A DNA stretch of 64,000 bases from the NCBI RefSeq assembly GCF_017642925.1, contig NZ_JAEPOL010000005.1:1-64000 (forward strand), in the 5' to 3' direction. Every line of letters begins with the position of its first letter. Position 1 is the stretch's first letter. The DNA is from Maricaulis sp. GTDB lineage: Bacteria; Pseudomonadota; Alphaproteobacteria; Caulobacterales; Maricaulaceae. Made by a program: the position numbers and the translations under genes. Shown piece after piece: positions 1 through 64,000 of this stretch. The notes below the pieces were generated by a model. The model was not told the DNA's origin and searched no databases. It worked only from the letters and a program-made list of their open reading frames with translations.

Positions 1-28
1 TAAGTTTCCGATATCCGCTCCACAAACC

Positions 29-174
29 GTCATCCTGACGAAGGTCAGGACCCAGATCGTAAAGGGAGATTTGGGCCAGGCGGGCTCGGATCGTACTGCG
101 CCATCATGGGGGATAAGTGCGAGATCGCGACCACCCGGCTCTATGAACTGGGCCCTGACTTTCGTCAGGGTGAC
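29..174. repeat. inverted pair of GTCATCC-type palindromic repeats
   Basis: A roughly 28-base unit at 29-56 (GTCATCCTGACGAAGGTCAG, then GACCCAGA) recurs inverted at 148-174 with a few changes. Each unit carries its own hairpin: CCTGAC-GAAG-GTCAGG on the left and CCCTGAC-TTTC-GTCAGGG on the right. The changes within each stem are compensatory, so pairing is kept. Similar GTCATCCTGACGAAGG motifs are familiar from intergenic DNA of Caulobacterales and Hyphomonadaceae. The middle of the element shows no coding signal. Confidence 0.7.
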
Positions 175-261
175 GGTGCTTGGTGGCGGCGTTTGCGCTC
201 TGTCTTCCAACCGCCTCACTTTTTCCCGGACGGAGGCCCGCGCAAGCAGGCTGCAGATCCG

Positions 262-348
262 GGACCGACCGGAGATCGTTTCAAGCGATGAGCTTCCCGT
301 AGATCCCGGCTCTCCGCCCGGCCTTCGCCGGGCATTCGACCGGGAGAA
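262..348 (-). repeat. dispersed intergenic element, copy 1
   Basis: Read on the minus strand, this stretch matches 21312-21405 in order: TTCTCCCGG, a GC hairpin, the identical 16-mer GAGAGCCGGGATCTAC (here at 299-314), a ten-base CATCGCTTGA block, and TCTCC followed by GGTCCCGGA. The ten-base block is inverted relative to the other copy. The hairpin is GCCCGGCGAAGGCCGGGC. It looks like a small non-coding mobile or REP-like repeat. Confidence 0.65.
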
Positions 349-384
349 AACGAGGTCTTCAGGGGGGTGGTGGCTTCAGCACCC

Positions 385-407
385 CCTCTCCCCCGACCGG
401 GGAGAGG
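385..407. repeat. palindromic repeat CCTCTCCCC...GGGGAGAGG
   Basis: A perfect nine-base stem, CCTCTCCCC and GGGGAGAGG, around a short CGACC loop. It resembles the unit at 494-516. This kind of GGGGAGA palindrome is a common intergenic repeat in Alphaproteobacteria. There is no T-run behind it, and no gene ends here for it to terminate. Confidence 0.6.
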
Positions 408-493
408 AATCAAAGGTGAGAGGCGGCCGCGCAGCGGCCTGCTCAAGACTCGTCTCAGCGCTGCCGCGCGCCCCTCATCCGCCCTGCGGGCAC

Positions 494-516
494 CTTCTCC
501 CCGGACGGGGAGAAAG
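494..516. repeat. palindromic repeat TTCTCCCCG...CGGGGAGAA
   Basis: Stem TTCTCCCCG/CGGGGAGAA with a minimal loop, preceded by CGCCCTGCGGGCACC, itself a small palindrome. It is related to 385-407 and belongs to the same repeat cluster upstream of the TetR operon. Confidence 0.6.
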
Positions 517-586
517 AAAACTCAGCGCGATAATCAATAAAATTCAATTCTCTAACACCAGAACCCGTATGTAAGTAATTATTCAC

Positions 587-616
587 TTGCAATTCTACGA
601 ACACCATTTCATAAAA
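587..616 (+). promoter_or_regulatory. candidate promoter of the TetR-plsC operon
   Basis: TTGCAA at 587-592 and ATAAAA at 611-616, 18 bases apart, form a plausible sigma-70-type promoter in an AT-rich patch just upstream of the operon. The predicted transcript start would fall in or next to the palindrome at 621-634. Inferred from sequence only. Confidence 0.4.
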
Positions 617-620
617 TGCG

Positions 621-634
621 TGAATGATCGTTCA
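621..634. promoter_or_regulatory. palindromic operator for the adjacent TetR regulator
   Basis: TGAATGATCGTTCA is a near-perfect 14-base palindrome with one mismatched pair, typical in length and TGA...TCA ends of TetR/AcrR-family operators. It lies directly after the candidate -10 box and 28 bases before the preferred start at 663, so bound repressor would block initiation. An ATG inside it (624) is in frame with the regulator, which argues for the downstream start. Confidence 0.55.
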
Positions 635-662
635 CACGATCCTGCAACACGGGACGAAAGCG

Positions 663-1289
663 ATGACCGGAATGCTGAGAACTGACCTGTTCGACGGTGT
701 GGATGCCAATACCGGTGTGACGGCGAAGGCCGGTACGACCAAGGCGCGGATCGAGCGGGCAGCGCTGATGCTGTTTGCCCGGCACGGGATGGACGGGGTG
801 TCGATCAAGCAGATCGCCGGAGCCTGCGGCATATCCGACGGCGCCATGTATCGCCACTTCAAGTCCAAGGATGCGCTGGGCCGGCAGATGTTCGAGGCGA
901 TCCATGCCCGGCTGGAAAGCCTGGTGACAGACAATCTGGCCCCGGGCGCCTCGCTGGAGGATATCGCCCGTGCCCTCACCCGGGCCTATTGCCACCTGGC
1001 GCAGACCGATCCGGCGCAATTTGCCTTCCACCTCACCCACCGCAATTATTTCATCGCGGCGTCGGGCGATGGCGGGGCCGACCCGTCCGACCTGATGACG
1101 GCCTGTGTAGCCGACGCGATGGCGCGCGGCGAAATCCCCCAGGGCGATGCCGAACTGAAATCCGCCATGGCGCTGGGTGTGGTGATGCAGGCGGCGGAGT
1201 ATTCGCTCTACGGCCGGATCGCCAGACCGCTCACCTACTATGTGGACGACTTCACCCGCGCGATCATGGCCGTGCTGCACACCGCCTGA
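663..1289 (+). CDS. TetR/AcrR-family transcriptional regulator
   Basis: A 208-residue protein with an N-terminal TetR helix-turn-helix (about residues 25-70: ARIERAALMLFARHGMDGVS, then IKQIAGACGISDGAMYRHFK) and a variable ligand-binding C-terminal half. The ATG at 663 is preferred over 624 because the latter sits inside the likely operator and 663 has a GGGACGA stretch upstream. It is the first gene of a same-strand run with two acyltransferases and a lysophospholipid-type transporter, so it probably represses that operon and itself. The ligand is unknown; a fatty acid or acyl-CoA would fit the context but is a guess. Confidence 0.85.
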   Translation: MTGMLRTDLFDGVDANTGVTAKAGTTKARIERAALMLFARHGMDGVSIKQIAGACGISDGAMYRHFKSKDALGRQMFEAIHARLESLVTDNLAPGASLEDIARALTRAYCHLAQTDPAQFAFHLTHRNYFIAASGDGGADPSDLMTACVADAMARGEIPQGDAELKSAMALGVVMQAAEYSLYGRIARPLTYYVDDFTRAIMAVLHTA

Positions 1290-1334
1290 TCCACCCGATT
1301 TTCCAATGACTTCCAACAGCCAAGGGAGGCCGTG

Positions 1335-2108
1335 ATGCGGTCCTTCGTGTTCAACTGTGCCTACTGGTTCCTGTCCGGCGTCTACGCCATCCTCTGCGCC
1401 ATCTTGGCGCTCGTGCCCGGCCGCCGCGTGCTGATGCACGGTCTGCGCTCCTACTGCCGCGCCACGGTAATTCTGATGCGCGTCGTCTGCGGCATCCGCG
1501 TCGAGGTACGCGGCACGCCGCCGAAAGACCAGCCGGTGATCATCGGCGCCAAGCACCAGTCCTGGGGCGACGGCATCGTGATGATGGCCAAGTGCGGCGA
1601 TGTGAATTTCGTCTGCGGCGACCACATGCTGAAATTCCCGCTGATCGGCTGGGTGCTGAAACGCTGCGGCGCGATCGTGCTGTCCAATGGCGGCGGCGCG
1701 GAGGCGCAGAAGAGCCTGGCCGAGGGTATTGCCCGCTCGCAGGGCGAAGGCCGCCCGCGCCCGGTGCTGATCTATCCGGAGGGCCATCTCACCCCGGTCG
1801 GCGAAGGCTTGCGCTACCGGTCCGGCGTGTGGCGCCTGAGCCAGGCTCTGGACCGGCCGATCGTGCCCGTCGCCACCAATCTGGGCCAGTGCTGGCCGCT
1901 ACAGGGCTGGACCAAGTTTTCCGGCACGGCGGTGATCGAATTCATGGACCCGATCGCCCCAAGTGCCGACCGCGATGCGGTGCTGGCGGAACTGGAAAGC
2001 CGCGTCGAGGCCCGCTCGCGCGAACTGGAAGCGGAATACGCGGCCCGGTTTGCGCCGCGTGAAGAACGCGCGCAGTCTTCCAGCCGTCCGGTCCGGAGCT
2101 GCGCATGA
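1335..2108 (+). CDS. 1-acyl-glycerol-3-phosphate acyltransferase-like protein, copy 1
   Basis: A 257-residue PlsC-family membrane acyltransferase, which would move an acyl chain to lysophosphatidic acid or another lysolipid. An N-terminal membrane segment (about residues 5-25) is followed by the catalytic HX4D motif in KHQSWGD and a substrate block YPEGHLTPVGEG. Classical enzymes have PEGTR at the second block; here the T and R are replaced, so acceptor choice may differ. ATG at 1335 is chosen over GTG 1332 because GGGAGG is better spaced. It is homologous to the next gene (shared VRGTPP, QPVII, KHQSW, LIYPEG), a tandem duplication. Confidence 0.85.
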   Translation: MRSFVFNCAYWFLSGVYAILCAILALVPGRRVLMHGLRSYCRATVILMRVVCGIRVEVRGTPPKDQPVIIGAKHQSWGDGIVMMAKCGDVNFVCGDHMLKFPLIGWVLKRCGAIVLSNGGGAEAQKSLAEGIARSQGEGRPRPVLIYPEGHLTPVGEGLRYRSGVWRLSQALDRPIVPVATNLGQCWPLQGWTKFSGTAVIEFMDPIAPSADRDAVLAELESRVEARSRELEAEYAARFAPREERAQSSSRPVRSCA

Positions 2109-2144
2109 GACGCGGCCAGGGCCCGGCCGCACCCGGGGAGTGTC

Positions 2145-2882
2145 ATGCGATCGACCGTGTTCAACATCCTGTTCTATGCCTGTCTGGCCGTGTTCGTGCT
2201 GATCGCGGCCGCCCTGACCCTGCAACCCTCGCCCCGGCCCGTTCGCGCCGTCATGCGCACGGCCTGCCGCACGGTGCGCGGCCTGATGCGATGGGTGCTG
2301 GGTATCCGTATCCAGGTGCGCGGCACGCCACCGGCGGGCCAGCCGGTGATCATCGCCTCGAAACACCAGTCCTGGGCCGACGGTTTCATGATGATGGCGG
2401 TTACCGGCGATATCAATTTCATCATCGGCACGGCAATCGCCAAGTTTCCGCTGGTTGGCCGCATCGTCGCCCGTTCGGGCGCGACCATGGTCAACTCGCC
2501 CGGCGACCGCGCCTCGGACCAGTCGATGCAGGACGTGCTCAACCGCGCGGCCGACGATCCGCGCCCGCTGCTGATCTATCCGGAGGGCAATCTGGCCGCA
2601 GTCGGCGAGGCCAAGCGCTACAGGAAGGGCGTGCACCTCATGTATGAGACACTGAACCGCCCCGTCGTGCCCGTCGCCACCAATATGGGGCTGCGCTGGC
2701 CGAAGAATGAATGGGTCAAGCATCCCGGCCCGGCAGTGATCGCGTTTCTCGATCCGATCCCGCCGGGCCTGCCGCGCGATGCCTTCCTGCCGCGCCTGAT
2801 GACCACGATTGAAACCCGCACCCGCGCCCTGGAGGCCGAGGGCCTCGCGCAGGGGCGTACCGACACGGAGACAGTGTCATGA
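2145..2882 (+). CDS. 1-acyl-glycerol-3-phosphate acyltransferase-like protein, copy 2
   Basis: A 245-residue paralogue of the gene just upstream, with the same layout: N-terminal membrane helix, HX4D in KHQSWADG, and YPEGNLAAVGEA in place of the usual PEGTR block. The start is set by GGGGAG four bases before ATG 2145. Its stop overlaps the transporter start by four bases (ATGA), pointing to translational coupling. Two acyltransferases in one operon may handle different lysolipid or acyl substrates. Exact substrate not determinable here. Confidence 0.85.
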   Translation: MRSTVFNILFYACLAVFVLIAAALTLQPSPRPVRAVMRTACRTVRGLMRWVLGIRIQVRGTPPAGQPVIIASKHQSWADGFMMMAVTGDINFIIGTAIAKFPLVGRIVARSGATMVNSPGDRASDQSMQDVLNRAADDPRPLLIYPEGNLAAVGEAKRYRKGVHLMYETLNRPVVPVATNMGLRWPKNEWVKHPGPAVIAFLDPIPPGLPRDAFLPRLMTTIETRTRALEAEGLAQGRTDTETVS

Positions 2883-4201
2883 GTGCCAAGATTGCCGCCC
2901 GTCTGGTCACGCAGAAGCGTTTCCTGCCCCTGCTGGTCGCCCAGTCGCTGGGCGCCTTCAACGACAATTTCTTCCGCTATGCCCTGGTCACGCTGATCAC
3001 GTTCGAAGGCCTGACCCTGTTCGGGCTGGACCGGCTGACCCTGGTCTCGGTTGCCGCCTCGATGTTCACCGTGCCGATCTTCCTGTTCTCGGCCGTCGCC
3101 GGCCGCATGGCCGACAAGTTCGACCGCACGCGCATCATGCGTTTTGCCAAATTCGCCGAGATCTGGCTAATGGCGATCACGGCCCTGGGTTTCATCCTGG
3201 AACAGCCGCACCTGTTGATGACGGCGCTCTTCCTGATGGGCACGCAATCGGCCTTTTTCACCCCGGCCAAGAATTCCGCCCTGCCCACGCTTCTGACCGA
3301 CACCGAGCTGGTGCCTGCCAATGCGCTGATCTCCGGCCTGCTGAACGTTTCGGTGCTGATCGGCATCGGCACCGGCACCTGGCTGATCACCCAGTCCTTC
3401 GGACCGCAGGCCGTGGGCGGCGGGCTGGTCGTGATGGCGATCATCGGCTGGCTGGCGATCCGGCAATTGCCGCAAGCGCCCGCCTCGCAACCGGACATGC
3501 CGCTGACCGTCAACTTCATCGGCGAGACAATTCGCGTGCTGGGCTATGCGCTGAAAGCGCCGGCCGTGCTGCGGCCGCTGATGGGTGTGGCCTGGTTCTG
3601 GATGCTGGCCGCCTCGATCATCACGCTGATGCCGGTCTTCACGGCCTCGGTGCTGGGCGCGGACGAAACCGTCGTATTGCTTTTCTCGGCGCTGTTCACG
3701 GTCGGCGCGGCGATCGGTGCCATGGCGTGCGGCGCGCTGAGCGGTGACGGCGATGCCCTGCCCTTCTCGATCGCCGGTGCCTTCGGCGTCGTGATTTTCG
3801 CCGGGGATGTCGCCCTGCACACCTGGTCCAACCCGCTGACACCGGAAAGCGCGCCGCTGGTCTCTGCAAACGCCTTCCTGGCCGAGCCGGCCAATCTGCG
3901 CATCCTGATCGATCTGGGCATGGCCGCCGTGTCGGCCGGTCTCTTCGTGGTGCCCCTGCAGGCCATGGCCCAGCGCCGCGCACCGGCCGAGCTGCGCGGC
4001 CGGCTGCTGGCGGCGGGCGGGATTCTCAATGCCGCCACCGCGACCGCCGGACAATTCGTGCTGGCAGCCATCGCCGCCCTGACCCTGCCGATCCAGACCG
4101 CCTTCCTGGTGATCGCCGCGATCAGCCTGCTGGCGGGTCTGTTTATTCTCTGGCGGCAATCGCTGCGCTGGCGCTCCCCCCCCGACTCGCCTTCGAGATA
4201 G
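2879..4201 (+). CDS. MFS transporter, LplT/lysophospholipid-type
   Basis: A 440-residue major facilitator with about 12 hydrophobic segments. The N-terminal SLGAFNDNFFRYAL motif is characteristic of LplT and related lysophospholipid flippases, and AGRMADKFDRTRIMR is the MFS loop 2-3 motif. LplT moves lysophospholipids across the inner membrane for re-acylation, so co-operonic PlsC proteins make functional sense: the pair resembles a split version of the Aas-LplT repair system. Start overlaps the previous stop. Substrate is inferred from family and context. Confidence 0.8.
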   Translation: MSAKIAARLVTQKRFLPLLVAQSLGAFNDNFFRYALVTLITFEGLTLFGLDRLTLVSVAASMFTVPIFLFSAVAGRMADKFDRTRIMRFAKFAEIWLMAITALGFILEQPHLLMTALFLMGTQSAFFTPAKNSALPTLLTDTELVPANALISGLLNVSVLIGIGTGTWLITQSFGPQAVGGGLVVMAIIGWLAIRQLPQAPASQPDMPLTVNFIGETIRVLGYALKAPAVLRPLMGVAWFWMLAASIITLMPVFTASVLGADETVVLLFSALFTVGAAIGAMACGALSGDGDALPFSIAGAFGVVIFAGDVALHTWSNPLTPESAPLVSANAFLAEPANLRILIDLGMAAVSAGLFVVPLQAMAQRRAPAELRGRLLAAGGILNAATATAGQFVLAAIAALTLPIQTAFLVIAAISLLAGLFILWRQSLRWRSPPDSPSR

Positions 4202-4235
4202 TCAAAACGCTCGTACCACGCTAAACGGCGGCTCC

Positions 4236-5396
4236 ATGAATATAATCACGACGACAAAGGGCCTGGAAAAGGCCTGTGACGACCTCCTCCAGAATCCCTA
4301 CATGGCTGTCGACACCGAGTTCATGCGTGAAACGGTGTACTGGCCGCAGCTCTGCCTGATACAGGCGGCCGGCGGCCCGACGGAAGTCATTATCGACCCG
4401 CTGGCTGACGGTCTCGACCTGGAACCCTTCTGGGAGCTGATGGCGGATGAGCGGATCATCAAGGTCTTCCATGCTGCACGGCAGGACCTGGAGATCTTCT
4501 TCCACCGCGGCGGCGACAGCCTGATCCCGCATCCGATGTTCGACAGCCAGGTCGCCGCCATGGCGCTGGGCCTGGGCGACTCGATTGCCTATGACGCGCT
4601 GGTGAAGGCGCTGCTGAAACGCCCGATCGACAAGGGTCCGCGCTTCACCGACTGGTCGCGCCGCCCGCTGAGCGACGCCCAGCTGGAATACGCCATGGCC
4701 GACGTGACCCATCTGCGCGATCTCTACCCGATCATGCAGGAGCGCCTGGAGAAGAAGGGCCGGGCCGAATGGCTGGCCGAGGAAATGAAAATCCTCACCA
4801 ATCCGGACACCTACCGCCTCGATCCCGAAGAGAGCTGGCGCCGGATGAAGCTGCGCAAGAATTCGCCCAAATGGCTGGCGGCGCTGCGTGCCGCTGCCGC
4901 CTGGCGCGAGACCGAGGCCCAGACCCGGGACATGCCGCGCCAGCGCGTGATGAAGGATGATGCGATCTACGAGATCGCCGGTGTCGCGCCGACAACGCCG
5001 GACCAGCTCACCGGGCTGCGCGCCGTGCCGAAAGGCTTCGAGCGCTCCTCGCCGGCCCGCCGCCTGTTCGAGAAAATGTCGGCTGCCCTGGCCGCGCCGG
5101 AATCATACGCACCGAAATACGAAAAGTCCGCACCGCCGCCGCAGGGCACGGGGCCGACCGTGGAATTGCTCAAAGTGCTGCTGAAATTCGTCGCCGAGGA
5201 TGCCGGTGTCGCGCCGCGCCTGATCGCCACCGTGCCGGATCTCGAAAAGATCGCCAGTGGCGATGACGAAGATGTCGCCGCGATGACCGGCTGGCGGCGC
5301 GACGTGTTCGGCGAACCGGCCCGCCGTCTCAAACGGGGCGAACTGTCGCTGACGCTGAAGGACGGCAAGGTCTGCGTTTCCGAGGTGAAAGCCTAG
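4236..5396 (+). CDS. rnd: ribonuclease D
   Basis: A 386-residue 3'-5' exoribonuclease that trims tRNA and other structured RNA 3' ends. The DEDDy exonuclease residues are visible: D and E in VDTEFMRE (about residue 22), D in FHAARQDLEIF, and Y/D in YAMADVTHL. An HRDC domain follows (about residues 205-290), as in family members. Length is normal. It lies 34 bases after the transporter but has no functional tie to it. Confidence 0.93.
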   Translation: MNIITTTKGLEKACDDLLQNPYMAVDTEFMRETVYWPQLCLIQAAGGPTEVIIDPLADGLDLEPFWELMADERIIKVFHAARQDLEIFFHRGGDSLIPHPMFDSQVAAMALGLGDSIAYDALVKALLKRPIDKGPRFTDWSRRPLSDAQLEYAMADVTHLRDLYPIMQERLEKKGRAEWLAEEMKILTNPDTYRLDPEESWRRMKLRKNSPKWLAALRAAAAWRETEAQTRDMPRQRVMKDDAIYEIAGVAPTTPDQLTGLRAVPKGFERSSPARRLFEKMSAALAAPESYAPKYEKSAPPPQGTGPTVELLKVLLKFVAEDAGVAPRLIATVPDLEKIASGDDEDVAAMTGWRRDVFGEPARRLKRGELSLTLKDGKVCVSEVKA

Positions 5397-5423
5397 AGCG
5401 ATCAGGTGATCACGCTTTAGGCC
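5391..5423. terminator. hairpin spanning two convergent stop codons
   Basis: GCCTAGAGCGATCA and TGATCACGCTTTAGGC form an imperfect stem of about 14 pairs. The stop of rnd (TAG, 5394-5396) lies in the left arm and the stop of the facing gene (TAA on the minus strand, 5417-5419) in the right arm. It is placed like a bidirectional terminator, although it lacks a long T-run. Confidence 0.5.
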
Positions 5424-6004
5424 AAAGGCTTGAGCCTCGCATCCCAGGCACTGCCGCCATTGGCATAGAGCGGCAGGCCCGGCGGTGGCAGCAGGATGTT
5501 GTTCCAGTAGACATGCACCAGATCGCGCAAGGGGTCGTCGAGACGCTCAATGAGGCCGCGCGCCAGTTCCGGCATGGCGAAGAAGACAAACTCGCCCAGC
5601 GAACAGCACAGCCAGCTCTCGAAACCCGACGCCGGGCCGTCCGGATCATAGGGGTTCGGGACGGCCGTGGTGCACAATGTGTGGAAGCGGACATAATCCT
5701 CGACGTCCCAGCCGGCAAAGTCGAGGCAGTCGGACGGTGTGCGCAGATGATCGTGGATCGCCTCGCGCCAGCCGGCTTCGGCTGCACGGTCCGGCCAGGT
5801 CTCGCGCAAAAACTCAGCCACCGCGCCAGCCGGATTTCGAAGGACAAGGCCGGGGTGTTCACCGCTGCCGCCGCCGATAACCAAACCGCCGCGCGGACAG
5901 GAAAACTCCTGCGGCGGACCGTCGATATCTTCAAGCGGGCGGTAAACCGGCAAATAGCCGAAATAGCCCACAAGCTGGTGTTTATAGCCGTCGATAAAGC
6001 TCAC
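5417..6004 (-). CDS. hypothetical protein, 195 aa
   Basis: I do not recognise a family. The 195-residue product is soluble-looking, acidic and rich in aromatic residues, with a GGLVIGGGSGEHPGL stretch near residue 40 and WNNILLPPPGLPLY near the end. There is no signal peptide or membrane segment. The start is a GTG with AAGGGA nine bases upstream; codon use matches neighbours. It faces rnd and is separated from the diguanylate cyclase gene by 64 bases, so it may be its own unit. Confidence 0.65.
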   Translation of the reverse strand: MSFIDGYKHQLVGYFGYLPVYRPLEDIDGPPQEFSCPRGGLVIGGGSGEHPGLVLRNPAGAVAEFLRETWPDRAAEAGWREAIHDHLRTPSDCLDFAGWDVEDYVRFHTLCTTAVPNPYDPDGPASGFESWLCCSLGEFVFFAMPELARGLIERLDDPLRDLVHVYWNNILLPPPGLPLYANGGSAWDARLKPLA

Positions 6005-6068
6005 GCCGCCATCCCTTGCGATCCGTCCCGTCCCAGATAACGCGCAGCGCGTGCTGTGGCGAGCCCGG

Positions 6069-8372
6069 TCAGCCGGCGCGGCTCATTCTGAGACCGCCCT
6101 CGCGGCGCTCGGCCTCGACATGCGCGACCAGCGCGTCCAGCGTCAGTGGACGTGCGAAGAGATAGCCTTGAGCCTGGTCGCAGCCGATAATGCGCACGGC
6201 CTCGAACTGGCGTTCGGTCTCGACGCCCTCGGCAACCGTCGTCATCTGCAGGGCCCGGGCGAGCGCGTTGATCGAGCCGACGATGGAGATGGATTGCGGC
6301 TCGCGGTCCAGCGGTTCGACGAAGGAGCGGTCGATCTTCAGCTTGTCGAAGGCGAATTTGCGCAGATAGCTGAAGGAGGAATAGCCGGTGCCAAAATCGT
6401 CCAGGCTGATTTTCAGGCCGATATCGCGAAGCTTCTGCAGGATGTTCAGGTTCGCATCGGTATCCGCCAGCAGGACGGATTCGGTGATTTCCACTTCGAT
6501 ACGGCCCGGATCGACCCCGTAGCGCGTCAGCGCCTCGATGAAAACGGCGGGCAGGTTGGGATTGCGCAATTGTACCGGCGACACGTTGACGGCCAGGCAG
6601 ATATCGTTATCGATCCGCGCCGCGGCCGCGACAACCGACCGGATCACCCATTCTCCCATCGGCACGATCAGTCCGCTGCGCTCGGCCAGTTCGATGAAGC
6701 GGTCGGGCGGCACATTGCCGTGTTCCGGATGGGTCCAGCGCAGCAGCGCCTCGCAACCGGTGGTCCGGTTCCGGTCGATGTCGATCAGCGGCTGATAGAC
6801 CAGATGGATCTGGTCGTTGTCGATCGCCGCCCTGAGGTCCCGCTCCATCCGCATCAGCGCCTGGGCCTCGATGTCCATCGTCCGGTCGAACTCGACGACA
6901 TTGCCCTGCCCGCTCGCCTTCGCACGATAGAGCGCAAGGTCGGCCTGGCTCAGCACTGCCTGGACGCAGGTATCACCGGCACCGAGCTGACGGATGCCGA
7001 TACAGGTCGAACAATCCACCACGGCGTCGTCGATCGTGATCGGCAGCTCGATCGCATCGACGATCTGGCGTCCGATATACTGGGCCTCGCGACCCGGATC
7101 GGTCAGAACAATGGCAAATTCGTCACCGCCCATCCGGCACACGATGCCAGCCCGCCCCACAACATGGCGCAGGCGGCTGGCGACGGTCACCAGCACGCGG
7201 TCGCCCACCCCGTGTCCCATCGTGTCATTGATGACCTTGAACCGGTCCAGGTCCAGCAATAACAGGCTCGTACGGCCGTCCGGCAATTGCATGCGCTGAT
7301 CGAGCAGTGCCGAAAGCGTCGCCCGGTTGGCGAGGCCCGTCAGGGTGTCGTGCGAGGCCAGATACTCGATCTTTTCGGCGCTCTCGCGCGTCGCGGTAAT
7401 ATCGGAGGCCACGCCCTGGTAGCCGGTGAAACGCCCGTCCTCATAGCGCGGCTTTCCGGTCAGGCTGACCCAGCGCACGGTGCCATCGCCCTTCAGCCGC
7501 AGCTCGCGATCCGAGAAAGCCTCTTCGCCGGCCATCAGATGTGCCAGTTCGCTGGCGGCCACACCCCGTTCGAACAGAGACAGCAGCGCTGGCGCAGGGT
7601 GATCCTCCGAACGGATATTGTCCGGATCGAAACGCGGCAGGCCGGACCGGATCCGGCCCGACGTGTCGGTGCGCCATAGCCAGTCGGAGGCGGCCTCCTC
7701 GAAATCATGCAACAGCAGACCGATCAGCTCGGTCTGCTGTTGTGCGACACGCTCGCCCAGCAAGCGGTGGACAAATTCCGAATGGGACCAGCGGACCGAT
7801 TGCGCCAGCACGCCGGAATAGACCAGCAGGAGTGCGGCGACATAGAGCTCGACCGGATCCGGGTTCCGGAACAGGGCGACAAGCGAGCCTGCGGTAATGA
7901 TGCCGATCCATGCCATCGCCGCGCGCGGCAGGCTGGACAGCATGAAGGCACCGCCGCACAGCATGCCGACCGTCACGGCAACGACGGCCGCCTGAAACGA
8001 GCCCGACATGGAATTGTAGAACAGGATCGGGAAAGCCGCCCAGACCAGCGCCAGGATCGAACTGTCGCGCAGATTACGGCTGATCGACCGTTCCGAAGCC
8101 GCGGGGCGCAGCGGACGCCGGCGTTTACGCAGCCAGCCATAAAGGAGGAAGAGATTGGGTGCGGTGATGGCGAGCGCCCAGAACAGGCCGGACCACATCT
8201 GGCTGGTCTGTATCATCACACCCGCAACCAGTACCGCATTGGCAATATTGGCCCCGGCCGCAACCGGGCTGAACCGCTGAAACGCGTCCAGCTGCCGCGC
8301 CCGCACCCAGCCTGCCACGTCCTGCGGCACCGGTACGGGCGCGAAAAGATATTCCCCTAAACGCTTGAACAT
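6069..8372 (-). CDS. membrane PAS-GGDEF-EAL cyclic-di-GMP signalling protein
   Basis: A 767-residue composite protein. About residues 40-200 hold several membrane helices, 225-330 a PAS/PAC sensor (ending GYQGVASDITATR), 340-500 a GGDEF domain, and 510-755 an EAL domain. Both catalytic signatures are intact: MGGDEF at about residue 414 for the cyclase and CEALLRW plus DDFGTGYSS for the phosphodiesterase. It could make or break c-di-GMP; net activity cannot be read from sequence. In stalked alphaproteobacteria such proteins steer the motile-to-sessile switch. Flanking genes give no clue to the signal. Confidence 0.92.
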   Translation of the reverse strand: MFKRLGEYLFAPVPVPQDVAGWVRARQLDAFQRFSPVAAGANIANAVLVAGVMIQTSQMWSGLFWALAITAPNLFLLYGWLRKRRRPLRPAASERSISRNLRDSSILALVWAAFPILFYNSMSGSFQAAVVAVTVGMLCGGAFMLSSLPRAAMAWIGIITAGSLVALFRNPDPVELYVAALLLVYSGVLAQSVRWSHSEFVHRLLGERVAQQQTELIGLLLHDFEEAASDWLWRTDTSGRIRSGLPRFDPDNIRSEDHPAPALLSLFERGVAASELAHLMAGEEAFSDRELRLKGDGTVRWVSLTGKPRYEDGRFTGYQGVASDITATRESAEKIEYLASHDTLTGLANRATLSALLDQRMQLPDGRTSLLLLDLDRFKVINDTMGHGVGDRVLVTVASRLRHVVGRAGIVCRMGGDEFAIVLTDPGREAQYIGRQIVDAIELPITIDDAVVDCSTCIGIRQLGAGDTCVQAVLSQADLALYRAKASGQGNVVEFDRTMDIEAQALMRMERDLRAAIDNDQIHLVYQPLIDIDRNRTTGCEALLRWTHPEHGNVPPDRFIELAERSGLIVPMGEWVIRSVVAAAARIDNDICLAVNVSPVQLRNPNLPAVFIEALTRYGVDPGRIEVEITESVLLADTDANLNILQKLRDIGLKISLDDFGTGYSSFSYLRKFAFDKLKIDRSFVEPLDREPQSISIVGSINALARALQMTTVAEGVETERQFEAVRIIGCDQAQGYLFARPLTLDALVAHVEAERREGGLRMSRAG

Positions 8373-8491
8373 ATGTCCGCAAAGCCGGTTTATCCCGCGA
8401 CCATACTGTCGGACAAACCTTACGCCACTGTAAGAAGCCGCCGGCTTTTGCAGTCCACGGCGAGGATAAATTATAACCGGCCCGCTGCGTC

Positions 8492-10018
8492 CTAGACGTA
8501 TTCGGCACGCCCTTCGCGGCCGATGGCACGGGCCAGATTGTCCAGCAGGGACAGGGATCGCTCGACATAAAGGTCACGCACGCTCTCATCGACCGCCAGG
8601 CAGACCTCGGCCGGTGTCACCGTCAGGGTGAAGCGGTCCAGCAGACGCGGTGCCCGGCCGGACAGTTTGGCGCCCAGACGCAGCGCACAGCCCATCATCT
8701 GGGCGACATTGTGCTGCACCTCGCTCAACAGCTCGAATTCGGCATGCGGCTCCAGCTCGCTCCGCTTGCCGGCATAGCGATAGTGCAAGGCAGCAGCCAG
8801 GAAGGCCCGTTCGGCATGGGTGACACCGGCAAAGGGCGCATACAGCACAGTATCGCGCGCCAGCTCGGCCCGGTGGTCGGGATGGAAGCGCGCACCCAGA
8901 TCGGTCAGTCGCGCTCCGGCCTCCTGCAGCACCCGGTCGCGCGCCGGATCGAAGGCCGTCTCCACCTCGCGCATGGCCGGTGCGATCCAGGCGGCGAGTG
9001 CCCGGCCGAAATCCGGCGAGGGTGAAGACGGACGGGCCATCGTCTCGGCCCCCGCGATCAGCGGATCGGTCGCCAGAAGGTCAGGTGGCAGGCCCTCGGC
9101 CAGCACCCCTTCGCGCACGCCATAGGCCGAGAACACGACGCGCCCGAACCCGCCATGCCGGATCACCCGCCGCAGGAGAAGCGCGGCATAGGGCAGCGTC
9201 GTAACCCGGCGTGATGACAGTCCGGGCACACCGGTCAGCGACGCGGCGCTTAACCGGGTCGCCAGCCGCGCCAGTTCCAGCGCTTCGGCGGCCGACAGCT
9301 CGAACTGGTGTACGACGTGCAGCGGATGGTCGAACCGCGCAAAGGCCAGTTGCGCCATGGCACGCCAGGCCCCGCCCACGGCATAGAAGGTGCCGCCCTG
9401 TCCCGTCAGGACACCGCCTTCGGCCAGGCGTTCATCGATCACGGCCTGGGCCGCCGCACTGTCGAAGAGATCGCCGGAAAGAACCGCCTGCGGTCCAAGC
9501 TCGAACGTTTTGCCCTCGCCCACCGCACCATCGGCGATCGGCGTGAGTTCCAGGCTGGACCCGCCCAGATCGCCCGTCACGCCACGCGCATCGGGGATGC
9601 CGGTCAGCACACCCATCGCCGACAGGCGCGCCTCGTCCTCGCCGGACAGGATCCGGATATCCAGGCCGGTCAGCTCCGCGGCTTCCGCGACAAAGGCTCG
9701 ACCATCGACGGCGTTACGCACGGCAGCCGTAGCCACGACATGCCGCTCACGCACGCCCTTGGCGTCCAGCAGGCGCTGAAAGCGTTTGAGCGCGCGCAGG
9801 GCGATGTCCCGGCCTTCCGTATGCAGCCGCCCCGTCTCGCGAACGCCGCGGCCCAGACCGGCCATCACTTTCTCGTTGAAAATCGGCCAGAGCGCCCGCC
9901 CCTCGACCCGGAAATGCACCAGGCGCACCGAGTTGGAGCCGACATCGATCACCGCGATATCGCGATGAATGGCGGTTTCCGCAATCAGCGGCTCGATCGG
10001 CTGGATGACGTCGTCCAA
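8492..10018 (-). CDS. ppx: Ppx/GppA-family exopolyphosphatase
   Basis: A 508-residue member of the ASKHA-fold Ppx/GppA family, degrading inorganic polyphosphate or pppGpp. The phosphate-1 loop IAVIDVGSNSVRL lies near residue 22 and GDLGGSSLEL near residue 150, both as expected. A C-terminal HD-like region follows. No ATG fits; TTG at 10016-10018 is the most upstream sensible start, five bases after the ppk stop, suggesting coupled translation. The pairing with ppk points to polyphosphate turnover, and activity on pppGpp is also possible. Confidence 0.88.
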   Translation of the reverse strand: MDDVIQPIEPLIAETAIHRDIAVIDVGSNSVRLVHFRVEGRALWPIFNEKVMAGLGRGVRETGRLHTEGRDIALRALKRFQRLLDAKGVRERHVVATAAVRNAVDGRAFVAEAAELTGLDIRILSGEDEARLSAMGVLTGIPDARGVTGDLGGSSLELTPIADGAVGEGKTFELGPQAVLSGDLFDSAAAQAVIDERLAEGGVLTGQGGTFYAVGGAWRAMAQLAFARFDHPLHVVHQFELSAAEALELARLATRLSAASLTGVPGLSSRRVTTLPYAALLLRRVIRHGGFGRVVFSAYGVREGVLAEGLPPDLLATDPLIAGAETMARPSSPSPDFGRALAAWIAPAMREVETAFDPARDRVLQEAGARLTDLGARFHPDHRAELARDTVLYAPFAGVTHAERAFLAAALHYRYAGKRSELEPHAEFELLSEVQHNVAQMMGCALRLGAKLSGRAPRLLDRFTLTVTPAEVCLAVDESVRDLYVERSLSLLDNLARAIGREGRAEYV

Positions 10019-10023
10019 GGCGG

Positions 10024-12201
10024 TCAGCTGCCGGTACTGCCGGTCAGCGTCGGCGGCTGGTCGTTCTTGAGCGCGTGGCCGCGGCCGGACAGGCTGGGAT
10101 TGGTCATGAAATAGGCGTGCGCACTGAACGGCTTGTCGACATTGGCCGTGTCCACCCGGTGATAATCGCCCTCTGAATCCATATACCAGCTCTGATCGGT
10201 ATCATTGAGATTGGCGACCATGATCTGGTCCAGCACCTGGCGGTGCACGGTGGGGTTCTGGATCGGGCAGAGATGCTCGACCCGGCGGTCCAGATTACGC
10301 GGCATCCAGTCGGCGGAAGAGATGAACACCTTGGCCGCCGGCGACGGCATCGCGGCGCCGTTGGCAAAGCACACGATGCGCGAATGCTCGAGGAAACGGC
10401 CAACGATGGATTTGACGCGGATGTTCTCGGACAGGCCCTTGATCCCCGGACGCAGGCAGCAAATGCCCCGCACCACGAGTTCGACACGCACCCCGGCCTG
10501 GCTGGCGCGATAGAGCGTATCGATGATTTCCGGATGGACGAGCGAGTTCAGCTTGGCCCACACGGCCGCCGGCTTGCCGGCGCGGGCATTCTCGATCTCG
10601 CGCTCGATATGTTCGAGGATGAATTCCTTCATGCCGATCGGCGAGACCGACAGCCGCTCCAGATTTTCCGGACGCGCATAGCCGGTGACATAGTTGAACA
10701 CCCGCCCCGCATCGCGCCCGAAGGCCGGGTCGGCGGTGAACAGCGACAGGTCGGTATAGATGCGCGCCGTGATCGGGTGGTAGTTGCCGGTGCCGAAATG
10801 GGCGTAGGTGCGCAGGTCCGAACCCTCGCGCCGCACCACCAGCGAGATCTTGGCGTGGGTCTTGTACTCGATGAAGCCGTAGACGACCTGCACACCGGCG
10901 CGTTCCAGGTCGCGCGCCCATTTCAGGTTCGCTTCCTCGTCAAAACGCGCCTTCAGCTCGACCAGGGCGGTGACATTCTTGCCGCTCTCGGCCGCCTCGA
11001 TCAGGGCCGCCACGATCGGGCTGTCCTTGGAGGTGCGGTAGAGCGTCTGCTTGATGGCGATGACGTCGGGATCGGCCGCCGCCTGGCGCAGGAATTCCAC
11101 CACCACATCGAAACTCTCATAGGGGTGGTGGACGATGATGTCCTTCTCGCGGATCGCCGAGAAGCAATTGCCGCCATGATCGCGGATCCGTTCGGGATAG
11201 CGCGGCTCATAGGGTTTGAACATGTGATCGGGCCGGTCGTCCGGGATCAGCTGACCGATCTGGGCCAGGCCCAGAAGACCGTTCACCGGTACGATGTCCT
11301 GCGGGCCGGCATGCATGTGCTGGACGATGAGGTCGCGCAGCGCCGGCGGCATGCCGGTTTCCATGGTCAGGCGGACCACAGCGCCGCGGCGGCGCTGTTT
11401 GAGAAGGTTCTCGAATTCCAGCATCAGGTCTTCGGACTCTTCCTCGACCTCGATATCGCTGTCGCGGATCACCCGGAAGACGCCCTTGCCGACCACTTCA
11501 TGACCCGGAAAGAGCGTGTCGACGAACAGGGTCAGCACCGCTTCCAGCGACATGAAGCGCCGGTCCGGCCGGCCGCCATCGCGGCGCGCGCGTGTCGGCA
11601 GTTCGACAAAGCGCTTCACCCCGCTGGGCAGCGGGATCAGCGCATTCATCAGCTTGCCCGTGCCCTGTTTGCGCAATTGCAGCGCCAGAGCAAAGCCCAG
11701 ATTGGGGATGAAGGGGAAGGGATGCGCGGGGTCGATCGCCAGCGGCGTGATCACCGGCAGGGTGTGTTTGAGAAACTCGCCGCGCAGCCAGGCCTCGTCG
11801 GTCTTTGATATCTGGTGCGGTTCGAGGACTTTTACCCCGGCCCGGCCCATCTCCGTCCTCAGCTTGCGCCACAGGTTCTGCTGCTTGAGCATCAGCTCGC
11901 CCGCCAGCGCGTGGATCTTCTCCAGCTGCTCGGCCGGGGTCAGCCCGTCGATACTGGTGGCGGTGACACCGGAGTGCATCTGCGCGCGCAGACCCGCGAC
12001 GCGGACCATGTAGAACTCGTCCAGATTGCTGGCCGAGATCGACAGGAAACGCAGGCGTTCGAACACCGGATGGTTCGGATTCTCCGCCTCCTCGAGGACG
12101 CGCAGATTGAAGCGCACCCAGGACAATTCCCGGTTCAGGTAACGCGCAGGCGACTGCATCAGCGCGTCGATGTCGGCGATATCCCGGGCCGGGAGGTTCA
12201 T
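10024..12201 (-). CDS. ppk: polyphosphate kinase 1
   Basis: A 725-residue PPK1, which reversibly builds polyphosphate from ATP. It has the N domain ([20 protein letters not shown]), the head domain and two phospholipase-D-like catalytic domains. The histidine-bearing [20 protein letters not shown] holds the probable autophosphorylation site. Length is normal. The gene begins four bases inside the end of hda and is followed closely by ppx, so the three form one minus-strand unit. Confidence 0.95.
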
Positions 12202-12878
12202 TCCGTCTCTCCACTGTCCTGCCAGGTGTCCAGCACTTCCCGCGCAATAGCACGTGTTATTGGCGTTTTCTTCACGAGCGCCAGCTTGTCCATCCGCTCG
12301 ACGATGCGGCGTACGGCCGTGGCCGAACGCTCCATGCGCGGCAGCAGATAGTCTATCACGCCGGGCCGGATCGGGGCGCCCCGGTCCTGCAGCTGTTTCT
12401 CGATCAGCCGGGTGAGCAATTCATCGTCGGCTTCGTGCAGATCTGCATGCGGCAGCGCCCGCAGCCGCGATACCAGATCGGGCAATTGTGCCGGCCACAG
12501 CACCGGCGGTTTGCGGGCCGTCAACAACAGGGCCGGGATATCGCCCTCGGCTGCACGGTTGAGCGTGTGGAACAGCGCGTCATCATCCAGGGCACGGTCG
12601 ATGTCTTCCACCAGTACGCGGCGCCCCGGCGCAATGTCCGCCAGCCGTTCGGCCAGATCGGCAGCCTCGACGATCTCCGCCTCGCAGCGCAGCGCCCAGA
12701 CCGTCGCCAGATGCGACTTGCCAGCCCCTTCCGGCCCGATCAGCGCCATGACATTGCGCGGCCAGTCCGGCCAGCGGCCAAGTGCGGCCAGCGCCTCGGC
12801 ATTGGACGGGCCGAGGATCAGGCTCGACGCGCTGAAATCCTCGCGCGCCGGCAGATCGAGTGCCAGTTGGGGTGTCAT
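12198..12878 (-). CDS. hdaA: DnaA regulatory inactivator Hda (HdaA)
   Basis: A 226-residue DnaA-like AAA+ protein that, with the DNA-loaded beta clamp, promotes ATP hydrolysis on DnaA and prevents re-initiation. The start [10 protein letters not shown] places a clamp-binding motif (QLALDLP) at the extreme N terminus, which fixes 12878 over the upstream in-frame ATG at 12968. A Walker A-like [11 protein letters not shown] lies near residue 44, followed by a DnaA-type lid with RRIVERMD. The gene overlaps ppk by four bases; a similar hdaA-ppk neighbourhood occurs in Caulobacter relatives. Confidence 0.9.
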
Positions 12879-12900
12879 GTCGGCCCGCCGGTTCAAGGGA

Positions 12901-13968
12901 TCACCGGGTGGCCAGCACCACCCAGCCCAGTTCCGGGTGTTCTTCCAGTGCGGCGCCGCGTTCGGCAAGTTCCGTGACCAGCTGGTCCAGGGCCCCGCGA
13001 TACTGCACCGTCATGCGCGCGCCGTCGCGCGACAGCGCATCGAGCTGGGCATTGCGCACCAAGGAGGCACGCGCCAGCGCGGTCTGCAGACGGCGCCATT
13101 CGTCGATACCGCTGTAGAGCACCGTGACGCGCATCTCGGTCTCTTCCATGTCGCGCACAATGCTCTGGCGCTTCCAGGCATCCTCGCGCTCGATCACGAA
13201 GAAATCCGCCGCCTCGGCCCAGCCGCCATAGAAACTCATCGGCCCCCAGGTATCGACGGCCATCGTCCCGTCCTGGGCAAACTCCACCATATAGCCGCCA
13301 GCCCGCACCGCCTCGGAGGGCTGTTGGGCCGCGCGCAGGATCGCGATCCGGGTGACGCCGTACTGCATGGCCAGCGCACCCAGGGACGCCTCGTCCAGCT
13401 GCAGCGCCTGGCGCGCGGTGATCGGCGCCGTTTCCGGATCGGCGGACGCCAGCATCATCGGCGTCAGCGCATGACGGAAGCGCCGGCTCTGCCAGGCCTC
13501 GCGCCAGGGATTGTCACGCCACAACACCAGGTCGCCGCCGGCATCCAGCACCGGCAGGACAAGGGTCGCGCGCGCCGGACTGTCGACAAAGGGAATACCG
13601 TAGTTCTCCAGGACGCGTGCCACCGAGCGGCGATGGAAGCCGACATCCAGCTTGGCGAGATAACGCGTGGAGCTGCGCTGCTCGTCGCGAATCTGCAGGC
13701 CGGAGATCATTTCCGCGATGATGGCGTCGTCCAGGGCAAATGCGCCGCTGTCCAGCGGTGTGCCGGCCCGGTCCTCGGCCAGGGTGAGACGCTCGATCAG
13801 CCGGCGGGCGGCGAGGCGCTGGCCCTGCTGCATCGCACGCGTCTGGGCCTGCAGGGCATTGTCGGCGGTCGCATCGATCTCCACGCCGGTGACCGTATAG
13901 GGGTCGTCCGCCTGCGCCGCTGCCAGCGGAACAAGGGTGAGACACAAGGCAGCGAGAAGGAATCGCAC
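12901..13968 (-). CDS. DUF2066-type secreted protein
   Basis: A 355-residue protein with a clear signal peptide (LLAALCLTLVPLAAAQA), so it is probably periplasmic. The region YTVTGVEIDATADNALQAQT, followed by RAMQQGQRLA, resembles the DUF2066 family, whose function is unknown. It sits just upstream of hda (22 bases) on the same strand and divergent from purM. No catalytic motif is visible. Confidence 0.75.
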   Translation of the reverse strand: MRFLLAALCLTLVPLAAAQADDPYTVTGVEIDATADNALQAQTRAMQQGQRLAARRLIERLTLAEDRAGTPLDSGAFALDDAIIAEMISGLQIRDEQRSSTRYLAKLDVGFHRRSVARVLENYGIPFVDSPARATLVLPVLDAGGDLVLWRDNPWREAWQSRRFRHALTPMMLASADPETAPITARQALQLDEASLGALAMQYGVTRIAILRAAQQPSEAVRAGGYMVEFAQDGTMAVDTWGPMSFYGGWAEAADFFVIEREDAWKRQSIVRDMEETEMRVTVLYSGIDEWRRLQTALARASLVRNAQLDALSRDGARMTVQYRGALDQLVTELAERGAALEEHPELGWVVLATR

Positions 13969-14100
13969 GGCAGGCTCCTGTCAGGTTCGGATGTCGCGCC
14001 ACTATAACCGGACGCAGTCCCGCGTGAAGCCCGTGGCTTGCGTCTGGAGCGGGTTTCGACTGTACTCCGCCGCACTTTGACAGAAGGCTGGGGAATCGGC

Positions 14101-15141
14101 ATGGCCGGAACCGATGATAGCGGACGCAAGAACGGGCTCACCTATGCGGACAGCGGGGTCGATATCGACGCCGGCGATGCCCTGGTCGACCGCATCAAAC
14201 CGCTTGCCGCCGCGACGCGCCGGGCCGGCGCTGCGGCCGATCTGGGCGGTTTCGGCGGCGCTTTCGATCTCAAGGCAGCCGGCTATCACGACCCGATCCT
14301 GATTTCCGGCACGGACGGTGTCGGCACCAAGCTGAAGCTGGCAATCGCGACCGGCATTCTCGACACGGTCGGCATCGACCTCGTGGCGATGTGCGTCAAC
14401 GACGTGCTGGCCCAGGGCGCCGAACCGCTCTTCTTCCTGGACTATCTGGCGACCTCGAAGCTCGACCCGGCCCGTGGCGAGGCCATCGTCAGAGGCATTG
14501 CCGAAGGCTGCAAACAGTCCGGCTGTGCCCTGATCGGCGGCGAGACGGCCGAAATGCCCGGCATGTATGCCGAGGATGATTTCGACCTGGCCGGCTTTGT
14601 TGTCGGCGCGGCCGAACGCGGCCGCCTCCTGCCCGATCACGACGCCATGAAGGCCGGCGATGTACTGATCGGTCTCGCCTCCTCCGGCGTGCACTCCAAC
14701 GGCTTCTCGCTGGTCCGCAAGGTGATGGAAGTCGCCGGACTGAACTGGTCTGACCCGGCCCCGTTCGAGCCGGGCAAGACGCTGGGCGAAGCCTTCCTGA
14801 CGCCGACGCGGCTCTATGTGAAATCCTGCCTGCCCCTGATCAAGTCCGGCCTGGTGAAGGGCCTGGCCCACATCACCGGCGGCGGTCTGGTCGAGAACCC
14901 GCCGCGCATGATGCCGGACGGTCTGGAAGCCCGGATCGACTATTCCGCCTGGACCCTGCCGCCGATGTTCCAGTGGCTCGCCGAGACCGGCGGGATCGAG
15001 GTCCATGAAATGCACCGTACCTTCAATTGTGGCGTCGGCATGCTGCTATGCGTCGCACCGGAGACTGCGGATGCGGCCCTCGAGGCGCTTGCCTTGACCG
15101 GCGAGCGCGCCATGATTGTCGGGCAAGTCGAGACAGCCTGA
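14101..15141 (+). CDS. purM: phosphoribosylformylglycinamidine cyclo-ligase
   Basis: A 346-residue AIR synthetase, fifth step of purine synthesis, closing the imidazole ring with [23 protein letters not shown] starts the protein, and [23 protein letters not shown] and [13 protein letters not shown] are family hallmarks. Start ATG 14101 is chosen because homologues begin just before LTYADSGV; an earlier ATG (14038) would add unrelated residues. purN follows after 15 bases, so the two are cotranscribed. Confidence 0.95.
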
Positions 15142-15156
15142 CCCAGGATAATCCCG

Positions 15157-15807
15157 ATGGCGAAGACCAAGATCGCCGTGCTCATTTCCGGGCGCGGTTC
15201 GAACATGCAGGCGCTGCTGGAAGCGGCGAAGGACGAGGCTTTCCCGGCCGAGATCGTGGTGGTTGCCTCGAACCGGCCCGACGCGCCCGGCCTGGCCGTT
15301 GCCGAAGCGGCGGGTATCGCGACCGAAGTCATCGACCATCGCGACTATGATGGCCGCGAGGCCTTCGAGGAAGCGCTCGATTCGACGTTGAAGATGTACG
15401 GCCCGCGCATCGTCTGCCTGGCCGGCTTCATGCGCATCCTGACGCCGTGGTTCACCGAGCGCTGGCGCGACCTGCTGATCAATATCCACCCCTCCCTGCT
15501 GCCGGCCTTCAAGGGATTGCACACGCATGAGCGGGCGCTGGAAGCCGGCGTGCGCATCCATGGCTGCACGGTGCATTATGTGCGCCCGGAAATGGATGAC
15601 GGCCCGATCATCGGCCAGGCCGCCGTGCCGGTCCTGCCCGGCGACACGCCGGACACGCTGGCCGCGCGCGTGCTGGAAGCCGAGCACAAGCTCTATCCGC
15701 AATGCGTCGCCCTCGCCTGCTCCGGCAAGGCGCGGGTTGCCGGCGAACGCGTCCGGCTGCAGGTCCGCGAATTCGGCGCCGAATTGCTGATGAACCCGCA
15801 CGATTGA
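15157..15807 (+). CDS. purN: phosphoribosylglycinamide formyltransferase
   Basis: A 216-residue GAR transformylase, third step of purine synthesis, using 10-formyl-THF. The catalytic N, H and D are visible in INIHPSLLPAFKG, VHYVRPEMDDGPII, and the substrate loop ISGRGSNMQAL is near the N terminus. Normal length; forms an operon with purM. Confidence 0.95.
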   Translation: MAKTKIAVLISGRGSNMQALLEAAKDEAFPAEIVVVASNRPDAPGLAVAEAAGIATEVIDHRDYDGREAFEEALDSTLKMYGPRIVCLAGFMRILTPWFTERWRDLLINIHPSLLPAFKGLHTHERALEAGVRIHGCTVHYVRPEMDDGPIIGQAAVPVLPGDTPDTLAARVLEAEHKLYPQCVALACSGKARVAGERVRLQVREFGAELLMNPHD

Positions 15808-15823
15808 CGGCCGCCGCCGACGC

Positions 15824-16564
15824 TCAGCGCCTTTGCGTCAGATAGCCGGCGATATCGAGTGCCTGAAAGAAGCGGACCGGCGGGGCGAAGCCCGCAGTTT
15901 CAAGCAATTCCGTCAGACGGGCTTCGCTGACCGGGTGAAAGTCGGCAGCCATCCGCTCCACGGTCCGCGCTGCGAGCGAGGGATCGGGCGCAACCGACTC
16001 GATCCAGTGACTGAAAGCCGGACGCGCTGCGTCCTCGAACAACAGTCCGAGATCGGCCAGGATCAGCGGTGCGCCGGGCCGGACACGGTCGGCCAGATCG
16101 GCAAAATAGCGCGCCTTCTCGCCATTGTCGGGCAGGAAGTGGGCGACCAGAACGCTCAGCGCTGCATCATGCCGGTGCAGCGGTGCGTACTCACCCAGTG
16201 TGCTGATGCGGAAGTCGACCTGTTCCAGACAGCCCAGCATTTCCGCCCGGCGGCCGGCAATGGCCAGCATGTCGGGCGATGGATCGACAGCGGTGAAACA
16301 CCATTTCGTCGACTGGAAGGCCAGTTCGGAGAGTTCGGCGCCGGTGCCCGCCCCGCTCAGCAGGATGGATGCCGCGCCGCGTCCAATCCGCGCCGCCAGG
16401 ACGGGTGCGATCAGTTCCTGCAGCACCGAATAACCCGGCACGAGACGCCGGATACGCGCATCATAGGACCTGGCACCGGAACCGGAGAAACGCCCGCTAT
16501 CCGGGGCGGACTGGCCTGCCGCGGCGCGGGCCGCAGCAGGTGGGATTTCGATGGAGTGTGTCAT
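15824..16564 (-). CDS. class I SAM-dependent methyltransferase
   Basis: A 246-residue protein with a Rossmann-like methyltransferase core: motif I variant ILLSGAGTGAELSELA, an acidic AVDPSPDMLAIA strand end and LIVLADLGLLF-like motif later. Substrate cannot be told. It faces purN and is divergent from arfB; no operon partners suggest its role. Confidence 0.8.
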   Translation of the reverse strand: MTHSIEIPPAAARAAAGQSAPDSGRFSGSGARSYDARIRRLVPGYSVLQELIAPVLAARIGRGAASILLSGAGTGAELSELAFQSTKWCFTAVDPSPDMLAIAGRRAEMLGCLEQVDFRISTLGEYAPLHRHDAALSVLVAHFLPDNGEKARYFADLADRVRPGAPLILADLGLLFEDAARPAFSHWIESVAPDPSLAARTVERMAADFHPVSEARLTELLETAGFAPPVRFFQALDIAGYLTQRR

Positions 16565-16671
16565 GGTCTCCGGATAGCATTATTGCGAATGTGTCGCAAT
16601 TGCATTTCTTCGTCTTGCCCTTTCCGTGCGCAGCGCCGAAACACGTCGCAGGAAAGGAGGCGAGCGGTTCC

Positions 16672-17084
<413 letters not shown>

Positions 17085-17088
<4 letters not shown>

Positions 17089-18323
17089 TTTTCAGAGGCT
17101 GCACAGAGCTCCGGATCGCCGGTCCGGGCGGCGCCTTCCGCGCACAGCGCGTCGGCCGCGGCCGGATCGCCGGTTTCCCGCAGCAGGGCAGCGAGTTCGG
17201 TGGTGGCGGCGCGGTTATAGGGGTCCCAGTAGAGCACGCGGCGATACCAGAGTTCGGCGGTCACGGGATCCTCACGCAGGGCATGGCCGCGCGCGATGCT
17301 CAGCCCGGTCGGGCTGTACCAGGGCCGGATCAACACGGTCTGTTCGTCATAGACCCGGCTCATCGCCTCATAGGCTCGCTCCAGATAGGTCAGCGCCAGA
17401 TCGGCCTCGCCCTTGAGAGCGTGGAGGTCCGACAGGTTAACCCAGGCTTCCCAGGCATCCGGGTCGAGCGTCAGGGCGCGGTTGTGCGCCTCGATCGCGC
17501 CGTCGAGATCGCCCTGCGCCGACAGGGCCAGTCCCAGCGCCCGGTAGCCCAGCGGGTATTCAGGGTTCGAAGCTATGGCCTGCCGCGCGAGAGCTTCAGC
17601 CCGTTCCAGCTGACGGGCGGCCGCGGTTTCGCGTGTCTGACCGGACGCCAGCGCCGCACCGATCCGCGACTGCCCGGCCTCACCGGGCCAGTCGTCCGGC
17701 CGGGCGCGGATGACGCGCTGGGTGATCGTGTTGGCAAGCCCGGCGAGCGCCCGCGGACTGTCGGGCTCAAGCGCCAGCGCGGCCTCGTAGAGCCGCATGG
17801 CGGCATCATTATCGCCGGGCTGGAACTGGTAGTAGAAATCGTCCGCGCGATCGGTCAGGCTTTCAGCACGATCCGCGGGTGCACCGGGCGGAGCGATACG
17901 GTCGCGCACCAGCCAGAAGACCGGAAAGGCTGCCAGCAGCACCAGCGCTCCCACGACGCCGCGCACCCAGGCGGGAACCGCCCGCACCGGCGCCGGCAGG
18001 CTTTCCGGCTCGGCCGGCACCAGCAGGCGATAGCCGCGCTTGGGTACGGTCGCAACATAGCGCGGCGAACGCGCCGGATCGCCCAGAGCCCGCCGCAATT
18101 TCCAGACACAGCGGCCAAGCGCATCGTCATTGACCGTGACGCCGGGCCAGATGCGTTCGGCGATCGTCTCGCGCGACACCACATCGCCTTCGGCTTCGGC
18201 GAGCAGGCACAGCAGGTCCATCACTTTCGGCTCGACATCCTGGCTGCCGCCGGGACCGCTAATCCGGCCGGCCCGCGGTTCGACACGCCAGTCTGCGAGC
18301 TTGAATGCCCTGCCGTACTTCAT
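17085..18323 (-). CDS. membrane-bound winged-helix regulator with TPR domain
   Basis: A 412-residue CadC/ToxR-like protein. Residues about 5-105 form an OmpR-type winged helix (GDVVSRETIAERIWPGVTVN, then KLRRALGDPARSPRYVATVP). A membrane helix (GVVGALVLLAAFPVFWLV) sits near residue 130, then a periplasmic TPR-like region. Such one-component regulators sense at the envelope and bind DNA directly. It is divergent from an S41 peptidase across a 130-base gap that carries direct repeats, so it probably controls that gene. Confidence 0.85.
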
Positions 18324-18346
18324 TGATTTTACAGTCCCCTTGCCCC

Positions 18347-18364
18347 GGTCAGAAAAAGGTCAGA
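18347..18364. promoter_or_regulatory. direct-repeat candidate operator in divergent region
   Basis: GGTCAGA occurs at 18347-18353 and 18358-18364, start-to-start 11 bases, about one helical turn. OmpR-type winged-helix proteins commonly bind such head-to-tail repeats. The site lies 24 bases before the regulator's start and about 90 before the peptidase's, able to act on either gene. Functional role is inference. Confidence 0.4.
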
Positions 18365-18453
18365 CCATCAGGAAGATTGGGTCATGGCCTTTTGTCAGGC
18401 GGCGCCCCCAGTGTCCGGGCAGCCCCACCTGAAAGAAGACACGGGAGACCGGG

Positions 18454-19917
18454 ATGCTCAAGAGCCTGACCCTTTGCACCGCACTGATGACAGCCGTCGC
18501 GGCACCGATCGCCGCACAGGCCCCGACGCCGGACACAGTCTATGAGGCCGACGTGGTCCGCGCCGATTTCGACCAGCTTTATGCCGGCTTGCGCGCGGCG
18601 CATTTCGACCTGTTTGCCGTCACGCCACAGGCCGTATTCGACCAGCGGCACGAGGAAATGCGGGCCGGTTTCGACCGGCCGATGACCCGCCTCGATATCC
18701 GGCGGGAGTTCCAGGAATTCACCGCGCTGGCCCGTCATGCCCATGCGCGTATCGACTTCCCGATGGAGGCCTATGGCGCCTTCCGCGCGGCTGGCGGCCG
18801 CGTCCTGCCGCTGACGATCTCGATCCGCGAAGGCCGCGTCTTCGTGGAGACACGGGCGGCGGCCCTTGAAGGCCTGGCGCCGGGCGATGAAATTCTCGCC
18901 TTCAACGGCCAGCCGAACACGGTCTGGATCCCGGCCCTCACCCGGCACCTGTCGGCCGAGACGCCGCGCTTTGCGCACACCTTGCTGGAAACCTATCTGC
19001 GCGGCCTGGTCTGGCTGGAATGGCCGGAGATGACCGAGGTCACGCTCGAGGTGCGTCATGCCGACGGATCGGTGGAAACCCTCGTCCTGCCCTTCCTGAG
19101 CGGTGACGCACTGGCGCGGGCTGAAGCGGGCGAACAGCCTTTCAGTCTCGATGGCCGCGAGGCCCGCATGATCGGCAGCGATATCGCCTATCTGCGCCCG
19201 GGGCCGTTCTACAATACCGAGCCGGACGGGAATGTCTGGGATACGACGGGCTTCGCCGCGTTTGTCGATAACAGTTTCAACGACTTCCAGGCTGCCGGCG
19301 CGGAAGCGCTGATCCTCGATCTGCGCGACAATCCCGGTGGCGACAATTCCTTCTCCGATCCGGTCATGGCCTGGATCGCGGACCGGCCCTTCCGCTTTGC
19401 CTCGCGCTTCACCGTCCGGGTCAGCGAGGAGACGACCGCGGCCAACCAGGCCCGCCTGGACACGCTGCCGGAGGGTGGAGGCGGCATGTCGGCGACCTAT
19501 GCTAACCTGTTTGCGGCGCATGCGCCGGGCGAGACGGTGGAGATCGACCTGCCCTACGCTCAGCCGCGCCCGGAGGGAGACCGGTTCGAGGGACAGGTCT
19601 ATGTGCTGGTCAACCGCTACAGCTTCTCCAATGCGGTGGCCGTGGCGGCGCAGGTCCAGGACTACGGATTCGGTGTCGTGACCGGCGAGACGACGGCCGA
19701 CATGGCCACCACCTATGGCGCGATGGAGCAGTTCACCCTGCCCCGTACCGGCATCATAGTGGGTTATCCCAAGGCCCATATCGTACGCATAAACGGTACA
19801 TTGGAGTCACATCCGGTGACACCGGACGTCGCCCTCGACTTCCCCGTCCTGCGCGGACCGGAGGATGTCGTTCTGAACCAGCTGGTCGCGCAGGTCCGCA
19901 CCGCGCTCGACGGCTAG
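18454..19917 (+). CDS. secreted S41-family peptidase
   Basis: A 487-residue protein with signal peptide (LTLCTALMTAVAAPIAAQA). A PDZ-like stretch lies near residue 140 (LEGLAPGDEILAFNGQP), then the S41 core with LILDLRDNPGGDNSFSDP and NRYSFSNAVAVAAQ; the Ser after RYS or FS is the likely nucleophile. Tail-specific proteases of this family cut at protein C termini. Probably periplasmic or lipid-free secreted. Likely target of the divergent winged-helix/TPR regulator. Confidence 0.85.
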   Translation: MLKSLTLCTALMTAVAAPIAAQAPTPDTVYEADVVRADFDQLYAGLRAAHFDLFAVTPQAVFDQRHEEMRAGFDRPMTRLDIRREFQEFTALARHAHARIDFPMEAYGAFRAAGGRVLPLTISIREGRVFVETRAAALEGLAPGDEILAFNGQPNTVWIPALTRHLSAETPRFAHTLLETYLRGLVWLEWPEMTEVTLEVRHADGSVETLVLPFLSGDALARAEAGEQPFSLDGREARMIGSDIAYLRPGPFYNTEPDGNVWDTTGFAAFVDNSFNDFQAAGAEALILDLRDNPGGDNSFSDPVMAWIADRPFRFASRFTVRVSEETTAANQARLDTLPEGGGGMSATYANLFAAHAPGETVEIDLPYAQPRPEGDRFEGQVYVLVNRYSFSNAVAVAAQVQDYGFGVVTGETTADMATTYGAMEQFTLPRTGIIVGYPKAHIVRINGTLESHPVTPDVALDFPVLRGPEDVVLNQLVAQVRTALDG

Positions 19918-20537
19918 CCTTTCAGGATGATGGCGATCGTGGCGAGCAGGAGAAGCGCGATCGCGAAATTGAGGATGCGGGCGTGGCGGCGATCGGTCAG
20001 GAAGCGATTGATCACGCCGCCCGCCAGCAGCCACATCAGCCCGCAGGGCGCACCGAAGAGCAGGAAGGTCGCCATGAACAGCATCGCCCGCTCGCCCGCC
20101 GTGTCGGCCAGGGCGATATAGGCGCCGGCCGTCGAGACCGTCATCAAAAGCGCTTTCGGATTGACCCACTGGAAGAGCGCCGCCTCCCAGGTGCGGAAGG
20201 GCCGCGAGCGGCGCCTGGGCGCCTTGGCGTCGCCCGGCTCGGCCGGACGCGCCAGCCCGGCCCGCACGAAGGCGAAGGCCATCCAGGCCAGCCACAGCGA
20301 TCCGCCCACCTTCACCACATCCAGCGCTACCGGATAGCGGGCCACGAGTGTGCCCAGGCCGAACACGGCCGCAACCAGCAACAGGTTGAAGCCGATCTGC
20401 ACGCCCAGGAAATGCGGCACGGTGCGGCGCACGCCGAACAGCGCCGAGGAGGACATCAGCATGAGATTGTTGGGGCCCGGCGTGGCCGACATGGCGACGA
20501 CAAAGCCGACCAGGCTGAGATAGAGGGCCATGTCCAT
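19914..20537 (-). CDS. LysE/RhtB-family amino-acid exporter
   Basis: A 207-residue membrane protein with six or so hydrophobic segments. The N-terminal SATPGPNNLMLMSSS matches the LysE/RhtB signature. The family exports amino acids such as threonine, homoserine or lysine; substrate here is unknown. Start 20537 is preferred because GGAGAC lies just upstream; the longer frame to 20594 would add a polar stretch. Stop overlaps the convergent S41 gene's stop by four bases. Confidence 0.88.
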   Translation of the reverse strand: MDMALYLSLVGFVVAMSATPGPNNLMLMSSSALFGVRRTVPHFLGVQIGFNLLLVAAVFGLGTLVARYPVALDVVKVGGSLWLAWMAFAFVRAGLARPAEPGDAKAPRRRSRPFRTWEAALFQWVNPKALLMTVSTAGAYIALADTAGERAMLFMATFLLFGAPCGLMWLLAGGVINRFLTDRRHARILNFAIALLLLATIAIILKG

Positions 20538-20620
20538 ACTGTCTCCCCGCGCGCAACGTGAAGCGCAGGTAGGAGGCGCGGCTGCCCGTATCAATGCCGC
20601 AGGGACAAAAAGCGGCGGAC

Positions 20621-20653
20621 AAAAAGAAAGGGCCCGGCGATCGCGCCGGGCCC
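20621..20653 (-). terminator. Rho-independent terminator of ndk
   Basis: A perfect ten-base stem GGGCCCGGCG/CGCCGGGCCC with an ATCG loop (20630-20653), followed on the minus strand by TTTCTTTTT. It sits about 30 bases after the ndk stop. Confidence 0.85.
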
Positions 20654-20682
20654 TGTCCTGCAGTCTGATAGGAAAGTCCGGC

Positions 20683-21105
20683 TTAGCCGACGATCTCGTC
20701 GTCGGAGAAGAAGAACTTGATCTCTTCGGCAGCGGTTTCCGGCGCGTCGGAACCGTGCACGGAGTTTTCGCCGATCGACAGGGCGAATTCCTTGCGGATG
20801 GTGCCTTCGGCGGCTTCGGCCGGATTGGTGGCGCCCATCACTTCGCGGTTCTTGGCAATGGCGTCTTCGCCTTCCAGCACCTGCACGACGACCGGTTCGG
20901 AGATCATGAAGTCGACCAGTTCACCGAAGAAGGGACGCTCCTTGTGCACCGCGTAGAAGCCTTCGGCCTGCTCGCGGGTCATGTGGATGCGCTTGGACGC
21001 GACGACGCGCAGGCCGGCCTCCTCGAACTTGGCGATGATCTTGCCGGTCAGGTTACGCTTGGTGGCGTCGGGCTTGATGATGGAGAAGGTGCGTTGCAGC
21101 GCCAT
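20683..21105 (-). CDS. ndk: nucleoside diphosphate kinase
   Basis: A 140-residue enzyme that equalises nucleoside triphosphate pools by ping-pong phosphate transfer. [18 protein letters not shown] is the family N terminus, which fixes the start at 21105 rather than 21144, and [16 protein letters not shown] holds the region after the active histidine. Length standard. A strong terminator follows. Confidence 0.95.
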
Positions 21106-21515
21106 GGGAAAGGTCCTCGAAGACTTTTGTGACTGTCCGGGCAAACCGGCCTCTGGGATTCGCGCGGCTTATAGCGGCGCTTGCGCCAGGCCACAAGCCG
21201 CGCGGCAGAGACATTCCAGCAAGGGGTGCGGTGAAGCGGTTTTCCCAGGTTTCTCATTTCCCCCGGCCCCGGCATAAATCCGGAGCAGGTGAGTTTGAAA
21301 TACCTTTTTGCTTCTCCCGGCGGGACGCCCGCGCAGGCGGGCGGGAGAGCCGGGATCTACCGGACCAGACCTCAAGCGATGTGTCTCCCGTTGGTCCCGG
21401 ACAGCGCTGACGCGCTTCCGGGAGAAATGCGCTTGTTGGAAATGCGTCTGTGCGAACCCCACCCATCAGCCTTTCCGGATTGATCGGTTCGCCGCTCCGC
21501 GCTAACGGCCTTCCC
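21106..21515. other. 410-base gene-free stretch between ndk and the ABC-F gene
   Basis: This gap divides two divergent genes. The first 200 bases show no element beyond GC-rich inverted arms near 21165-21215 (GCGCGGCTT and AAGCCGCGC). The rest holds a dispersed repeat (21312-21405). No convincing ORF or promoter could be fixed, though promoters for both neighbours must lie here. Confidence 0.6.
21312..21405 (+). repeat. dispersed intergenic element, copy 2
   Basis: Homologous to the minus-strand copy at 262-348. It contains TTCTCCCGG, the hairpin GCCCGCGCAGGCGGGC, the identical 16-mer GAGAGCCGGGATCTAC at 21345-21360, TCAAGCGATG and GGTCCCGGA. The ten-base TCAAGCGATG block is in opposite orientation to copy 1. 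Non-coding; no transposase is encoded. Confidence 0.65.
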
Positions 21516-23396
21516 ATGTTGCACATCAATGACCTCACCTATCGCATCGAAGGCCGGATGCTGTTCGACCAGGCGACGCTCTTCCTGCCGGCCAAGGCCA
21601 AGATGGGTCTGGTCGGGCGGAACGGTACGGGCAAGTCGACCCTGTTCCGGCTGATCCGCGGCGAAGCCGTCGCGGAAAGCGGCGATGTGCGTGTGCAAAA
21701 AGGCGTACGCGTCGGCTCGGTCGCCCAGGAAGCGCCCGGCGGCGAGGAAACGCTGATGGACGTGGTGCTGGCCGCCGATAGCGAGCGCGCCGCCCTGCTC
21801 GCCGAAGCGGAAACGGCGACGGATCCCGACCGGATCGCCGAGATCCAGACACGGCTGGCCGATATCGAGTCGCACACGGCGGAGGCCCGCGCCGGCTCGA
21901 TCCTGTCGGGTCTGGGCTTTACCGGCGAGGAACAGCAGCGCCCCTGCCGCGAATTCTCCGGCGGCTGGCGCATGCGCGTCGCGCTGGCAGCCACCCTGTT
22001 CGCCCGCCCCGATCTCCTCCTGCTCGACGAGCCGACCAATTATCTCGACCTGGAAGGCGTGATGTGGCTGCAGAGCTATCTGAAAACCTTCCCCGGCGCC
22101 GCCCTGGTGATCTCGCACGACCGCGACCTCCTGAACGGCGCGATGCAGAAGATCGCCCACCTGAAACAGGGCAAGCTGTCCGTCTATGAAGGCGGCTATG
22201 ATGATTTCGAAAAGGCGCTGGCCGAGAAACAGCGCCTGCAGATGAAGCTGGTGGAAAAGCAGGAGGCCGAGCGCCGCCACCTGCAAAGCTTTGTCGACCG
22301 GTTCAAGGCCAAGGCCTCGAAGGCGAAACAGGCCCAGTCGCGGGTGAAGCGGCTGGAGAAGATGCAGGTTGTCGCCACCCAGGTGGAAGACCCGGTCGCC
22401 CCCTTCGACTTCCCCAATCCGCAGCGCCGCATGGCGCCGCCCATCGTGCGCATGCTGGACGTGTCGGTGGGCTATGAGCCGGGCAAGCCGGTGCTGCGCG
22501 ATATCAGCCTGAATATCGACACCGAGGACCGGATCGGCATTCTCGGCCGCAATGGCGCGGGCAAGTCGACCCTGGCCAAATTGCTCAATGACCGGCTGGA
22601 ACCGCTCTCGGGCCATCTGAGAAAACACAAGAAGCTGGAGATCGCCTTCTTCGCCCAGCACCAGATCGACGATCTGTCGCCGGACATGTCGGCCTATCAG
22701 CACGTGATCGAACTGATGGAGGACGCCACCGAGGCCCAGCGCCGCGCGCGCCTGGCCCGGTTCGGCCTGCCCGGCGACCGCCAGGAAACGCCGGCAAAAA
22801 ACCTCTCCGGCGGCGAGAAGGCGCGCCTCCTGTTCAACCTGATCACGTTCGGCGGCCCGCACCTGCTCATCCTCGACGAGCCGACCAACCACCTGGACAT
22901 GGACAGCCGCGCCGAGCTGATCAACGCCATCAATGCCTATGAGGGCGCCGTGGTGCTGATCACCCACGACCGCCACATCATCGAAAGCTGTGTCGACCGG
23001 CTCTGGGTGGTCGGCGACGGCACGGTGACGCCCTATGACGACGATATCGAGACCTATCGCCAGTCCCTGCTGGGCCGCGTCGCCCGCGACGCCCGGGGCA
23101 AGAAGCCTGCGCCGGCCGACGAGAAGTCGCAGCGCCGCCGCGACAAGGCCTCGCTGCGCGAGACGCTGAAACCGCTGAAGGCCGCTGCCGCCCGCTGGGA
23201 AAAGGAAGCCGAACGCCTGCGCGGCGTGATCGAGATCATCGACAAGGGCCTCGCCGCCCCCGGCCTCTACGAAAAAGACCCCAAGACCGCCACCGAACTC
23301 CAGATCAAGCGGGCCAAAGCCGTCGACCTCCTCGACACCGCCGAACTCAACTGGCTGGAAGCCGCCGAAGCGCTGGAGACGGCACAGGCGGAGTAG
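21516..23396 (+). CDS. ABC-F family ATPase
   Basis: A 626-residue protein with two ABC ATPase domains and no membrane part, typical of ABC-F translation factors (Uup/YheS/EttA group). Walker A boxes are VGRNGTGKST (about residue 36) and LGRNGAGKST (about 350); signatures are FSGGWRMRV and LSGGEKARLL, each followed by LLLDEPTNYLD or LILDEPTNHLD. The linker is charged (residues 240-290). A coiled-coil-like C-terminal extension follows. It likely acts on the ribosome. ATG 21516 starts the usual LHINDLTYRIEG. Confidence 0.9.
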   Translation: MLHINDLTYRIEGRMLFDQATLFLPAKAKMGLVGRNGTGKSTLFRLIRGEAVAESGDVRVQKGVRVGSVAQEAPGGEETLMDVVLAADSERAALLAEAETATDPDRIAEIQTRLADIESHTAEARAGSILSGLGFTGEEQQRPCREFSGGWRMRVALAATLFARPDLLLLDEPTNYLDLEGVMWLQSYLKTFPGAALVISHDRDLLNGAMQKIAHLKQGKLSVYEGGYDDFEKALAEKQRLQMKLVEKQEAERRHLQSFVDRFKAKASKAKQAQSRVKRLEKMQVVATQVEDPVAPFDFPNPQRRMAPPIVRMLDVSVGYEPGKPVLRDISLNIDTEDRIGILGRNGAGKSTLAKLLNDRLEPLSGHLRKHKKLEIAFFAQHQIDDLSPDMSAYQHVIELMEDATEAQRRARLARFGLPGDRQETPAKNLSGGEKARLLFNLITFGGPHLLILDEPTNHLDMDSRAELINAINAYEGAVVLITHDRHIIESCVDRLWVVGDGTVTPYDDDIETYRQSLLGRVARDARGKKPAPADEKSQRRRDKASLRETLKPLKAAAARWEKEAERLRGVIEIIDKGLAAPGLYEKDPKTATELQIKRAKAVDLLDTAELNWLEAAEALETAQAE

Positions 23397-23436
23397 CGCT
23401 CGCGCTAACCCCTTGTTGCGCCAGACATCTATCCGG

Positions 23437-23451
23437 TTAATCGATCCTTAA
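23437..23451. promoter_or_regulatory. perfect CtrA-type box TTAA-N7-TTAA
   Basis: TTAATCGATCCTTAA exactly matches the full CtrA consensus TTAA-N7-TTAA. It is followed by an AT-rich TATACAATATTA stretch at 23461-23472 that could serve as -10. CtrA is the master cell-cycle regulator of Caulobacter-like bacteria and often overlaps the -35. The next start (23567) lies 116 bases downstream. A site rather than a proven promoter. Confidence 0.6.
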
Positions 23452-23566
23452 GGGTCGATTTATACAATATTACCCGAAATCAGCCGAGGTGCCTGTCGAG
23501 CCCCGTGAACGGTGAACCGGTCTGCGTGAGCGGACGGGGCGGCGTGTGCCGGGCGGGAGGTGCGGC

Positions 23567-23875
23567 ATGAAGATCGATCCGCCGGTTGCGGCCCCGATCT
23601 CGCTGGCCCAGGTGCGCAAGATGCGCGCGCGCACGCATCCGCGCGGCGGCGATTTCCGCCAGGAAGTGCCCACCCATGCGCCCGAAGTGATGCATGTCGA
23701 TGCGCTGGCCCCGGCCGATCCGGACAGCCATGAGCCGCCGGAATTCGACGATGTCGAGATCACGCGCGACGATGCGCTGGAAACCGCCCGCGACATCGCC
23801 CACGAACTCGCCGCCCTCACCCTGCCCATCGCCAACTGGCAGGCCACACGGGTGCACCACCTGTTTCATCCGTAA
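23567..23875 (+). CDS. small hypothetical protein behind a CtrA-type box
   Basis: A 102-residue protein of unknown family: proline- and acid-rich, no signal peptide or membrane segment. A central PPEFDDVEITRDDALETARD leads into a probable amphipathic helix (ARDIAHELAALTLPIANWQA). ATG 23567 has GGGAGG well placed. Codon use is like neighbours. With a perfect CtrA-type site upstream, a cell-cycle or flagellar/polar role is possible but nothing in the protein proves it. Confidence 0.6.
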   Translation: MKIDPPVAAPISLAQVRKMRARTHPRGGDFRQEVPTHAPEVMHVDALAPADPDSHEPPEFDDVEITRDDALETARDIAHELAALTLPIANWQATRVHHLFHP

Positions 23876-23890
23876 GAGCCGGAGCGCGCC

Positions 23891-24571
23891 CTAGTCCGGC
23901 ATGTTGGCCGGGTCGAAGAAGAGGGCGAGCACGATGGCGGCGAGCGTGACCGGTTCGCGCAGCGTGTCGTCCTCGCCGGGCAGATACATGCGCGACTGCA
24001 TCACGCCGTAATCCATGCCGCCGACATCCACGCCGTCATGCCGGATGACATAGCCCGGCACGCGGCCGGACGGGAAGGCCATGCCGGACAGGCGCTGGGT
24101 CTCGAAAGTCAACGTGGTGCCGTTGTGATGGAATTCGCCGGCGCGCTCATTACGCCCCATACCCATCAGGCCGCGCCGCTGCAGCGCCAGCTCGAAACGG
24201 CTGTCCAGCGCTTCGCCATTGCGGGTGAAGCTGCACGAATAGACGAGGTCCTGCCTGTCGAAGGTGATCCAGGCCAGGCGCAGCTCGCTCTCCCCGCCGG
24301 AACAGGAAATCTCCAGCGGCACCTCGCCGAAACTGCCGCCGGTCACGGTGAGGTCGGCGCGGGTGCGGCGGCGTTCGGAGACGCCGAACAGGTTGCGATA
24401 GGAGCCCATGCCCGACCAGGTGCCGCCCAGCTCGTCCGCCTGCCAGCGGTTCTGGCCGTCCTGCCGGCTGTAGCGGATTTCGACTTCCTCGGTGCGCCCG
24501 GTGATCGGCGTGTCGTCGGCCTGCGCGCCCATCAGGGCTGCCGACGCAATCAGTGTGTGAAGCAAAGCCAT
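23891..24571 (-). CDS. hypothetical exported protein, 226 aa
   Basis: No family recognised. A short signal peptide (LIASAALMGAQA) is followed by a beta-rich, polar body with two cysteines (ISCSGGES and YSCSFTR) that may form a disulfide. A hydrophobic C-terminal stretch (PVTLAAIVLALFFDPAN) could be a membrane anchor. It is last in a minus-strand run below two I78-type lipoproteins, 67 bases after the previous stop. Confidence 0.65.
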   Translation of the reverse strand: MALLHTLIASAALMGAQADDTPITGRTEEVEIRYSRQDGQNRWQADELGGTWSGMGSYRNLFGVSERRRTRADLTVTGGSFGEVPLEISCSGGESELRLAWITFDRQDLVYSCSFTRNGEALDSRFELALQRRGLMGMGRNERAGEFHHNGTTLTFETQRLSGMAFPSGRVPGYVIRHDGVDVGGMDYGVMQSRMYLPGEDDTLREPVTLAAIVLALFFDPANMPD

Positions 24572-24638
24572 GATATCCCCCCGGTCCTGGCCAGGAGGAT
24601 CATAGCGCCGCGGCTCACGGGTTCAAAGCCGGCCCGGA

Positions 24639-25031
24639 TCAGCCGCAGGCCATGCTTTCGACGATGTCGCTTTCATTGACGCGAATGGTCAGCCGGTCGG
24701 GGCGGTAGTCCATCGTCACCGGCGTGTTCGGGCCCACAACGCGGTAGTTTTCCGGCATGGCATTGCGCGGGACATTGACCCGCGGTTCGCCGACAAAGTG
24801 CTGCAGGTCTTCCATACCGCAATCGCCGGTGATCGGCGGGCGTACGGGATTGGCATCGACATCGCCGGCATCTTCCAGCGGCGGCAGGGCCGGCGCGGCG
24901 TTGCCTGTGTCTGCCGACGGGGTCTCGGCGATCTCGGGATAGGGTGCGGGGGCCGGTGTTTCACCGCCGCGGGTTGTCAGGGCACAGCCCGCCACAAAAC
25001 AGGCAATCAGCAGGGAAAGACGGGTTTTCAT
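24639..25031 (-). CDS. I78-family inhibitor-like lipoprotein, copy 1
   Basis: A 130-residue lipoprotein: lipobox LIACFVAGC ends the signal peptide, then a proline-rich linker and a C-terminal domain with LQHFVGEPRVNVPR, VTMDYRPDRLTIRV and a final MACG. The pattern (L.G, then DYRP.RL, then CG) matches the peptidase-inhibitor I78 family (elastase-inhibitor type). It may guard the periplasm from serine proteases. A second copy lies immediately upstream. Confidence 0.75.
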   Translation of the reverse strand: MKTRLSLLIACFVAGCALTTRGGETPAPAPYPEIAETPSADTGNAAPALPPLEDAGDVDANPVRPPITGDCGMEDLQHFVGEPRVNVPRNAMPENYRVVGPNTPVTMDYRPDRLTIRVNESDIVESMACG

Positions 25032-25050
25032 CGCACGCTACTCGACCGGA

Positions 25051-25380
25051 TCAGCCACACCAGGGCCGTAGAATGACGCCCGATTCGGCCAGGTCAAGGT
25101 TGAGGCGCGACGGGCGATAGTCCTCGGTGATGGCGGTGTCGGGATAAATCAGGCGGACATGGCCGGACAGGCTGGCCAGATCGACCTCCTCGACCTGCTG
25201 GCCGACGAGATAGCCCATCTGGGCGGCCCCGCAGGGGCTGGTGTCCGGCGCAGCGGCATCGCTATCCCCGTCCACATCCGGCGGCGGCAGGGCCGGGCCG
25301 GACGGGCCCATCCCGCTGCCCCCGCTGGAACAGGCGGTAACGGCCAGGGCGGCGAGCGCGGCGAGGAGTGCGTGTTTCAT
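25051..25380 (-). CDS. I78-family inhibitor-like lipoprotein, copy 2
   Basis: A 109-residue paralogue of the next gene: lipobox ALAVTAC, a short linker and a C-terminal I78-like domain with MGYLVGQQVEEVD, TEDYRPSRLNLDL and a final PWCG. ATG 25380 overlaps the holC stop by four bases (ATGA), indicating coupling. Here TEDYRP replaces TMDYRP, so target range may differ from copy 1. Confidence 0.75.
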   Translation of the reverse strand: MKHALLAALAALAVTACSSGGSGMGPSGPALPPPDVDGDSDAAAPDTSPCGAAQMGYLVGQQVEEVDLASLSGHVRLIYPDTAITEDYRPSRLNLDLAESGVILRPWCG

Positions 25381-25829
25381 GCCTTCTTCTCCCATCTGCC
25401 CTCGGGCGACTGGCGCCAGTAGGACACGGTGCGTCCGTCGGCGGCCGCCTTCTTCCAGAGCGCGCGGGCGTCCTGGACCGAGGCCTCGTCATGCCCGTCG
25501 AACATGACGATCATCCGTTCGAAACCGTCCGGATTCTCCGGTTCGGCTCCGTCGAGCAGGAAAAGGCACTGGGCGCCGTTGGGATTGGCTTCGTCCTCGG
25601 CCAGCAGGATGGGCTGTCGCGCTTCCTGCCCCGCCCCCGCCTGGCCGTGCGGCGTGAAACTGTCGTCTCGCCAGCTCCACAGCCACTGGTCCAGGGCTTC
25701 CAGACGCCGCGCGTCCGGCGAACGCACCAGCGCCCGCCAGCCCCGCGCGAGGGTCTTTTCCAGCAGTTCGGGAAGAACGTCTTCCAGGGCGGAACGTTCC
25801 AGATGGTAGAACCAGAGTTCGCCGCTCAT
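25377..25829 (-). CDS. holC: DNA polymerase III chi subunit
   Basis: A 150-residue subunit that links the clamp loader to single-strand-binding protein. ELWFYHLERSALEDVLPELL begins the protein and ARGWRALVRSPDARRLEALD, then LDQWLWSWRDDSFTPH, match the family. Start 25829 (MSGELWF) preferred over 25844. Neighbourhood with pepA is common in proteobacteria, supporting the call. Confidence 0.9.
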   Translation of the reverse strand: MSGELWFYHLERSALEDVLPELLEKTLARGWRALVRSPDARRLEALDQWLWSWRDDSFTPHGQAGAGQEARQPILLAEDEANPNGAQCLFLLDGAEPENPDGFERMIVMFDGHDEASVQDARALWKKAAADGRTVSYWRQSPEGRWEKKA

Positions 25830-25883
25830 CGCCCTCTCCTGCATCTGAACCCGGGGTCCAGTGGACAGTATAACAATGCCGGT

Positions 25884-26070
25884 GTCATCCCGGCCCCCCG
25901 CTTACGCGGGCGCAAGCTTCTGGCCCGCACAGGCGGGCAGCAGGGCCGGGACCCATAACCGCCGGACCTGGGAAAGCGTGGCTCCGCTGCCGGCGTCAGC
26001 TGGTCAAAGTGCGGGCGTACAGGTCCCGGACTTCCGCCCGGCACAAGGCCGGGCATCCATCCGGGATGAC
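25884..26070. repeat. 187-base intergenic element with inverted ends
   Basis: The ends GTCATCCCGG (25884-25893) and CCGGGATGAC (26061-26070) are perfect inverted repeats. Inside are GC hairpins such as GCCCGCACAGGCGGGC and GCCCGGCACAAGGCCGGGC. The layout resembles the GTCATCC-type element at 29-174. It fills most of the gap between pepA and holC. No ORF in it is convincing. Confidence 0.65.
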
Positions 26071-26083
26071 ATGAAAGCCGGGC

Positions 26084-27568
26084 CTAGCCCTCGTGATTGT
26101 CGCGCACGAAGCGGTCGAGGATGCGCACGCCCCAGCCGGTGCCCCAGCTCGGCTGGCGCGGATCGTCCTTCGGGCTCATGCCGCCCATCGCCGTGCCGGC
26201 AATGTCGATATGGCACCACGGGCGCTCATTGACGAAGCATTTGAGGAATTCCGCGGCCGAGATCGAGCCGGCCAGGCGGCCTTCGCCGACATTTTTGATG
26301 TCGGCATTCTTGGTCTCGATGTGCTTTTCGTAGTCCGGGCCCAGCGGCATCCGCCACACCGGCTCGTCGCTGTCATTGCCCGCCTTGGACAGGTGATCGG
26401 CGATCTCGTCGGAATTGGTGAAAATGCCGGCGCGGGTATTGCCCAGCGCGATCAGCATGGCGCCGGTCAGGGTCGCCAGGTCGATGATCAGCTTCGGCTT
26501 GAACCGGTCCTGGGAATACCAGAGCACATCGGCCAGCACGAGACGGCCTTCCGCATCGGTGTTGAGGATCTCGATCGTCTGGCCGGACATGGAGGTGACG
26601 ATATCGCCCGGACGCTGGGCATTGCCGTCGGGCATGTTCTCGACCAGGCCGACAATGCCGATGGCATTGACGTTCGCCTTGCGGCCGGCGAGCGCGCGCA
26701 TCAGGCCGACCACGGCGGCCGAACCGCCCATGTCGCCGCGCATCTCGTCCATGCCGGCACCCGGCTTCAGCGAGATACCGCCACTGTCGAAGGTCAGGCC
26801 CTTGCCGACGAAGAGCAGCGGCGCATCGCCCTCCTTGCCGCCATTCCATTTCATGATGGCGATCTTGCTCTCGAACTCTGACCCCTGGCCGACCCCCAGA
26901 AGCGCGCCCATGCCCAGCTCGGTCATGTGGACTTCGTCGAGGATCTCGATCTCGAGACCGAATTCGGCCAGGCCCTCGATCTTCTTGGCGTAGGTTTCCG
27001 GGTTCAGCACGTTCGGCGGCAGATTGGTGACATCGCGCGCCAGGTCGACCCCGTCGGCCACAGCGCCCCAGCTTGCCCATTCCGCGTCAGCCGCAGACGT
27101 GTCGTCGACCACGATGGAGACGGTCTCCAGCGAGGGCTTCTGGTCGTCCTTAAGCTTGGTGCGGAACTGGTCGTAGCGATAGGCCGCCAGACGGGCACCC
27201 AGCGCAGCGCGGGCCGCGCCTTCCGCATCGGTCTCGCCATTGAGCGCGACGGCGACTTTCGTCTCGCCGCTGCTCAGCAGCAGTTTGGCCACGGCCGCAC
27301 CGGCCTTTTCCAGCGTCGAGGCCGAGCGCTTGTCCTTCTCGCCCAGGCCGAACAGCACGATACGGCTGTTCTCGACACCCGACGGCGCGACGATTTCGAG
27401 CGTCTGGCCCGGCTTGCCGGAGAAACGCGAAGCCGCCACGGCCCGCTTCACGGCACCCGAGGTCGCGCCGTCCAGCGTCTCGGCAGCAGCCGACAGGCTC
27501 GCACCGTCATAGACCGGCACGGCGATCGCTCCGGATGTGCTGGCGGCAGCGGCGAATTCGATTTTCAT
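26084..27568 (-). CDS. pepA: leucyl aminopeptidase (M17)
   Basis: A 494-residue cytosolic metallo-aminopeptidase. The C-terminal catalytic half carries the M17 hallmarks VGKGLTFDSGGISLKP, MRGDMGGSAAVVG and the signature NTDAEGRLVLADVL with metal ligands. Length normal. Divergent from lptF. E. coli PepA also binds DNA as a recombination accessory, which need not hold here. Confidence 0.95.
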   Translation of the reverse strand: MKIEFAAAASTSGAIAVPVYDGASLSAAAETLDGATSGAVKRAVAASRFSGKPGQTLEIVAPSGVENSRIVLFGLGEKDKRSASTLEKAGAAVAKLLLSSGETKVAVALNGETDAEGAARAALGARLAAYRYDQFRTKLKDDQKPSLETVSIVVDDTSAADAEWASWGAVADGVDLARDVTNLPPNVLNPETYAKKIEGLAEFGLEIEILDEVHMTELGMGALLGVGQGSEFESKIAIMKWNGGKEGDAPLLFVGKGLTFDSGGISLKPGAGMDEMRGDMGGSAAVVGLMRALAGRKANVNAIGIVGLVENMPDGNAQRPGDIVTSMSGQTIEILNTDAEGRLVLADVLWYSQDRFKPKLIIDLATLTGAMLIALGNTRAGIFTNSDEIADHLSKAGNDSDEPVWRMPLGPDYEKHIETKNADIKNVGEGRLAGSISAAEFLKCFVNERPWCHIDIAGTAMGGMSPKDDPRQPSWGTGWGVRILDRFVRDNHEG

Positions 27569-27691
27569 GGCTTCCCTCTCCGGTGTGGCGAAGGCCCGGA
27601 CATGTCATCCGGGCGCAAAAACATATGTCGCGGAAGTGGTATCCGATCACGACGTGAGATAGAAGGCGGATCGCGCAGCACAAGCCGGATC

Positions 27692-28831
27692 ATGATTCTC
27701 GTTCAGCGGTATTTCTTCAAGCAATTGCTCTGGCCCTTCCTGACCGCGGTCGGGGCCTTCGCTGCACTGGCGCTGCTGACGCAGTCGCTGTCGAATGTCG
27801 ATCTGGTCTCCGGCTATTCGGAAACTGCACTGACCTTCATCAAGATCACGCTGCTGGCGCTGCCGCATCTGACCGCCCTTCTGGTCCCGCTCGCGCTGTT
27901 CGTCGCCGTCCTGTCGACGCTGAACCGGCTGTCCGGCGACAGCGAGCTGGTGGTGACGCAGGCCTCGGGTCTCGGCCGGTTCGGCATGATCACGCCGGTG
28001 CTGCGCCTGGCGGTCTATGTGATGATCGCCAATCTCGCCTTCAATCTCTTCCTGCAGCCGGTTTCCTATCGCGAAATGCGCCGCTCGCTGCACGAACTGC
28101 GCTCGGACGTCGCCGCCAGCCTGATCACACCCGGCGCCTTCACCCAGCTGGGCGACGGGGTGACCATCTATGCCCGCGACCGCGACCGGTCCGGCCGCAT
28201 GCAGGACATCCTGATCGACGATACCCGCGGCGAGGAACAGTCGACCCTGACCGCGCGCGAAGGCGTGGTGGTGCGCACCGACGACCGCTCCGTCATGGTG
28301 CTGATCGACGGCAATCGCCAGCAGATCGACGAGGCCGGCGAGCTGTTCTACGGCTCCTTCGACCGCACCGAATTCGATCTCGGCGAGTTCATCGGCCCGG
28401 TCGACGCCATGTTCTTCAAGGAAAGCGACCGCTTCCTGCACGAGCTGATCTGGCCCGATGCCGGCACGATCGCGCGCACCGGCGGTCCCGAACGGGCCTG
28501 GGCCGAGGCGCACTACCGCCTGTCCGCGCCGCTCTACAACATCGCCTTCGCGCTGATCGCCGCAGCCGCCTTCCTGGCCGGCGATCACTCGCGCATGGGC
28601 CATTCGCGGCGCGTGATGATCGCCGTGGCGGCCGGCATGACGATGCGCCTGGTCGGCTTCGGCGTGCAGTCGGCCAGCGCCGACGACAGCGCGATGAATG
28701 CCATGCAGTACATCATTCCGCTGGCCGGTATTGCCGGGGCCATCGCCGTGATCTACTGGCCCGCGCGCCGCCGGCCCAAACACCCGCCCGCCGAGACGGC
28801 CTCCCTCGCGGGTGCGGAGGTGACGGCATGA
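27692..28831 (+). CDS. lptF: LPS export permease LptF
   Basis: A 379-residue inner-membrane permease of the LptB2FG transporter, which extracts LPS from the inner membrane. Six membrane helices flank a large periplasmic beta-jellyroll domain (about residues 120-280). The start ATG 27692 (MILVQRYFFKQLLWPFLTAV) matches family N termini; the longer frame from 26927 only runs antisense to pepA. Stop overlaps lptG by four bases. Confidence 0.93.
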   Translation: MILVQRYFFKQLLWPFLTAVGAFAALALLTQSLSNVDLVSGYSETALTFIKITLLALPHLTALLVPLALFVAVLSTLNRLSGDSELVVTQASGLGRFGMITPVLRLAVYVMIANLAFNLFLQPVSYREMRRSLHELRSDVAASLITPGAFTQLGDGVTIYARDRDRSGRMQDILIDDTRGEEQSTLTAREGVVVRTDDRSVMVLIDGNRQQIDEAGELFYGSFDRTEFDLGEFIGPVDAMFFKESDRFLHELIWPDAGTIARTGGPERAWAEAHYRLSAPLYNIAFALIAAAAFLAGDHSRMGHSRRVMIAVAAGMTMRLVGFGVQSASADDSAMNAMQYIIPLAGIAGAIAVIYWPARRRPKHPPAETASLAGAEVTA

Positions 28832-29925
28832 CCGGCGGCCGTCTCAATCGCTACATGCTGACCCAGACGCTGAGCGGGCTGGGCCTCGCTCTGCTGACCA
28901 TCACCACGGTGATCGTGCTGGTCGATTTCGTCGAACAATCCCGCGCCATCGGCACGCGGGTCGATGTGTCGACGCTCGACCTTCTGGGCCTGACTCTCCT
29001 GAAGACGCCGCTGCTGCTGGAAACCACCCTGCCCTTCATCTTCCTGTTCGGCATCCTGACTTCGCTCTTCCGCCTGAACCGCCGCTCCGAACTGATCGTG
29101 ATGCGCGCCTCGGGCATGTCGGCCTGGCGGATCCTGACGGCGCCGATGCTGTTTGCCGTCGTGGCCGGCGTGATCGGCGCGACGGCGCTCAACCCGCTGG
29201 CGGCCGCCGGCAATGCCGAATTCCAGCGCCGCCGCGATGCGCTGATGAATGTGCGCCAGACGCCGGGTGTGGAAGAGCCGGTCTGGCTGCGCGAGACCAC
29301 GGCCGACGGCTTCACGGTGATCTCGGCCATGGCGCTGGAGGAGAACCGCCGGGAAGTCCGGCGCCCGACCTTCTATCACTTCTCGCTGAACGATGAGGGC
29401 GTGCCCAGTCTGGAGCGCCGGATCGACGGGGCGACTGCGCAGCTGATGGACGGGTTCTGGGAGGTCTCCGGCGCGATCGAGCGCATTCCCAATGAAAGCG
29501 CGCTGGAACTGGGCATGATCACCCTGCCCACCCAGATCAACCGCCAGGCCCTGTTCGAACGGGCCCGCTCGCCGCAGGGCGTGTCCTTCTGGGACCTGCC
29601 GGGCCTGATTGCCACGGCGCGCGATGCCGGCCTGGCGACCGCGCGCTACGAGCTGCGCTGGCACGGCCTGCTGGCCCTGCCCCTGACACTGCTGGCGGCA
29701 ACGCTGATCGCTGCTGCCGCAACACTGCGCCTGCACCGGCTGGGCGGAGCGGCCGCCTTTGCGCTGGTCGGCGGGCTGGCCGGCTTCGTGATGTTCTTCT
29801 TCCAGGAAGTCCTCAGCTCCTTCGGGGCGACGGGCGCCCTGCCGCCGCTGACGGCCGCCTGGGCCGCACCGGCGATCACTGCGCTGATGGCGCTGACCTA
29901 TATCGCGTCGACCGAAGACGGCTGA
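28828..29925 (+). CDS. lptG: LPS export permease LptG
   Basis: A 365-residue partner of LptF with the same six-helix plus periplasmic domain plan; RYMLTQTLSGLGLALLTITT is helix 1 and ELIVMRASGMSAWRIL is the coupling-helix region. Overlaps lptF (ATGA). lptD follows after 75 bases, placing inner and outer membrane ends of the LPS bridge side by side. Confidence 0.93.
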   Translation: MTGGRLNRYMLTQTLSGLGLALLTITTVIVLVDFVEQSRAIGTRVDVSTLDLLGLTLLKTPLLLETTLPFIFLFGILTSLFRLNRRSELIVMRASGMSAWRILTAPMLFAVVAGVIGATALNPLAAAGNAEFQRRRDALMNVRQTPGVEEPVWLRETTADGFTVISAMALEENRREVRRPTFYHFSLNDEGVPSLERRIDGATAQLMDGFWEVSGAIERIPNESALELGMITLPTQINRQALFERARSPQGVSFWDLPGLIATARDAGLATARYELRWHGLLALPLTLLAATLIAAAATLRLHRLGGAAAFALVGGLAGFVMFFFQEVLSSFGATGALPPLTAAWAAPAITALMALTYIASTEDG

Positions 29926-30000
29926 CGGCATGGACGCGGGCGGCGGGTTCGGCTAGTCAGGTTCGATCCGTTCGGCCGGGGTTCGGGACAGATCAAGGGG

Positions 30001-32202
30001 ATGACGCGCATGGCGTCACAGGTTCGCCGCCTCGCGGCAGTTTTGTTGAGCACGACGGCGCTGGCGATGGCAGCTCCTGCCCAGGCGCTGGCGCAGACGC
30101 CGGAACCGTCGGACCCGCCCATCTACCTGGAAGCCGACCGGATCGACGATCTCGCCGAGGGCGGATACGTCGCGCGCGGAAATGTGCGTGTGCGCCAGCA
30201 GGACCGCACCCTGATGGCGGACGAGCTGGAATACCACCCCGAAAGCAATCGCGTGATCGCCCGCGGTCATGTTGTGATCATCGGCCAGGGCCCCTACCCG
30301 CAATATGCCGACGAGGTCGAGCTCGATTCGGCCCTGTCCTCGGGTATTGCGCTGGGCTTTGCATCCAGGCTGGAACGTAATGGCCGCGTTGCGGCCGCCT
30401 CGGCGATCCGCGACGAGAATGCCTCGATGACGCTGCGCGATGCCTATTATACGGCGTGCGAACTGTGCGAGAACGGCGAAGGCAATCCGACCTGGCGCCT
30501 GCGGGCCCGCCAGGTGCACCAGAATGCCGAAGAGCAGATGATCTATTACCGCGATGCGCGGCTGGAAGTTCTCGGCGTGCCGGTGCTCTACGCCCCGGTC
30601 TTTGCGCATGCCGACCCGTCGTCGGAGCGGCGCTCGGGCTTTCTCTTCCCCAAGATCGGCGTCTCCTCGCGGCTCGGTTTCGTCTATCAGCAGCCCTATT
30701 ACTGGTCGCTGTCGCCATCGCAGGACATCGTCATCGCGCCGCGCGTGATGACCAATGTGAACCCGCTGCTCTACACCGAATACCGCAAGCGCTTCTGGTC
30801 GGGCTTTACCGAATTCGAGGCCAGCCTGACGCGCGAAGCGGAAATCGACAGCGATGGCGAACGCTTCGGCGAGGAAGAGTGGCGCTGGCATGTGTTCGGC
30901 GGCGGCCGGTTCGAGATCAACGAAGACTGGCGCTGGGGTTTCGGCATCCAGCGTGCCTCGGACGACCTTCATCTGCGCCGCTATGATTTTTCCGAACGCG
31001 CCAAGGATCTGGGTCAGCCGATCGAGGCGGTGAACCGGCAGCTGGTCAGCCAGCTCTTCGTGGAAAACCGGACCCGGCACCGCTACGGGTCGGTGCTGGC
31101 GGCGACCTATCAATCGCTGCGGACCAACGTCAATGACGACACCCTGCCGGATCTGGCGCCGCAGATCGATGTGACACAGATCGTCGATGCGCCCGATGGC
31201 TGGGGGCGCGTTTCGCTGAACGGCAATGTGGTGCATCTGACCCGCGAAGCCGGCTCGGACTACACGCGAGGCAGCGCAACGGCCGACTGGCGCACGCGCT
31301 GGATCGCCCCCGGCGGCGTGGTGGTCGAGCCCTTCGCGCTGGGCCGTGTAGACTATTACAACCTTGCCGACCTGCCAGTGGCGGCCGGCCAGGACGACAC
31401 CGACAATTTCACACGCGCACTCGGCCTCGTGGGCACGGAATTCAGCTGGCCCTTTTATCGTGCAGGCGAACAGGTGGACTGGATCATAGAGCCGGTCCTG
31501 TCGCTGGTCGCCGCGTCCGACGATCCGGAGCGCACCCGCATTCTCAACGAGGACACGCTGTCGACCGATCTGGACGAGAGCATGCTGTTCGAGCCGGTCC
31601 GTGCGTCCGGCTATGATATCTGGGAAGAAGGCACGCGAGCCAGCTACGGCCTTCGTGCCACCGCCTTCTGGGGCGAAACCGGCCGCTTCCGCGCCTTCGC
31701 CGGCCGCAGCGAGCGTCTGGACGGGGATCCCGCCTTCGGCCCGACCAGCGGACTGTTCGAAGAAAGCTCCGACTATGTCGTTGCCGGCGAAATCGACATT
31801 GCCCAGTTCTCCGCCGAGATCCAGACCCGCCTCGACACGGACGATTACGACGTCAACACCTTGCAGATCTCGACACGCTACAGCGGCGACCGGTTCAGGG
31901 CCATGCTGGGATATCTGGACACCAGCGACGACGCTGCCACCCGCGGGCCGCAGCGTGAACTGCGCGCCGATTTTCTGGTGCGCCTGACCGACCGCTGGAG
32001 TGCAGTGGCCCGCATGACCCGCGACATCGACCTCGATCTCTCGCGCCGCGAGGAGACCGGCTTCATGTATCGTGACGAGTGCACCCAGTTCGAGATTGTC
32101 TATCAGCGCGAGAATCTGGGAATCGAGAGCCTGGGCCCCTCGGAATCGATCCAGTTCCGGATTACCCTCTTCACCCTGGGCAGCCTGGATCCCGAACAGT
32201 AA
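30001..32202 (+). CDS. lptD: LPS-assembly outer membrane protein LptD
   Basis: A 733-residue protein that inserts LPS in the outer leaflet. A signal peptide (AVLLSTTALAMAAPAQALA) precedes an OstA/LptA-like domain (YLEADRIDDLAEGGYVARGN, about residues 40-150), then a long beta-barrel. Cysteine pairs needed for disulfides are few: YTACELCEN near residue 155 and DECTQFE near the end. Start of the lptD-surA-pdxA-rsmA run, the same order as in E. coli. Confidence 0.92.
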   Translation: MTRMASQVRRLAAVLLSTTALAMAAPAQALAQTPEPSDPPIYLEADRIDDLAEGGYVARGNVRVRQQDRTLMADELEYHPESNRVIARGHVVIIGQGPYPQYADEVELDSALSSGIALGFASRLERNGRVAAASAIRDENASMTLRDAYYTACELCENGEGNPTWRLRARQVHQNAEEQMIYYRDARLEVLGVPVLYAPVFAHADPSSERRSGFLFPKIGVSSRLGFVYQQPYYWSLSPSQDIVIAPRVMTNVNPLLYTEYRKRFWSGFTEFEASLTREAEIDSDGERFGEEEWRWHVFGGGRFEINEDWRWGFGIQRASDDLHLRRYDFSERAKDLGQPIEAVNRQLVSQLFVENRTRHRYGSVLAATYQSLRTNVNDDTLPDLAPQIDVTQIVDAPDGWGRVSLNGNVVHLTREAGSDYTRGSATADWRTRWIAPGGVVVEPFALGRVDYYNLADLPVAAGQDDTDNFTRALGLVGTEFSWPFYRAGEQVDWIIEPVLSLVAASDDPERTRILNEDTLSTDLDESMLFEPVRASGYDIWEEGTRASYGLRATAFWGETGRFRAFAGRSERLDGDPAFGPTSGLFEESSDYVVAGEIDIAQFSAEIQTRLDTDDYDVNTLQISTRYSGDRFRAMLGYLDTSDDAATRGPQRELRADFLVRLTDRWSAVARMTRDIDLDLSRREETGFMYRDECTQFEIVYQRENLGIESLGPSESIQFRITLFTLGSLDPEQ

Positions 32203-32259
32203 CGGTGTCCCGTGATTGCGCCCCTGCCGAGTTTGAGTAATGTTCCGCGCCGAACCGAA

Positions 32260-33549
32260 ATGCGATTGCTTATGACCGCCAAGAACCTCGTTTTCGCCCT
32301 GTTTGCCGCTCTGACGGTGTTGCCTGCCATGGTGCTTGCCGGTGGTGCACACGCCCAGACGACGGAGGGGGTTGCTGCGCTCGTCAATGACGAACCGATC
32401 ACCACGGTCGATGTGCGCAACCGGATGCGTCTGATCATCTCGACCTCCCGCATGTCGCAAATCGACGAGCAGACGCTGGCGCGGGTGCAGGACGAAGCCC
32501 TGCGCGGCCTGGTCGACGAGCACCTGCAGATGCAGGCAGCGCGGGAGTATGAAATCGAGATCGAGGACGCGGAGATCAATAACGCCCTTCTCGACCTTGC
32601 CAGCCGCAACAATGCGACGATCGACGAAATCCTGGCCGATCTGCAAAATTCGGGCATCGATGCCTCGACCCTGCGCAGCCAGATCGAAGCGGAAATCGCC
32701 TGGCAGATCCTGGTCAATGGCCGCTATGGCTCGCGCATCCGGATTTCCGAACAACAGATCGAGCTGGCACTGGACCGTCTGGTCGCCAGCGCCTCCCAGC
32801 CGCAATTCTACATCTACGAGATGTTCTTCGAGGTGCGCCGTCCTGGTCAGGAGCAGGCCACGCTGCAACGCGTGATCGCAGTCATGAACCAGCTGCAGCA
32901 GGGCGCATCCTTCCCGGAACTGGCACGGCAGTTTTCCGATGCGAGCTCGGCCGCCGCCAATGGCGAGATCGGCTGGGTCGCCCTGTCCGAACTGCAGCCG
33001 GAAGTCGCCGCCATCATGCCGCAGATGCGCCGGCAGTTCGAACAGTCCGGTGGCCGTGGCGCCCTGTCCAATCCTGTCCAGGTGCCGGGTGGCTTCATGG
33101 TCATTGCACTGGTCTCCGTGCGCGACGGCACGACCTCGCTACAATACGATCTCGTCCAGATCACCGTCCCCCAGAGTGCCGCGAGCGACGACACACGCAA
33201 TCGCCTTGAGCGCGCGCTTCGGGACAATCCGCAATGTGAGGCCAGCGAAGCCATTGCCGAGCGGATCGACGGTGCCATCCACACGCCGCTCGGCAGTATC
33301 GGTGCCGATGCCATGCGCGACGAGATCCGCCAGGCGCTGGAGCCGCTCGATGCCGGCGAGAACACCGGAGTGATCGATACACCGGCCGGCCTGACAGCGC
33401 TGATCGTCTGCGACCGCGCCATCACCGGCCCCGGCGTTCCCAGCCGCGACGATGTTGAATCGCAGCTGCGCGGTCAGCAATTGTCGCTGCTCTCGCGCCG
33501 CTGGCTGCGCGATCTGCGCCGCGACGCGACCATCGAGATCCGCGAGTGA
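32260..33549 (+). CDS. surA: SurA-like periplasmic peptidyl-prolyl isomerase
   Basis: A 429-residue chaperone for outer membrane proteins. A signal peptide ends at GGAHAQ; the N-terminal SurA domain (VAALVNDEPITTVDVRNRMR) is followed by one parvulin region (FYIYEMFFEV...FPELARQFSDAS...GEIGWVALSELQPEV). The second parvulin-like region is weak. Start uncertain: ATG 32260 or 32272, no good ribosome site at either. Between lptD and pdxA. Confidence 0.85.
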   Translation: MRLLMTAKNLVFALFAALTVLPAMVLAGGAHAQTTEGVAALVNDEPITTVDVRNRMRLIISTSRMSQIDEQTLARVQDEALRGLVDEHLQMQAAREYEIEIEDAEINNALLDLASRNNATIDEILADLQNSGIDASTLRSQIEAEIAWQILVNGRYGSRIRISEQQIELALDRLVASASQPQFYIYEMFFEVRRPGQEQATLQRVIAVMNQLQQGASFPELARQFSDASSAAANGEIGWVALSELQPEVAAIMPQMRRQFEQSGGRGALSNPVQVPGGFMVIALVSVRDGTTSLQYDLVQITVPQSAASDDTRNRLERALRDNPQCEASEAIAERIDGAIHTPLGSIGADAMRDEIRQALEPLDAGENTGVIDTPAGLTALIVCDRAITGPGVPSRDDVESQLRGQQLSLLSRRWLRDLRRDATIEIRE

Positions 33550-34556
33550 TGACACCGCGCTCACCCATCGTCGTTTCGATGGGTGATCCGGCCGGGATCG
33601 GCCCCGAGATCATCCTGAAGGCCCGCAAAGAGCTGGGCACATCCATTCCGCTGCTCGCCCTTGGCGATCCGGGGGTTTTCGCCGGCACCGCTGCCCGCCT
33701 CGGCCTTCCGGGGCCGGCTATTGTCGATGCACCGGACGCCCCGCTTCCGGCAGACCGCCTCGCCGTTCTCGCTACACCGCACACCTGTTCCGGGCCGGTC
33801 ACGCCCGGCCAGCCCGATGCAGCGCATGCGCGCGCGGTCACATCCGCAATCGAGACCGGCGTAGCCCTGTGCCGCGACGGCAAGGCCTCGGCCCTGGTGA
33901 CCGCGCCGATCTCCAAGGCCGTGCTCTACGAGGCCGGCTTCAGCTTTCCCGGTCACACCGAATATCTCGCCGAACTGACCGCCGAGGCGCCCGTCGAGGG
34001 CCCGCGCGGCCCCGCCATGATGCTGTCCGGCGGCGGACTGCGCGTGGTGCTGGCGACCATCCACCTCTCCCTGCGTGACGCCCTCGTGGCGCTGACGGCC
34101 GAGCGGATCGCCAGGATTGCCCGTCTGACCCATCACGCCCTCATCCGCGATTTCGGGATTGCCGCTCCGCGGCTGGCCCTCGCGGGTCTCAACCCGCATG
34201 CAGGCGAAGGCGGGGCGCTGGGCCGCGAGGAAATCGAGATCGTCAATCCGGCCGCCGCCGCCCTGCGCGCCGAGGGAATCGACATCACCGACGCCCTGCC
34301 GCCGGACACGATGTTTCATGCCGAGGCGCGGGCGCAGTACGACGCCGCCGTCTGCCTCTATCACGATCAGGGGCTGATCCCGGTGAAGACGCTGGATTTC
34401 CATGGCGGGGTGAACATCACGCTGGGCCTGCCCATCGTGCGGACCTCGCCGGATCACGGCACCGCCTTCGCGATTGCCGGTCAGGGCGTGGCGCGTCCCG
34501 ACAGCCTGATCGCGGCGATCCGCCAGGCCGCAGAGATAGCGGAGCACCGCGGATGA
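33549..34556 (+). CDS. pdxA: 4-hydroxythreonine-4-phosphate dehydrogenase
   Basis: A 335-residue enzyme of vitamin B6 synthesis, oxidising 4-phosphohydroxy-threonine with NAD. VVSMGDPAGIGPEIILKA, GHTEYLAELT, AGLNPHAGEGGALGREE and YHDQGLIPVKTLDF are family motifs with the zinc-binding histidines. Start overlaps the surA stop (TGATG). Confidence 0.95.
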   Translation: MTPRSPIVVSMGDPAGIGPEIILKARKELGTSIPLLALGDPGVFAGTAARLGLPGPAIVDAPDAPLPADRLAVLATPHTCSGPVTPGQPDAAHARAVTSAIETGVALCRDGKASALVTAPISKAVLYEAGFSFPGHTEYLAELTAEAPVEGPRGPAMMLSGGGLRVVLATIHLSLRDALVALTAERIARIARLTHHALIRDFGIAAPRLALAGLNPHAGEGGALGREEIEIVNPAAAALRAEGIDITDALPPDTMFHAEARAQYDAAVCLYHDQGLIPVKTLDFHGGVNITLGLPIVRTSPDHGTAFAIAGQGVARPDSLIAAIRQAAEIAEHRG

Positions 34557-35410
34557 GCCTCGACGCCCTGCCCCCGCTGCGCGATGTCATCGCCGCCCAT
34601 GGTCTGGGTGCCAACAAGGCGTTCGGCCAGCACTTCCTGCTGGATCTCAACCTGACCGGCAAGATCGCCAGCCTGGCCGGCGACATGTCGGCGGCCCACG
34701 CCGTCGAGATCGGGCCCGGGCCTGGCGGCTTGACCCGCGCCATCCTGACCGCGGGCGCAAAAACCCTGACCGTGATCGAGAAGGACAGCCGCTTCCTGGG
34801 CGCGCTGGGCGAGATCGGTACGGCCAGTGGCGGCCGTCTCGACATCATCGAGGCCGATGCGCTGAAGGTCGACGAGGATGCCAGCCTGCCGCGTGACGGC
34901 GCGCGGATCATCCTGTCCAACCTGCCCTATAATGTCGGCACGCTGTTGCTGATCAAATGGCTCGAAGCGGAGCCGGTCTGGTGGTCGCGCGCGGTGCTGA
35001 TGTTCCAGCGCGAAGTCGCCGACCGCGTCGTCGCGGCGCCGGGCACGAAGGCCTATGGCCGTCTCGCCGTGATCTCCCAGGCGCGCTGTGACGTCCGTAT
35101 GGGGCTGAAAGTGCCCGCACGGGCCTTCACTCCGCCGCCCAAGGTGGACAGCGCTGTCGTGGTGCTGGATCCGCTGCCGGAGGACAAGCGCTTCGCCGAT
35201 GTCGAGGCGCTGGGCATTGTCACCGCCTCGGCCTTTGGCCAGCGCCGCAAGACGCTGCGCCGCAGCCTGGCCCAGGCCGCCGGACAGACAGGCGCGAGCG
35301 CGGAAGACCTGCTCACTGCAGCCGGTATCGATCCGGGTGCAAGGGCGGAAACGGTGGATGTGGCCGGGTTCCGGCGGCTGGCCGAGGCCTGGCGCGCCGC
35401 AAAGGGCTGA
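34553..35410 (+). CDS. rsmA: 16S rRNA dimethyladenosine transferase RsmA (KsgA)
   Basis: A 285-residue methyltransferase that dimethylates two adjacent adenines near the 16S 3' end. FGQHFLLDLNLTGKIA, VEIGPGPGGLTRAIL and the NLPYNVGT catalytic motif are present. Overlaps pdxA by four bases; last gene of the run. Faces gmk. Confidence 0.95.
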   Translation: MSLDALPPLRDVIAAHGLGANKAFGQHFLLDLNLTGKIASLAGDMSAAHAVEIGPGPGGLTRAILTAGAKTLTVIEKDSRFLGALGEIGTASGGRLDIIEADALKVDEDASLPRDGARIILSNLPYNVGTLLLIKWLEAEPVWWSRAVLMFQREVADRVVAAPGTKAYGRLAVISQARCDVRMGLKVPARAFTPPPKVDSAVVVLDPLPEDKRFADVEALGIVTASAFGQRRKTLRRSLAQAAGQTGASAEDLLTAAGIDPGARAETVDVAGFRRLAEAWRAAKG

Positions 35411-35414
35411 GCCC

Positions 35415-36074
35415 CTATTCCTCGTCCATAATCGCGTCGACGAAATCGTCGAGCCAGGGATGGCGGGTGCGCTTGAGGCGTTCGGCGTGCAGGATCAGGC
35501 TGAGCTTTTCCAGTGCGCGGGCGAAGTCGTCATTGACGATGATGTAGTCGTATTCGTGCCAGTGCGAGATCTCGTCCTTGGCGCGGTCCATGCGGCCCTT
35601 GATGATCTCCGGCGTATCCTGGCCACGCTTGCGCAGACGCTCTTCCAGCAGCGCCAGCGAGGGCGGCAGGATGAAGACCCGCACAGTGTCTTCCGGTGCC
35701 TGTTCGGCGATCGCGCGGGCGCCCTGCCAGTCGATGTCGAAGACCACGTCGCGGCCCTCTTCCACGGCATCCATGACCGGTGTCTTCGGCGTGCCGTAAT
35801 AGCGGCCGAAGACTTCCGCCCATTCGAAGAACTCGCCGTTCGCGGCCTTCGCCTTGAAGTCGTCGACGGACATGAAGTGATAGTCCTGACCGTCGGCCTC
35901 GCCGGGACGCGGATCGCGGGTCGTTGCCGAGACGGACAGAATGACATCGGGATTCTGGCTAATCAGGCGCTTGGACAGCGTCGTCTTGCCCGCGCCCGAC
36001 GGGCTGGACAGCGCCAGAAGAACACCCCGGCGGCGGCCGCGGAAAATCGGTCCGGAATGGCCGTCACTCGACAT
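35415..36074 (-). CDS. gmk: guanylate kinase
   Basis: A 219-residue GMP kinase. P-loop SSPSGAGKTTLSKRL near residue 20, then SATTRDPRPGEADGQDYHF, which binds GMP. Start MSSDGHSGP at 36074 is chosen as the first ATG before the P-loop, overlapping the yicC stop; a longer frame to 36290 reads antisense-like residues. Last gene of the minus-strand fab-mltG-yicC-gmk block. Confidence 0.93.
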   Translation of the reverse strand: MSSDGHSGPIFRGRRRGVLLALSSPSGAGKTTLSKRLISQNPDVILSVSATTRDPRPGEADGQDYHFMSVDDFKAKAANGEFFEWAEVFGRYYGTPKTPVMDAVEEGRDVVFDIDWQGARAIAEQAPEDTVRVFILPPSLALLEERLRKRGQDTPEIIKGRMDRAKDEISHWHEYDYIIVNDDFARALEKLSLILHAERLKRTRHPWLDDFVDAIMDEE

Positions 36075-36939
36075 TCTGTACCTGCTCCCTGAACTGATCG
36101 ACGGCGTTCTTGATCGCCAAGCCGATCTGCGTGAGTGAAGAATCGGAAGACTTGGAGCATAGAGTGTTCGCTTCGCGATTAAACTCCTGCGACAGGAAGT
36201 CCAGCTTGCGGCCGGTCGGCGAGCCGGCCGCCAGAAGCTCGCGTGCCGAGGCGATATGCGCCTCCAGACGGTCCAGCTCCTCGCGGACATCCATCTTCAC
36301 GGCGAGCGCGGCGGCTTCCTGGGCCAGCCGGTCCTCCGGCAGATCGCCCTCGATCAGCTCGGCAAACTTGGCCGCCAGCCGGTCGCGGATCGTTTCGATG
36401 CGCACGGCGGCGCTCGCAGCGGCTTCACGGGTCAGCTGTTCGATCGTGTCGATATGGCCGCTCAGCACGGTCTCGAGCGAACGGCCTTCATCATGGCGGG
36501 CCGCCTGAAGCGCATCGAGTGCATCCGCCAGCCCCGCCAGCAGGGCCGAGTCCAGCGCCGGGTCTGCGGTCTGGTCCTGCGGACCGCCCAGCGAACCGGC
36601 GAGCGCCACCAGCCCCTCGAAACTCGGCTTGGCGATCACGCCGCGCTCGACATAGGGGGCCGCGGCCGCCAGCAGGGCGTCGATCCGGGCGGTGTCGATA
36701 TCCAGTCCGGAACCGGACGCATCGCGCTTGAGGGTCAGGGTCGCCTGCACATTGCCGCGCGTGAAGCGCGCCTTGGCGAGATCGCGCGCCTTGGCTTCCA
36801 GACGGTCATGGCCGGGCGGAAAACGGAAACGGGCCTCCAGCCCCTTGCCGTTGACGCTGCGCGCCTCCCAGGTCCAGCACCAGTCGCCCGTCACGCCTTC
36901 GCAGCGGGCAAATCCCGTCATGCCGGAGAGCACGCCCAT
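36064..36939 (-). CDS. yicC: YicC-family endoribonuclease-like protein
   Basis: A 291-residue YicC/YloC protein, a family with reported endoribonuclease activity. MGVLSGMTGFAR and WEARSVNGKGLEARFRFPPG open it, and the C terminus FLSQEFNREANTLCSKSSD is a family signature. Start 36939 overlaps the mltG stop by four bases. The order yicC-gmk is common in bacteria. Confidence 0.9.
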   Translation of the reverse strand: MGVLSGMTGFARCEGVTGDWCWTWEARSVNGKGLEARFRFPPGHDRLEAKARDLAKARFTRGNVQATLTLKRDASGSGLDIDTARIDALLAAAAPYVERGVIAKPSFEGLVALAGSLGGPQDQTADPALDSALLAGLADALDALQAARHDEGRSLETVLSGHIDTIEQLTREAAASAAVRIETIRDRLAAKFAELIEGDLPEDRLAQEAAALAVKMDVREELDRLEAHIASARELLAAGSPTGRKLDFLSQEFNREANTLCSKSSDSSLTQIGLAIKNAVDQFREQVQNVE

Positions 36940-37982
36940 CACCGCCCCCCGTTCGAGCGGCGCTCGCGCTCGATCCGGCGCCATTGCGCGACATTGCGCA
37001 GGTGCTGGGCATAGGTGTCGGCGAAGACATGGCCGCCCGTACCGTCGGCGACGAAGAAGAGCGCGCTGGTCTCGGCCGGATTGAGCACGGCGGCCAGGGA
37101 TTCGCGCCCCGGATTGGCGATCGGCGTCGGCGGCAGGCCGGCGATCTGGTAGGTGTTCCAGGCGTTTCCGGTATTGTCGATTTCCGACCGGCGCAGGCCG
37201 CGGCCCAGCGGCTCGCCCTGCGAGATACCGTAAATGATGGTCGGATCGCTCTCCAGCCGCATGCCGCGCCGCATCCGGTTGACGAAGACGGAGGCCACTT
37301 CGGGCCGTTCGGACGCGATACCCGTCTCCTTTTCCACGACCGAGGCCAGGATGATCGCCTCCTCGCGCGTATCGAAGGGCAGATTCTCCGCGCGGGCCGG
37401 CCACAGCTCGTCGAGCAGCGCTGTCTGGGCGGCGGCCATGCGGTCGATGACGTCCTGACGCGGCGTGCCGCGGGTGACCAGATAGGTCTCCGGCAAAAGC
37501 GTGCCTTCAGCCGGAATCTCGGCGATCTCGCCGGTCAGGACCTCGACCTCGTTGAGCACGGCGACGATCATCGCGCTGGTCAGCCCTTCCGCGAAGGTGA
37601 CGGGATGCTGCACCGTCTGGCCGGAGCGCAGGAGTTCGTAGATCTGGGCCATGGAGGCCCCGGCGGGGATGCGGTACTCGCCGGCTCGCAGCGCCCTGTC
37701 GCCCTCGTCCAGAGTGACGGCAATGCGGAAGATGCGTCGATCGGTGATCACACCCTCGTCTTCCAGCTGCTGGGCGATGCGGATCAGCCCGGCGCCGCGC
37801 GGCAGGAGAACAACGGTCTCCTCGGCAGCCGGACCCGGCTCCGCGAACTCGGCCTCAAGCCATTTATAGCCGCCATAGAGCGCGCCCAGCGCACCGAGCG
37901 CCAGCACGATGAGAACCACCAGCAATCCGATAAAGAATTTCGCCAGCCCGTTCCCGGACTTCGGCGCAGGCGTCTCGCTCAT
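36939..37982 (-). CDS. mltG: endolytic murein transglycosylase MltG
   Basis: A 347-residue inner-membrane lytic transglycosylase that ends glycan strands. One N-terminal helix (FFIGLLVVLIVLALGALGAL), LysM-like stretch, then the YceG catalytic region with ILASVVEKETGIASERPEVA, holding the catalytic Glu, and DPTIIYGISQGEPLGR. Lies between fabF and yicC. Confidence 0.93.
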   Translation of the reverse strand: MSETPAPKSGNGLAKFFIGLLVVLIVLALGALGALYGGYKWLEAEFAEPGPAAEETVVLLPRGAGLIRIAQQLEDEGVITDRRIFRIAVTLDEGDRALRAGEYRIPAGASMAQIYELLRSGQTVQHPVTFAEGLTSAMIVAVLNEVEVLTGEIAEIPAEGTLLPETYLVTRGTPRQDVIDRMAAAQTALLDELWPARAENLPFDTREEAIILASVVEKETGIASERPEVASVFVNRMRRGMRLESDPTIIYGISQGEPLGRGLRRSEIDNTGNAWNTYQIAGLPPTPIANPGRESLAAVLNPAETSALFFVADGTGGHVFADTYAQHLRNVAQWRRIERERRSNGGR

Positions 37983-38002
37983 TCACATTTCCCCGACAGG
38001 CG

Positions 38003-39286
38003 TCACTCTGCGGCGACGAATACCACGGACGCGTTGGTCCCGCCGAATCCGAAAGAGTTCGACAGGGCGGCGCGGACCGGCTTTTTCACGGCGGCCTTGG
38101 GCGCCAGATTGATCGCGGTCTGAACCGACGGATTGTCCAGGTTCAGCGTGGGCGGACAGACCCCGTCGCGGATCGCCAGGATCGAGAAGATCGACTCGAC
38201 CGCGCCGGCCGCGCCCAGGAGGTGGCCGATCGCCGATTTGGTCGATGACATGACCAGCCCGTCGGCGCTGTCGCCGAACAGGCGTTCGACGGCCCGCAGC
38301 TCGATCTCGTCGCCCAGGGGCGTCGAGGTGCCGTGCGCGTTGACATAGTCGATATCGCCCGGCTCCAGCCCGGCATCCTTCAGCGCGGCGGACATGGAGC
38401 GGAAACCGCCATCGCCATCCTCGGCCGGGGCCGTGATGTGATAGGCATCGCCGGACAGGCCATAGCCCTTCACTTCGGCGTAGATTTTCGCGCCGCGCGC
38501 CTTTGCGTGCTCATAGTCTTCCAGCACCACAATGCCGGCCCCCTCGCCCATGACGAAACCGTCGCGGTCGGCGTCATAGGGGCGCGAAGCCTTTTCCGGC
38601 GTGTCGTTGAAACCTGTGGAAAGCGCCTTGCAGGCGACGAAGCCGGCAATGCCCAGACGGCACACGGCGGCTTCGGCACCGCCGGCCACCATCACATCGG
38701 CATCGCCGCGGGCGACCAGGCGGGCCGCATCGCCGATGGCGTGGGCGCCGGTCGAACAGGCCGTCACCACGGCGTGGTTCGGACCTTTCAGGCCATGACG
38801 GATCGACACCTGGCCGGAGACCAGATTGATCAGCATGGCAGGAATGATGAAGGGAGAGAGGCGCCGGGGCCCCTTCTCGTGCAGATCGACCGAGGCCTGG
38901 TAGGTGGTCTCCAGACCGCCGATCCCCGACCCGATCATGACGCCGGTGCGCTGCTTTTCGTCTTCCGTCCCGGGTGTCCAGCCGCTGTCGGCAATCGCCT
39001 CGTCGGCGGCGGCAATCCCGTAGAGGATGAAATCGTCGACCCGGCGCCGGTCGCGGGCGCTCAGGACGTCGTCGGGATTGAACACCCCGGCATCGCCCTC
39101 GCGGCCGCCGCCGCGTCCGTCGCTGCGTGGAACAAGTCCGGCGATCCGGCAGGCCAGATCATCCGTTTCGAAATGTTCGATCGGACCCAGCCCCGACTGA
39201 CCGGCGAGAAGACGTTCCCAAACGACTTCCCGCCCGCAGCCCAGCGGCGTGACGAGCCCGATACCTGTGACAACGACGCGACGCAT
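38003..39286 (-). CDS. fabF: beta-ketoacyl-ACP synthase II
   Basis: A 427-residue condensing enzyme for fatty-acid elongation. Catalytic Cys in VVTACSTGAHAIGDAAR, histidines in VNAHGTSTPLGD and KSAIGHLLGAAGAVE, and SFGFGGTNASVVF near the end. Directly after acpP (ten-base gap). Confidence 0.95.
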   Translation of the reverse strand: MRRVVVTGIGLVTPLGCGREVVWERLLAGQSGLGPIEHFETDDLACRIAGLVPRSDGRGGGREGDAGVFNPDDVLSARDRRRVDDFILYGIAAADEAIADSGWTPGTEDEKQRTGVMIGSGIGGLETTYQASVDLHEKGPRRLSPFIIPAMLINLVSGQVSIRHGLKGPNHAVVTACSTGAHAIGDAARLVARGDADVMVAGGAEAAVCRLGIAGFVACKALSTGFNDTPEKASRPYDADRDGFVMGEGAGIVVLEDYEHAKARGAKIYAEVKGYGLSGDAYHITAPAEDGDGGFRSMSAALKDAGLEPGDIDYVNAHGTSTPLGDEIELRAVERLFGDSADGLVMSSTKSAIGHLLGAAGAVESIFSILAIRDGVCPPTLNLDNPSVQTAINLAPKAAVKKPVRAALSNSFGFGGTNASVVFVAAE

Positions 39287-39296
39287 GAAGGGGTCG

Positions 39297-39533
39297 TTAG
39301 CCCACCTTCTCGGAGATGAACTTCACGGCGTCGCCGACCGTCTGGATGTGCTCGGCGGCATCATCCGGAATTTCGATGTCGAACTCTTCTTCGAACGCCA
39401 TCACCAGTTCGACATTGTCCAGGCTGTCAGCGCCCAGGTCGTCGATGAAGCTCGCGTTTTCCGTGACCTTTTCGGCCTCGACATCGAGATGTTCGACAAC
39501 AATTTTCTTAACGCGCTCGAGAACGTCAGACAT
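39297..39533 (-). CDS. acpP: acyl carrier protein
   Basis: A 78-residue carrier of fatty-acid intermediates. The phosphopantetheine serine is in [19 protein letters not shown]. Acidic and of standard size. A 158-base gap separates it from fabG, likely holding its own promoter, as ACP is usually expressed most strongly. Confidence 0.97.
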
Positions 39534-39691
39534 TTCAGACCCTCATAATGAATCACCGCGAGACTATAGCGGTGCAGGAGAAGACGGGAAGTGCCCAATT
39601 ACAAGGCTTTCCCAAGATGCGCGGGCACCTAGCACACATAATGGCGGGACGCCAGAATGTGACACCGTGTCCGCAGGCTCGGATTTTGCCG

Positions 39692-40432
39692 CTAGATCAT
39701 CGCCATACCGCCATTCACATGGACGGTCTGGCCGGTGACATAGTGGGCTTCGGAACTGGCGAGATAGACCACGGCGGCGGCAATGTCGTCGCCCGAGCCC
39801 AGATCGCCGGCAGGAATTTTCGTCAGGATGGCCGCCTTCTGGTCGTCGGTCAGCGCATCGGTCATCGGCGAGGCGATGAAGCCCGGCGCGACACAATTCA
39901 CCGTCACACCGCGCGCCGCAACTTCCTGGGCCAGCGACTTGGAAAAGCCGATCATGCCCGCCTTGGAGGCGCAGTAATTCGTCTGGCCCGGATTGCCGGT
40001 GACACCGACCACGGAGGTGATGCCGATGATGCGGCCCCAACGCGCCTTCATCATGCCGCGCAGGGCGGCACGGGACAGGCGGAAATAGCTTTCCAGATTG
40101 ATGCGCATCACCGTGTCCCAGTCCTCATCCTTCATGCGCATGAGGAGCTGGTCCTTGGTGATGCCGGCATTGGCAACCAGGATGTCCAGCGAGCCCATCG
40201 CCTCGGCGGCCTGCTTGGGCAGGGCGTCGACGGCTTCGGCGTCGGACAGGTTGCAGGGCAGGACATGGGTGCGCTCGCCCAGTTCGCCGGCGAGCTCCTG
40301 CAGCACGTTTTCGCGCGTACCGGACAGGGCAACGGTCGCGCCCTGGGCATGCAGCTTGCGGGCAATCGCATTGCCCAGACCACCGGTGGCACCGGTCACG
40401 AGGGCAGTCTTGCCGGTAAGATCGAACATCAT
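39692..40432 (-). CDS. fabG: 3-oxoacyl-ACP reductase
   Basis: A 246-residue NADPH-dependent SDR reductase. TGATGGLGNAIARKL is the cofactor loop, NAGITKDQLLMRM follows, and S-Y-K catalytic residues lie in ITSVVGVTGNPGQTNYCASK. Start MMFDLTGKTALV overlaps the fabD stop by two or more bases. Confidence 0.95.
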   Translation of the reverse strand: MMFDLTGKTALVTGATGGLGNAIARKLHAQGATVALSGTRENVLQELAGELGERTHVLPCNLSDAEAVDALPKQAAEAMGSLDILVANAGITKDQLLMRMKDEDWDTVMRINLESYFRLSRAALRGMMKARWGRIIGITSVVGVTGNPGQTNYCASKAGMIGFSKSLAQEVAARGVTVNCVAPGFIASPMTDALTDDQKAAILTKIPAGDLGSGDDIAAAVVYLASSEAHYVTGQTVHVNGGMAMI

Positions 40433-41382
40433 GCGTTCTCCTTGAGAGCCGCCGCGAAGGCTTCCAGATCGTCGGCGGAATTGAGGGCAACGCCATTGGC
40501 GTCCTTGGTGGTGCGCTTGAGCATGGTGGTGAGCACCTTGCCCGAACCGGCCTCGGCCAGCGTGCCGATACCCGCCTCCTCGACCATCCACAACACGCTT
40601 TCGCGCCAGCGCACGCGGCCGGTCACCTGTTCGACCAGCTGACGGCGGATCGTCTCGACATCATCGGTCGGACGCGCGGTGACATTGGCGACCACCGGCA
40701 CGACGGGCGCCTTGATCGTCGCTGCGGCGAGCGCTTCGGCCATCGCATCGGCGGCCGGCTGCATCATCGGACAATGGAAGGGTGCGGAGACCGGCAGTTT
40801 CATCGCCTTCTTCAGGCCCAGCTCACCGGCCTTGGCGATGGCGGCATCGATGGCCGCGACAGAGCCGGAGATCACGATCTGGCCCGGTGCGTTGTCGTTG
40901 GCGATCGCACAGACACCCGCCTGGGCGCCGGCCGCGACGGCCTGTGCCGCCAGATCCTCGTCGGCGCCGAGAAGCGCCGCCATCGTGCCCTCGCCCACCG
41001 GCACAGCCTTCTGCATGGCCTGGCCGCGCAGCTTGAGCAGTTTCGCGGCATCGCTGACGGACAGCGCGCCGGCGGCCGCCAGGGCCGAATATTCGCCAAG
41101 ACTGTGACCGGCGACGAATTCGGCGGCGTTGACGTTTACGTCAAACTCGCTCTTCAGCACCGCCATGACGGCCAGGCTGGCGGCCATCAGGGCCGGCTGG
41201 GCGTTCTCGGTGAGGGTGAGTTCTTCGATGGGACCGTTGGCCATCAGGCCCGACAGGTCCTGGCCCAGCGCCGCATCGACTTCGTCCAGCACCGCCTTCG
41301 CGCTGGCAAAGCGCTCCGCCAGTTCCTGGCCCATGCCGACGGCCTGGCTGCCCTGACCGGGGAAGACAAAGGCAAATTTCAT
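40429..41382 (-). CDS. fabD: malonyl-CoA:ACP transacylase
   Basis: A 317-residue enzyme loading malonyl groups on ACP. FVFPGQGSQAVGMGQEL and the nucleophile elbow AGHSLGEYSALAAAG are standard; PVSAPFHCPMM carries the active His. First gene of the fabD-fabG-acpP-fabF block, divergent from rpsF. Confidence 0.95.
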   Translation of the reverse strand: MKFAFVFPGQGSQAVGMGQELAERFASAKAVLDEVDAALGQDLSGLMANGPIEELTLTENAQPALMAASLAVMAVLKSEFDVNVNAAEFVAGHSLGEYSALAAAGALSVSDAAKLLKLRGQAMQKAVPVGEGTMAALLGADEDLAAQAVAAGAQAGVCAIANDNAPGQIVISGSVAAIDAAIAKAGELGLKKAMKLPVSAPFHCPMMQPAADAMAEALAAATIKAPVVPVVANVTARPTDDVETIRRQLVEQVTGRVRWRESVLWMVEEAGIGTLAEAGSGKVLTTMLKRTTKDANGVALNSADDLEAFAAALKENA

Positions 41383-41637
41383 GGAGTATTCCCTTCCCGA
41401 CTCTCAAATGGCCGATCTGTTCGGGTTCGCTCGATACCTCCTGCGGGAGGCCGCGCGCAAGGGTGCTTGCGCCTTGCGCTGTGCATTCAATTCGGGTATG
41501 GCCCGCGCTTCGCTTGGTTGCGGTCCGTTCTTCCGGTCGATCCTGCATGGTGCAGGGTCAGGGATTTCGGAGCCGCCGCAGACCTGCCCGACCCTTCGGC
41601 ATGGTGTGCGCCGCAACCGCTTATGAAGGGAGCCGAC

Positions 41638-41991
41638 ATGGCACTTTACGAGCACATCTTCATTGCGCGTCCGGACATTTCCCCGGCGCAGATGGAATCT
41701 CTCATCGAAGAGACCAAAGCCCTGATCGAAGAGAAGGGCGGCAAGACCGGCAAGACCGAATACTGGGGTCTGCGCAACCTTGCCTACCGCATCAACAAGT
41801 CCCGCAAGGGCCATTACGGCCTGATCGACATGGACGCCCCGGCGGATGTCGTTGCCGAACTGGACCGTATCCAGCGCCTGTCCGAAGACGTGATCCGTCA
41901 CATGACGGTCCGTGTCGAGGACCACAGCGAAGAGCCGTCCGCGATCCTGTCCAAGAAGGACGATCGTCGCGGCCGTCGCGAGCGCAGCTAG
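41638..41991 (+). CDS. rpsF: 30S ribosomal protein S6
   Basis: A 117-residue S6, which pairs with S18 in the platform of the small subunit. MALYEHIFIARPDISPAQME is the family start; AAGGGAG sits upstream. First gene of rpsF-rpsR-rplI. The 255-base gap to fabD holds its promoter and leader, including inverted arms CCTCCTGCGGGAGG near 41441, but no clear boxes. Confidence 0.95.
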   Translation: MALYEHIFIARPDISPAQMESLIEETKALIEEKGGKTGKTEYWGLRNLAYRINKSRKGHYGLIDMDAPADVVAELDRIQRLSEDVIRHMTVRVEDHSEEPSAILSKKDDRRGRRERS

Positions 41992-42005
41992 AAAGGACTT
42001 AACAG

Positions 42006-42260
42006 ATGTCTTCCGGAAACATTTCCAACCTGCCGGCACGCCGTCCGTTCATGCGTCGCCGCAAGGTCTGCCCGTTCTCTGGCGAAAACGCGCCGAAGAT
42101 CGATTACAAGGACCCCAAGCTGCTGCTCCGCTACATGTCCGAGCGCGGCAAGATCGTGCCGTCCCGCATCACCGCGGTTTCGGCCAAGAAGCAGCGTGAA
42201 CTGGCCCGCGCCATCAAGCGCGCCCGCCAGCTGGCCCTGCTGCCCTACGTGGTCGATTGA
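42006..42260 (+). CDS. rpsR: 30S ribosomal protein S18
   Basis: An 84-residue basic protein; [20 protein letters not shown] and [20 protein letters not shown] are typical, as is [20 protein letters not shown]. Lies 14 bases after rpsF. Binds 16S rRNA together with S6. Confidence 0.96.
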
Positions 42261-42274
42261 GGGAGGACTGAACG

Positions 42275-42910
42275 ATGAAACTGGTTCTCCTTGAACGCGT
42301 GGAAAACCTTGGCGCCATGGGTGACGTTGTCTCCGTGCGTCCGGGCTTCGCCCGCAACTTCCTGCTGCCGCAGGAAAAGGCGCTGCGCGCCACCGAAGCC
42401 AACCTGGCCCGTTTCGAAGCCGAACGCGAAGCGCTGGAAAAGCGTAACGCCGAACGCGCTGCAGAAGCTGCCACGGCTGGTGAAACGATCGACGGCGAAC
42501 GCTTCGTCATGATCCGCCAGGCCGGCGAGAGCGGTCAGCTCTACGGTTCGGTCACGTCCCGCGACATCGCCGACATCGTCTCGGCCAGCGGCACTTCGGT
42601 TGCCCGCTCGCAGGTCGTGCTGAATTCGCCGATCAAGACGCTGGGCGTCCACGACGTGCGCATCAAGCTGCACGCCGATGTCTCCGTGATGGTGTCGATC
42701 AATGTCGCCCGTTCCGAAGAGGAAGCCGAACGCCAGGCGGCCGGTGAAGACGTGATCGCGGCCCAAGCCGACGAAGATCGCGCCATCGCCGAAGCCCAGG
42801 CCGCGGCCCTGTTCGAAGCCAGCGAGGAAGGCCAGGAACTGGCTGCCCAGCAGGCTGCGGAAGCCGAAACGGCCGGCGACGAAGCCGAGACCGAGGAAAC
42901 CGAGCAGTAA
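42275..42910 (+). CDS. rplI: 50S ribosomal protein L9, with long acidic tail
   Basis: A 211-residue L9; [20 protein letters not shown] and [13 protein letters not shown] are conserved. The usual protein is about 150 residues; here about 60 extra residues rich in Glu and Ala ([14 protein letters not shown] through AETEETEQ) form a tail. Tails of this sort are seen in Alphaproteobacteria. Followed by a strong terminator. Confidence 0.95.
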
Positions 42911-42933
42911 GTCCTGCAGGTTCCCGAATTTTC

Positions 42934-42967
42934 AAAGGGCGGCCCGCCGGGCCGCCCTTTTCTTTTT
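42934..42967 (+). terminator. Rho-independent terminator of rpsF-rpsR-rplI
   Basis: Twelve-base perfect stem AAAGGGCGGCCC/GGGCCGCCCTTT with a GCC loop, then TTTTCTTTTT, about 24 bases after the rplI stop. Confidence 0.93.
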
Positions 42968-43050
42968 GCTGTCGCTAATCCGGAAGACGCGCGCTAGCGT
43001 ACGAACCCGTAGGGGATGGCCGGACCTGCTTCCGTGCCGAGGAAATGCGA

Positions 43051-43482
43051 ATGGGTTTTCCGCCTGTCTTCCGTCTGGTCGAACGCTGGCTCGGCGTGCT
43101 CCTGTGTTTCCTGCTCGCCCTGTCGCAGGGCTATTTCATCCTCGGTCTCTACGTGTTCTCGGTCGACGAATATGTCGATCTGGAGCCGAATGTGACGTTC
43201 GAGGATGTGCGGCCGGTGATCGAATGGCCGCTGGAAACGGCGATCGTCATCGCCTTTGCCGGCGCGGCGCTGGCCACCGTGCTGGCCCTGTTCCGCTCCC
43301 GCTGGGCCTTTGCCGCCATCCTTGTGCACTTCGTCGCCGCGAAGACGGCCTGGGTGCTGTCGACCTTCCTGCCCTATTATGACGGCGGAGCGATCGGCGC
43401 CTGGCTGACCGTCATCCAGATGATCGCCATTGTGCTGATCTTCCGCACGACAGCCCCTTTCCGGCCCCGCCGGGCTGTATGA
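43051..43482 (+). CDS. small integral membrane protein, unknown
   Basis: A 143-residue protein with four hydrophobic segments (WLGVLLCFLLALSQGYFILG, ETAIVIAFAGAALATVLALF, FAAILVHFVAAKTAWVLSTF, LTVIQMIAIVLIF). I recognise no family. GAGGAA spaced before ATG 43051 favours that start over 43045. Lone gene between the ribosomal operon terminator and dnaB. Confidence 0.7.
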   Translation: MGFPPVFRLVERWLGVLLCFLLALSQGYFILGLYVFSVDEYVDLEPNVTFEDVRPVIEWPLETAIVIAFAGAALATVLALFRSRWAFAAILVHFVAAKTAWVLSTFLPYYDGGAIGAWLTVIQMIAIVLIFRTTAPFRPRRAV

Positions 43483-43491
43483 CAGTCACAC

Positions 43492-43500
43492 TGTGGATAA
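43492..43500 (-). promoter_or_regulatory. perfect DnaA box
   Basis: TGTGGATAA is the reverse complement of the strong DnaA 9-mer TTATCCACA. It lies 225 bases before dnaB, just after the stop of the membrane protein gene. Confidence 0.6.
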
Positions 43501-43586
43501 ACCGGTCATCCAACCCCTTGTTTTCCCGCTCCTGAAACTCTCCTGCCCTGTCGCACAAACCCATGACAGGCAAGGCGGACGTGACG

Positions 43587-43595
43587 TTATCCACA
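43587..43595 (+). promoter_or_regulatory. perfect DnaA box
   Basis: TTATCCACA, the exact high-affinity DnaA 9-mer, 130 bases upstream of dnaB and inverted relative to the box at 43492-43500. Two perfect sites in one 240-base gap are unlikely by chance in GC-rich DNA. DnaA control of dnaB is suggested. Confidence 0.65.
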
Positions 43596-43689
43596 GCCAT
43601 CAACAATCGTTAACGCCGACCGGTCCGGCAGCTGCATCTGACAGTGTTCGACAGTGGCCACGGGCGATCCGGCCCGGTATTGATCCGCC

Positions 43690-43707
43690 CTTCGCCTGCG
43701 GGCGAAG
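43690..43707 (+). promoter_or_regulatory. hairpin in the dnaB leader
   Basis: CTTCGCC-TGCG-GGCGAAG forms a perfect seven-pair stem ending 17 bases before the dnaB ATG, covering the area before the ribosome site. It could affect translation; role unproven. Confidence 0.35.
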
Positions 43708-43724
43708 TGAAGGGGACCATCGGA

Positions 43725-45212
43725 ATGACCACCGCGCTGCAGCCGTTCGTCGAGAACGACTCCGAAATTGCCAATGCCGATACGGCACCGCACAACCTGG
43801 ATGCGGAACAGGCATTTCTGGGCGCGCTTCTGTATGACAACGAGATGTATCACCGGGTCGCCGACTGGCTGAAGCCGGCGCATTTCTACGACCCGGTCCA
43901 TGGCCGCATCTATGAAACCGCCGCCGATTTGATCGGCCGCGGCTCGCTGGCCGACGCCGTCGTGCTGAAAACCCAGTTCGACCGCGATGACGGGCTGCGC
44001 GAAATCGGTGGCACCACCTATCTCGCCGTCCTGATGGAAGGCGCAGTAACGGGCAATGCGGCCGTCGAGTACGCCAAGATCATCTATGAGCTGGCCCTGC
44101 GCCGCGAACTGATCCGCATCGGTCACGATCTCGCCAATACCGCCGGCAGCGATGCCGAGGTCCAGGCGCGCGCCCTGATCCAGGATATCGAACAGCAGCT
44201 CTACAATCTGGCCGAGGAAGGCTCGGCCTCGCGCGGCTTTGTCAGCTTCAAACAGGCGCTGGCCGAGTCGGTGGAAACCGCTTCGGCAGCCTATGAGCGC
44301 GAAGGCGGCCTGGCCGGTATCTCCTCGGGTCTGAGAGAACTGGACCGCAAGCTGGGCGGGCTGCACCCGTCGGACCTGATCATCCTCGCCGGCCGTCCCT
44401 CGATGGGCAAGACCTCGCTGGCGACGAATATCGCTTTCAACATCGCCAAGGCCTACCGGTACGAGGAACAGCCCGACGGCACACGCAAGACCGTCAATGG
44501 CGGCGTGGTGGGCTTCTACTCGCTGGAAATGTCGGCCGAACAGCTCGCCACGCGTCTCATCGCCGACCATACCGGCATCCCCGGCTACATGATCCGCCAG
44601 GGTACGATCGACGCGGCCCAGTACGAAGATATCCGCGACGGCGTGCTCGAGATCCAGGGCCTGCCGCTCTATATCGACGACACCGGCGGCCTGCCCATCT
44701 CCGCCCTCGCTGCCCGCGCGCGCCGCCTCAAGCGTACGCACGGCCTCGACCTGATCGTGGTCGACTATCTGCAGCTGGTCACCTCCTCGCGCGCCCGTGC
44801 CGGCGCCAGCCGGGTGGAAGAGGTCTCCGAGGTCACCCAGAACCTCAAGGCGCTGGCCAAGGAGCTCGGCGTTCCGGTGATCGCCCTCTCCCAGCTGTCG
44901 CGCCAGGTGGAAAATCGCGACGACAAGAAACCGCAGCTGTCCGACCTGCGCGAATCCGGCTCGATCGAGCAGGACGCTGACGTCGTGCTGTTCGTTTACC
45001 GGGAAGCCTATTACAAGGAACGCGAGAAGCCGCGCGAAGACACGCCGGAATATCTCGCCTGGGAAGAAGAGTTCCGCCGGATTGAGAAAGTCGCTGAAGT
45101 CATCATCGGCAAGCAGCGTCACGGCCCGATCGGATCGGCAAAGCTCCACTTTGATGGCATGCTGACGAAGTTCACCGATCTCGAGACCCGCTATGACGAC
45201 GAGTCCGACTGA
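43725..45212 (+). CDS. dnaB: replicative DNA helicase DnaB
   Basis: A 495-residue hexameric helicase that unwinds DNA at the fork. N-terminal domain PHNLDAEQAFLGALLYDNEM, Walker A LAGRPSMGKTSLA (about residue 225), Walker B DLIVVDYLQLV and the late RQVENRDDKKPQLSDLRESG are all present, with no intein. ATG 43725 chosen over an upstream in-frame ATG. Two DnaA boxes precede it. Confidence 0.95.
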   Translation: MTTALQPFVENDSEIANADTAPHNLDAEQAFLGALLYDNEMYHRVADWLKPAHFYDPVHGRIYETAADLIGRGSLADAVVLKTQFDRDDGLREIGGTTYLAVLMEGAVTGNAAVEYAKIIYELALRRELIRIGHDLANTAGSDAEVQARALIQDIEQQLYNLAEEGSASRGFVSFKQALAESVETASAAYEREGGLAGISSGLRELDRKLGGLHPSDLIILAGRPSMGKTSLATNIAFNIAKAYRYEEQPDGTRKTVNGGVVGFYSLEMSAEQLATRLIADHTGIPGYMIRQGTIDAAQYEDIRDGVLEIQGLPLYIDDTGGLPISALAARARRLKRTHGLDLIVVDYLQLVTSSRARAGASRVEEVSEVTQNLKALAKELGVPVIALSQLSRQVENRDDKKPQLSDLRESGSIEQDADVVLFVYREAYYKEREKPREDTPEYLAWEEEFRRIEKVAEVIIGKQRHGPIGSAKLHFDGMLTKFTDLETRYDDESD

Positions 45213-46305
45213 CACACGCGCCGAACCCGCTCCGCGCCTGATCATCGATCTGGCGACCATCCAGCAGAATTACCGCAAGGTCCGCGACCTCGCGCCCGGC
45301 GCCGAGGCCGGCGCCGTGGTGAAGGCCAACGCCTATGGTCTCGGCGCCATGGAAGTGGTGCCGGCGCTGGCCGATGCCGGCTGCCGCACCTTCTATGTCG
45401 CGCATACGTCGGAAGGCCGCGAGGCCCGCACGGCGCTCGCCGGGCGCCCGGCCGACATCTATGTCTTCAACGGGTTCTGGCCGGCCGAACTGCCGGCCCT
45501 GCGCGATGCCGAGCTTTTCCCGGTGATCAACGAGCTCGCCCAGCTGGAGCAATTGCGCGAACAGGCGCCGGACCTGCCCTGCGCGCTGCATTTCGACACC
45601 GGCATGAACCGTCTGGGCCTCGGCCCCGAGGAAACCGACGCGCTGATCGCGAATCCCGCGCGGCTTGACGCCATCGATGTGCGGCAGATCATGAGCCATC
45701 TCGCCTGCGCCGACGAGCCGGTCTACCCGCTCAATGCACGGCAGCTGGAACGCTTCTCCCGCATCCGTGAGGCCTTCCACGGCATTCCCGCCTCGCTGTC
45801 CAATTCTGCCGGCATCCTGCTGGGGCCGGACTATCATTTCGACGTGCTGCGCCCCGGGCTCGCCCTGTTCGGCGGGGTTCCCGCCCCCGGCTATCCCTCG
45901 CCCTTCGAACCGGCGGTCGAGATCGACGCCCCCATCCTGCAGATCCGCACGCTGCGGCCCGGCGACACGGTGGGCTATGGCGCAACCTTCACGGCTGACA
46001 CGCCGCGCCGCATCGCGACAGTCGCGGCCGGCTATGCCGACGGGCTGCTGCGCGCCTTCGGCAATGGCGGGTTCGGCCGGATCGGCGAGACCCGTGTGCC
46101 GATCCTGGGCCGGGTGTCGATGGACCTGATCGGTGTCGATGTCACCGATGTCGATAACCCGCTCGCACCGGGGCACCCGGTCTGCTTCCTCGGCGGCGAT
46201 ATCGAGGACATGGCCAACAGTGCCGCCACCATCTCCTACGAATTCCTGGTCCGTCTGGGCCTGCGTTTCCACCGCATCTACAAGCCGGCTGCCAGACGGC
46301 GCTGA
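45193..46305 (+). CDS. alr: alanine racemase
   Basis: A 370-residue PLP enzyme making D-alanine for peptidoglycan. PLP lysine in AVVKANAYGLGAMEV; the catalytic tyrosine region VGYGATFTAD and GRVSMDLIGVDVTD fit. Its ATG lies 20 bases within dnaB in another frame, so translation is probably coupled. Normal length. Confidence 0.92.
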   Translation: MTTSPTDTRAEPAPRLIIDLATIQQNYRKVRDLAPGAEAGAVVKANAYGLGAMEVVPALADAGCRTFYVAHTSEGREARTALAGRPADIYVFNGFWPAELPALRDAELFPVINELAQLEQLREQAPDLPCALHFDTGMNRLGLGPEETDALIANPARLDAIDVRQIMSHLACADEPVYPLNARQLERFSRIREAFHGIPASLSNSAGILLGPDYHFDVLRPGLALFGGVPAPGYPSPFEPAVEIDAPILQIRTLRPGDTVGYGATFTADTPRRIATVAAGYADGLLRAFGNGGFGRIGETRVPILGRVSMDLIGVDVTDVDNPLAPGHPVCFLGGDIEDMANSAATISYEFLVRLGLRFHRIYKPAARRR

Positions 46306-46369
46306 CCCCGGACACATTCTGTCATCCTCCCCTGCTTGACTGTGCGCAAACAGAAGGAGACACACCCAC

Positions 46370-47746
46370 ATGGCCCGATCCGATAGCGTCTATGTCTGCC
46401 AGTCCTGCGGTGCCGTCCATTCCAAATGGGCGGGCAAGTGCGATGATTGCGGCCAGTGGAACACCCTGGTCGAGGAAGCCGCATCCGCGCCCCTGGGCAC
46501 ACAGGCAACCGCCGCGAAAAAGCGTGGCCGCGCAGCCCGCCTGGAACTGGTCGATCTCGGGGCCGAGACCCCGGAAACGCCGCGCCTGCGATCGGGCATA
46601 GACGAGCTGGACCGGGTGGCCGGCGGCGGGCTGGTGCCCGGCTCGGCCATCCTCGTCGGCGGCGATCCCGGCATCGGCAAGTCGACGCTTCTGCTGCAGA
46701 TGATGGCGCAGCTGGCCAACCAGAATACGCGCGCCATCTATATTTCCGGCGAGGAAGCGATCGACCAGGTGCGCCGCCGCGCCCGCCGGCTCGGTCTGGC
46801 CGATGCGCCGGTGGCACTGGCAGCCGAGACCTCGCTCAACGACATTCTGGACGGGCTGAAATCGGAAAAGCCGGACATCGTCGTGATCGATTCGATCCAG
46901 ACGCTGTGGACCGACCAGCTGGCGGCCGCGCCGGGCACGGTGGCCCAGGTGCGCGCCTGCGCCCAGGAACTCGTCCGCTTTGCCAAGAAACGGAACTGCA
47001 CCGTCATCCTGGTCGGCCATGTCACCAAGGACGGCCAGATTGCTGGGCCGCGCGTGGTCGAGCACATGGTCGATGCGGTGCTCTATTTCGAAGGCGAGCG
47101 CTCGCACCAGTTCCGCATCCTGCGCGCCGTGAAGAACCGCTTCGGACCGACCGACGAGATCGGTGTGTTCGAGATGGGCGACAAGGGGCTCGGCGAGGTC
47201 ACCAACCCCTCCTCCCTCTTTCTTGATGGCCGCGCCGAGGCCAATCCCGGTGCCGCGGTCTTTGCCGGCATGGAGGGCACGCGGCCGGTCCTGTCGGAGA
47301 TCCAGGCGCTGGTCGCGCCCGCCGCCTTCGGCACACCGCGCCGCGCTGTTGTGGGCTGGGATTCAGGGCGCCTCGCCATGGTGCTGGCCGTGCTGGAAGC
47401 GCGCTGCGGCGTCAACATCTCCAATCGCGACATCTTCCTCAATGTTGCCGGCGGGCTGAAAATCACCGAGCCGGCCGCCGATCTGGCCGTTGCCGCCGCG
47501 ATTGTCTCCTCGGCAATGGATGTGGCGCTGCCGGGCAAGGGTGTCGTTTACGGAGAAATCAGTCTTTCCGGCGATGTTCGTCCCGTCGGACGCTCTGAGG
47601 CCCGGCTGAAGGAAGCCGCAAAGCTCGGTTTCGACTCGGCCATCGCGCCCCAGGCCGCGGCCGACGGTAACGCACCCGTGCGGGTGCATGGCGTGGCCAC
47701 GGCGCTCGAATTGGTGCAGACTTTGCGGGCTCTGGCGGGAGAGTAG
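46370..47746 (+). CDS. radA: DNA repair protein RadA
   Basis: A 458-residue RecA-like branch-migration helicase. Zinc finger CQSCGAVHSKWAGKCDDCGQ at the start, Walker A GGDPGIGKSTLLLQMM, KNRFGPTDEIGVFEM (the RadA-specific motif) and a Lon-like C-terminal domain. GGAGA upstream of the ATG. Confidence 0.95.
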   Translation: MARSDSVYVCQSCGAVHSKWAGKCDDCGQWNTLVEEAASAPLGTQATAAKKRGRAARLELVDLGAETPETPRLRSGIDELDRVAGGGLVPGSAILVGGDPGIGKSTLLLQMMAQLANQNTRAIYISGEEAIDQVRRRARRLGLADAPVALAAETSLNDILDGLKSEKPDIVVIDSIQTLWTDQLAAAPGTVAQVRACAQELVRFAKKRNCTVILVGHVTKDGQIAGPRVVEHMVDAVLYFEGERSHQFRILRAVKNRFGPTDEIGVFEMGDKGLGEVTNPSSLFLDGRAEANPGAAVFAGMEGTRPVLSEIQALVAPAAFGTPRRAVVGWDSGRLAMVLAVLEARCGVNISNRDIFLNVAGGLKITEPAADLAVAAAIVSSAMDVALPGKGVVYGEISLSGDVRPVGRSEARLKEAAKLGFDSAIAPQAAADGNAPVRVHGVATALELVQTLRALAGE

Positions 47747-47757
47747 GAGTTGCAGGG

Positions 47758-48402
47758 ATGGATGGATCGCTGAGTGCCTTCGACGGGATCGGCCTCGCCA
47801 TCCTGTTGATTTCCGGCCTCCTGGCGCTGGTGCGCGGCTTTGTCCGCGAAGCCCTGTCGGTCACCGCCTTCGTCGCCGCCTCACTGGCGGCCTTGTGGAG
47901 TCTGCCGGTTTTCATCGGCCCGGCCCGCGACATCATCGATCCGGACTGGCTGGCACCTGTCGCCGTCGGCGCGGCCGTCTTCATCCTGATCTATCTGGCC
48001 GTCACTTTCGTGACGAGCTCGCTCTCCAAGGGACTGGCCAAGGGCGAAGATGTGAATGTCGTCGACCGCACGCTGGGCTTTGTCTTCGGCGTCGTGCGCG
48101 GCCTCGTCCTGCTCGGTCTCGGTGTGATCTTCATGGCCGCAACGATGGGTGAAAGCGGACGCCCGCCGGCCTGGGTGACCCAGGCGCGCATCTATCCGCT
48201 GGTCGGCGCGACGGCCCGGGCCCTGCAGACGCTGGCTCCCGAGACCTCGCGGCTGGCCGAGACCCGTCCCCTGCCCTATGGCGAGGACGACCCGATTGCA
48301 GAAACAATAAGAAATAATGACAGCTCCTATGGAAGCCGCGACCGAAACCGACTAGATGACCTCATCGGTTCGACCACGGATGACCAGGACGAGGACGGAT
48401 GA
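47758..48402 (+). CDS. cvpA: CvpA-family membrane protein
   Basis: A 214-residue inner-membrane protein with four helices; GLAILLISGLLALVRGFVRE is the conserved N-terminal segment. CvpA is linked to colicin V production and envelope homeostasis, and precedes purF in E. coli too. The polar C-terminal tail is extended. Overlaps purF by four bases. Confidence 0.88.
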   Translation: MDGSLSAFDGIGLAILLISGLLALVRGFVREALSVTAFVAASLAALWSLPVFIGPARDIIDPDWLAPVAVGAAVFILIYLAVTFVTSSLSKGLAKGEDVNVVDRTLGFVFGVVRGLVLLGLGVIFMAATMGESGRPPAWVTQARIYPLVGATARALQTLAPETSRLAETRPLPYGEDDPIAETIRNNDSSYGSRDRNRLDDLIGSTTDDQDEDG

Positions 48403-49880
48403 GCCAGGCCAACCCCCAAACTGCCACGCTCACTTACGATCCCGAGACGGATCGCCCCCAGGAAGAATGCGGTGTTTTCGCCGTTTACAATGCGGTAGAT
48501 GCCGGTGTTCTCACTGCGCTCGGGCTTCACGCCCTGCAGCATCGTGGACAGGAAGCCTGCGGCATCGCGACCCATGACGGGTCGCGTTTCCATATCGAGC
48601 GCTATCTCGGCCTTGTCGGCGAGAACTTCACCTCGCCAGACATGCCGCAGCGCCTGCCCGGCAGGGTCGCGATCGGCCATGCCCGCTATTCCACCCAGGG
48701 TGCATCCGTGCTGCGCAATGTGCAGCCGCTGTATTCGGATGTGCGCGGCGGCGGCATCGCCCTCGCCCACAACGGCAATCTGACGAATGCCCGCGTCCTG
48801 CGCGAAGAGCTCGTCAGCCACGGCGCCATCTTCCAGTCGACCTCCGATTCGGAGGTCGTTCTGCACCTGGCTGCCCAGTCAAAAAAGACCAAGCTGACCA
48901 ATCGCGTCCTGCAGGCGCTGAAACAGGTGCAGGGCGCCTTCGCTTTCGTGGCGCTGGTGAATGACCGCCTGATCGCCGCCCGTGACCCCTACGGCATCCG
49001 GCCGCTGGTGATGGGCACGCTGGGTGACGCGGTGATCTTCGCCTCGGAAACCTGTGCGCTGGACATGGTCGGCGCGAGTTTCGTGCGCGATATCGAGCCC
49101 GGCGAGGCCGTCGTAGTGAGCGAGGACGGCATCCGTTCCGAACGCTTCGCCCCGGCTCATCCGGCCCGCATCTGCGCCTTCGAATACATCTATTTTGCCC
49201 GGCCCGACTCGATCATCGGCGGCCGCTCGGTCTACGAGGCCCGTAAACAGATGGGCCGCCAGCTGGCGATGGAAACACCGGCCGATGTCGACGTCATCGT
49301 GCCCGTGCCCGACAGCGGCGTGCCGGCTGCGATCGGCTATTCGGAAGCGGCAGGCGTGCCCTTCGAACTGGGCATCATCCGCTCGCACTTCGTCGGCCGG
49401 ACCTTCATCCAGCCGACCCAGGACCGGCGCGACCTGTCGGTCCGCCGCAAACACTCGGCCAATGCGGCCGTGGTGCGCGGCAAGCGCGTCCTGCTGATCG
49501 ACGATTCCATCGTGCGCGGCACGACCTCGCTGAAGATCGTGCGCATGATGCGCGAGGCCGGCGCGGCGGAAGTGCATTTCCGCTCGGCCTGCCCGCCGAT
49601 CAAGTTTCCGGACTTCTACGGCATCGACATGGCCGGACGGGCCGAACTGATCGCCGCGAACATGGAACTGGACGAAATGGCCGCCAAGCTCGAGGCCGAC
49701 AGCCTCGGCTTCCTGTCGGTCGACGGTCTCTACCAGGCCGTCTGCGGCGAAGCGCGCAATGATGCGAACCCGCAACTTGCCGACCACTATTTCACCGGCG
49801 AGTACCCGACCCGTCTCGTCGACCACGACCGGGACCTCTCGGCCAAGGAATTCCAGCTCTCGCTTCTGGTGGACGCATGA
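48399..49880 (+). CDS. purF: amidophosphoribosyltransferase
   Basis: A 493-residue enzyme, first committed step of purine synthesis. A propeptide of about 24 residues precedes the likely N-terminal nucleophile Cys in PQEECGVFAVY, as in the B. subtilis type. The PRPP loop is VLLIDDSIVRGTTS. Cluster ligands are only partly kept: Cys in RICAFEYIYFARPDS and RSACPPIKFPD, but DHYFTGEYPT lacks the late Cys pair. So the Fe-S cluster may be absent. Confidence 0.93.
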   Translation: MSQANPQTATLTYDPETDRPQEECGVFAVYNAVDAGVLTALGLHALQHRGQEACGIATHDGSRFHIERYLGLVGENFTSPDMPQRLPGRVAIGHARYSTQGASVLRNVQPLYSDVRGGGIALAHNGNLTNARVLREELVSHGAIFQSTSDSEVVLHLAAQSKKTKLTNRVLQALKQVQGAFAFVALVNDRLIAARDPYGIRPLVMGTLGDAVIFASETCALDMVGASFVRDIEPGEAVVVSEDGIRSERFAPAHPARICAFEYIYFARPDSIIGGRSVYEARKQMGRQLAMETPADVDVIVPVPDSGVPAAIGYSEAAGVPFELGIIRSHFVGRTFIQPTQDRRDLSVRRKHSANAAVVRGKRVLLIDDSIVRGTTSLKIVRMMREAGAAEVHFRSACPPIKFPDFYGIDMAGRAELIAANMELDEMAAKLEADSLGFLSVDGLYQAVCGEARNDANPQLADHYFTGEYPTRLVDHDRDLSAKEFQLSLLVDA

Positions 49881-50593
49881 CCGACATCGATCTGAAAGGC
49901 CGCCTCGCTCTCGTCAGCGGGGCCTCGCGGGGTATTGGCCGGGCTCTGGCCCTGGAACTGGCCAAGGCCGGCGCCCATGTGATCGCCACCGCCCGCACCC
50001 AGGGCGCCCTGGAAGAGCTGGACGACGCCATCAAGGCTGCCGGCGGGACCACGACGCTCGTGCCGATGGACCTGATGTCGGAAGACGGGATCGAACAGCT
50101 CGGCCAGATTGTCACCGACCGTTGGGGCAAGCTGGACATCATGATCGCCAATGCCGGTGCGCTGGGTGAGCTGACACCGGCCGCCCAGGTGAAGGCCAAG
50201 ACCTGGCAGAACGTGCTGGGTGTGAACCTGGTCGCGCCGGCGCGCATGATCCGCGCCTTCGAGGGACCGCTGCTGTCGTCGGATGCCGGCCGCGCCGTCT
50301 TCATCTCCTCGGGCGCCGCCAGCTCGCGCCGGGCCTTCTGGGCGCCCTACGCGGCCGCCAAGTCCGGCCTCGACGCCCTCGCCCAGTCCTGGGCTGCCGA
50401 GCACGTGAATTCGCCCAGCCTGCGCATCAATGTCGTCTATCCCGGCGCCATGCGCACGCGGATGCGCGCCAAGGCCTTCCCGGGCGAGGATCCCAATTCC
50501 CTGCCGGAACCGGCCGCCCTGTGGCCGCTGGTCGCCGAACTGGTCGGTCCGGACTGTGCCCGCCACGGCGAAATCGTGCGGTTCGAGGGCTAG
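49877..50593 (+). CDS. short-chain dehydrogenase/reductase
   Basis: A 238-residue SDR. Cofactor loop VSGASRGIGRALALEL, NAGALGELTPAA, and catalytic S plus YxxxK in ISSGAASSRRAF, WAPYAAAKSGLD. Overlaps purF by four bases, so co-transcribed, though its substrate is unknown and a link to purines is not evident. Confidence 0.9.
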   Translation: MTDIDLKGRLALVSGASRGIGRALALELAKAGAHVIATARTQGALEELDDAIKAAGGTTTLVPMDLMSEDGIEQLGQIVTDRWGKLDIMIANAGALGELTPAAQVKAKTWQNVLGVNLVAPARMIRAFEGPLLSSDAGRAVFISSGAASSRRAFWAPYAAAKSGLDALAQSWAAEHVNSPSLRINVVYPGAMRTRMRAKAFPGEDPNSLPEPAALWPLVAELVGPDCARHGEIVRFEG

Positions 50594-50663
50594 CGCTCAA
50601 CTTGCCGTGAGCGCGTGACGCACCGGCTTCCCGTTGCCCCCAAGCCGGTGCTAGCTGGGCGGC

Positions 50664-51143
50664 ATGCCTCAGCGTCCCGACATCGCCTTCACACGCCTCA
50701 CCAGGATCGCGCCGGACGCGATCCTGGACCACATGTCCGATCCACGCCTGGCCGAGCACATGCCCCTGCTCAACGGCGGTTGGGACATGGAGACCTGCAC
50801 AGCCTTCATCGCCGCCAAGGAGGCGTGCTGGGCACGCGACGGGCTGGGACACTGGGCGATCCTGGCGGACGGGCGCTATGCCGGCTGGGGCGGCTTCCAG
50901 AAGGAAGGTGAGGACTGGGATTACGGCCTGGTGCTGCGGCCGCAGGATTTCGGTCTCGGCCTCACAATCACCCGCAAGGCCCTCGCCTTCGCCCGCGCCG
51001 ATGCGCGCATCCCGTGGATTACCTTCCTCCTGCCGCCCTCGCGCCGCCATGTGCGCGGTCTGGAGCGGCTGGGGGCGGAGATGGTGGGCGAAGTCAGCTA
51101 TGAGGGCGAGGTCTTCCGCAAATACCGGCTGGAGACGTCCTGA
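50664..51143 (+). CDS. GNAT-family N-acetyltransferase
   Basis: A 159-residue protein of the RimJ/RimL-like GNAT group: DIAFTRLTRIAPDAILDHMS start, acetyl-CoA fold with WAILADGRYAGWGGFQKEG, and LVLRPQDFGLGLTITRKALA. Substrate unknown. Convergent with der. Confidence 0.8.
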   Translation: MPQRPDIAFTRLTRIAPDAILDHMSDPRLAEHMPLLNGGWDMETCTAFIAAKEACWARDGLGHWAILADGRYAGWGGFQKEGEDWDYGLVLRPQDFGLGLTITRKALAFARADARIPWITFLLPPSRRHVRGLERLGAEMVGEVSYEGEVFRKYRLETS

Positions 51144-51180
51144 GCGCCGTGCAGGAAGGGCCGGCGATGTCTTCTTCCCG

Positions 51181-52680
51181 TCAGCTGGGCTTGCGCGGTC
51201 CGGCCGCCTTGCCCGGCTTGCCGGCTTTCTTGACCGATCCGGGGGCGCCCTTGGGCTTCTGACGGATGCGCGGCACGCTGGCCCGCGCCGGCGCTCCGGC
51301 CCGGACCGGCGCACTGCCGCCACGCTCGCCATCGGCGTAAGGATTCTTGCCCGCTTTCACGATCAGACGGATCGGCACACCGGGCAGATCGAAAGCCTCG
51401 CGCAGCCCGTTCACCAGATAGCGCTTGTAGCTTTCCGGCAGTTCGCTGGCGCGCGAGCACATCATCACGAAGGTCGGCGGACGGCCCTTGGTCTGGGTGA
51501 TATAGCGCGGCTTGACGCGGCGGCCATTGATCGAGGGCGGCGGATGCCGCTCGATCATCTCGTGCAGCCAGTCATTGAGATCCCGGGTCTTCACCTTGGC
51601 ATCCCAGTCGGTATGCAGTCGCGACAGGGCCGGCATGATCGTCTCCAGCCCTTTCTTCTTGAGGGCCGAGATCGGCAGGATCGGCGCACCGGTCATCTGC
51701 GGCAGCAAGCGCTCGAACTCGGTGCGTATGTCCTTGATGAAGGCGTCGCGCTGGTGCACGAGGTCCATCTTGGAAACAGCGATCGCGACCGCGCGGCCTT
51801 CCTTGTAGGCCATGTCGGCCAGGTGCAGGTCCTGCTTTTCCAGCGGGTGGCCGGCATCGACGATCAGCAGCACGACTTCGGCAAACTTCACGGCGCGCAG
51901 TGTGTCGGCGGCGCTCATGCGCTCCAGCCGGTCATTGACCTTGCCGCGCTTTCTCAGACCGGCCGTGTCGTGCAAACGCACCCGGCGCCCGTCCCACATC
52001 CAGTCGATCGAGATCGCGTCGCGGGTGATCCCCGCTTCAGGCCCGGTGATCAGGCGTTCCTCGCCGATCAGCGCATTGATGAGGGTCGACTTGCCCGCAT
52101 TCGGACGGCCGATCACGGCGATCCGCAGCGGCGGATCCTCGCTGTCGTCGCGATAGCGTTTGGCATCGCGGGCCATGCTGCCCAGACCGGTCTCGACGGC
52201 ATCATAAAGGTCGCCGATACCGCCGCCATGGGCCGCCGACAGGGGCACAGGCTCGCCCAGGCCAAGGCCGTAGGCGTCCATCAACCCGCTCTCGCCGAAC
52301 CGGCCCTCGCACTTGTTGGCGACCAGAACGACCGGTTTGCCCGAGCGGCGGATCACATCGGCAAAGCTCTGGTCCAGCGGCGTCACGCCGGTACGGGCAT
52401 CGATCAGGAAGAGGCAGAGATCGGCATCCTTGAGCGCAATCTCGGTCTGGGTGCGCATTTCAGCGTCCAGACCGGCCTTCTCGCCATCGTCATAGCCCGC
52501 CGTGTCGATCAGCAGGAGTTCCATATCGCCCAGCCGGCCGCGCGCCTCGCGACGGTCACGCGTGACCCCCGGGCGATCGTCGACGATCGCCAGCGGTTTT
52601 CCGGCCAGCCGGTTGAACAGGGTGGATTTACCCACATTGGGCCGTCCGACGACGGCGATGCGGGGCAGATATGCAGTCAT
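51181..52680 (-). CDS. der: ribosome biogenesis GTPase Der
   Basis: A 499-residue double GTPase needed for 50S assembly. Two G domains: VGRPNVGKSTLFNRLAGK (residue 9) and IGRPNAGKSTLINALIGEE (about 190), then the KH-like domain and a basic C-terminal tail (QKPKGAPGSVKKAGKPGKAA). Third gene of yfgM-bamB-der, the same order as in E. coli. Confidence 0.95.
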   Translation of the reverse strand: MTAYLPRIAVVGRPNVGKSTLFNRLAGKPLAIVDDRPGVTRDRREARGRLGDMELLLIDTAGYDDGEKAGLDAEMRTQTEIALKDADLCLFLIDARTGVTPLDQSFADVIRRSGKPVVLVANKCEGRFGESGLMDAYGLGLGEPVPLSAAHGGGIGDLYDAVETGLGSMARDAKRYRDDSEDPPLRIAVIGRPNAGKSTLINALIGEERLITGPEAGITRDAISIDWMWDGRRVRLHDTAGLRKRGKVNDRLERMSAADTLRAVKFAEVVLLIVDAGHPLEKQDLHLADMAYKEGRAVAIAVSKMDLVHQRDAFIKDIRTEFERLLPQMTGAPILPISALKKKGLETIMPALSRLHTDWDAKVKTRDLNDWLHEMIERHPPPSINGRRVKPRYITQTKGRPPTFVMMCSRASELPESYKRYLVNGLREAFDLPGVPIRLIVKAGKNPYADGERGGSAPVRAGAPARASVPRIRQKPKGAPGSVKKAGKPGKAAGPRKPS

Positions 52681-52692
52681 GCGCGAGCGCCT

Positions 52693-52716
52693 AGAGCAAT
52701 TTCACACGGAATGAAA
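52693..52716. repeat. ATTTCA...TGAAAT inverted repeat between bamB and der
   Basis: AATTTCA and ATGAAATC arms separated by CACGGA sit in the 68-base gap between the two genes. Could be an operator or a processing hairpin. It begins with CTAGAGC, also present at 5393 and 57900. Confidence 0.35.
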
Positions 52717-52748
52717 TCACAAAAAGCCGCTGAACGCCCGATTTGCCG

Positions 52749-54125
52749 TTAGCGGATCGCGATCAGCCGCGCCTCGTCGGTGAGCACATAGATGGTCTCA
52801 TTGGCGATGACCGGGCCGATGAAGACGTCGTCGCGCAGGTCCATCTCGCGCAGAACTTCACCGTCATAGGCATTCAGCACCACGCCCTGACCATTGCTCG
52901 ATGCCACAAAGACGCGGCCGCCGGCGAGAACCGGGCCCGTCCAGGCGATGCGGTCCCGGCGCTTGTTCGGATTTTCGAACAGGTCGAGCTGCGTCATCCA
53001 GAGGACGGATCCGTCACGGCGGTCGAGACAGACGATCTCGGCTTCATTCGTGGTGACGAAGAGATAATTGCCTGCCACCCACGGCGCCTGGGAGCCGCCG
53101 GCCGGCTGCGTCCACAGACGCTCGCCGGTGCGCAGCGAAATCGCCACCAGCAGACCGGAATGGCTCATCGCATAGACGGTGTCTTCCATGATGACCGGGC
53201 TGCCGGCGAGATCGTTGATCTCGGACACGGCCGTCAGACGGGACGAGCCGGACAGGCTGTCCGACCAGATCGGATTGCCGTTCTGCACACGCAGCGCGAT
53301 CAACTCGCCCGAGGCGAAGGGTGCAATGACCAGATCGCCCAGCACGGCCGGGGACGGCGCGGTCAGCAGGCGGGCGGTCTCGACGATGCCCGGATGGGTC
53401 CACATGACGGTACCGTCATCGGCGTCGAGCGCGAGGAGCTCGTTATTGTCGCTGGTCACGAAGACACGGCCATCGGCCACGGTCGGCGCCCCGTGGAAGG
53501 GAACCAGCACATCGCTGCGCCAGATCTCGTCACCGCTCTCGGCATCCAGCGCCACGAAATAGTTGTAGCCGGAATGCGCGTAGACACGGCCGCCATCATA
53601 GGCCACGGCGCCGCCGAAGGACATGCGGTCGCGCCGGTTGGGACCTTCCAGACGCGTCGACCATTGACGGGCACCGCTGTCGGCATCATGGGCAAAGACC
53701 ACGCCATTGGCGTCGATCGTGAAGATACGGCCATCGGCGACGACAGGCCGCGCGATGATACGGCGATTATTGTCCGACCCCTCACCGAAGCTCTGGCGCC
53801 AGGCCACTTCGAGAGGGCCGCTCGCCTGGGTGTGCTGCAGGGCGTGTGTCGGATAGCCGTCCGGCTGCGGCCAGACCTGGTTCACATAGGCCGTCGGCAG
53901 ATCGACCGGTGCCGCTTCGGTATCGAGCTGGAGGCCCTGTTCGAACGACATGATCGAAACGCGGTTATCGTCCGGCGCCGTGCCGTTCAGATTGTCATCC
54001 TCGTCATCCCCGATGCCCGGGATCACATTGAGCGGATTGGGAATGTCCGGGATCGAGGAACAGGCCGCCAGCGGCGCGATCAGCGCCACGGCGAGAAGAT
54101 TACGGATACGCTCGACACTATTCAT
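52749..54125 (-). CDS. bamB: outer membrane assembly lipoprotein BamB
   Basis: A 458-residue PQQ-repeat beta-propeller of the BAM complex. Lipobox ALIAPLAACSS ends the signal peptide; repeats such as GRIFTIDANGVVFAHDADSG and LFVTTNEAEIVCLDRRDGSV are typical blades. Start ATG 54125 (MNSVERIRN) overlaps the yfgM stop. Cell partner is BamA. Confidence 0.92.
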   Translation of the reverse strand: MNSVERIRNLLAVALIAPLAACSSIPDIPNPLNVIPGIGDDEDDNLNGTAPDDNRVSIMSFEQGLQLDTEAAPVDLPTAYVNQVWPQPDGYPTHALQHTQASGPLEVAWRQSFGEGSDNNRRIIARPVVADGRIFTIDANGVVFAHDADSGARQWSTRLEGPNRRDRMSFGGAVAYDGGRVYAHSGYNYFVALDAESGDEIWRSDVLVPFHGAPTVADGRVFVTSDNNELLALDADDGTVMWTHPGIVETARLLTAPSPAVLGDLVIAPFASGELIALRVQNGNPIWSDSLSGSSRLTAVSEINDLAGSPVIMEDTVYAMSHSGLLVAISLRTGERLWTQPAGGSQAPWVAGNYLFVTTNEAEIVCLDRRDGSVLWMTQLDLFENPNKRRDRIAWTGPVLAGGRVFVASSNGQGVVLNAYDGEVLREMDLRDDVFIGPVIANETIYVLTDEARLIAIR

Positions 54126-54891
54126 CGCCTGGCTCCCCGGCGTCATTTTCATCATCGCCGGCCGGTGCCGGGTCTTCCGTCACGTCGCCTGCCGGCATGC
54201 CGGCTTCAGCTTCGCCGCCTGCGGCTTCGGCCGGTGCCTGCGTCGCCGACCGGCTCGCGATCACGGCCAGGGCTTCCTGGGCGCGTTGCCGCACGCCCTG
54301 CGGGGCGTCGAAGCCGAAGCTGATCAGCTGGTAGGTTTCGCGGGCACGTTCGAGATTGCCATCGCGCAGCGCAGCCGCAGCGATCGCCTCACGCGCCAGG
54401 AAGCGGTAGGGCGAGGTGTCGCCGGTCAGCGGCGTCAGGCGGATCTCGATATCGTTGAAGCTCAGTGCGTCCCACCGGGCCCAGACCGATTTCAGCGTGG
54501 CCAGGTCGCGAATGACAGGATCGGACGCCTGGCGGGCCGCCCGGTCGAAGAAGCCGGCAGCCGCTTCGCGGTCGCCCTCTTCCAGCGCAACCGAACCGCG
54601 CTGCAGCAGCGCCAGTTCCGGATAGCCGCCGACGCCGTCCTCGGCGAGCGTCTCGAATCCGGTCGATGCCAGGGAGTAATTGCCGGCCTCGGCCGCACGC
54701 AGCGCGGACACATAGGCATCGGACGACGCCTCATGCTGTGCCGTACGCCACGCGTTCCAGCCCTGGTAACCGGCCGCACCGGCGATGATCACCAGCGCGC
54801 CGCCGAGCACCCAGGGGCCGTACTTGCGCAATAAATCCTGATACTTGTCGCGGCGAAGTTCTTCGTCGACTTCCTCGAAAATATCGACCAC
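54118..54891 (-). CDS. YfgM-like tetratricopeptide membrane protein
   Basis: A 257-residue protein with a cytosolic start (MVDIFEEVDEELRRDKYQDL), one membrane helix (WVLGGALVIIAGAAGYQGW) and periplasmic TPR-like repeats, then an acidic tail. YfgM in E. coli helps the Sec translocon and periplasmic chaperones. First gene of the yfgM-bamB-der unit. Confidence 0.85.
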   Translation of the reverse strand: MVDIFEEVDEELRRDKYQDLLRKYGPWVLGGALVIIAGAAGYQGWNAWRTAQHEASSDAYVSALRAAEAGNYSLASTGFETLAEDGVGGYPELALLQRGSVALEEGDREAAAGFFDRAARQASDPVIRDLATLKSVWARWDALSFNDIEIRLTPLTGDTSPYRFLAREAIAAAALRDGNLERARETYQLISFGFDAPQGVRQRAQEALAVIASRSATQAPAEAAGGEAEAGMPAGDVTEDPAPAGDDENDAGEPGDE

Positions 54892-54976
54892 GTCGATGTG
54901 GCTCCGTCGTTCTTGTGCCCATGCCGAAAGGTTTGCGCGGGACCCTAGCCTTACCCGCGCCGGGCGGCAACAGAGC

Positions 54977-55804
54977 TCAACCGTCCTGACGCGTCATGGT
55001 GTAGACCTGTGCCGTGGCCGGGAAGCTGCGATCGCGCACCTCCTCGGCATAACGCTGCACCGCAGCGGTCGTGCGTTCGGCCTGGTTGTCATAGCGCTTG
55101 ACGAATTTCGGCGTCCACTCGAACACGCCCAGCATATCCTGGGTGACCAGCACCTGGCCGTCGCAGGCCGCCGAAGCACCGATGCCGATCGTGGGGACCG
55201 GCACTTTCTGGGTGATTTCCAGAGCGAGATCCTCGGCCACGCCTTCCACAACGATGGCAAAGGCGCCTGCGTCCGCGGTCGCCATGGCTTCATCGATCAC
55301 TTTCTGGCGCTCGGCGCGGGTGCGGCCCTTGGCCTTGAACCCGCCATCGGCCAGCGCCGCCTGGGGCCGGAGCCCGATATGCCCCATTACCGGGATCGAG
55401 CGCTGGGCCATGAAGTCGATGGTTTCGGCGGCATAGGTCCCGCTCTCGATCTTGATCGCCTGGCAGCCGGTCTCGCACATGATGCGGGCGGCGTTCTCGA
55501 ACGCCTGCTGCGGCGACTTTTCGTAGCTGCCGAACGGCATGTCGACGGTCACCAGCGCGCGCTTGGCGCCGCGCATCACGGCCTGGCCGTGCAGGATCAT
55601 CATGTCGAGGGTAACGCCGATGGTCGAATCGAGCCCGTGCACCACCATGCCGACGCTGTCGCCGACCAGCAGGAGATCGCAGTGCGGGTCGAGCAGCCGC
55701 GCCATCGGGGCATCATAGGCCGTCAGGCAGACGATCGGTTCGCCGCCCTTGCGGGCCCGGATTTCAGGAGCAGTGATGCGGCGGGTCTGGGTCTGGGCGG
55801 ACAT
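54977..55804 (-). CDS. panB: 3-methyl-2-oxobutanoate hydroxymethyltransferase
   Basis: A 275-residue enzyme, first step of pantothenate synthesis. [44 protein letters not shown] and [15 protein letters not shown] are family motifs. panC is not next to it. Followed by yfgM on the same strand (85-base gap). Confidence 0.95.
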
Positions 55805-55881
55805 GGCTGTCTCTCCGGGGTTGGCCGGAGAGACTAGCTCACAATGCTGCGGTGCAAAAGCCCGCCCTCGCCCGTGCAGTA

Positions 55882-56226
55882 TCAGCCGGCAATCCGGCGC
55901 GGCAGGACGACAGCAACGAGACCGACGGCGACGGCCATGGCGGCCGCGGCGAGCACTTCCGGCGACATCAGGAAGCCGGCATTGGCCAGCAGGCCTTCGG
56001 TGGGGACATGCATGTTGCCGAACACGCTTTCGAGTTGACTCCCGGCAATGGCCGATCCCGTGGAGCCAGCACCGCCCAGGATCAGGACCCGTTTGCGGTC
56101 CGGACGCGACAGGCGCTCGACCACCGATCTGGAAAAGGCTTCGCTCTCGCTGTCGCGTTCCAGCGGGGCTGCGGCGTCGGCAAAGGCCGCCTTCAGCCTT
56201 GCATCGAATGCATCATCTATCGTCAT
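55882..56226 (-). CDS. small membrane protein, possible anti-sigma partner
   Basis: A 114-residue protein with a polar N-terminal half ([20 protein letters not shown]) and a C-terminal membrane helix ([20 protein letters not shown]). No zinc-type HxxxCxxC anti-sigma motif. Overlap of four bases with the sigma factor gene upstream suggests coupled expression and a controlling partner role. It is the counterpart of 57900-58223. Confidence 0.65.
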
Positions 56227-56765
56227 GACGCCATTTCCTCAGCTTCCTGGAAGTAGGCCTGCAATTTGGCCCGCCCCCGGTTCACATGCGATTTCACCGT
56301 TCCCAGCGGCATTCCGGTCGCCTCTGCAGCTTCGGAATGCGACAATCCGCAAGAGTAGCACATCACCACCGCGATGCGTTCCTCCTCCTTCAATGTGGCA
56401 AGCGCCCGGTCGAGATCAACCACATTGCCCATGTCCCGTGGCGCTTCGCTGTCTTCCAGTCCGGTCTGGAATTTCTCCATGGCCCGCTCGGTGGAGCGCC
56501 GCTTGCGCGCGGCCATCAGGAATTCCGTGTAGGCAATCGAGCACAGCCAGGACTTGAATGCGCCCTTGCCGGTGAAGGTGCCGATCTTCTCGTAGGCGCG
56601 GATGAAGGCGTCCTGCGCGAGATCGTCAGCCAGGGCATGGTTGCGGCACATGCGATGCAGCATCCCCCTGACCAGCCCCTGGTGGCGCCGGACCAGCTCC
56701 CCGAAAGCCGCCGCATTCTTGGTGGCGACCACGAGGGCGACAAGTTCTTCGTCCGGCGCCTTCAT
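56223..56765 (-). CDS. ECF RNA polymerase sigma factor, module 1
   Basis: A 180-residue ECF sigma factor. Region 2 ADDLAQDAFIRAYEKIGTF plus GKGAFKSWLCSIAYTEFL binds -10 DNA; region 4 LSHSEAAEATGMPLGTVKSH is the -35 helix-turn-helix. A paralogue of 58216-58746. Flanked by a small membrane protein on each side, as in the second module. Confidence 0.88.
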   Translation of the reverse strand: MKAPDEELVALVVATKNAAAFGELVRRHQGLVRGMLHRMCRNHALADDLAQDAFIRAYEKIGTFTGKGAFKSWLCSIAYTEFLMAARKRRSTERAMEKFQTGLEDSEAPRDMGNVVDLDRALATLKEEERIAVVMCYSCGLSHSEAAEATGMPLGTVKSHVNRGRAKLQAYFQEAEEMAS

Positions 56766-56779
56766 CGGCGGCGTCCTCC

Positions 56780-57160
56780 TCAGGCCTGGTCTTTTTTGCC
56801 GAACAGGCCAAAGCCGATCAGCACCAGACCGATCAGGCCCGGGAAGGCCGCGACGGCCGGCATGATGTACATGGCTTCCGCATCACCCTCGACACCGAAG
56901 ATGGCAAAGCCCAGAACGATCAGGGCCAGCGCGATGGCCACCAGGATCGAACCGCTCTTCAGATCGCCATTGGAATCCTTGCGCGGCATACCCAGTGCGC
57001 GGATCGTCTCCGGCGTCATGGTCTGCCCGTTGCGGATCGCCTCCTCGACGACGCGCAGCGTTGCCCGGCGATTGCGCGATACCGCGCTCATTGCGATCCA
57101 GACGATAGCCACCACCATGATGAAGGGCGACATCGACACCAGCATGACTGTCAGGTCCAT
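56780..57160 (-). CDS. DUF6249-like small membrane protein, module 1
   Basis: A 126-residue protein: helix near the N terminus (SPFIMVVAIVWIAMSAVS), charged middle with RRATLRVVEEAIRNGQTMTP, then two helices around an EAMYIMPAVAAFPGLIGLV stretch and a basic end (FGKKDQA). It resembles DUF6249-type proteins often next to ECF sigma genes. ATG 57160 preferred; the longer frame runs past NnrU. Paralogous to 58749-59177. Confidence 0.7.
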   Translation of the reverse strand: MDLTVMLVSMSPFIMVVAIVWIAMSAVSRNRRATLRVVEEAIRNGQTMTPETIRALGMPRKDSNGDLKSGSILVAIALALIVLGFAIFGVEGDAEAMYIMPAVAAFPGLIGLVLIGFGLFGKKDQA

Positions 57161-57249
57161 TTTCGTAACTCCCGTATCTGGGCGGGTCCGCACAATGCTG
57201 CCCGTTTGACACCTTGATGCACCATCGTGCGGAATTGGATGCAGGCGGA

Positions 57250-57810
57250 CTATCCGATGATGGCCACGCCGAACAGATACATATGAAGATTCATGATGAT
57301 AAGCGCTGCAAGTGCGCCCAGCACGATCGCCGTCAGATCGCCGCCCCAGCCCTTCACGACCGGCGGCGGGGTCTCGCGCAGCCAGGACGACACGAAGGTC
57401 ACCAGCGACCAGACAAAGAAACTGCCGAACAGCACGAGTGCGGCGCGTTCGCCATTGGCAAGGAAGTGTGCACCCGCCCACAGCATGACCCCGGCCAGCA
57501 TGGGATGGCGTACCCAGTGGCGGATATGTCCTGGCGCATAGGCCGACACGATAAGGATCAGCCCCAGCGGCACCAGGGCGAAAGCCAGATGACGCGTCCA
57601 CACCGGCGGCGCCCAGACGGTTCCGGCCACAGGCTGGGCGAGCATCATGCCGTAGATGACGAGGCCGAAACCGACGAGCGATATCGCCGTATAGGCCAGC
57701 TTGTAGGGCGTTTCCCCCAGAGCCGACTGCAAGGCCGGCCGCGCGCCCGGCACCACGCGCAGCGAATGAACGCCCAGAAACAGAACCAGACCGGTAATCA
57801 GGACCAGCAT
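57250..57810 (-). CDS. NnrU-family membrane protein
   Basis: A 186-residue protein with about six helices. VLFLGVHSLRVVPGARPALQ, GHIRHWVRHPMLAGVMLWAG and the family's HSxR/HPxL motifs fit NnrU (PF07298), a family related to isoprenylcysteine-methyltransferase-like proteins and linked to nitric oxide/nitrite metabolism. GGAGGT sits before the ATG. It separates the two sigma modules. Confidence 0.85.
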   Translation of the reverse strand: MLVLITGLVLFLGVHSLRVVPGARPALQSALGETPYKLAYTAISLVGFGLVIYGMMLAQPVAGTVWAPPVWTRHLAFALVPLGLILIVSAYAPGHIRHWVRHPMLAGVMLWAGAHFLANGERAALVLFGSFFVWSLVTFVSSWLRETPPPVVKGWGGDLTAIVLGALAALIIMNLHMYLFGVAIIG

Positions 57811-57899
57811 GCGCACCTCCCCGCTGTCCGGGCACGAGTATAGGCGATTCACGCCCGCGTCGCGGGGGCAAATGGCTGACGCCCGAATCCGGGTCCAGG

Positions 57900-58223
57900 C
57901 TAGAGCAAATTCGGCAGGCGTACGCGCAGACGCCCATTCAGCCAGAAATGACCGATCAGGCCCACACCCAGAGCCAGGGGCAGCGTCACAAGGGCGAAAC
58001 GGGACTCCCCGCCCCGGAACAGGGTTTCCAGCACATCCCCGGCGATGGGAGCCGTGATCAGTGCGAGCAGGCACACCACCAGCCCCTGCCCCAGCCGTTC
58101 GGCCAGTTCCCGCCGGAAGCGGCGATGGGCGATATCGGCCATCACGGCCAGCCGGAAACCGGGATCGCGCGCCGGCACATCGCCAGCGCGGAAGAAGTCC
58201 TGCAGCGGATCGTGTTCACGCAT
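57900..58223 (-). CDS. small membrane protein, possible anti-sigma partner, module 2
   Basis: A 107-residue protein with polar start (MREHDPLQDFFRAGDVPARD) and two membrane helices (GLVVCLLALITAPIAGDVL, ALVTLPLALGVGLIGHFWL). Overlaps the sigma gene by eight bases. It shares the D..F..A...P.RD..F...V pattern with 55882-56226. Zinc motif absent. Confidence 0.65.
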   Translation of the reverse strand: MREHDPLQDFFRAGDVPARDPGFRLAVMADIAHRRFRRELAERLGQGLVVCLLALITAPIAGDVLETLFRGGESRFALVTLPLALGVGLIGHFWLNGRLRVRLPNLL

Positions 58224-58746
58224 CGTCCACTCCCAGAATGGCCATCAGACGGGTGCGGCCCCGGCTGACATGGGATTTTATCGTACCCAGCGGCAAGTCC
58301 AAGACATTTGCCGCATCGCTGTGCGACCAGCCTCCGGCCAGGCAGAGCGCGACGGCCGCCCGCTGCTCTTCCGGCAGTTCCGCAAGCGCCTGCTGCATCG
58401 CCAGGGCCAGTTCGCGCTGCGGCGCCTCGCTGACCGGCTGCAAGGCCTGCCAGGCGGTTTCCCGAGTGCGGGTGCGCGACATGGACCGGGCGCGCGCCTT
58501 GGCCTTGCGCCAGGCAATCGCGAACAGCCAGGATTTGAGCTTCGCTCCGTCGCGCAGGCTGCCCAAATGCGTCCACGCATCGACGAAAGCATCCTGTGCG
58601 ATCTCGTCAGCATCGGCGTCATTGCCACTTACCCGCCGCAAAAAGCCGCGGACCGGCGACTGGTACCGGTCCACGATACGGGCAAAGGCCTCATCCGATC
58701 CCGACCGGGCCGCCGCGACCAGCGCAGCGTCGTCGGGGGCCTGCAT
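58216..58746 (-). CDS. ECF RNA polymerase sigma factor, module 2
   Basis: A 176-residue ECF sigma factor; DADEIAQDAFVDAWTHLGSL and GAKLKSWLFAIAWRKAKARA form region 2, WSHSDAANVLDLPLGTIKSH region 4. It matches 56223-56765 in order and ends (both start M-x-APD). Basic RARSMSRTRTRE linker. Co-located with a membrane protein upstream (two bases). Confidence 0.88.
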   Translation of the reverse strand: MQAPDDAALVAAARSGSDEAFARIVDRYQSPVRGFLRRVSGNDADADEIAQDAFVDAWTHLGSLRDGAKLKSWLFAIAWRKAKARARSMSRTRTRETAWQALQPVSEAPQRELALAMQQALAELPEEQRAAVALCLAGGWSHSDAANVLDLPLGTIKSHVSRGRTRLMAILGVDDA

Positions 58747-58748
58747 GA

Positions 58749-59177
58749 TCAGTCATTCCTGCGGCGGCGCGAAAACAGGCCGCTGAAAAGAAACGCGACC
58801 GCGAGCACACCGAGCACCATTGAGATGAAATACATTTCGCGCGTGGTGCCGCCCAGCAGTCCGGCATAGCCGGTATAAGCAAACACGCCAGCCAGACCGG
58901 TGAACAGCACGACCAGAAAGACATGGCCACCGCCAGGGCTGCCGCTGCTTTCCTCGCCGGAGGTGTGATATTCGTGGCGATGCGTGTTGTCGTTATCGAG
59001 CGAAGCGAGCAATTCGGCCGGCGGCTCCTTGCCCGCGGCCGTGAAGCTCTTGATCAGGTCGATCTTGGCCTGGGTGCGCTTGTAGCGCATGAAACTGCCC
59101 CAGCCGGCAGCCAGAAAGAACCCCAGCGGAAACAGCAGCCACCAGTAACTGTGGAAGATCTCGACCATTGCATTCAT
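58749..59177 (-). CDS. DUF6249-like small membrane protein, module 2
   Basis: A 142-residue protein with an N-terminal helix (YWWLLFPLGFFLAAGWGSF), a charged middle with KIDLIKSFTAAGKEPPAEL and His-rich THRHEYH, then two helices around TTREMYFISMVLGVLAVAF and a basic end (SRRRRND). Layout parallels 56780-57160 (MYI/MYFI, GLFGKK/GLFSRR). First gene of module 2. Confidence 0.7.
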   Translation of the reverse strand: MNAMVEIFHSYWWLLFPLGFFLAAGWGSFMRYKRTQAKIDLIKSFTAAGKEPPAELLASLDNDNTHRHEYHTSGEESSGSPGGGHVFLVVLFTGLAGVFAYTGYAGLLGGTTREMYFISMVLGVLAVAFLFSGLFSRRRRND

Positions 59178-59255
59178 CCCTTTCCGGCGGCACCCCGCGG
59201 CACCTTTCGATAACAGGTTGCCGCCAGGCCCCCGTCCGGATGCAGCGTCGGAAAA

Positions 59256-59879
59256 TTATTCTGCAGCCGGAGTCCAACAGCAGCCGTCCAACAGGCGCCG
59301 TCCCTCACCGTCTTCAATATCCGCGCTGACGTGCCAACCATAGCCGCGCTCGCTCATCCCGTCAGAACAGGCCTGCGGCGAAACGATTGCAAAACCACTC
59401 ACATCGCCGCCGAACCGGTAGATGAAAGGATGCATGCGCCCCCGCGCGGTGCGCGCATCACTCACCGCAAAACCGCGCTCCTCGCCCATCGACATCGCAT
59501 CGTTGAAGCGTCCCTGGCCGTCGACATCGATCTGAAGTCCCCAGAAGGGTTCGGTCCCGGCACAGGCGAAGCCGCCCGGCGCCGACTGACCGGGAATGTC
59601 CGGCCGCTCGTCTTCCGCCAGATAGGCGAGACTGACCCAGCCTTCAGCTCCGCGCAGCAGGACCCGGCCCCAGCCATGCCGCGTTTCCAGCACCTCGACC
59701 CGGTTTGCACCGGGCGGCAGGGAGCCGACAAGTGCACTCGTCGGACTGGGCGTGCTGCGCACATTGAGTACGTCATGACTGTCGACATTGACCACGCGAT
59801 AGACCGCGGGCTGGGCTTGCGCCGCCCCGCTCGATGCCCCGGCAATGGCAATGATGATCCCGGCCAGAAAGGTCCGCAT
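59256..59879 (-). CDS. secreted SH3-domain protein
   Basis: A 207-residue protein with signal peptide (GIIIAIAGASSGAAQAQ) and an SH3-like domain (YRVVNVDSHDVLNVRSTPSP...GWGRVLLRGAEGWVSLAYL, about residues 25-90). The C-terminal half has FACAGTEPFWGLQID and SDGMSERGYGWHVS, resembling COG3650-type domains of unknown role. Cysteines suggest disulfides. Start 59879 chosen for the signal peptide. Confidence 0.75.
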   Translation of the reverse strand: MRTFLAGIIIAIAGASSGAAQAQPAVYRVVNVDSHDVLNVRSTPSPTSALVGSLPPGANRVEVLETRHGWGRVLLRGAEGWVSLAYLAEDERPDIPGQSAPGGFACAGTEPFWGLQIDVDGQGRFNDAMSMGEERGFAVSDARTARGRMHPFIYRFGGDVSGFAIVSPQACSDGMSERGYGWHVSADIEDGEGRRLLDGCCWTPAAE

Positions 59880-59945
59880 CCCGGTCTCCGTCTCGTGAAG
59901 CCTCAGACTAGCGGAGCCGGCCGGACGGGCAACTGCGCCCGCATC

Positions 59946-59987
59946 ACAAAAAGACGCCCCGGAGACACGGCACGGATCCCCGGGGCG
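59946..59987 (-). terminator. Rho-independent terminator of metE
   Basis: CGCCCCGG (59955-59962) pairs with CCGGGGCG (59980-59987), followed on the minus strand by TCTTTTTG. It lies just after the metE stop at 59996. Confidence 0.85.
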
Positions 59988-59995
59988 CAAGACGG

Positions 59996-62272
59996 TTATT
60001 CCGCGGCCTGCCTGAGCCGTCCCGCAACGGCGACCATGCCTTTCAGGGATGCCTCGACTTCCGGCCAGCCCCGCGTTTTCAGTCCGCAATCGGGATTGAC
60101 CCAGATCCGGTCGGCCGGGATCACATCGGCCGCTTTCACAAGGAGGCGCTCAAGCTCGGCCTCACCCGGAACCCGCGGCGAGTGGATATCCCATATGCCC
60201 GGCCCGATCTCGTTCGGATAGCTGAACTCGGCGAACGCCTCGAGCAACTCCATGTCCGAGCGCGATGCCTCGATCGAGATCACGTCGGCGTCGAGTCCCG
60301 CGATCGACGGCATGATGTCATTGAACTCGGAATAACACATATGGGTGTGGATCTGGGTCGCGTCGGACACGCCCGATGCGGCGATGCGGAAACAGGTGCC
60401 CGCCCAGTCCAGATACCCGGCCCAGTCCGCGCGCCGCAGCGGCAAACCCTCGCGCAGCGCCGGCTCGTCGATCTGGATCGCGCCAACCCCGGCTTTCTCC
60501 AGATCGACAACCTCGTCACGGATGGCATAGGCGATCTGCCGGCATGTCTGCGAACGCGGCTGATCGTCACGCACGAACGACCATTGCAGGATGGTCACCG
60601 GTCCTGTCAGCATGCCTTTCACTGGTTTGCCGGTGAGACTCTGTGCATAGGCCGTCCATTCGACCGTCATCGGCGCCGGACGCGATACATCGCCGAAAAT
60701 GACCGGCGGCTTCACACAGCGCGATCCATAGGACTGGACCCAGCCGAAACGCGTGAAGGCGAAACCGTCGAGCTGTTCGCCGAAATACTCGACCATGTCA
60801 TTCCGCTCGAACTCGCCATGGACCAGCATGTCCAGTCCCAGCGCTTCCTGGCGGCGGATGGCATCCTCGGTCGCCGCCTTGAGGAAGGCATCGTAGTCGG
60901 CATCGTTCATGTCGCCCTTGCCGTTGGCCGCACGCGCCTCCCGGACGGGCTGGGTCTGCGGGAAGGAGCCGATCGTGGTCGTCGGATACACCGGCAGGTT
61001 CAGCCGGGCACGCTGTTCAAGACTGCGCCGTTCATAGGGCGATGCGCGCCGTGCATCCGTGTCCGCCGATGCCGCCAGCCGGTCTGCGACGGCCGGGTCA
61101 TGGATTCGCGGGGACGCGCGCCGGGACGCCTGTGCGGCATCGCTGGCGTCAAATGCTGCGGACCGGGAGGCTCGCCCGCTCTGCGCCGCCTGCGCGAGGG
61201 TCACGACCTCCTCCAGCTTCTGCTTGGCAAAGGCGAGCCAGGCTTTCAGCGCGTCATCGAGGCGATCTTCCTGTTCCAGATCGACCGGCACGTGCAACAG
61301 GGAACAGGACGGCGCGATCTCGATATCTCCCCCGCCCCGGGCAGCGATCGCCGTCTCGACCCGGGCGAACGCTGCGGAAAGATCCGTGCGCCAGATATTG
61401 CGTCCGTCGATCACGCCGAGCGACAGGGTCCGGTCCTGCGGCCAGGCCGCCAGGACTGCATCCAGCTGGTGCGGCGCACGTACCAGATCGACATGCAGCC
61501 CCTCGACCGGCAGGTCCGCAACGAGATCCAGATTGTCGCCCAGAGCCCCGAAATAGGTCGTCAGCAGGAGGTTCGGGCCAGCACCGGTCAAACCGGCATA
61601 GGCTTCGCCTACCGCTGCCTTCTGTGCGTCGCTCAGATCGGTCACAAGGACCGGTTCGTCGATCTGCACCCAGTCCGCGCCCGCTTTCGCGAGACGGCCC
61701 AGAATGTCCCGGTATACCGGCAATACCCGCCCGAGCAGGTCCAGCGGATCGATCTCGCCGCTCTTGCACTTGCCCAGCATCAGCCATGTCACCGGCCCGA
61801 TGATCACCGGCCGGGTCCGGTATCCCGCTTCGCTCGCCTCTTCATAGGCGTCGATGATGTGCGTGGAGGCGAGCGAGAAGGTCTGTCCTTCACGCAGTTC
61901 GGGGACGAGATAGTGATAGTTCGTGTCGAACCACTTGGTCATTTCGAGGGCCGGCACATCACCGTGACCGCGGGCCATGTCGAAATAGGTATCGAGCCCG
62001 ATCGTGCCGGGTTGCCAGCCAAAACGTTCGGGAACGGCTCCGAGCGCAACGCTCATGTCGAGCATCTGGTCGTAGAAAGAAAAATCGTTCGACGGAATGA
62101 TGTCGATACCCGCCTCGGCCTGGAGCGCCCAGTGCCGGCGGCGCAGTTCGCGGCCGGTATCCTTCAGGGCTTCTGCGGAAACCTCGCCGCGCCAATAGGC
62201 CTCGACGGCCTTTTTCAGTTCCCGGCGGCGCCCGATGCGCGGAAAGCCGAGATTGCTGGACCGGATCGTCAT
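59996..62272 (-). CDS. metE: cobalamin-independent methionine synthase
   Basis: A 758-residue enzyme that methylates homocysteine from a folate without B12. [20 protein letters not shown] opens it; zinc ligands are in [12 protein letters not shown] and NPDCGLKTR, with [10 protein letters not shown] marking the C-terminal barrel. ATG 62272 with GGGA upstream is preferred over a longer frame. A cobalamin riboswitch lies about 500 bases upstream; B12 would shut off this B12-independent route. Confidence 0.95.
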
Positions 62273-62327
62273 GATCGTCCCTTTCATGGTTCTTGGATGT
62301 GAAAATTCGAATGCGTGCCTGGACGGC

Positions 62328-62645
62328 TTACCCCTGTGCCGGACGATGCCGGGCGACATGCTCCAGAAGCGTCAGCATGCGTCGGCGGTCTCGACTGTTC
62401 GGATGCCCGATCTCCGTGCGCAGCCGGCTCGCAAGCCGTCTTGCCGCACGGCCCTGGTCCGTCGCCCGGCTGGAGATCAACCAGGCCAGAACCATGGTGT
62501 CCGCGTCGGGGTCCGGCCGGTCACAACCGCAATACCAGTCCACAATCATCCCGTCGGGACCGATCTCCCGGCCGGAATGGCGGCGGCCTCTGGCACATTG
62601 GGCATCTGTTAGGGGAAAGCGTCGCTCAGCCTGTGAGCGCGTCAC
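62328..62645 (-). CDS. small hypothetical protein between riboswitch and metE
   Basis: A possible 105-residue protein with a GTG start two bases after a leader-ORF stop, so possibly coupled. A shorter version from an ATG (residue 33, 62549) is also possible. Features: [14 protein letters not shown] with two Cys and [20 protein letters not shown]. No family recognised. GC-rich third positions like real genes here, but ORFs are easy to find at this GC. Confidence 0.42.
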
Positions 62646-62647
62646 CG

Positions 62648-62719
62648 TCAGCCCGGATCAAGGCTTGTACCTGACACGTCTCGGGGGCTTCGGCCCCGGC
62701 TGCTGGAGCTGAAAATCAT
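62648..62719 (-). CDS. candidate 23-residue leader peptide after the riboswitch
   Basis: ATG 62717-62719 has a near-ideal GGAGGACAGATT site upstream, the best ribosome site in the region and right after the riboswitch. It encodes a Ser/Arg-rich 23-residue peptide (MIFSSSSRGRSPRDV and then SGTSLDPG). Its stop is two bases from the next GTG. If real, the riboswitch may act by hiding this ribosome site. Confidence 0.45.
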   Translation of the reverse strand: MIFSSSSRGRSPRDVSGTSLDPG

Positions 62720-62769
62720 AATCTGTCCTCCGCCGGATATCCCCGTCCGGTGTGTTCGAGTTGTCCGAG

Positions 62770-62965
62770 CGACGGTAGGTCTCCTGGCTTGCGGCCTTTG
62801 CAGCCCCCTCGCCTTCCCGGGTTTCCACCCAGTGGCATATTGAGGAGGCCAGCCGCCAACAGTTGCGGGGACAGCTCCGGACTTGACCTGTCAGACAGGC
62901 CGTACCGGTATTCCCTGTTATGCCCTTGCGGGCACCGTCGCAGCGTCAGACTGCGCCAGCTGCGA
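62770..62965 (-). ncRNA. cobalamin riboswitch
   Basis: On the minus strand, from 62965 downward: GGTGCCCGCAAGGGCATAAC, then AGGGAA; GAGCTGTCCCCGCAACTGT; GCCACTGGG; GGGAAGGCG; and the B12 box AAGCCAGGAGACCTACC at 62774-62790. These are the conserved blocks of the AdoCbl riboswitch in order. Control of the metE side fits known regulation: B12 present, MetE off. The sequence between the box and GGAGG could form the expression platform. Confidence 0.93.
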
Positions 62966-63016
62966 ACGCCTGTCAACAGAGTATAACGACATGCACATTT
63001 CTTTATATCAGATCGG

Positions 63017-63880
63017 TCAGGCTAGCGGCAGGTAGATATCCGACCGCCATTCCGCTTCGGGGCGGCTTTCCGGATCGTCGACATAGTTCACGATCAGGGG
63101 CCGGTCGGCGATCAGATGCGTGTCGTCCGCCATGATCAAGGCGTAGAGCCGGTCGATCGTGTCATGCAGCGACGTATAGCTGCCGACATGGCGCAGGCGG
63201 GCGTGCCGGCCACCGGCGATACCGAGCAGCTCGATCTCGCCCTGCTCGGGGAAGCTCTCTGCGACCTCGATGGCGCAGTCGAAATGGAGGTCTGCGGGAT
63301 CGCAGAAGCGCGGGTCCTCGTGCCAGACGCCCCAGATGCCACGCAGGCTTTCCATCGGAAGCTGCGAGAAGACGGTGGCGAACAGGCGCTCATAAGTCAG
63401 GTTCAGCTCGGCATAGGCGCCGATATTGCGGATCGCGAGCAGGCGCAGCGGGTCGGTGGAGACGATTTCGACCGGCATGGGCGTCTCGGCCTCGATGCCC
63501 TGCGGCTGTAGCAGACGCTCGAACAGGGTGCCGCCTCCCGCCCGGATCTCGCTCGCCGTTGCACCCGTCGCGGCCTTTATGGCGCGGGCGAAGGACTGGC
63601 TGGACGAATACCCCGACGCTGCGGCCGCCTGGGTCACGGTCAGGCGATCATCCTGCAGGGCCGGCGCTGTGCGCACCAGACGGATGCGGCGCACGGTTTC
63701 CGCCGGGGTCTCACCCGTCATGATCCGGTAGATGCGATGGAAGTGAAACGGCGACAGTGCCGCGACGCCCGCAAGGGTCTCCAGATCCAGCGCGGCTTCC
63801 TCGTCGGCTGCCTCGATATACGCCACGACACGATCGATCCGGTCGGCATAGCCTGCTCGATTATCCGCTCTCATCCCCAT
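63017..63880 (-). CDS. AraC-family regulator with GyrI-like domain
   Basis: A 287-residue protein: two AraC helix-turn-helices (LAGVAALSPFHFHRIYRIMT, AAASGYSSSQSFARAIKAAT) near the N terminus and a C-terminal GyrI/SOUL-like ligand domain (VEIVSTDPLRLLAIRNIGAY, RHARLRHVGSYTSLHDTIDR). ATG 63880 with AGGAGAC is preferred over 63949. Upstream of the riboswitch on the same strand; targets unknown. Confidence 0.9.
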   Translation of the reverse strand: MGMRADNRAGYADRIDRVVAYIEAADEEAALDLETLAGVAALSPFHFHRIYRIMTGETPAETVRRIRLVRTAPALQDDRLTVTQAAAASGYSSSQSFARAIKAATGATASEIRAGGGTLFERLLQPQGIEAETPMPVEIVSTDPLRLLAIRNIGAYAELNLTYERLFATVFSQLPMESLRGIWGVWHEDPRFCDPADLHFDCAIEVAESFPEQGEIELLGIAGGRHARLRHVGSYTSLHDTIDRLYALIMADDTHLIADRPLIVNYVDDPESRPEAEWRSDIYLPLA

Positions 63881-64000
63881 GTCTCCTCTGTCCGTGTGGC
63901 AATGATACTCGCCCGGACGGGCAGACACAGCGTGCCTGTTCTTGCTCATTTGCCCCGGTCACACGGCACCGGACGCCCCCAGCCCGATCGTGCGCGTCAC

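Follow-up and report, generated by a model that had tools for sequence, protein, structure and literature searches.

Among the described systems that control ECF sigma factors at the membrane, that of Cupriavidus metallidurans relies on a membrane-anchored anti-sigma factor, CnrY, with CnrX in the role of sensor. NepR of the Alphaproteobacteria is soluble and is switched by PhyR. In Bacillus, the paralogous ECF sigma factors SigX, SigW and SigM have overlapping promoters which share a common -35 element and are discriminated by the -10. The CnrYXH system is composed of the class II anti-sigma factor CnrY, the sigma factor CnrH and the membrane sensor CnrX; PMC7406223 describes the binding mode of CnrY and gives fewer than 50 residues for the cytosolic anti-sigma domain of class II (CnrY and NepR type). 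Class II is further characterized by two helices wrapping regions 4 and 2 of the sigma factor, and by inhibition of the anti-sigma factor's own sigma.

The window, i.e., the whole stretch of 64,000 nucleotides from Maricaulis sp. analyzed here, contains two modules in which a membrane protein gene (MP) is followed by an ECF sigma factor gene and by the gene of a small membrane partner, both on the minus strand (Table 1). The sequence-only reading had proposed such a pair of side-by-side modules with the same gene order, and this was borne out, as were the sigma-partner overlaps of 8 bases in module A and 4 bases in module B. It had placed the pair at 56223..59177; both modules are real, and most of partner B, which extends to 55882, fell outside this interval. 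The tracts EAMYI/REMYFI and GLFGKK/GLFSRR were present as it quoted them and were only loosely kept in relatives. We consider it probable that the two blocks each form a complete and autoregulated sigma/anti-sigma switch, in which the anti-sigma factor holds the sigma factor and the DUF6249 protein modulates this hold in the membrane.

Table 1. Features of the two modules in the Maricaulis window
Feature	Position	Strand	Remarks
Module A block (MP-A, sigma A, partner A)	59177-57900	-	
Module B block (MP-B, sigma B, partner B)	57160-55882	-	
A-type ECF promoter-like site	59217..59244	-	TGCATCC-N16-GCAAC; 39 bases before MP-A; site class also upstream of MP-A in relatives
MP-A, membrane protein, 142 aa	58749..59177	-	Remote DUF6249 relative; Asp/His/Gly-rich linker; PF19762 15.4 bits
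Sigma A, ECF sigma factor, 176 aa	58216..58746	-	PF04542, PF08281
Partner A, small membrane protein, 107 aa, probable anti-sigma	57900..58223	-	Overlaps sigma A
nnrU	57250..57810	-	Between the modules; PF07298 171.3 bits
B-type ECF promoter-like site	57216..57243	-	TGCATCC-N16-GCATC; 55 bases before MP-B; likewise in relatives
MP-B, DUF6249 membrane protein, 126 aa	56780..57160	-	PF19762 37.9 bits
Sigma B, ECF sigma factor, 180 aa	56223..56765	-	PF04542, PF08281
Partner B, 114 aa, probable anti-sigma	55882..56226	-	Conserved N-terminal F...V motif; Gly-rich first membrane helix

Both sigma factors corresponded to the ECF definition, with region 2 (PF04542) and region 4 (PF08281) above cut-off and little else; the group may already have an ECF group number in the published classification. 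The region 4.2 recognition helix was alike in sigma A and sigma B, and the region-2 loop was different (28 and 34 rows). The two modules were compared protein by protein, one to one, with 1000 shuffles per pair. The sigma pair scored 304 (shuffle mean 31), a value reached in none of the 1000 shuffles. The MP pair scored 41 and the partner pair 34, values reached in 22 and 138 of the 1000 shuffles, respectively, so that single-sequence similarity is decisive for the sigma factors only. At the level of family profiles the flanking proteins gave a significant signal, MP and partner alike. The family of MP-B and the other MPs (23 sequences) matched the MP-A family (19 sequences) with Prob 96.4 and E 1.4e-9, and the partner families (37 and 22 sequences) matched with Prob 95.6 and E 1.1e-8 over 40 N-terminal columns. 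The respective profile scores of 45.0 and 33.0 compare with at most 17.1 and 18.6 in column-shuffled controls (n=20 each). Since the family profiles show homology of the flanking proteins, the whole-module duplication put forward from the sequence is supported, with A and B as ancient copies. Independent recruitment of similar parts would also produce two such modules, and the weak single-sequence similarity of the flanking proteins and a partner A/B signal limited to 30-40 residues point in this direction; we nevertheless regard it as unlikely, because all three positions are homologous at the profile level in an identical order and two families of the order have tandem copies.

The duplication is not recent. 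In the sigma tree, the sigma A group (28 rows, SH-aLRT 98) was separated from another group (47 rows, 88) and from a third (4 rows, 96), in a quick tree made for the sigma factors only, with SH-aLRT as its only support, a weak root and warnings for long branches, including that of a third module in this genome. Because the separate A and B lineages span several families of the host's order, and thus predate these families on this weakly rooted tree, a recent duplication was ruled out. The tandem was present in all 19 genomes of the genus and at three Phenylobacterium loci. The nnrU gene, said to be inserted between the modules, was indeed there in 21 of the 24 named tandem loci, the three others all being from Phenylobacterium; an insertion is possible, and a loss of nnrU equally so.

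The proteins upstream of the sigma factors had been read as DUF6249-like in both blocks. This holds for MP-B, above the 33-bit cut-off of PF19762 with 37.9 bits; MP-A, with 15.4 bits, lies below it and is related at the profile level, and ten of the 19 members of its family match PF19762 weakly (best E 0.0023). The triplet was conserved in relatives. Of 79 family sigmas (loci from 49 of 61 genomes), 78 had an MP upstream, a count which is only descriptive because these neighbors themselves went into the MP profile. Of 80 named genome loci, 72 had an ECF gene downstream of the MP, and three of the remaining eight stop at a contig end. Five named loci (Aquisalinus and one Parvularculaceae record) have an MP and no ECF gene within the stretch. 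The triplet also occurs beyond the class and in a single Bacteroidota record. In the third module of the Maricaulis genome, the partner is atypical and lacks the partner motif. In 299 genomes of the phylum, DUF6249 was above cut-off at 16 places (10 of them in the host's order), and every one of these directly preceded an ECF gene. This gene linkage points to a functional tie, and the upstream membrane protein could be part of the sensor, as the sequence-only reading had suggested.

The ECF gene at all 16 places, and the well-conserved loop after the first membrane helix of DUF6249 and the helix that follows, would also suit a scheme in which DUF6249 is itself the main anti-sigma factor, its cytoplasmic loop binding the sigma and the downstream partner being accessory or a co-anti-sigma. 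There is rather little chance of this in our view, as the gene sharing bases with that of the sigma factor is the partner's, and the partner's short N-terminal tail, with its invariant Phe, looks as anti-sigma factors usually do. Moreover, at three sub-cut-off loci the MP was on the opposite strand, and a membrane-type gene still overlapped the end of the sigma gene.

We retain the small partner as the probable anti-sigma factor, membrane-anchored, short and free of zinc. The hydrophobicity scan counted two membrane helices for partner A and a single one for partner B, and the motif Hx3Cx2C of zinc-binding class I anti-sigma factors (ZAS) was absent from both sequences, in agreement with the initial description. 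A second membrane helix of partner B can be read by eye, beyond the scan. Approximately 45 residues, also by eye, precede the first hydrophobic stretch of the partners. One Phe was invariant in 75 of 75 aligned partners, four atypical partners having been left out beforehand. Among the 94 distinct partners of the named loci, 80 carried the strict partner motif and 88 the relaxed one, versus 7 and 57, respectively, of 1931 other ORFs; the named loci overlap the first locus set, so these counts share members with it. Partners A and B matched no Pfam family, DUF5056 (PF16479, cut-off 28 bits) included, and no PDB chain convincingly by sequence (best E 0.15). Four of the 37 members of the alignment of partner B and the others matched DUF5056 weakly (best E 0.0011). 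DUF5056 was above cut-off in none of the 61 genomes and at E up to 0.1 in five, among which two places (G057 and G021) were the partner gene by position.

Both operons lie behind a promoter-like site with a common -35 TGCATCC, a 16-base spacer and a -10 which is GC[A/G]AC for A and GCATC for B. Since the sites differ in their second half, the copies may operate in parallel with little cross-talk. The core was found in 25 of 35 A-type modules, all with GCGAC, GCAAC or GCGTC, and in 54 of 99 B-type modules (the others, by profile score), 53 of these with GCATC; the strict core was missing from the remaining 10 and 45, respectively. Phenylobacterium or Caulobacteraceae appears in the record title of 22 of the 45 core-less B-type modules, and a variant -10, GCCTC, was counted by eye in 18 of the 25 upstream stretches that were aligned. 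A regulon on the variant promoter TGCATCY-N15-17-GCCTCTT in one family (f3) was not supported, because four other genomes searched gave 0 matches. Outside the class, the site was present at -55 to -66 in four of seven loci and was not found in the three others. In the Maricaulis genome 19 sites were counted versus one for the reversed control pattern, 15 of the 19 with the 16-base spacer. In four further genera of the family, the B-type pattern gave 36 matches versus 0 for the control, and the joint pattern was weaker in other families, with 64 versus 10 control matches (seven genomes of the order). The sites are known by footprint only, and they might belong to another regulator rather than being promoters of these sigmas. 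This we find improbable, since the -10 half follows the A or B sigma lineage across families, the site also precedes modules outside the class and the spacer length is so often shared in the Maricaulis genome.

Recurring genes downstream of the B-type sites look envelope-bound. This candidate B regulon comprises an outer-membrane efflux protein, DUF2807 'GIN' proteins, a repetitive lipoprotein, M1-like and other hydrolases, and DUF5694. No homologue of the Maricaulis targets was seen in the three loci read in another family (f2; L292-L294), and the literature matches listed included none linking DUF2807 with ECF sigma factors. The A-type pattern YGCATCC-N15-17-GCRAC gave 7-20 matches per genome versus 0-4 for the control in the 19 genus genomes, among the matches listed; among these, by eye, only the MP-A site recurs, and no second A-type target was identified.

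We infer from the sequences that the partner binds its sigma factor and that a signal is sensed, and propose the following model. The cytoplasmic N-terminus of the partner (approximately 40 residues) would clamp the sigma factor through two short presumed helices that bear L..xF and F...V...[LVI]. DUF6249, with its conserved cytoplasmic loop, would sit in the membrane with the partner, and a disturbance of the envelope would lead it to tune or relieve the clamp. The freed sigma factor would transcribe its own operon and, in the case of sigma B, an envelope regulon in addition. With a common -35 and a -10 of their own, the two paralogues would remain largely insulated from each other. The unstudied sigma pair becomes a testable system, in which promoter sequences and a candidate regulon of envelope genes are at hand and the region-2 loop and the -10 half are predicted to cause the insulation. 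DUF6249 gains a probable role and DUF5056 a lead, both being named in Pfam only as domains of unknown function; no study of such a system was found in the literature under either name, and the name DUF6249 led to a plant kinase study.

Among known systems, two were considered and set aside. PMC13171946, which describes in Caulobacter an EF-hand gene ahead of sigV and a membrane component still to be identified, gave no link between sigV/CaBP and the module. EcfO/Reo of Phocaeicola was ruled out as the same system, as its anti-sigma factor spans all five compartments according to PMC13114119. A close match is a DUF6249-ECF-DUF5056 locus in one record of Phocaeicola massiliensis, with the same order, sigma/partner overlap and partner motif and a related promoter-like site. 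It differs by an N-terminal extension of DUF6249, signal-peptide-like by eye, and by a partner which is DUF5056, a family that the window partners do not match; among plasmids, the Phocaeicola MP matched its own record only. It is conceivable, though we put it forward tentatively, that DUF6249-ECF-DUF5056-like triplets form one widespread and as yet undescribed class of three-component ECF switches from Bacteroidota to Proteobacteria. In such a class sensing would occur inside the inner membrane, between DUF6249 and a short anchored anti-sigma factor, without a periplasmic sensor domain or zinc site, with a conserved promoter code TGCA[T/A]C-N15/16-[G/C]C[A/G]TC, and a tandem duplication with a change of the -10 half alone would yield two insulated channels. 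ECF paralogues with a shared -35 and a -10 split maintained across families would allow the separation of duplicated signaling channels to be followed as a natural experiment. CnrYXH resembles the modules in its three genes, with an ECF sigma, a small membrane anti-sigma and a separate membrane protein, and sigma B matches CnrH (E 1.1e-10) as one of several ECF relatives; unlike CnrYXH, DUF6249 in the window has no large periplasmic domain and the partner has no convincing structural match by sequence. The NepR/EcfG general stress response likewise pairs a short anti-sigma with an ECF sigma. Unlike SigX, SigW and SigM of Bacillus, the Maricaulis paralogues are in tandem modules, and their -10 split follows the lineages across families.

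The sequence-only reading had described two three-gene modules side by side, with overlapping sigma and partner genes and an nnrU gene between the two blocks, and all of this was present in the window, the overlaps being 8 bases in module A and 4 in module B. Each module consists of a DUF6249-like (PF19762) membrane protein (MP), an ECF sigma factor and a small membrane protein, the partner, which is a probable anti-sigma. Pfam recognized regions 2 and 4 in sigma A and sigma B, and placed MP-B above and MP-A below the DUF6249 cut-off. Partner A gave only chance-level Pfam matches (best E 0.082) and partner B none. Inspection of both partners agreed that the zinc anti-sigma motif was absent, and a sequence search for PDB relatives with profiles of 37 and 22 sequences returned none that was convincing (best E 0.15). 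A hydrophobicity scan predicted two membrane helices in MP-A, three in MP-B, two in partner A and one in partner B; by eye, three were counted in MP-A and two in partner B. The ORF after module B presumably resembles ketopantoate hydroxymethyltransferase (panB), and a similar ORF also follows the module in Glycocaulis (locus L148).

Positions of the module genes and of related features
Feature	Record	Position	Strand	Remark
MP-A	window	59177-58749	minus	
sigma A	window	58746-58216	minus	
partner A	window	58223-57900	minus	
nnrU	window	57810-57250		between the modules, minus strand
MP-B	window	57160-56780	minus	
sigma B	window	56765-56223	minus	
partner B	window	56226-55882	minus	
panB-like ORF	window	54977-55804		after module B
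third DUF6249-ECF module, own genome	L031 (G000:C14:51000-63000)	5294-6527		short partner without conserved F...V motif
DUF6249 protein	L088	984-1833	minus	long N-terminal extension

In single-sequence comparisons of module A with module B, only the sigmas were significantly similar. The similarity expected of the flanking proteins was not found pair by pair and emerged between family profiles, the MP families being homologous (23 versus 19 sequences, Prob 96.4) and likewise the partner families (37 versus 22 sequences, Prob 95.6, limited to 40 N-terminal columns). With an earlier version of the profiles, the MP comparison scored 45.0 against a maximum of 17.1 in column-shuffled controls, and that of partners A and B 33.0 against 18.6; partner A compared with mixed other partners was weak (Prob 13.9, score 19.6, shuffle maximum 8.8). 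For the negative control, MP versus partner, scores ran from 13.6 to 17.2 and shuffle maxima from 13.7 to 16.6; two of the four comparisons came out slightly above their own maximum. The proposed duplication of a whole module thus holds for the sigmas one to one and for MP and partner at the profile level. We conclude that modules A and B are probably its products, the partner signal being confined to a stretch of 30–40 residues.

All 61 genomes of the order had an ECF match; 57 loci were fetched from 49 of them, the remaining 12, with weaker matches, being left out. In a sigma tree of 82 rows, including 3 outgroup rows, the sigma A group comprised 28 rows from three families (support 98), and other sigma groups comprised 47 rows (support 88, not starred) and 4 rows (support 96). 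Both modules were found in 19/19 genomes of the genus (our own and 18 others), in two more of the same family (G022 and G025) and in three of another family (G050, G042 and G038). Conservation in relatives, which the sequence-only reading required, was seen: among the named genome loci retrieved with the MP-B family (best 80 of 93), an ECF gene lay downstream of the MP in 72. Of the other eight, three stop at a contig end; in the remaining five (L149, L153, L171, L176, L190), from Aquisalinus and a Parvularculaceae record, no ECF gene accompanies the MP within the stretch. Tandem modules occurred in 24 of these best 80 loci. The nnrU gene lay between them in 21, including Maricaulis, Marinicauda, Hyphobacterium and three records titled only Alphaproteobacteria, and was absent there in the other three, all Phenylobacterium; 16 B-only loci were still preceded by it.

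Searching 299 genomes of the phylum for DUF6249 gave 23 places in 21 genomes, 16 of them above the cut-off (10 from this order). An ECF gene lay directly downstream on the same strand at all 16; at the seven weaker places it was on the same strand once, on the opposite strand three times and missing three times. In three loci (L104, L105, L109) weak DUF6249 genes are opposite in strand to the ECF gene, whose end is overlapped by larger membrane-type genes; such loci may represent a diverged form of the system. Fourteen control genomes gave matches in Caulobacter vibrioides, Bacteroides ihuae and Haloferax volcanii, two of the three above the cut-off. At the six above-cut-off loci outside the class, the partner motif was seen by eye after the ECF gene in L088, L090, L095 and L100 and not clearly in L089 and L098. 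The N-terminal extension of the L088 protein is possibly a periplasmic domain. In one record of Phocaeicola massiliensis (L191), genes for DUF6249 (96.9 bits), ECF and DUF5056 (109.9 bits) stand in the order of the modules. A profile built from the partner of this record and those of L088, L090, L095 and L100 matched the partner B/other profile (Prob 96.9, score 56.8, maximum of 20 shuffles 12.6) and also that of partner A (Prob 90.2, score 38.1, shuffle maximum 11.2). DUF5056 was above the cut-off in none of the 61 genomes of the order, and reached E up to 0.1 in five.

Aligning 75 partners, with four atypical ones left out (L031, L046, L047, L054), revealed a single invariant Phe within the pattern L..xF followed by F...V...[LVI]. 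In the named loci, which share many genomes with the first partner set, the strict pattern matched 80/94 distinct partners versus 7/1931 other ORFs of similar length, and a relaxed one 88/94 versus 57/1931. The Gly-rich, well-conserved helix with which partner B enters the membrane (23 residues in locus L062, not shown) may pack against another helix.

Alignment of the regions upstream of MP-A and MP-B showed TGCATCC about 16 bases 5' of GCRAC (A-type) or GCATC (B-type). The joint pattern matched only twice in the window, at the two modules, with 0.36 matches expected and at least two in 7 of 100 shuffles. When modules, which are related and not independent, were sorted by the better sigma profile score, the core was found in 25/35 A-type modules (GCGAC 15, GCAAC 8, GCGTC 2) and 54/99 B-type modules (GCATC 53, GCGTC 1), the expression accepting GC[AG][AT]C only and scoring other -10 forms as absent. 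Upstream stretches of 25 further B-type modules, most of them from Phenylobacterium, were also aligned, and by eye 18 carried TGCATC[TC] with GCCTC instead. Sigma A and sigma B have the region 4.2 helix PLGTVKSHV.RGR in common, whereas their region-2 loops are different, as would fit a single -35 with two -10 halves. A weight matrix from 48 B-type sites, applied to seven loci outside the class as a check after the fact with the sites known beforehand, matched at -55 to -66 in L090, L095, L100 and L191 (matched or bettered in 0, 0, 1 and 0 of 200 shuffles, respectively) but not in L088, L089 and L098.

Genome-wide, the joint pattern gave 19 matches versus 1 for the reversed pattern in our own genome, 209 versus 8 in 12 genomes of the genus and 64 versus 10 in seven genomes of other families. 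Spacers in the four fully listed Maricaulis genomes (G000, G001, G003, G010) were of 16 bases in 51/74, 15 in 19/74 and 17 in 4/74. Around chosen sites 36 stretches were fetched, and 30 entered further analysis. Besides that of MP-B, our genome has 12 B-type sites (16-base spacer and GCATC). At ten, the longest nearby ORF starts 12 to 33 bases downstream (nine at 26 to 33); the remaining two lie within a long gene and before a doubtful 83-aa ORF. An ORF (not a called gene) of more than 150 aa also spans the site in 10/12, in some cases the target's own extended frame. In seven of the 12 cases the gene behind the site has a relative that also stands behind a site of this kind in a further Maricaulis genome. 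These seven genes encode one DUF2807 and one M1-like protein, an outer-membrane efflux protein, a beta-lactamase-fold hydrolase, a repetitive lipoprotein, a membrane protein and a small protein that looks secreted; the family names are from Pfam, which has no match for three of the seven. The repetitive lipoprotein, a recurring B-type target (L234, L247, L251, L284, L288; no Pfam match for L234), resembles bactofilins. Judged by sequence and Pfam names, the targets look mostly exported or envelope-bound. In four other genera of the family the B pattern gave 36 matches versus 0 for the control; 30 loci were returned, 25 with a downstream ORF under the rule used, four of these being MP-B itself and 11 of the 21 others homologues of Maricaulis targets. 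Apart from the MP-A site, visual reading of the A-type matches listed picked out none that recurs, so module A may control little besides its own operon.

The linkage of the genes, their homology, the promoter-like sites with their A/B split and the recurring targets are shown by sequence. In the mechanism that we propose, the partner would inhibit its sigma, the DUF6249 protein would modulate sigma control, the signal would come from the envelope and the modules would be autoregulated. A literature search, with ECF classification tables outside its range, found no study on the function of DUF6249 or DUF5056. By the descriptions in PMC7406223 and PMC8103513, the short N-terminal part of the partner is a candidate class II anti-sigma domain, and the modules would be a variant of the known sigma/anti-sigma scheme.
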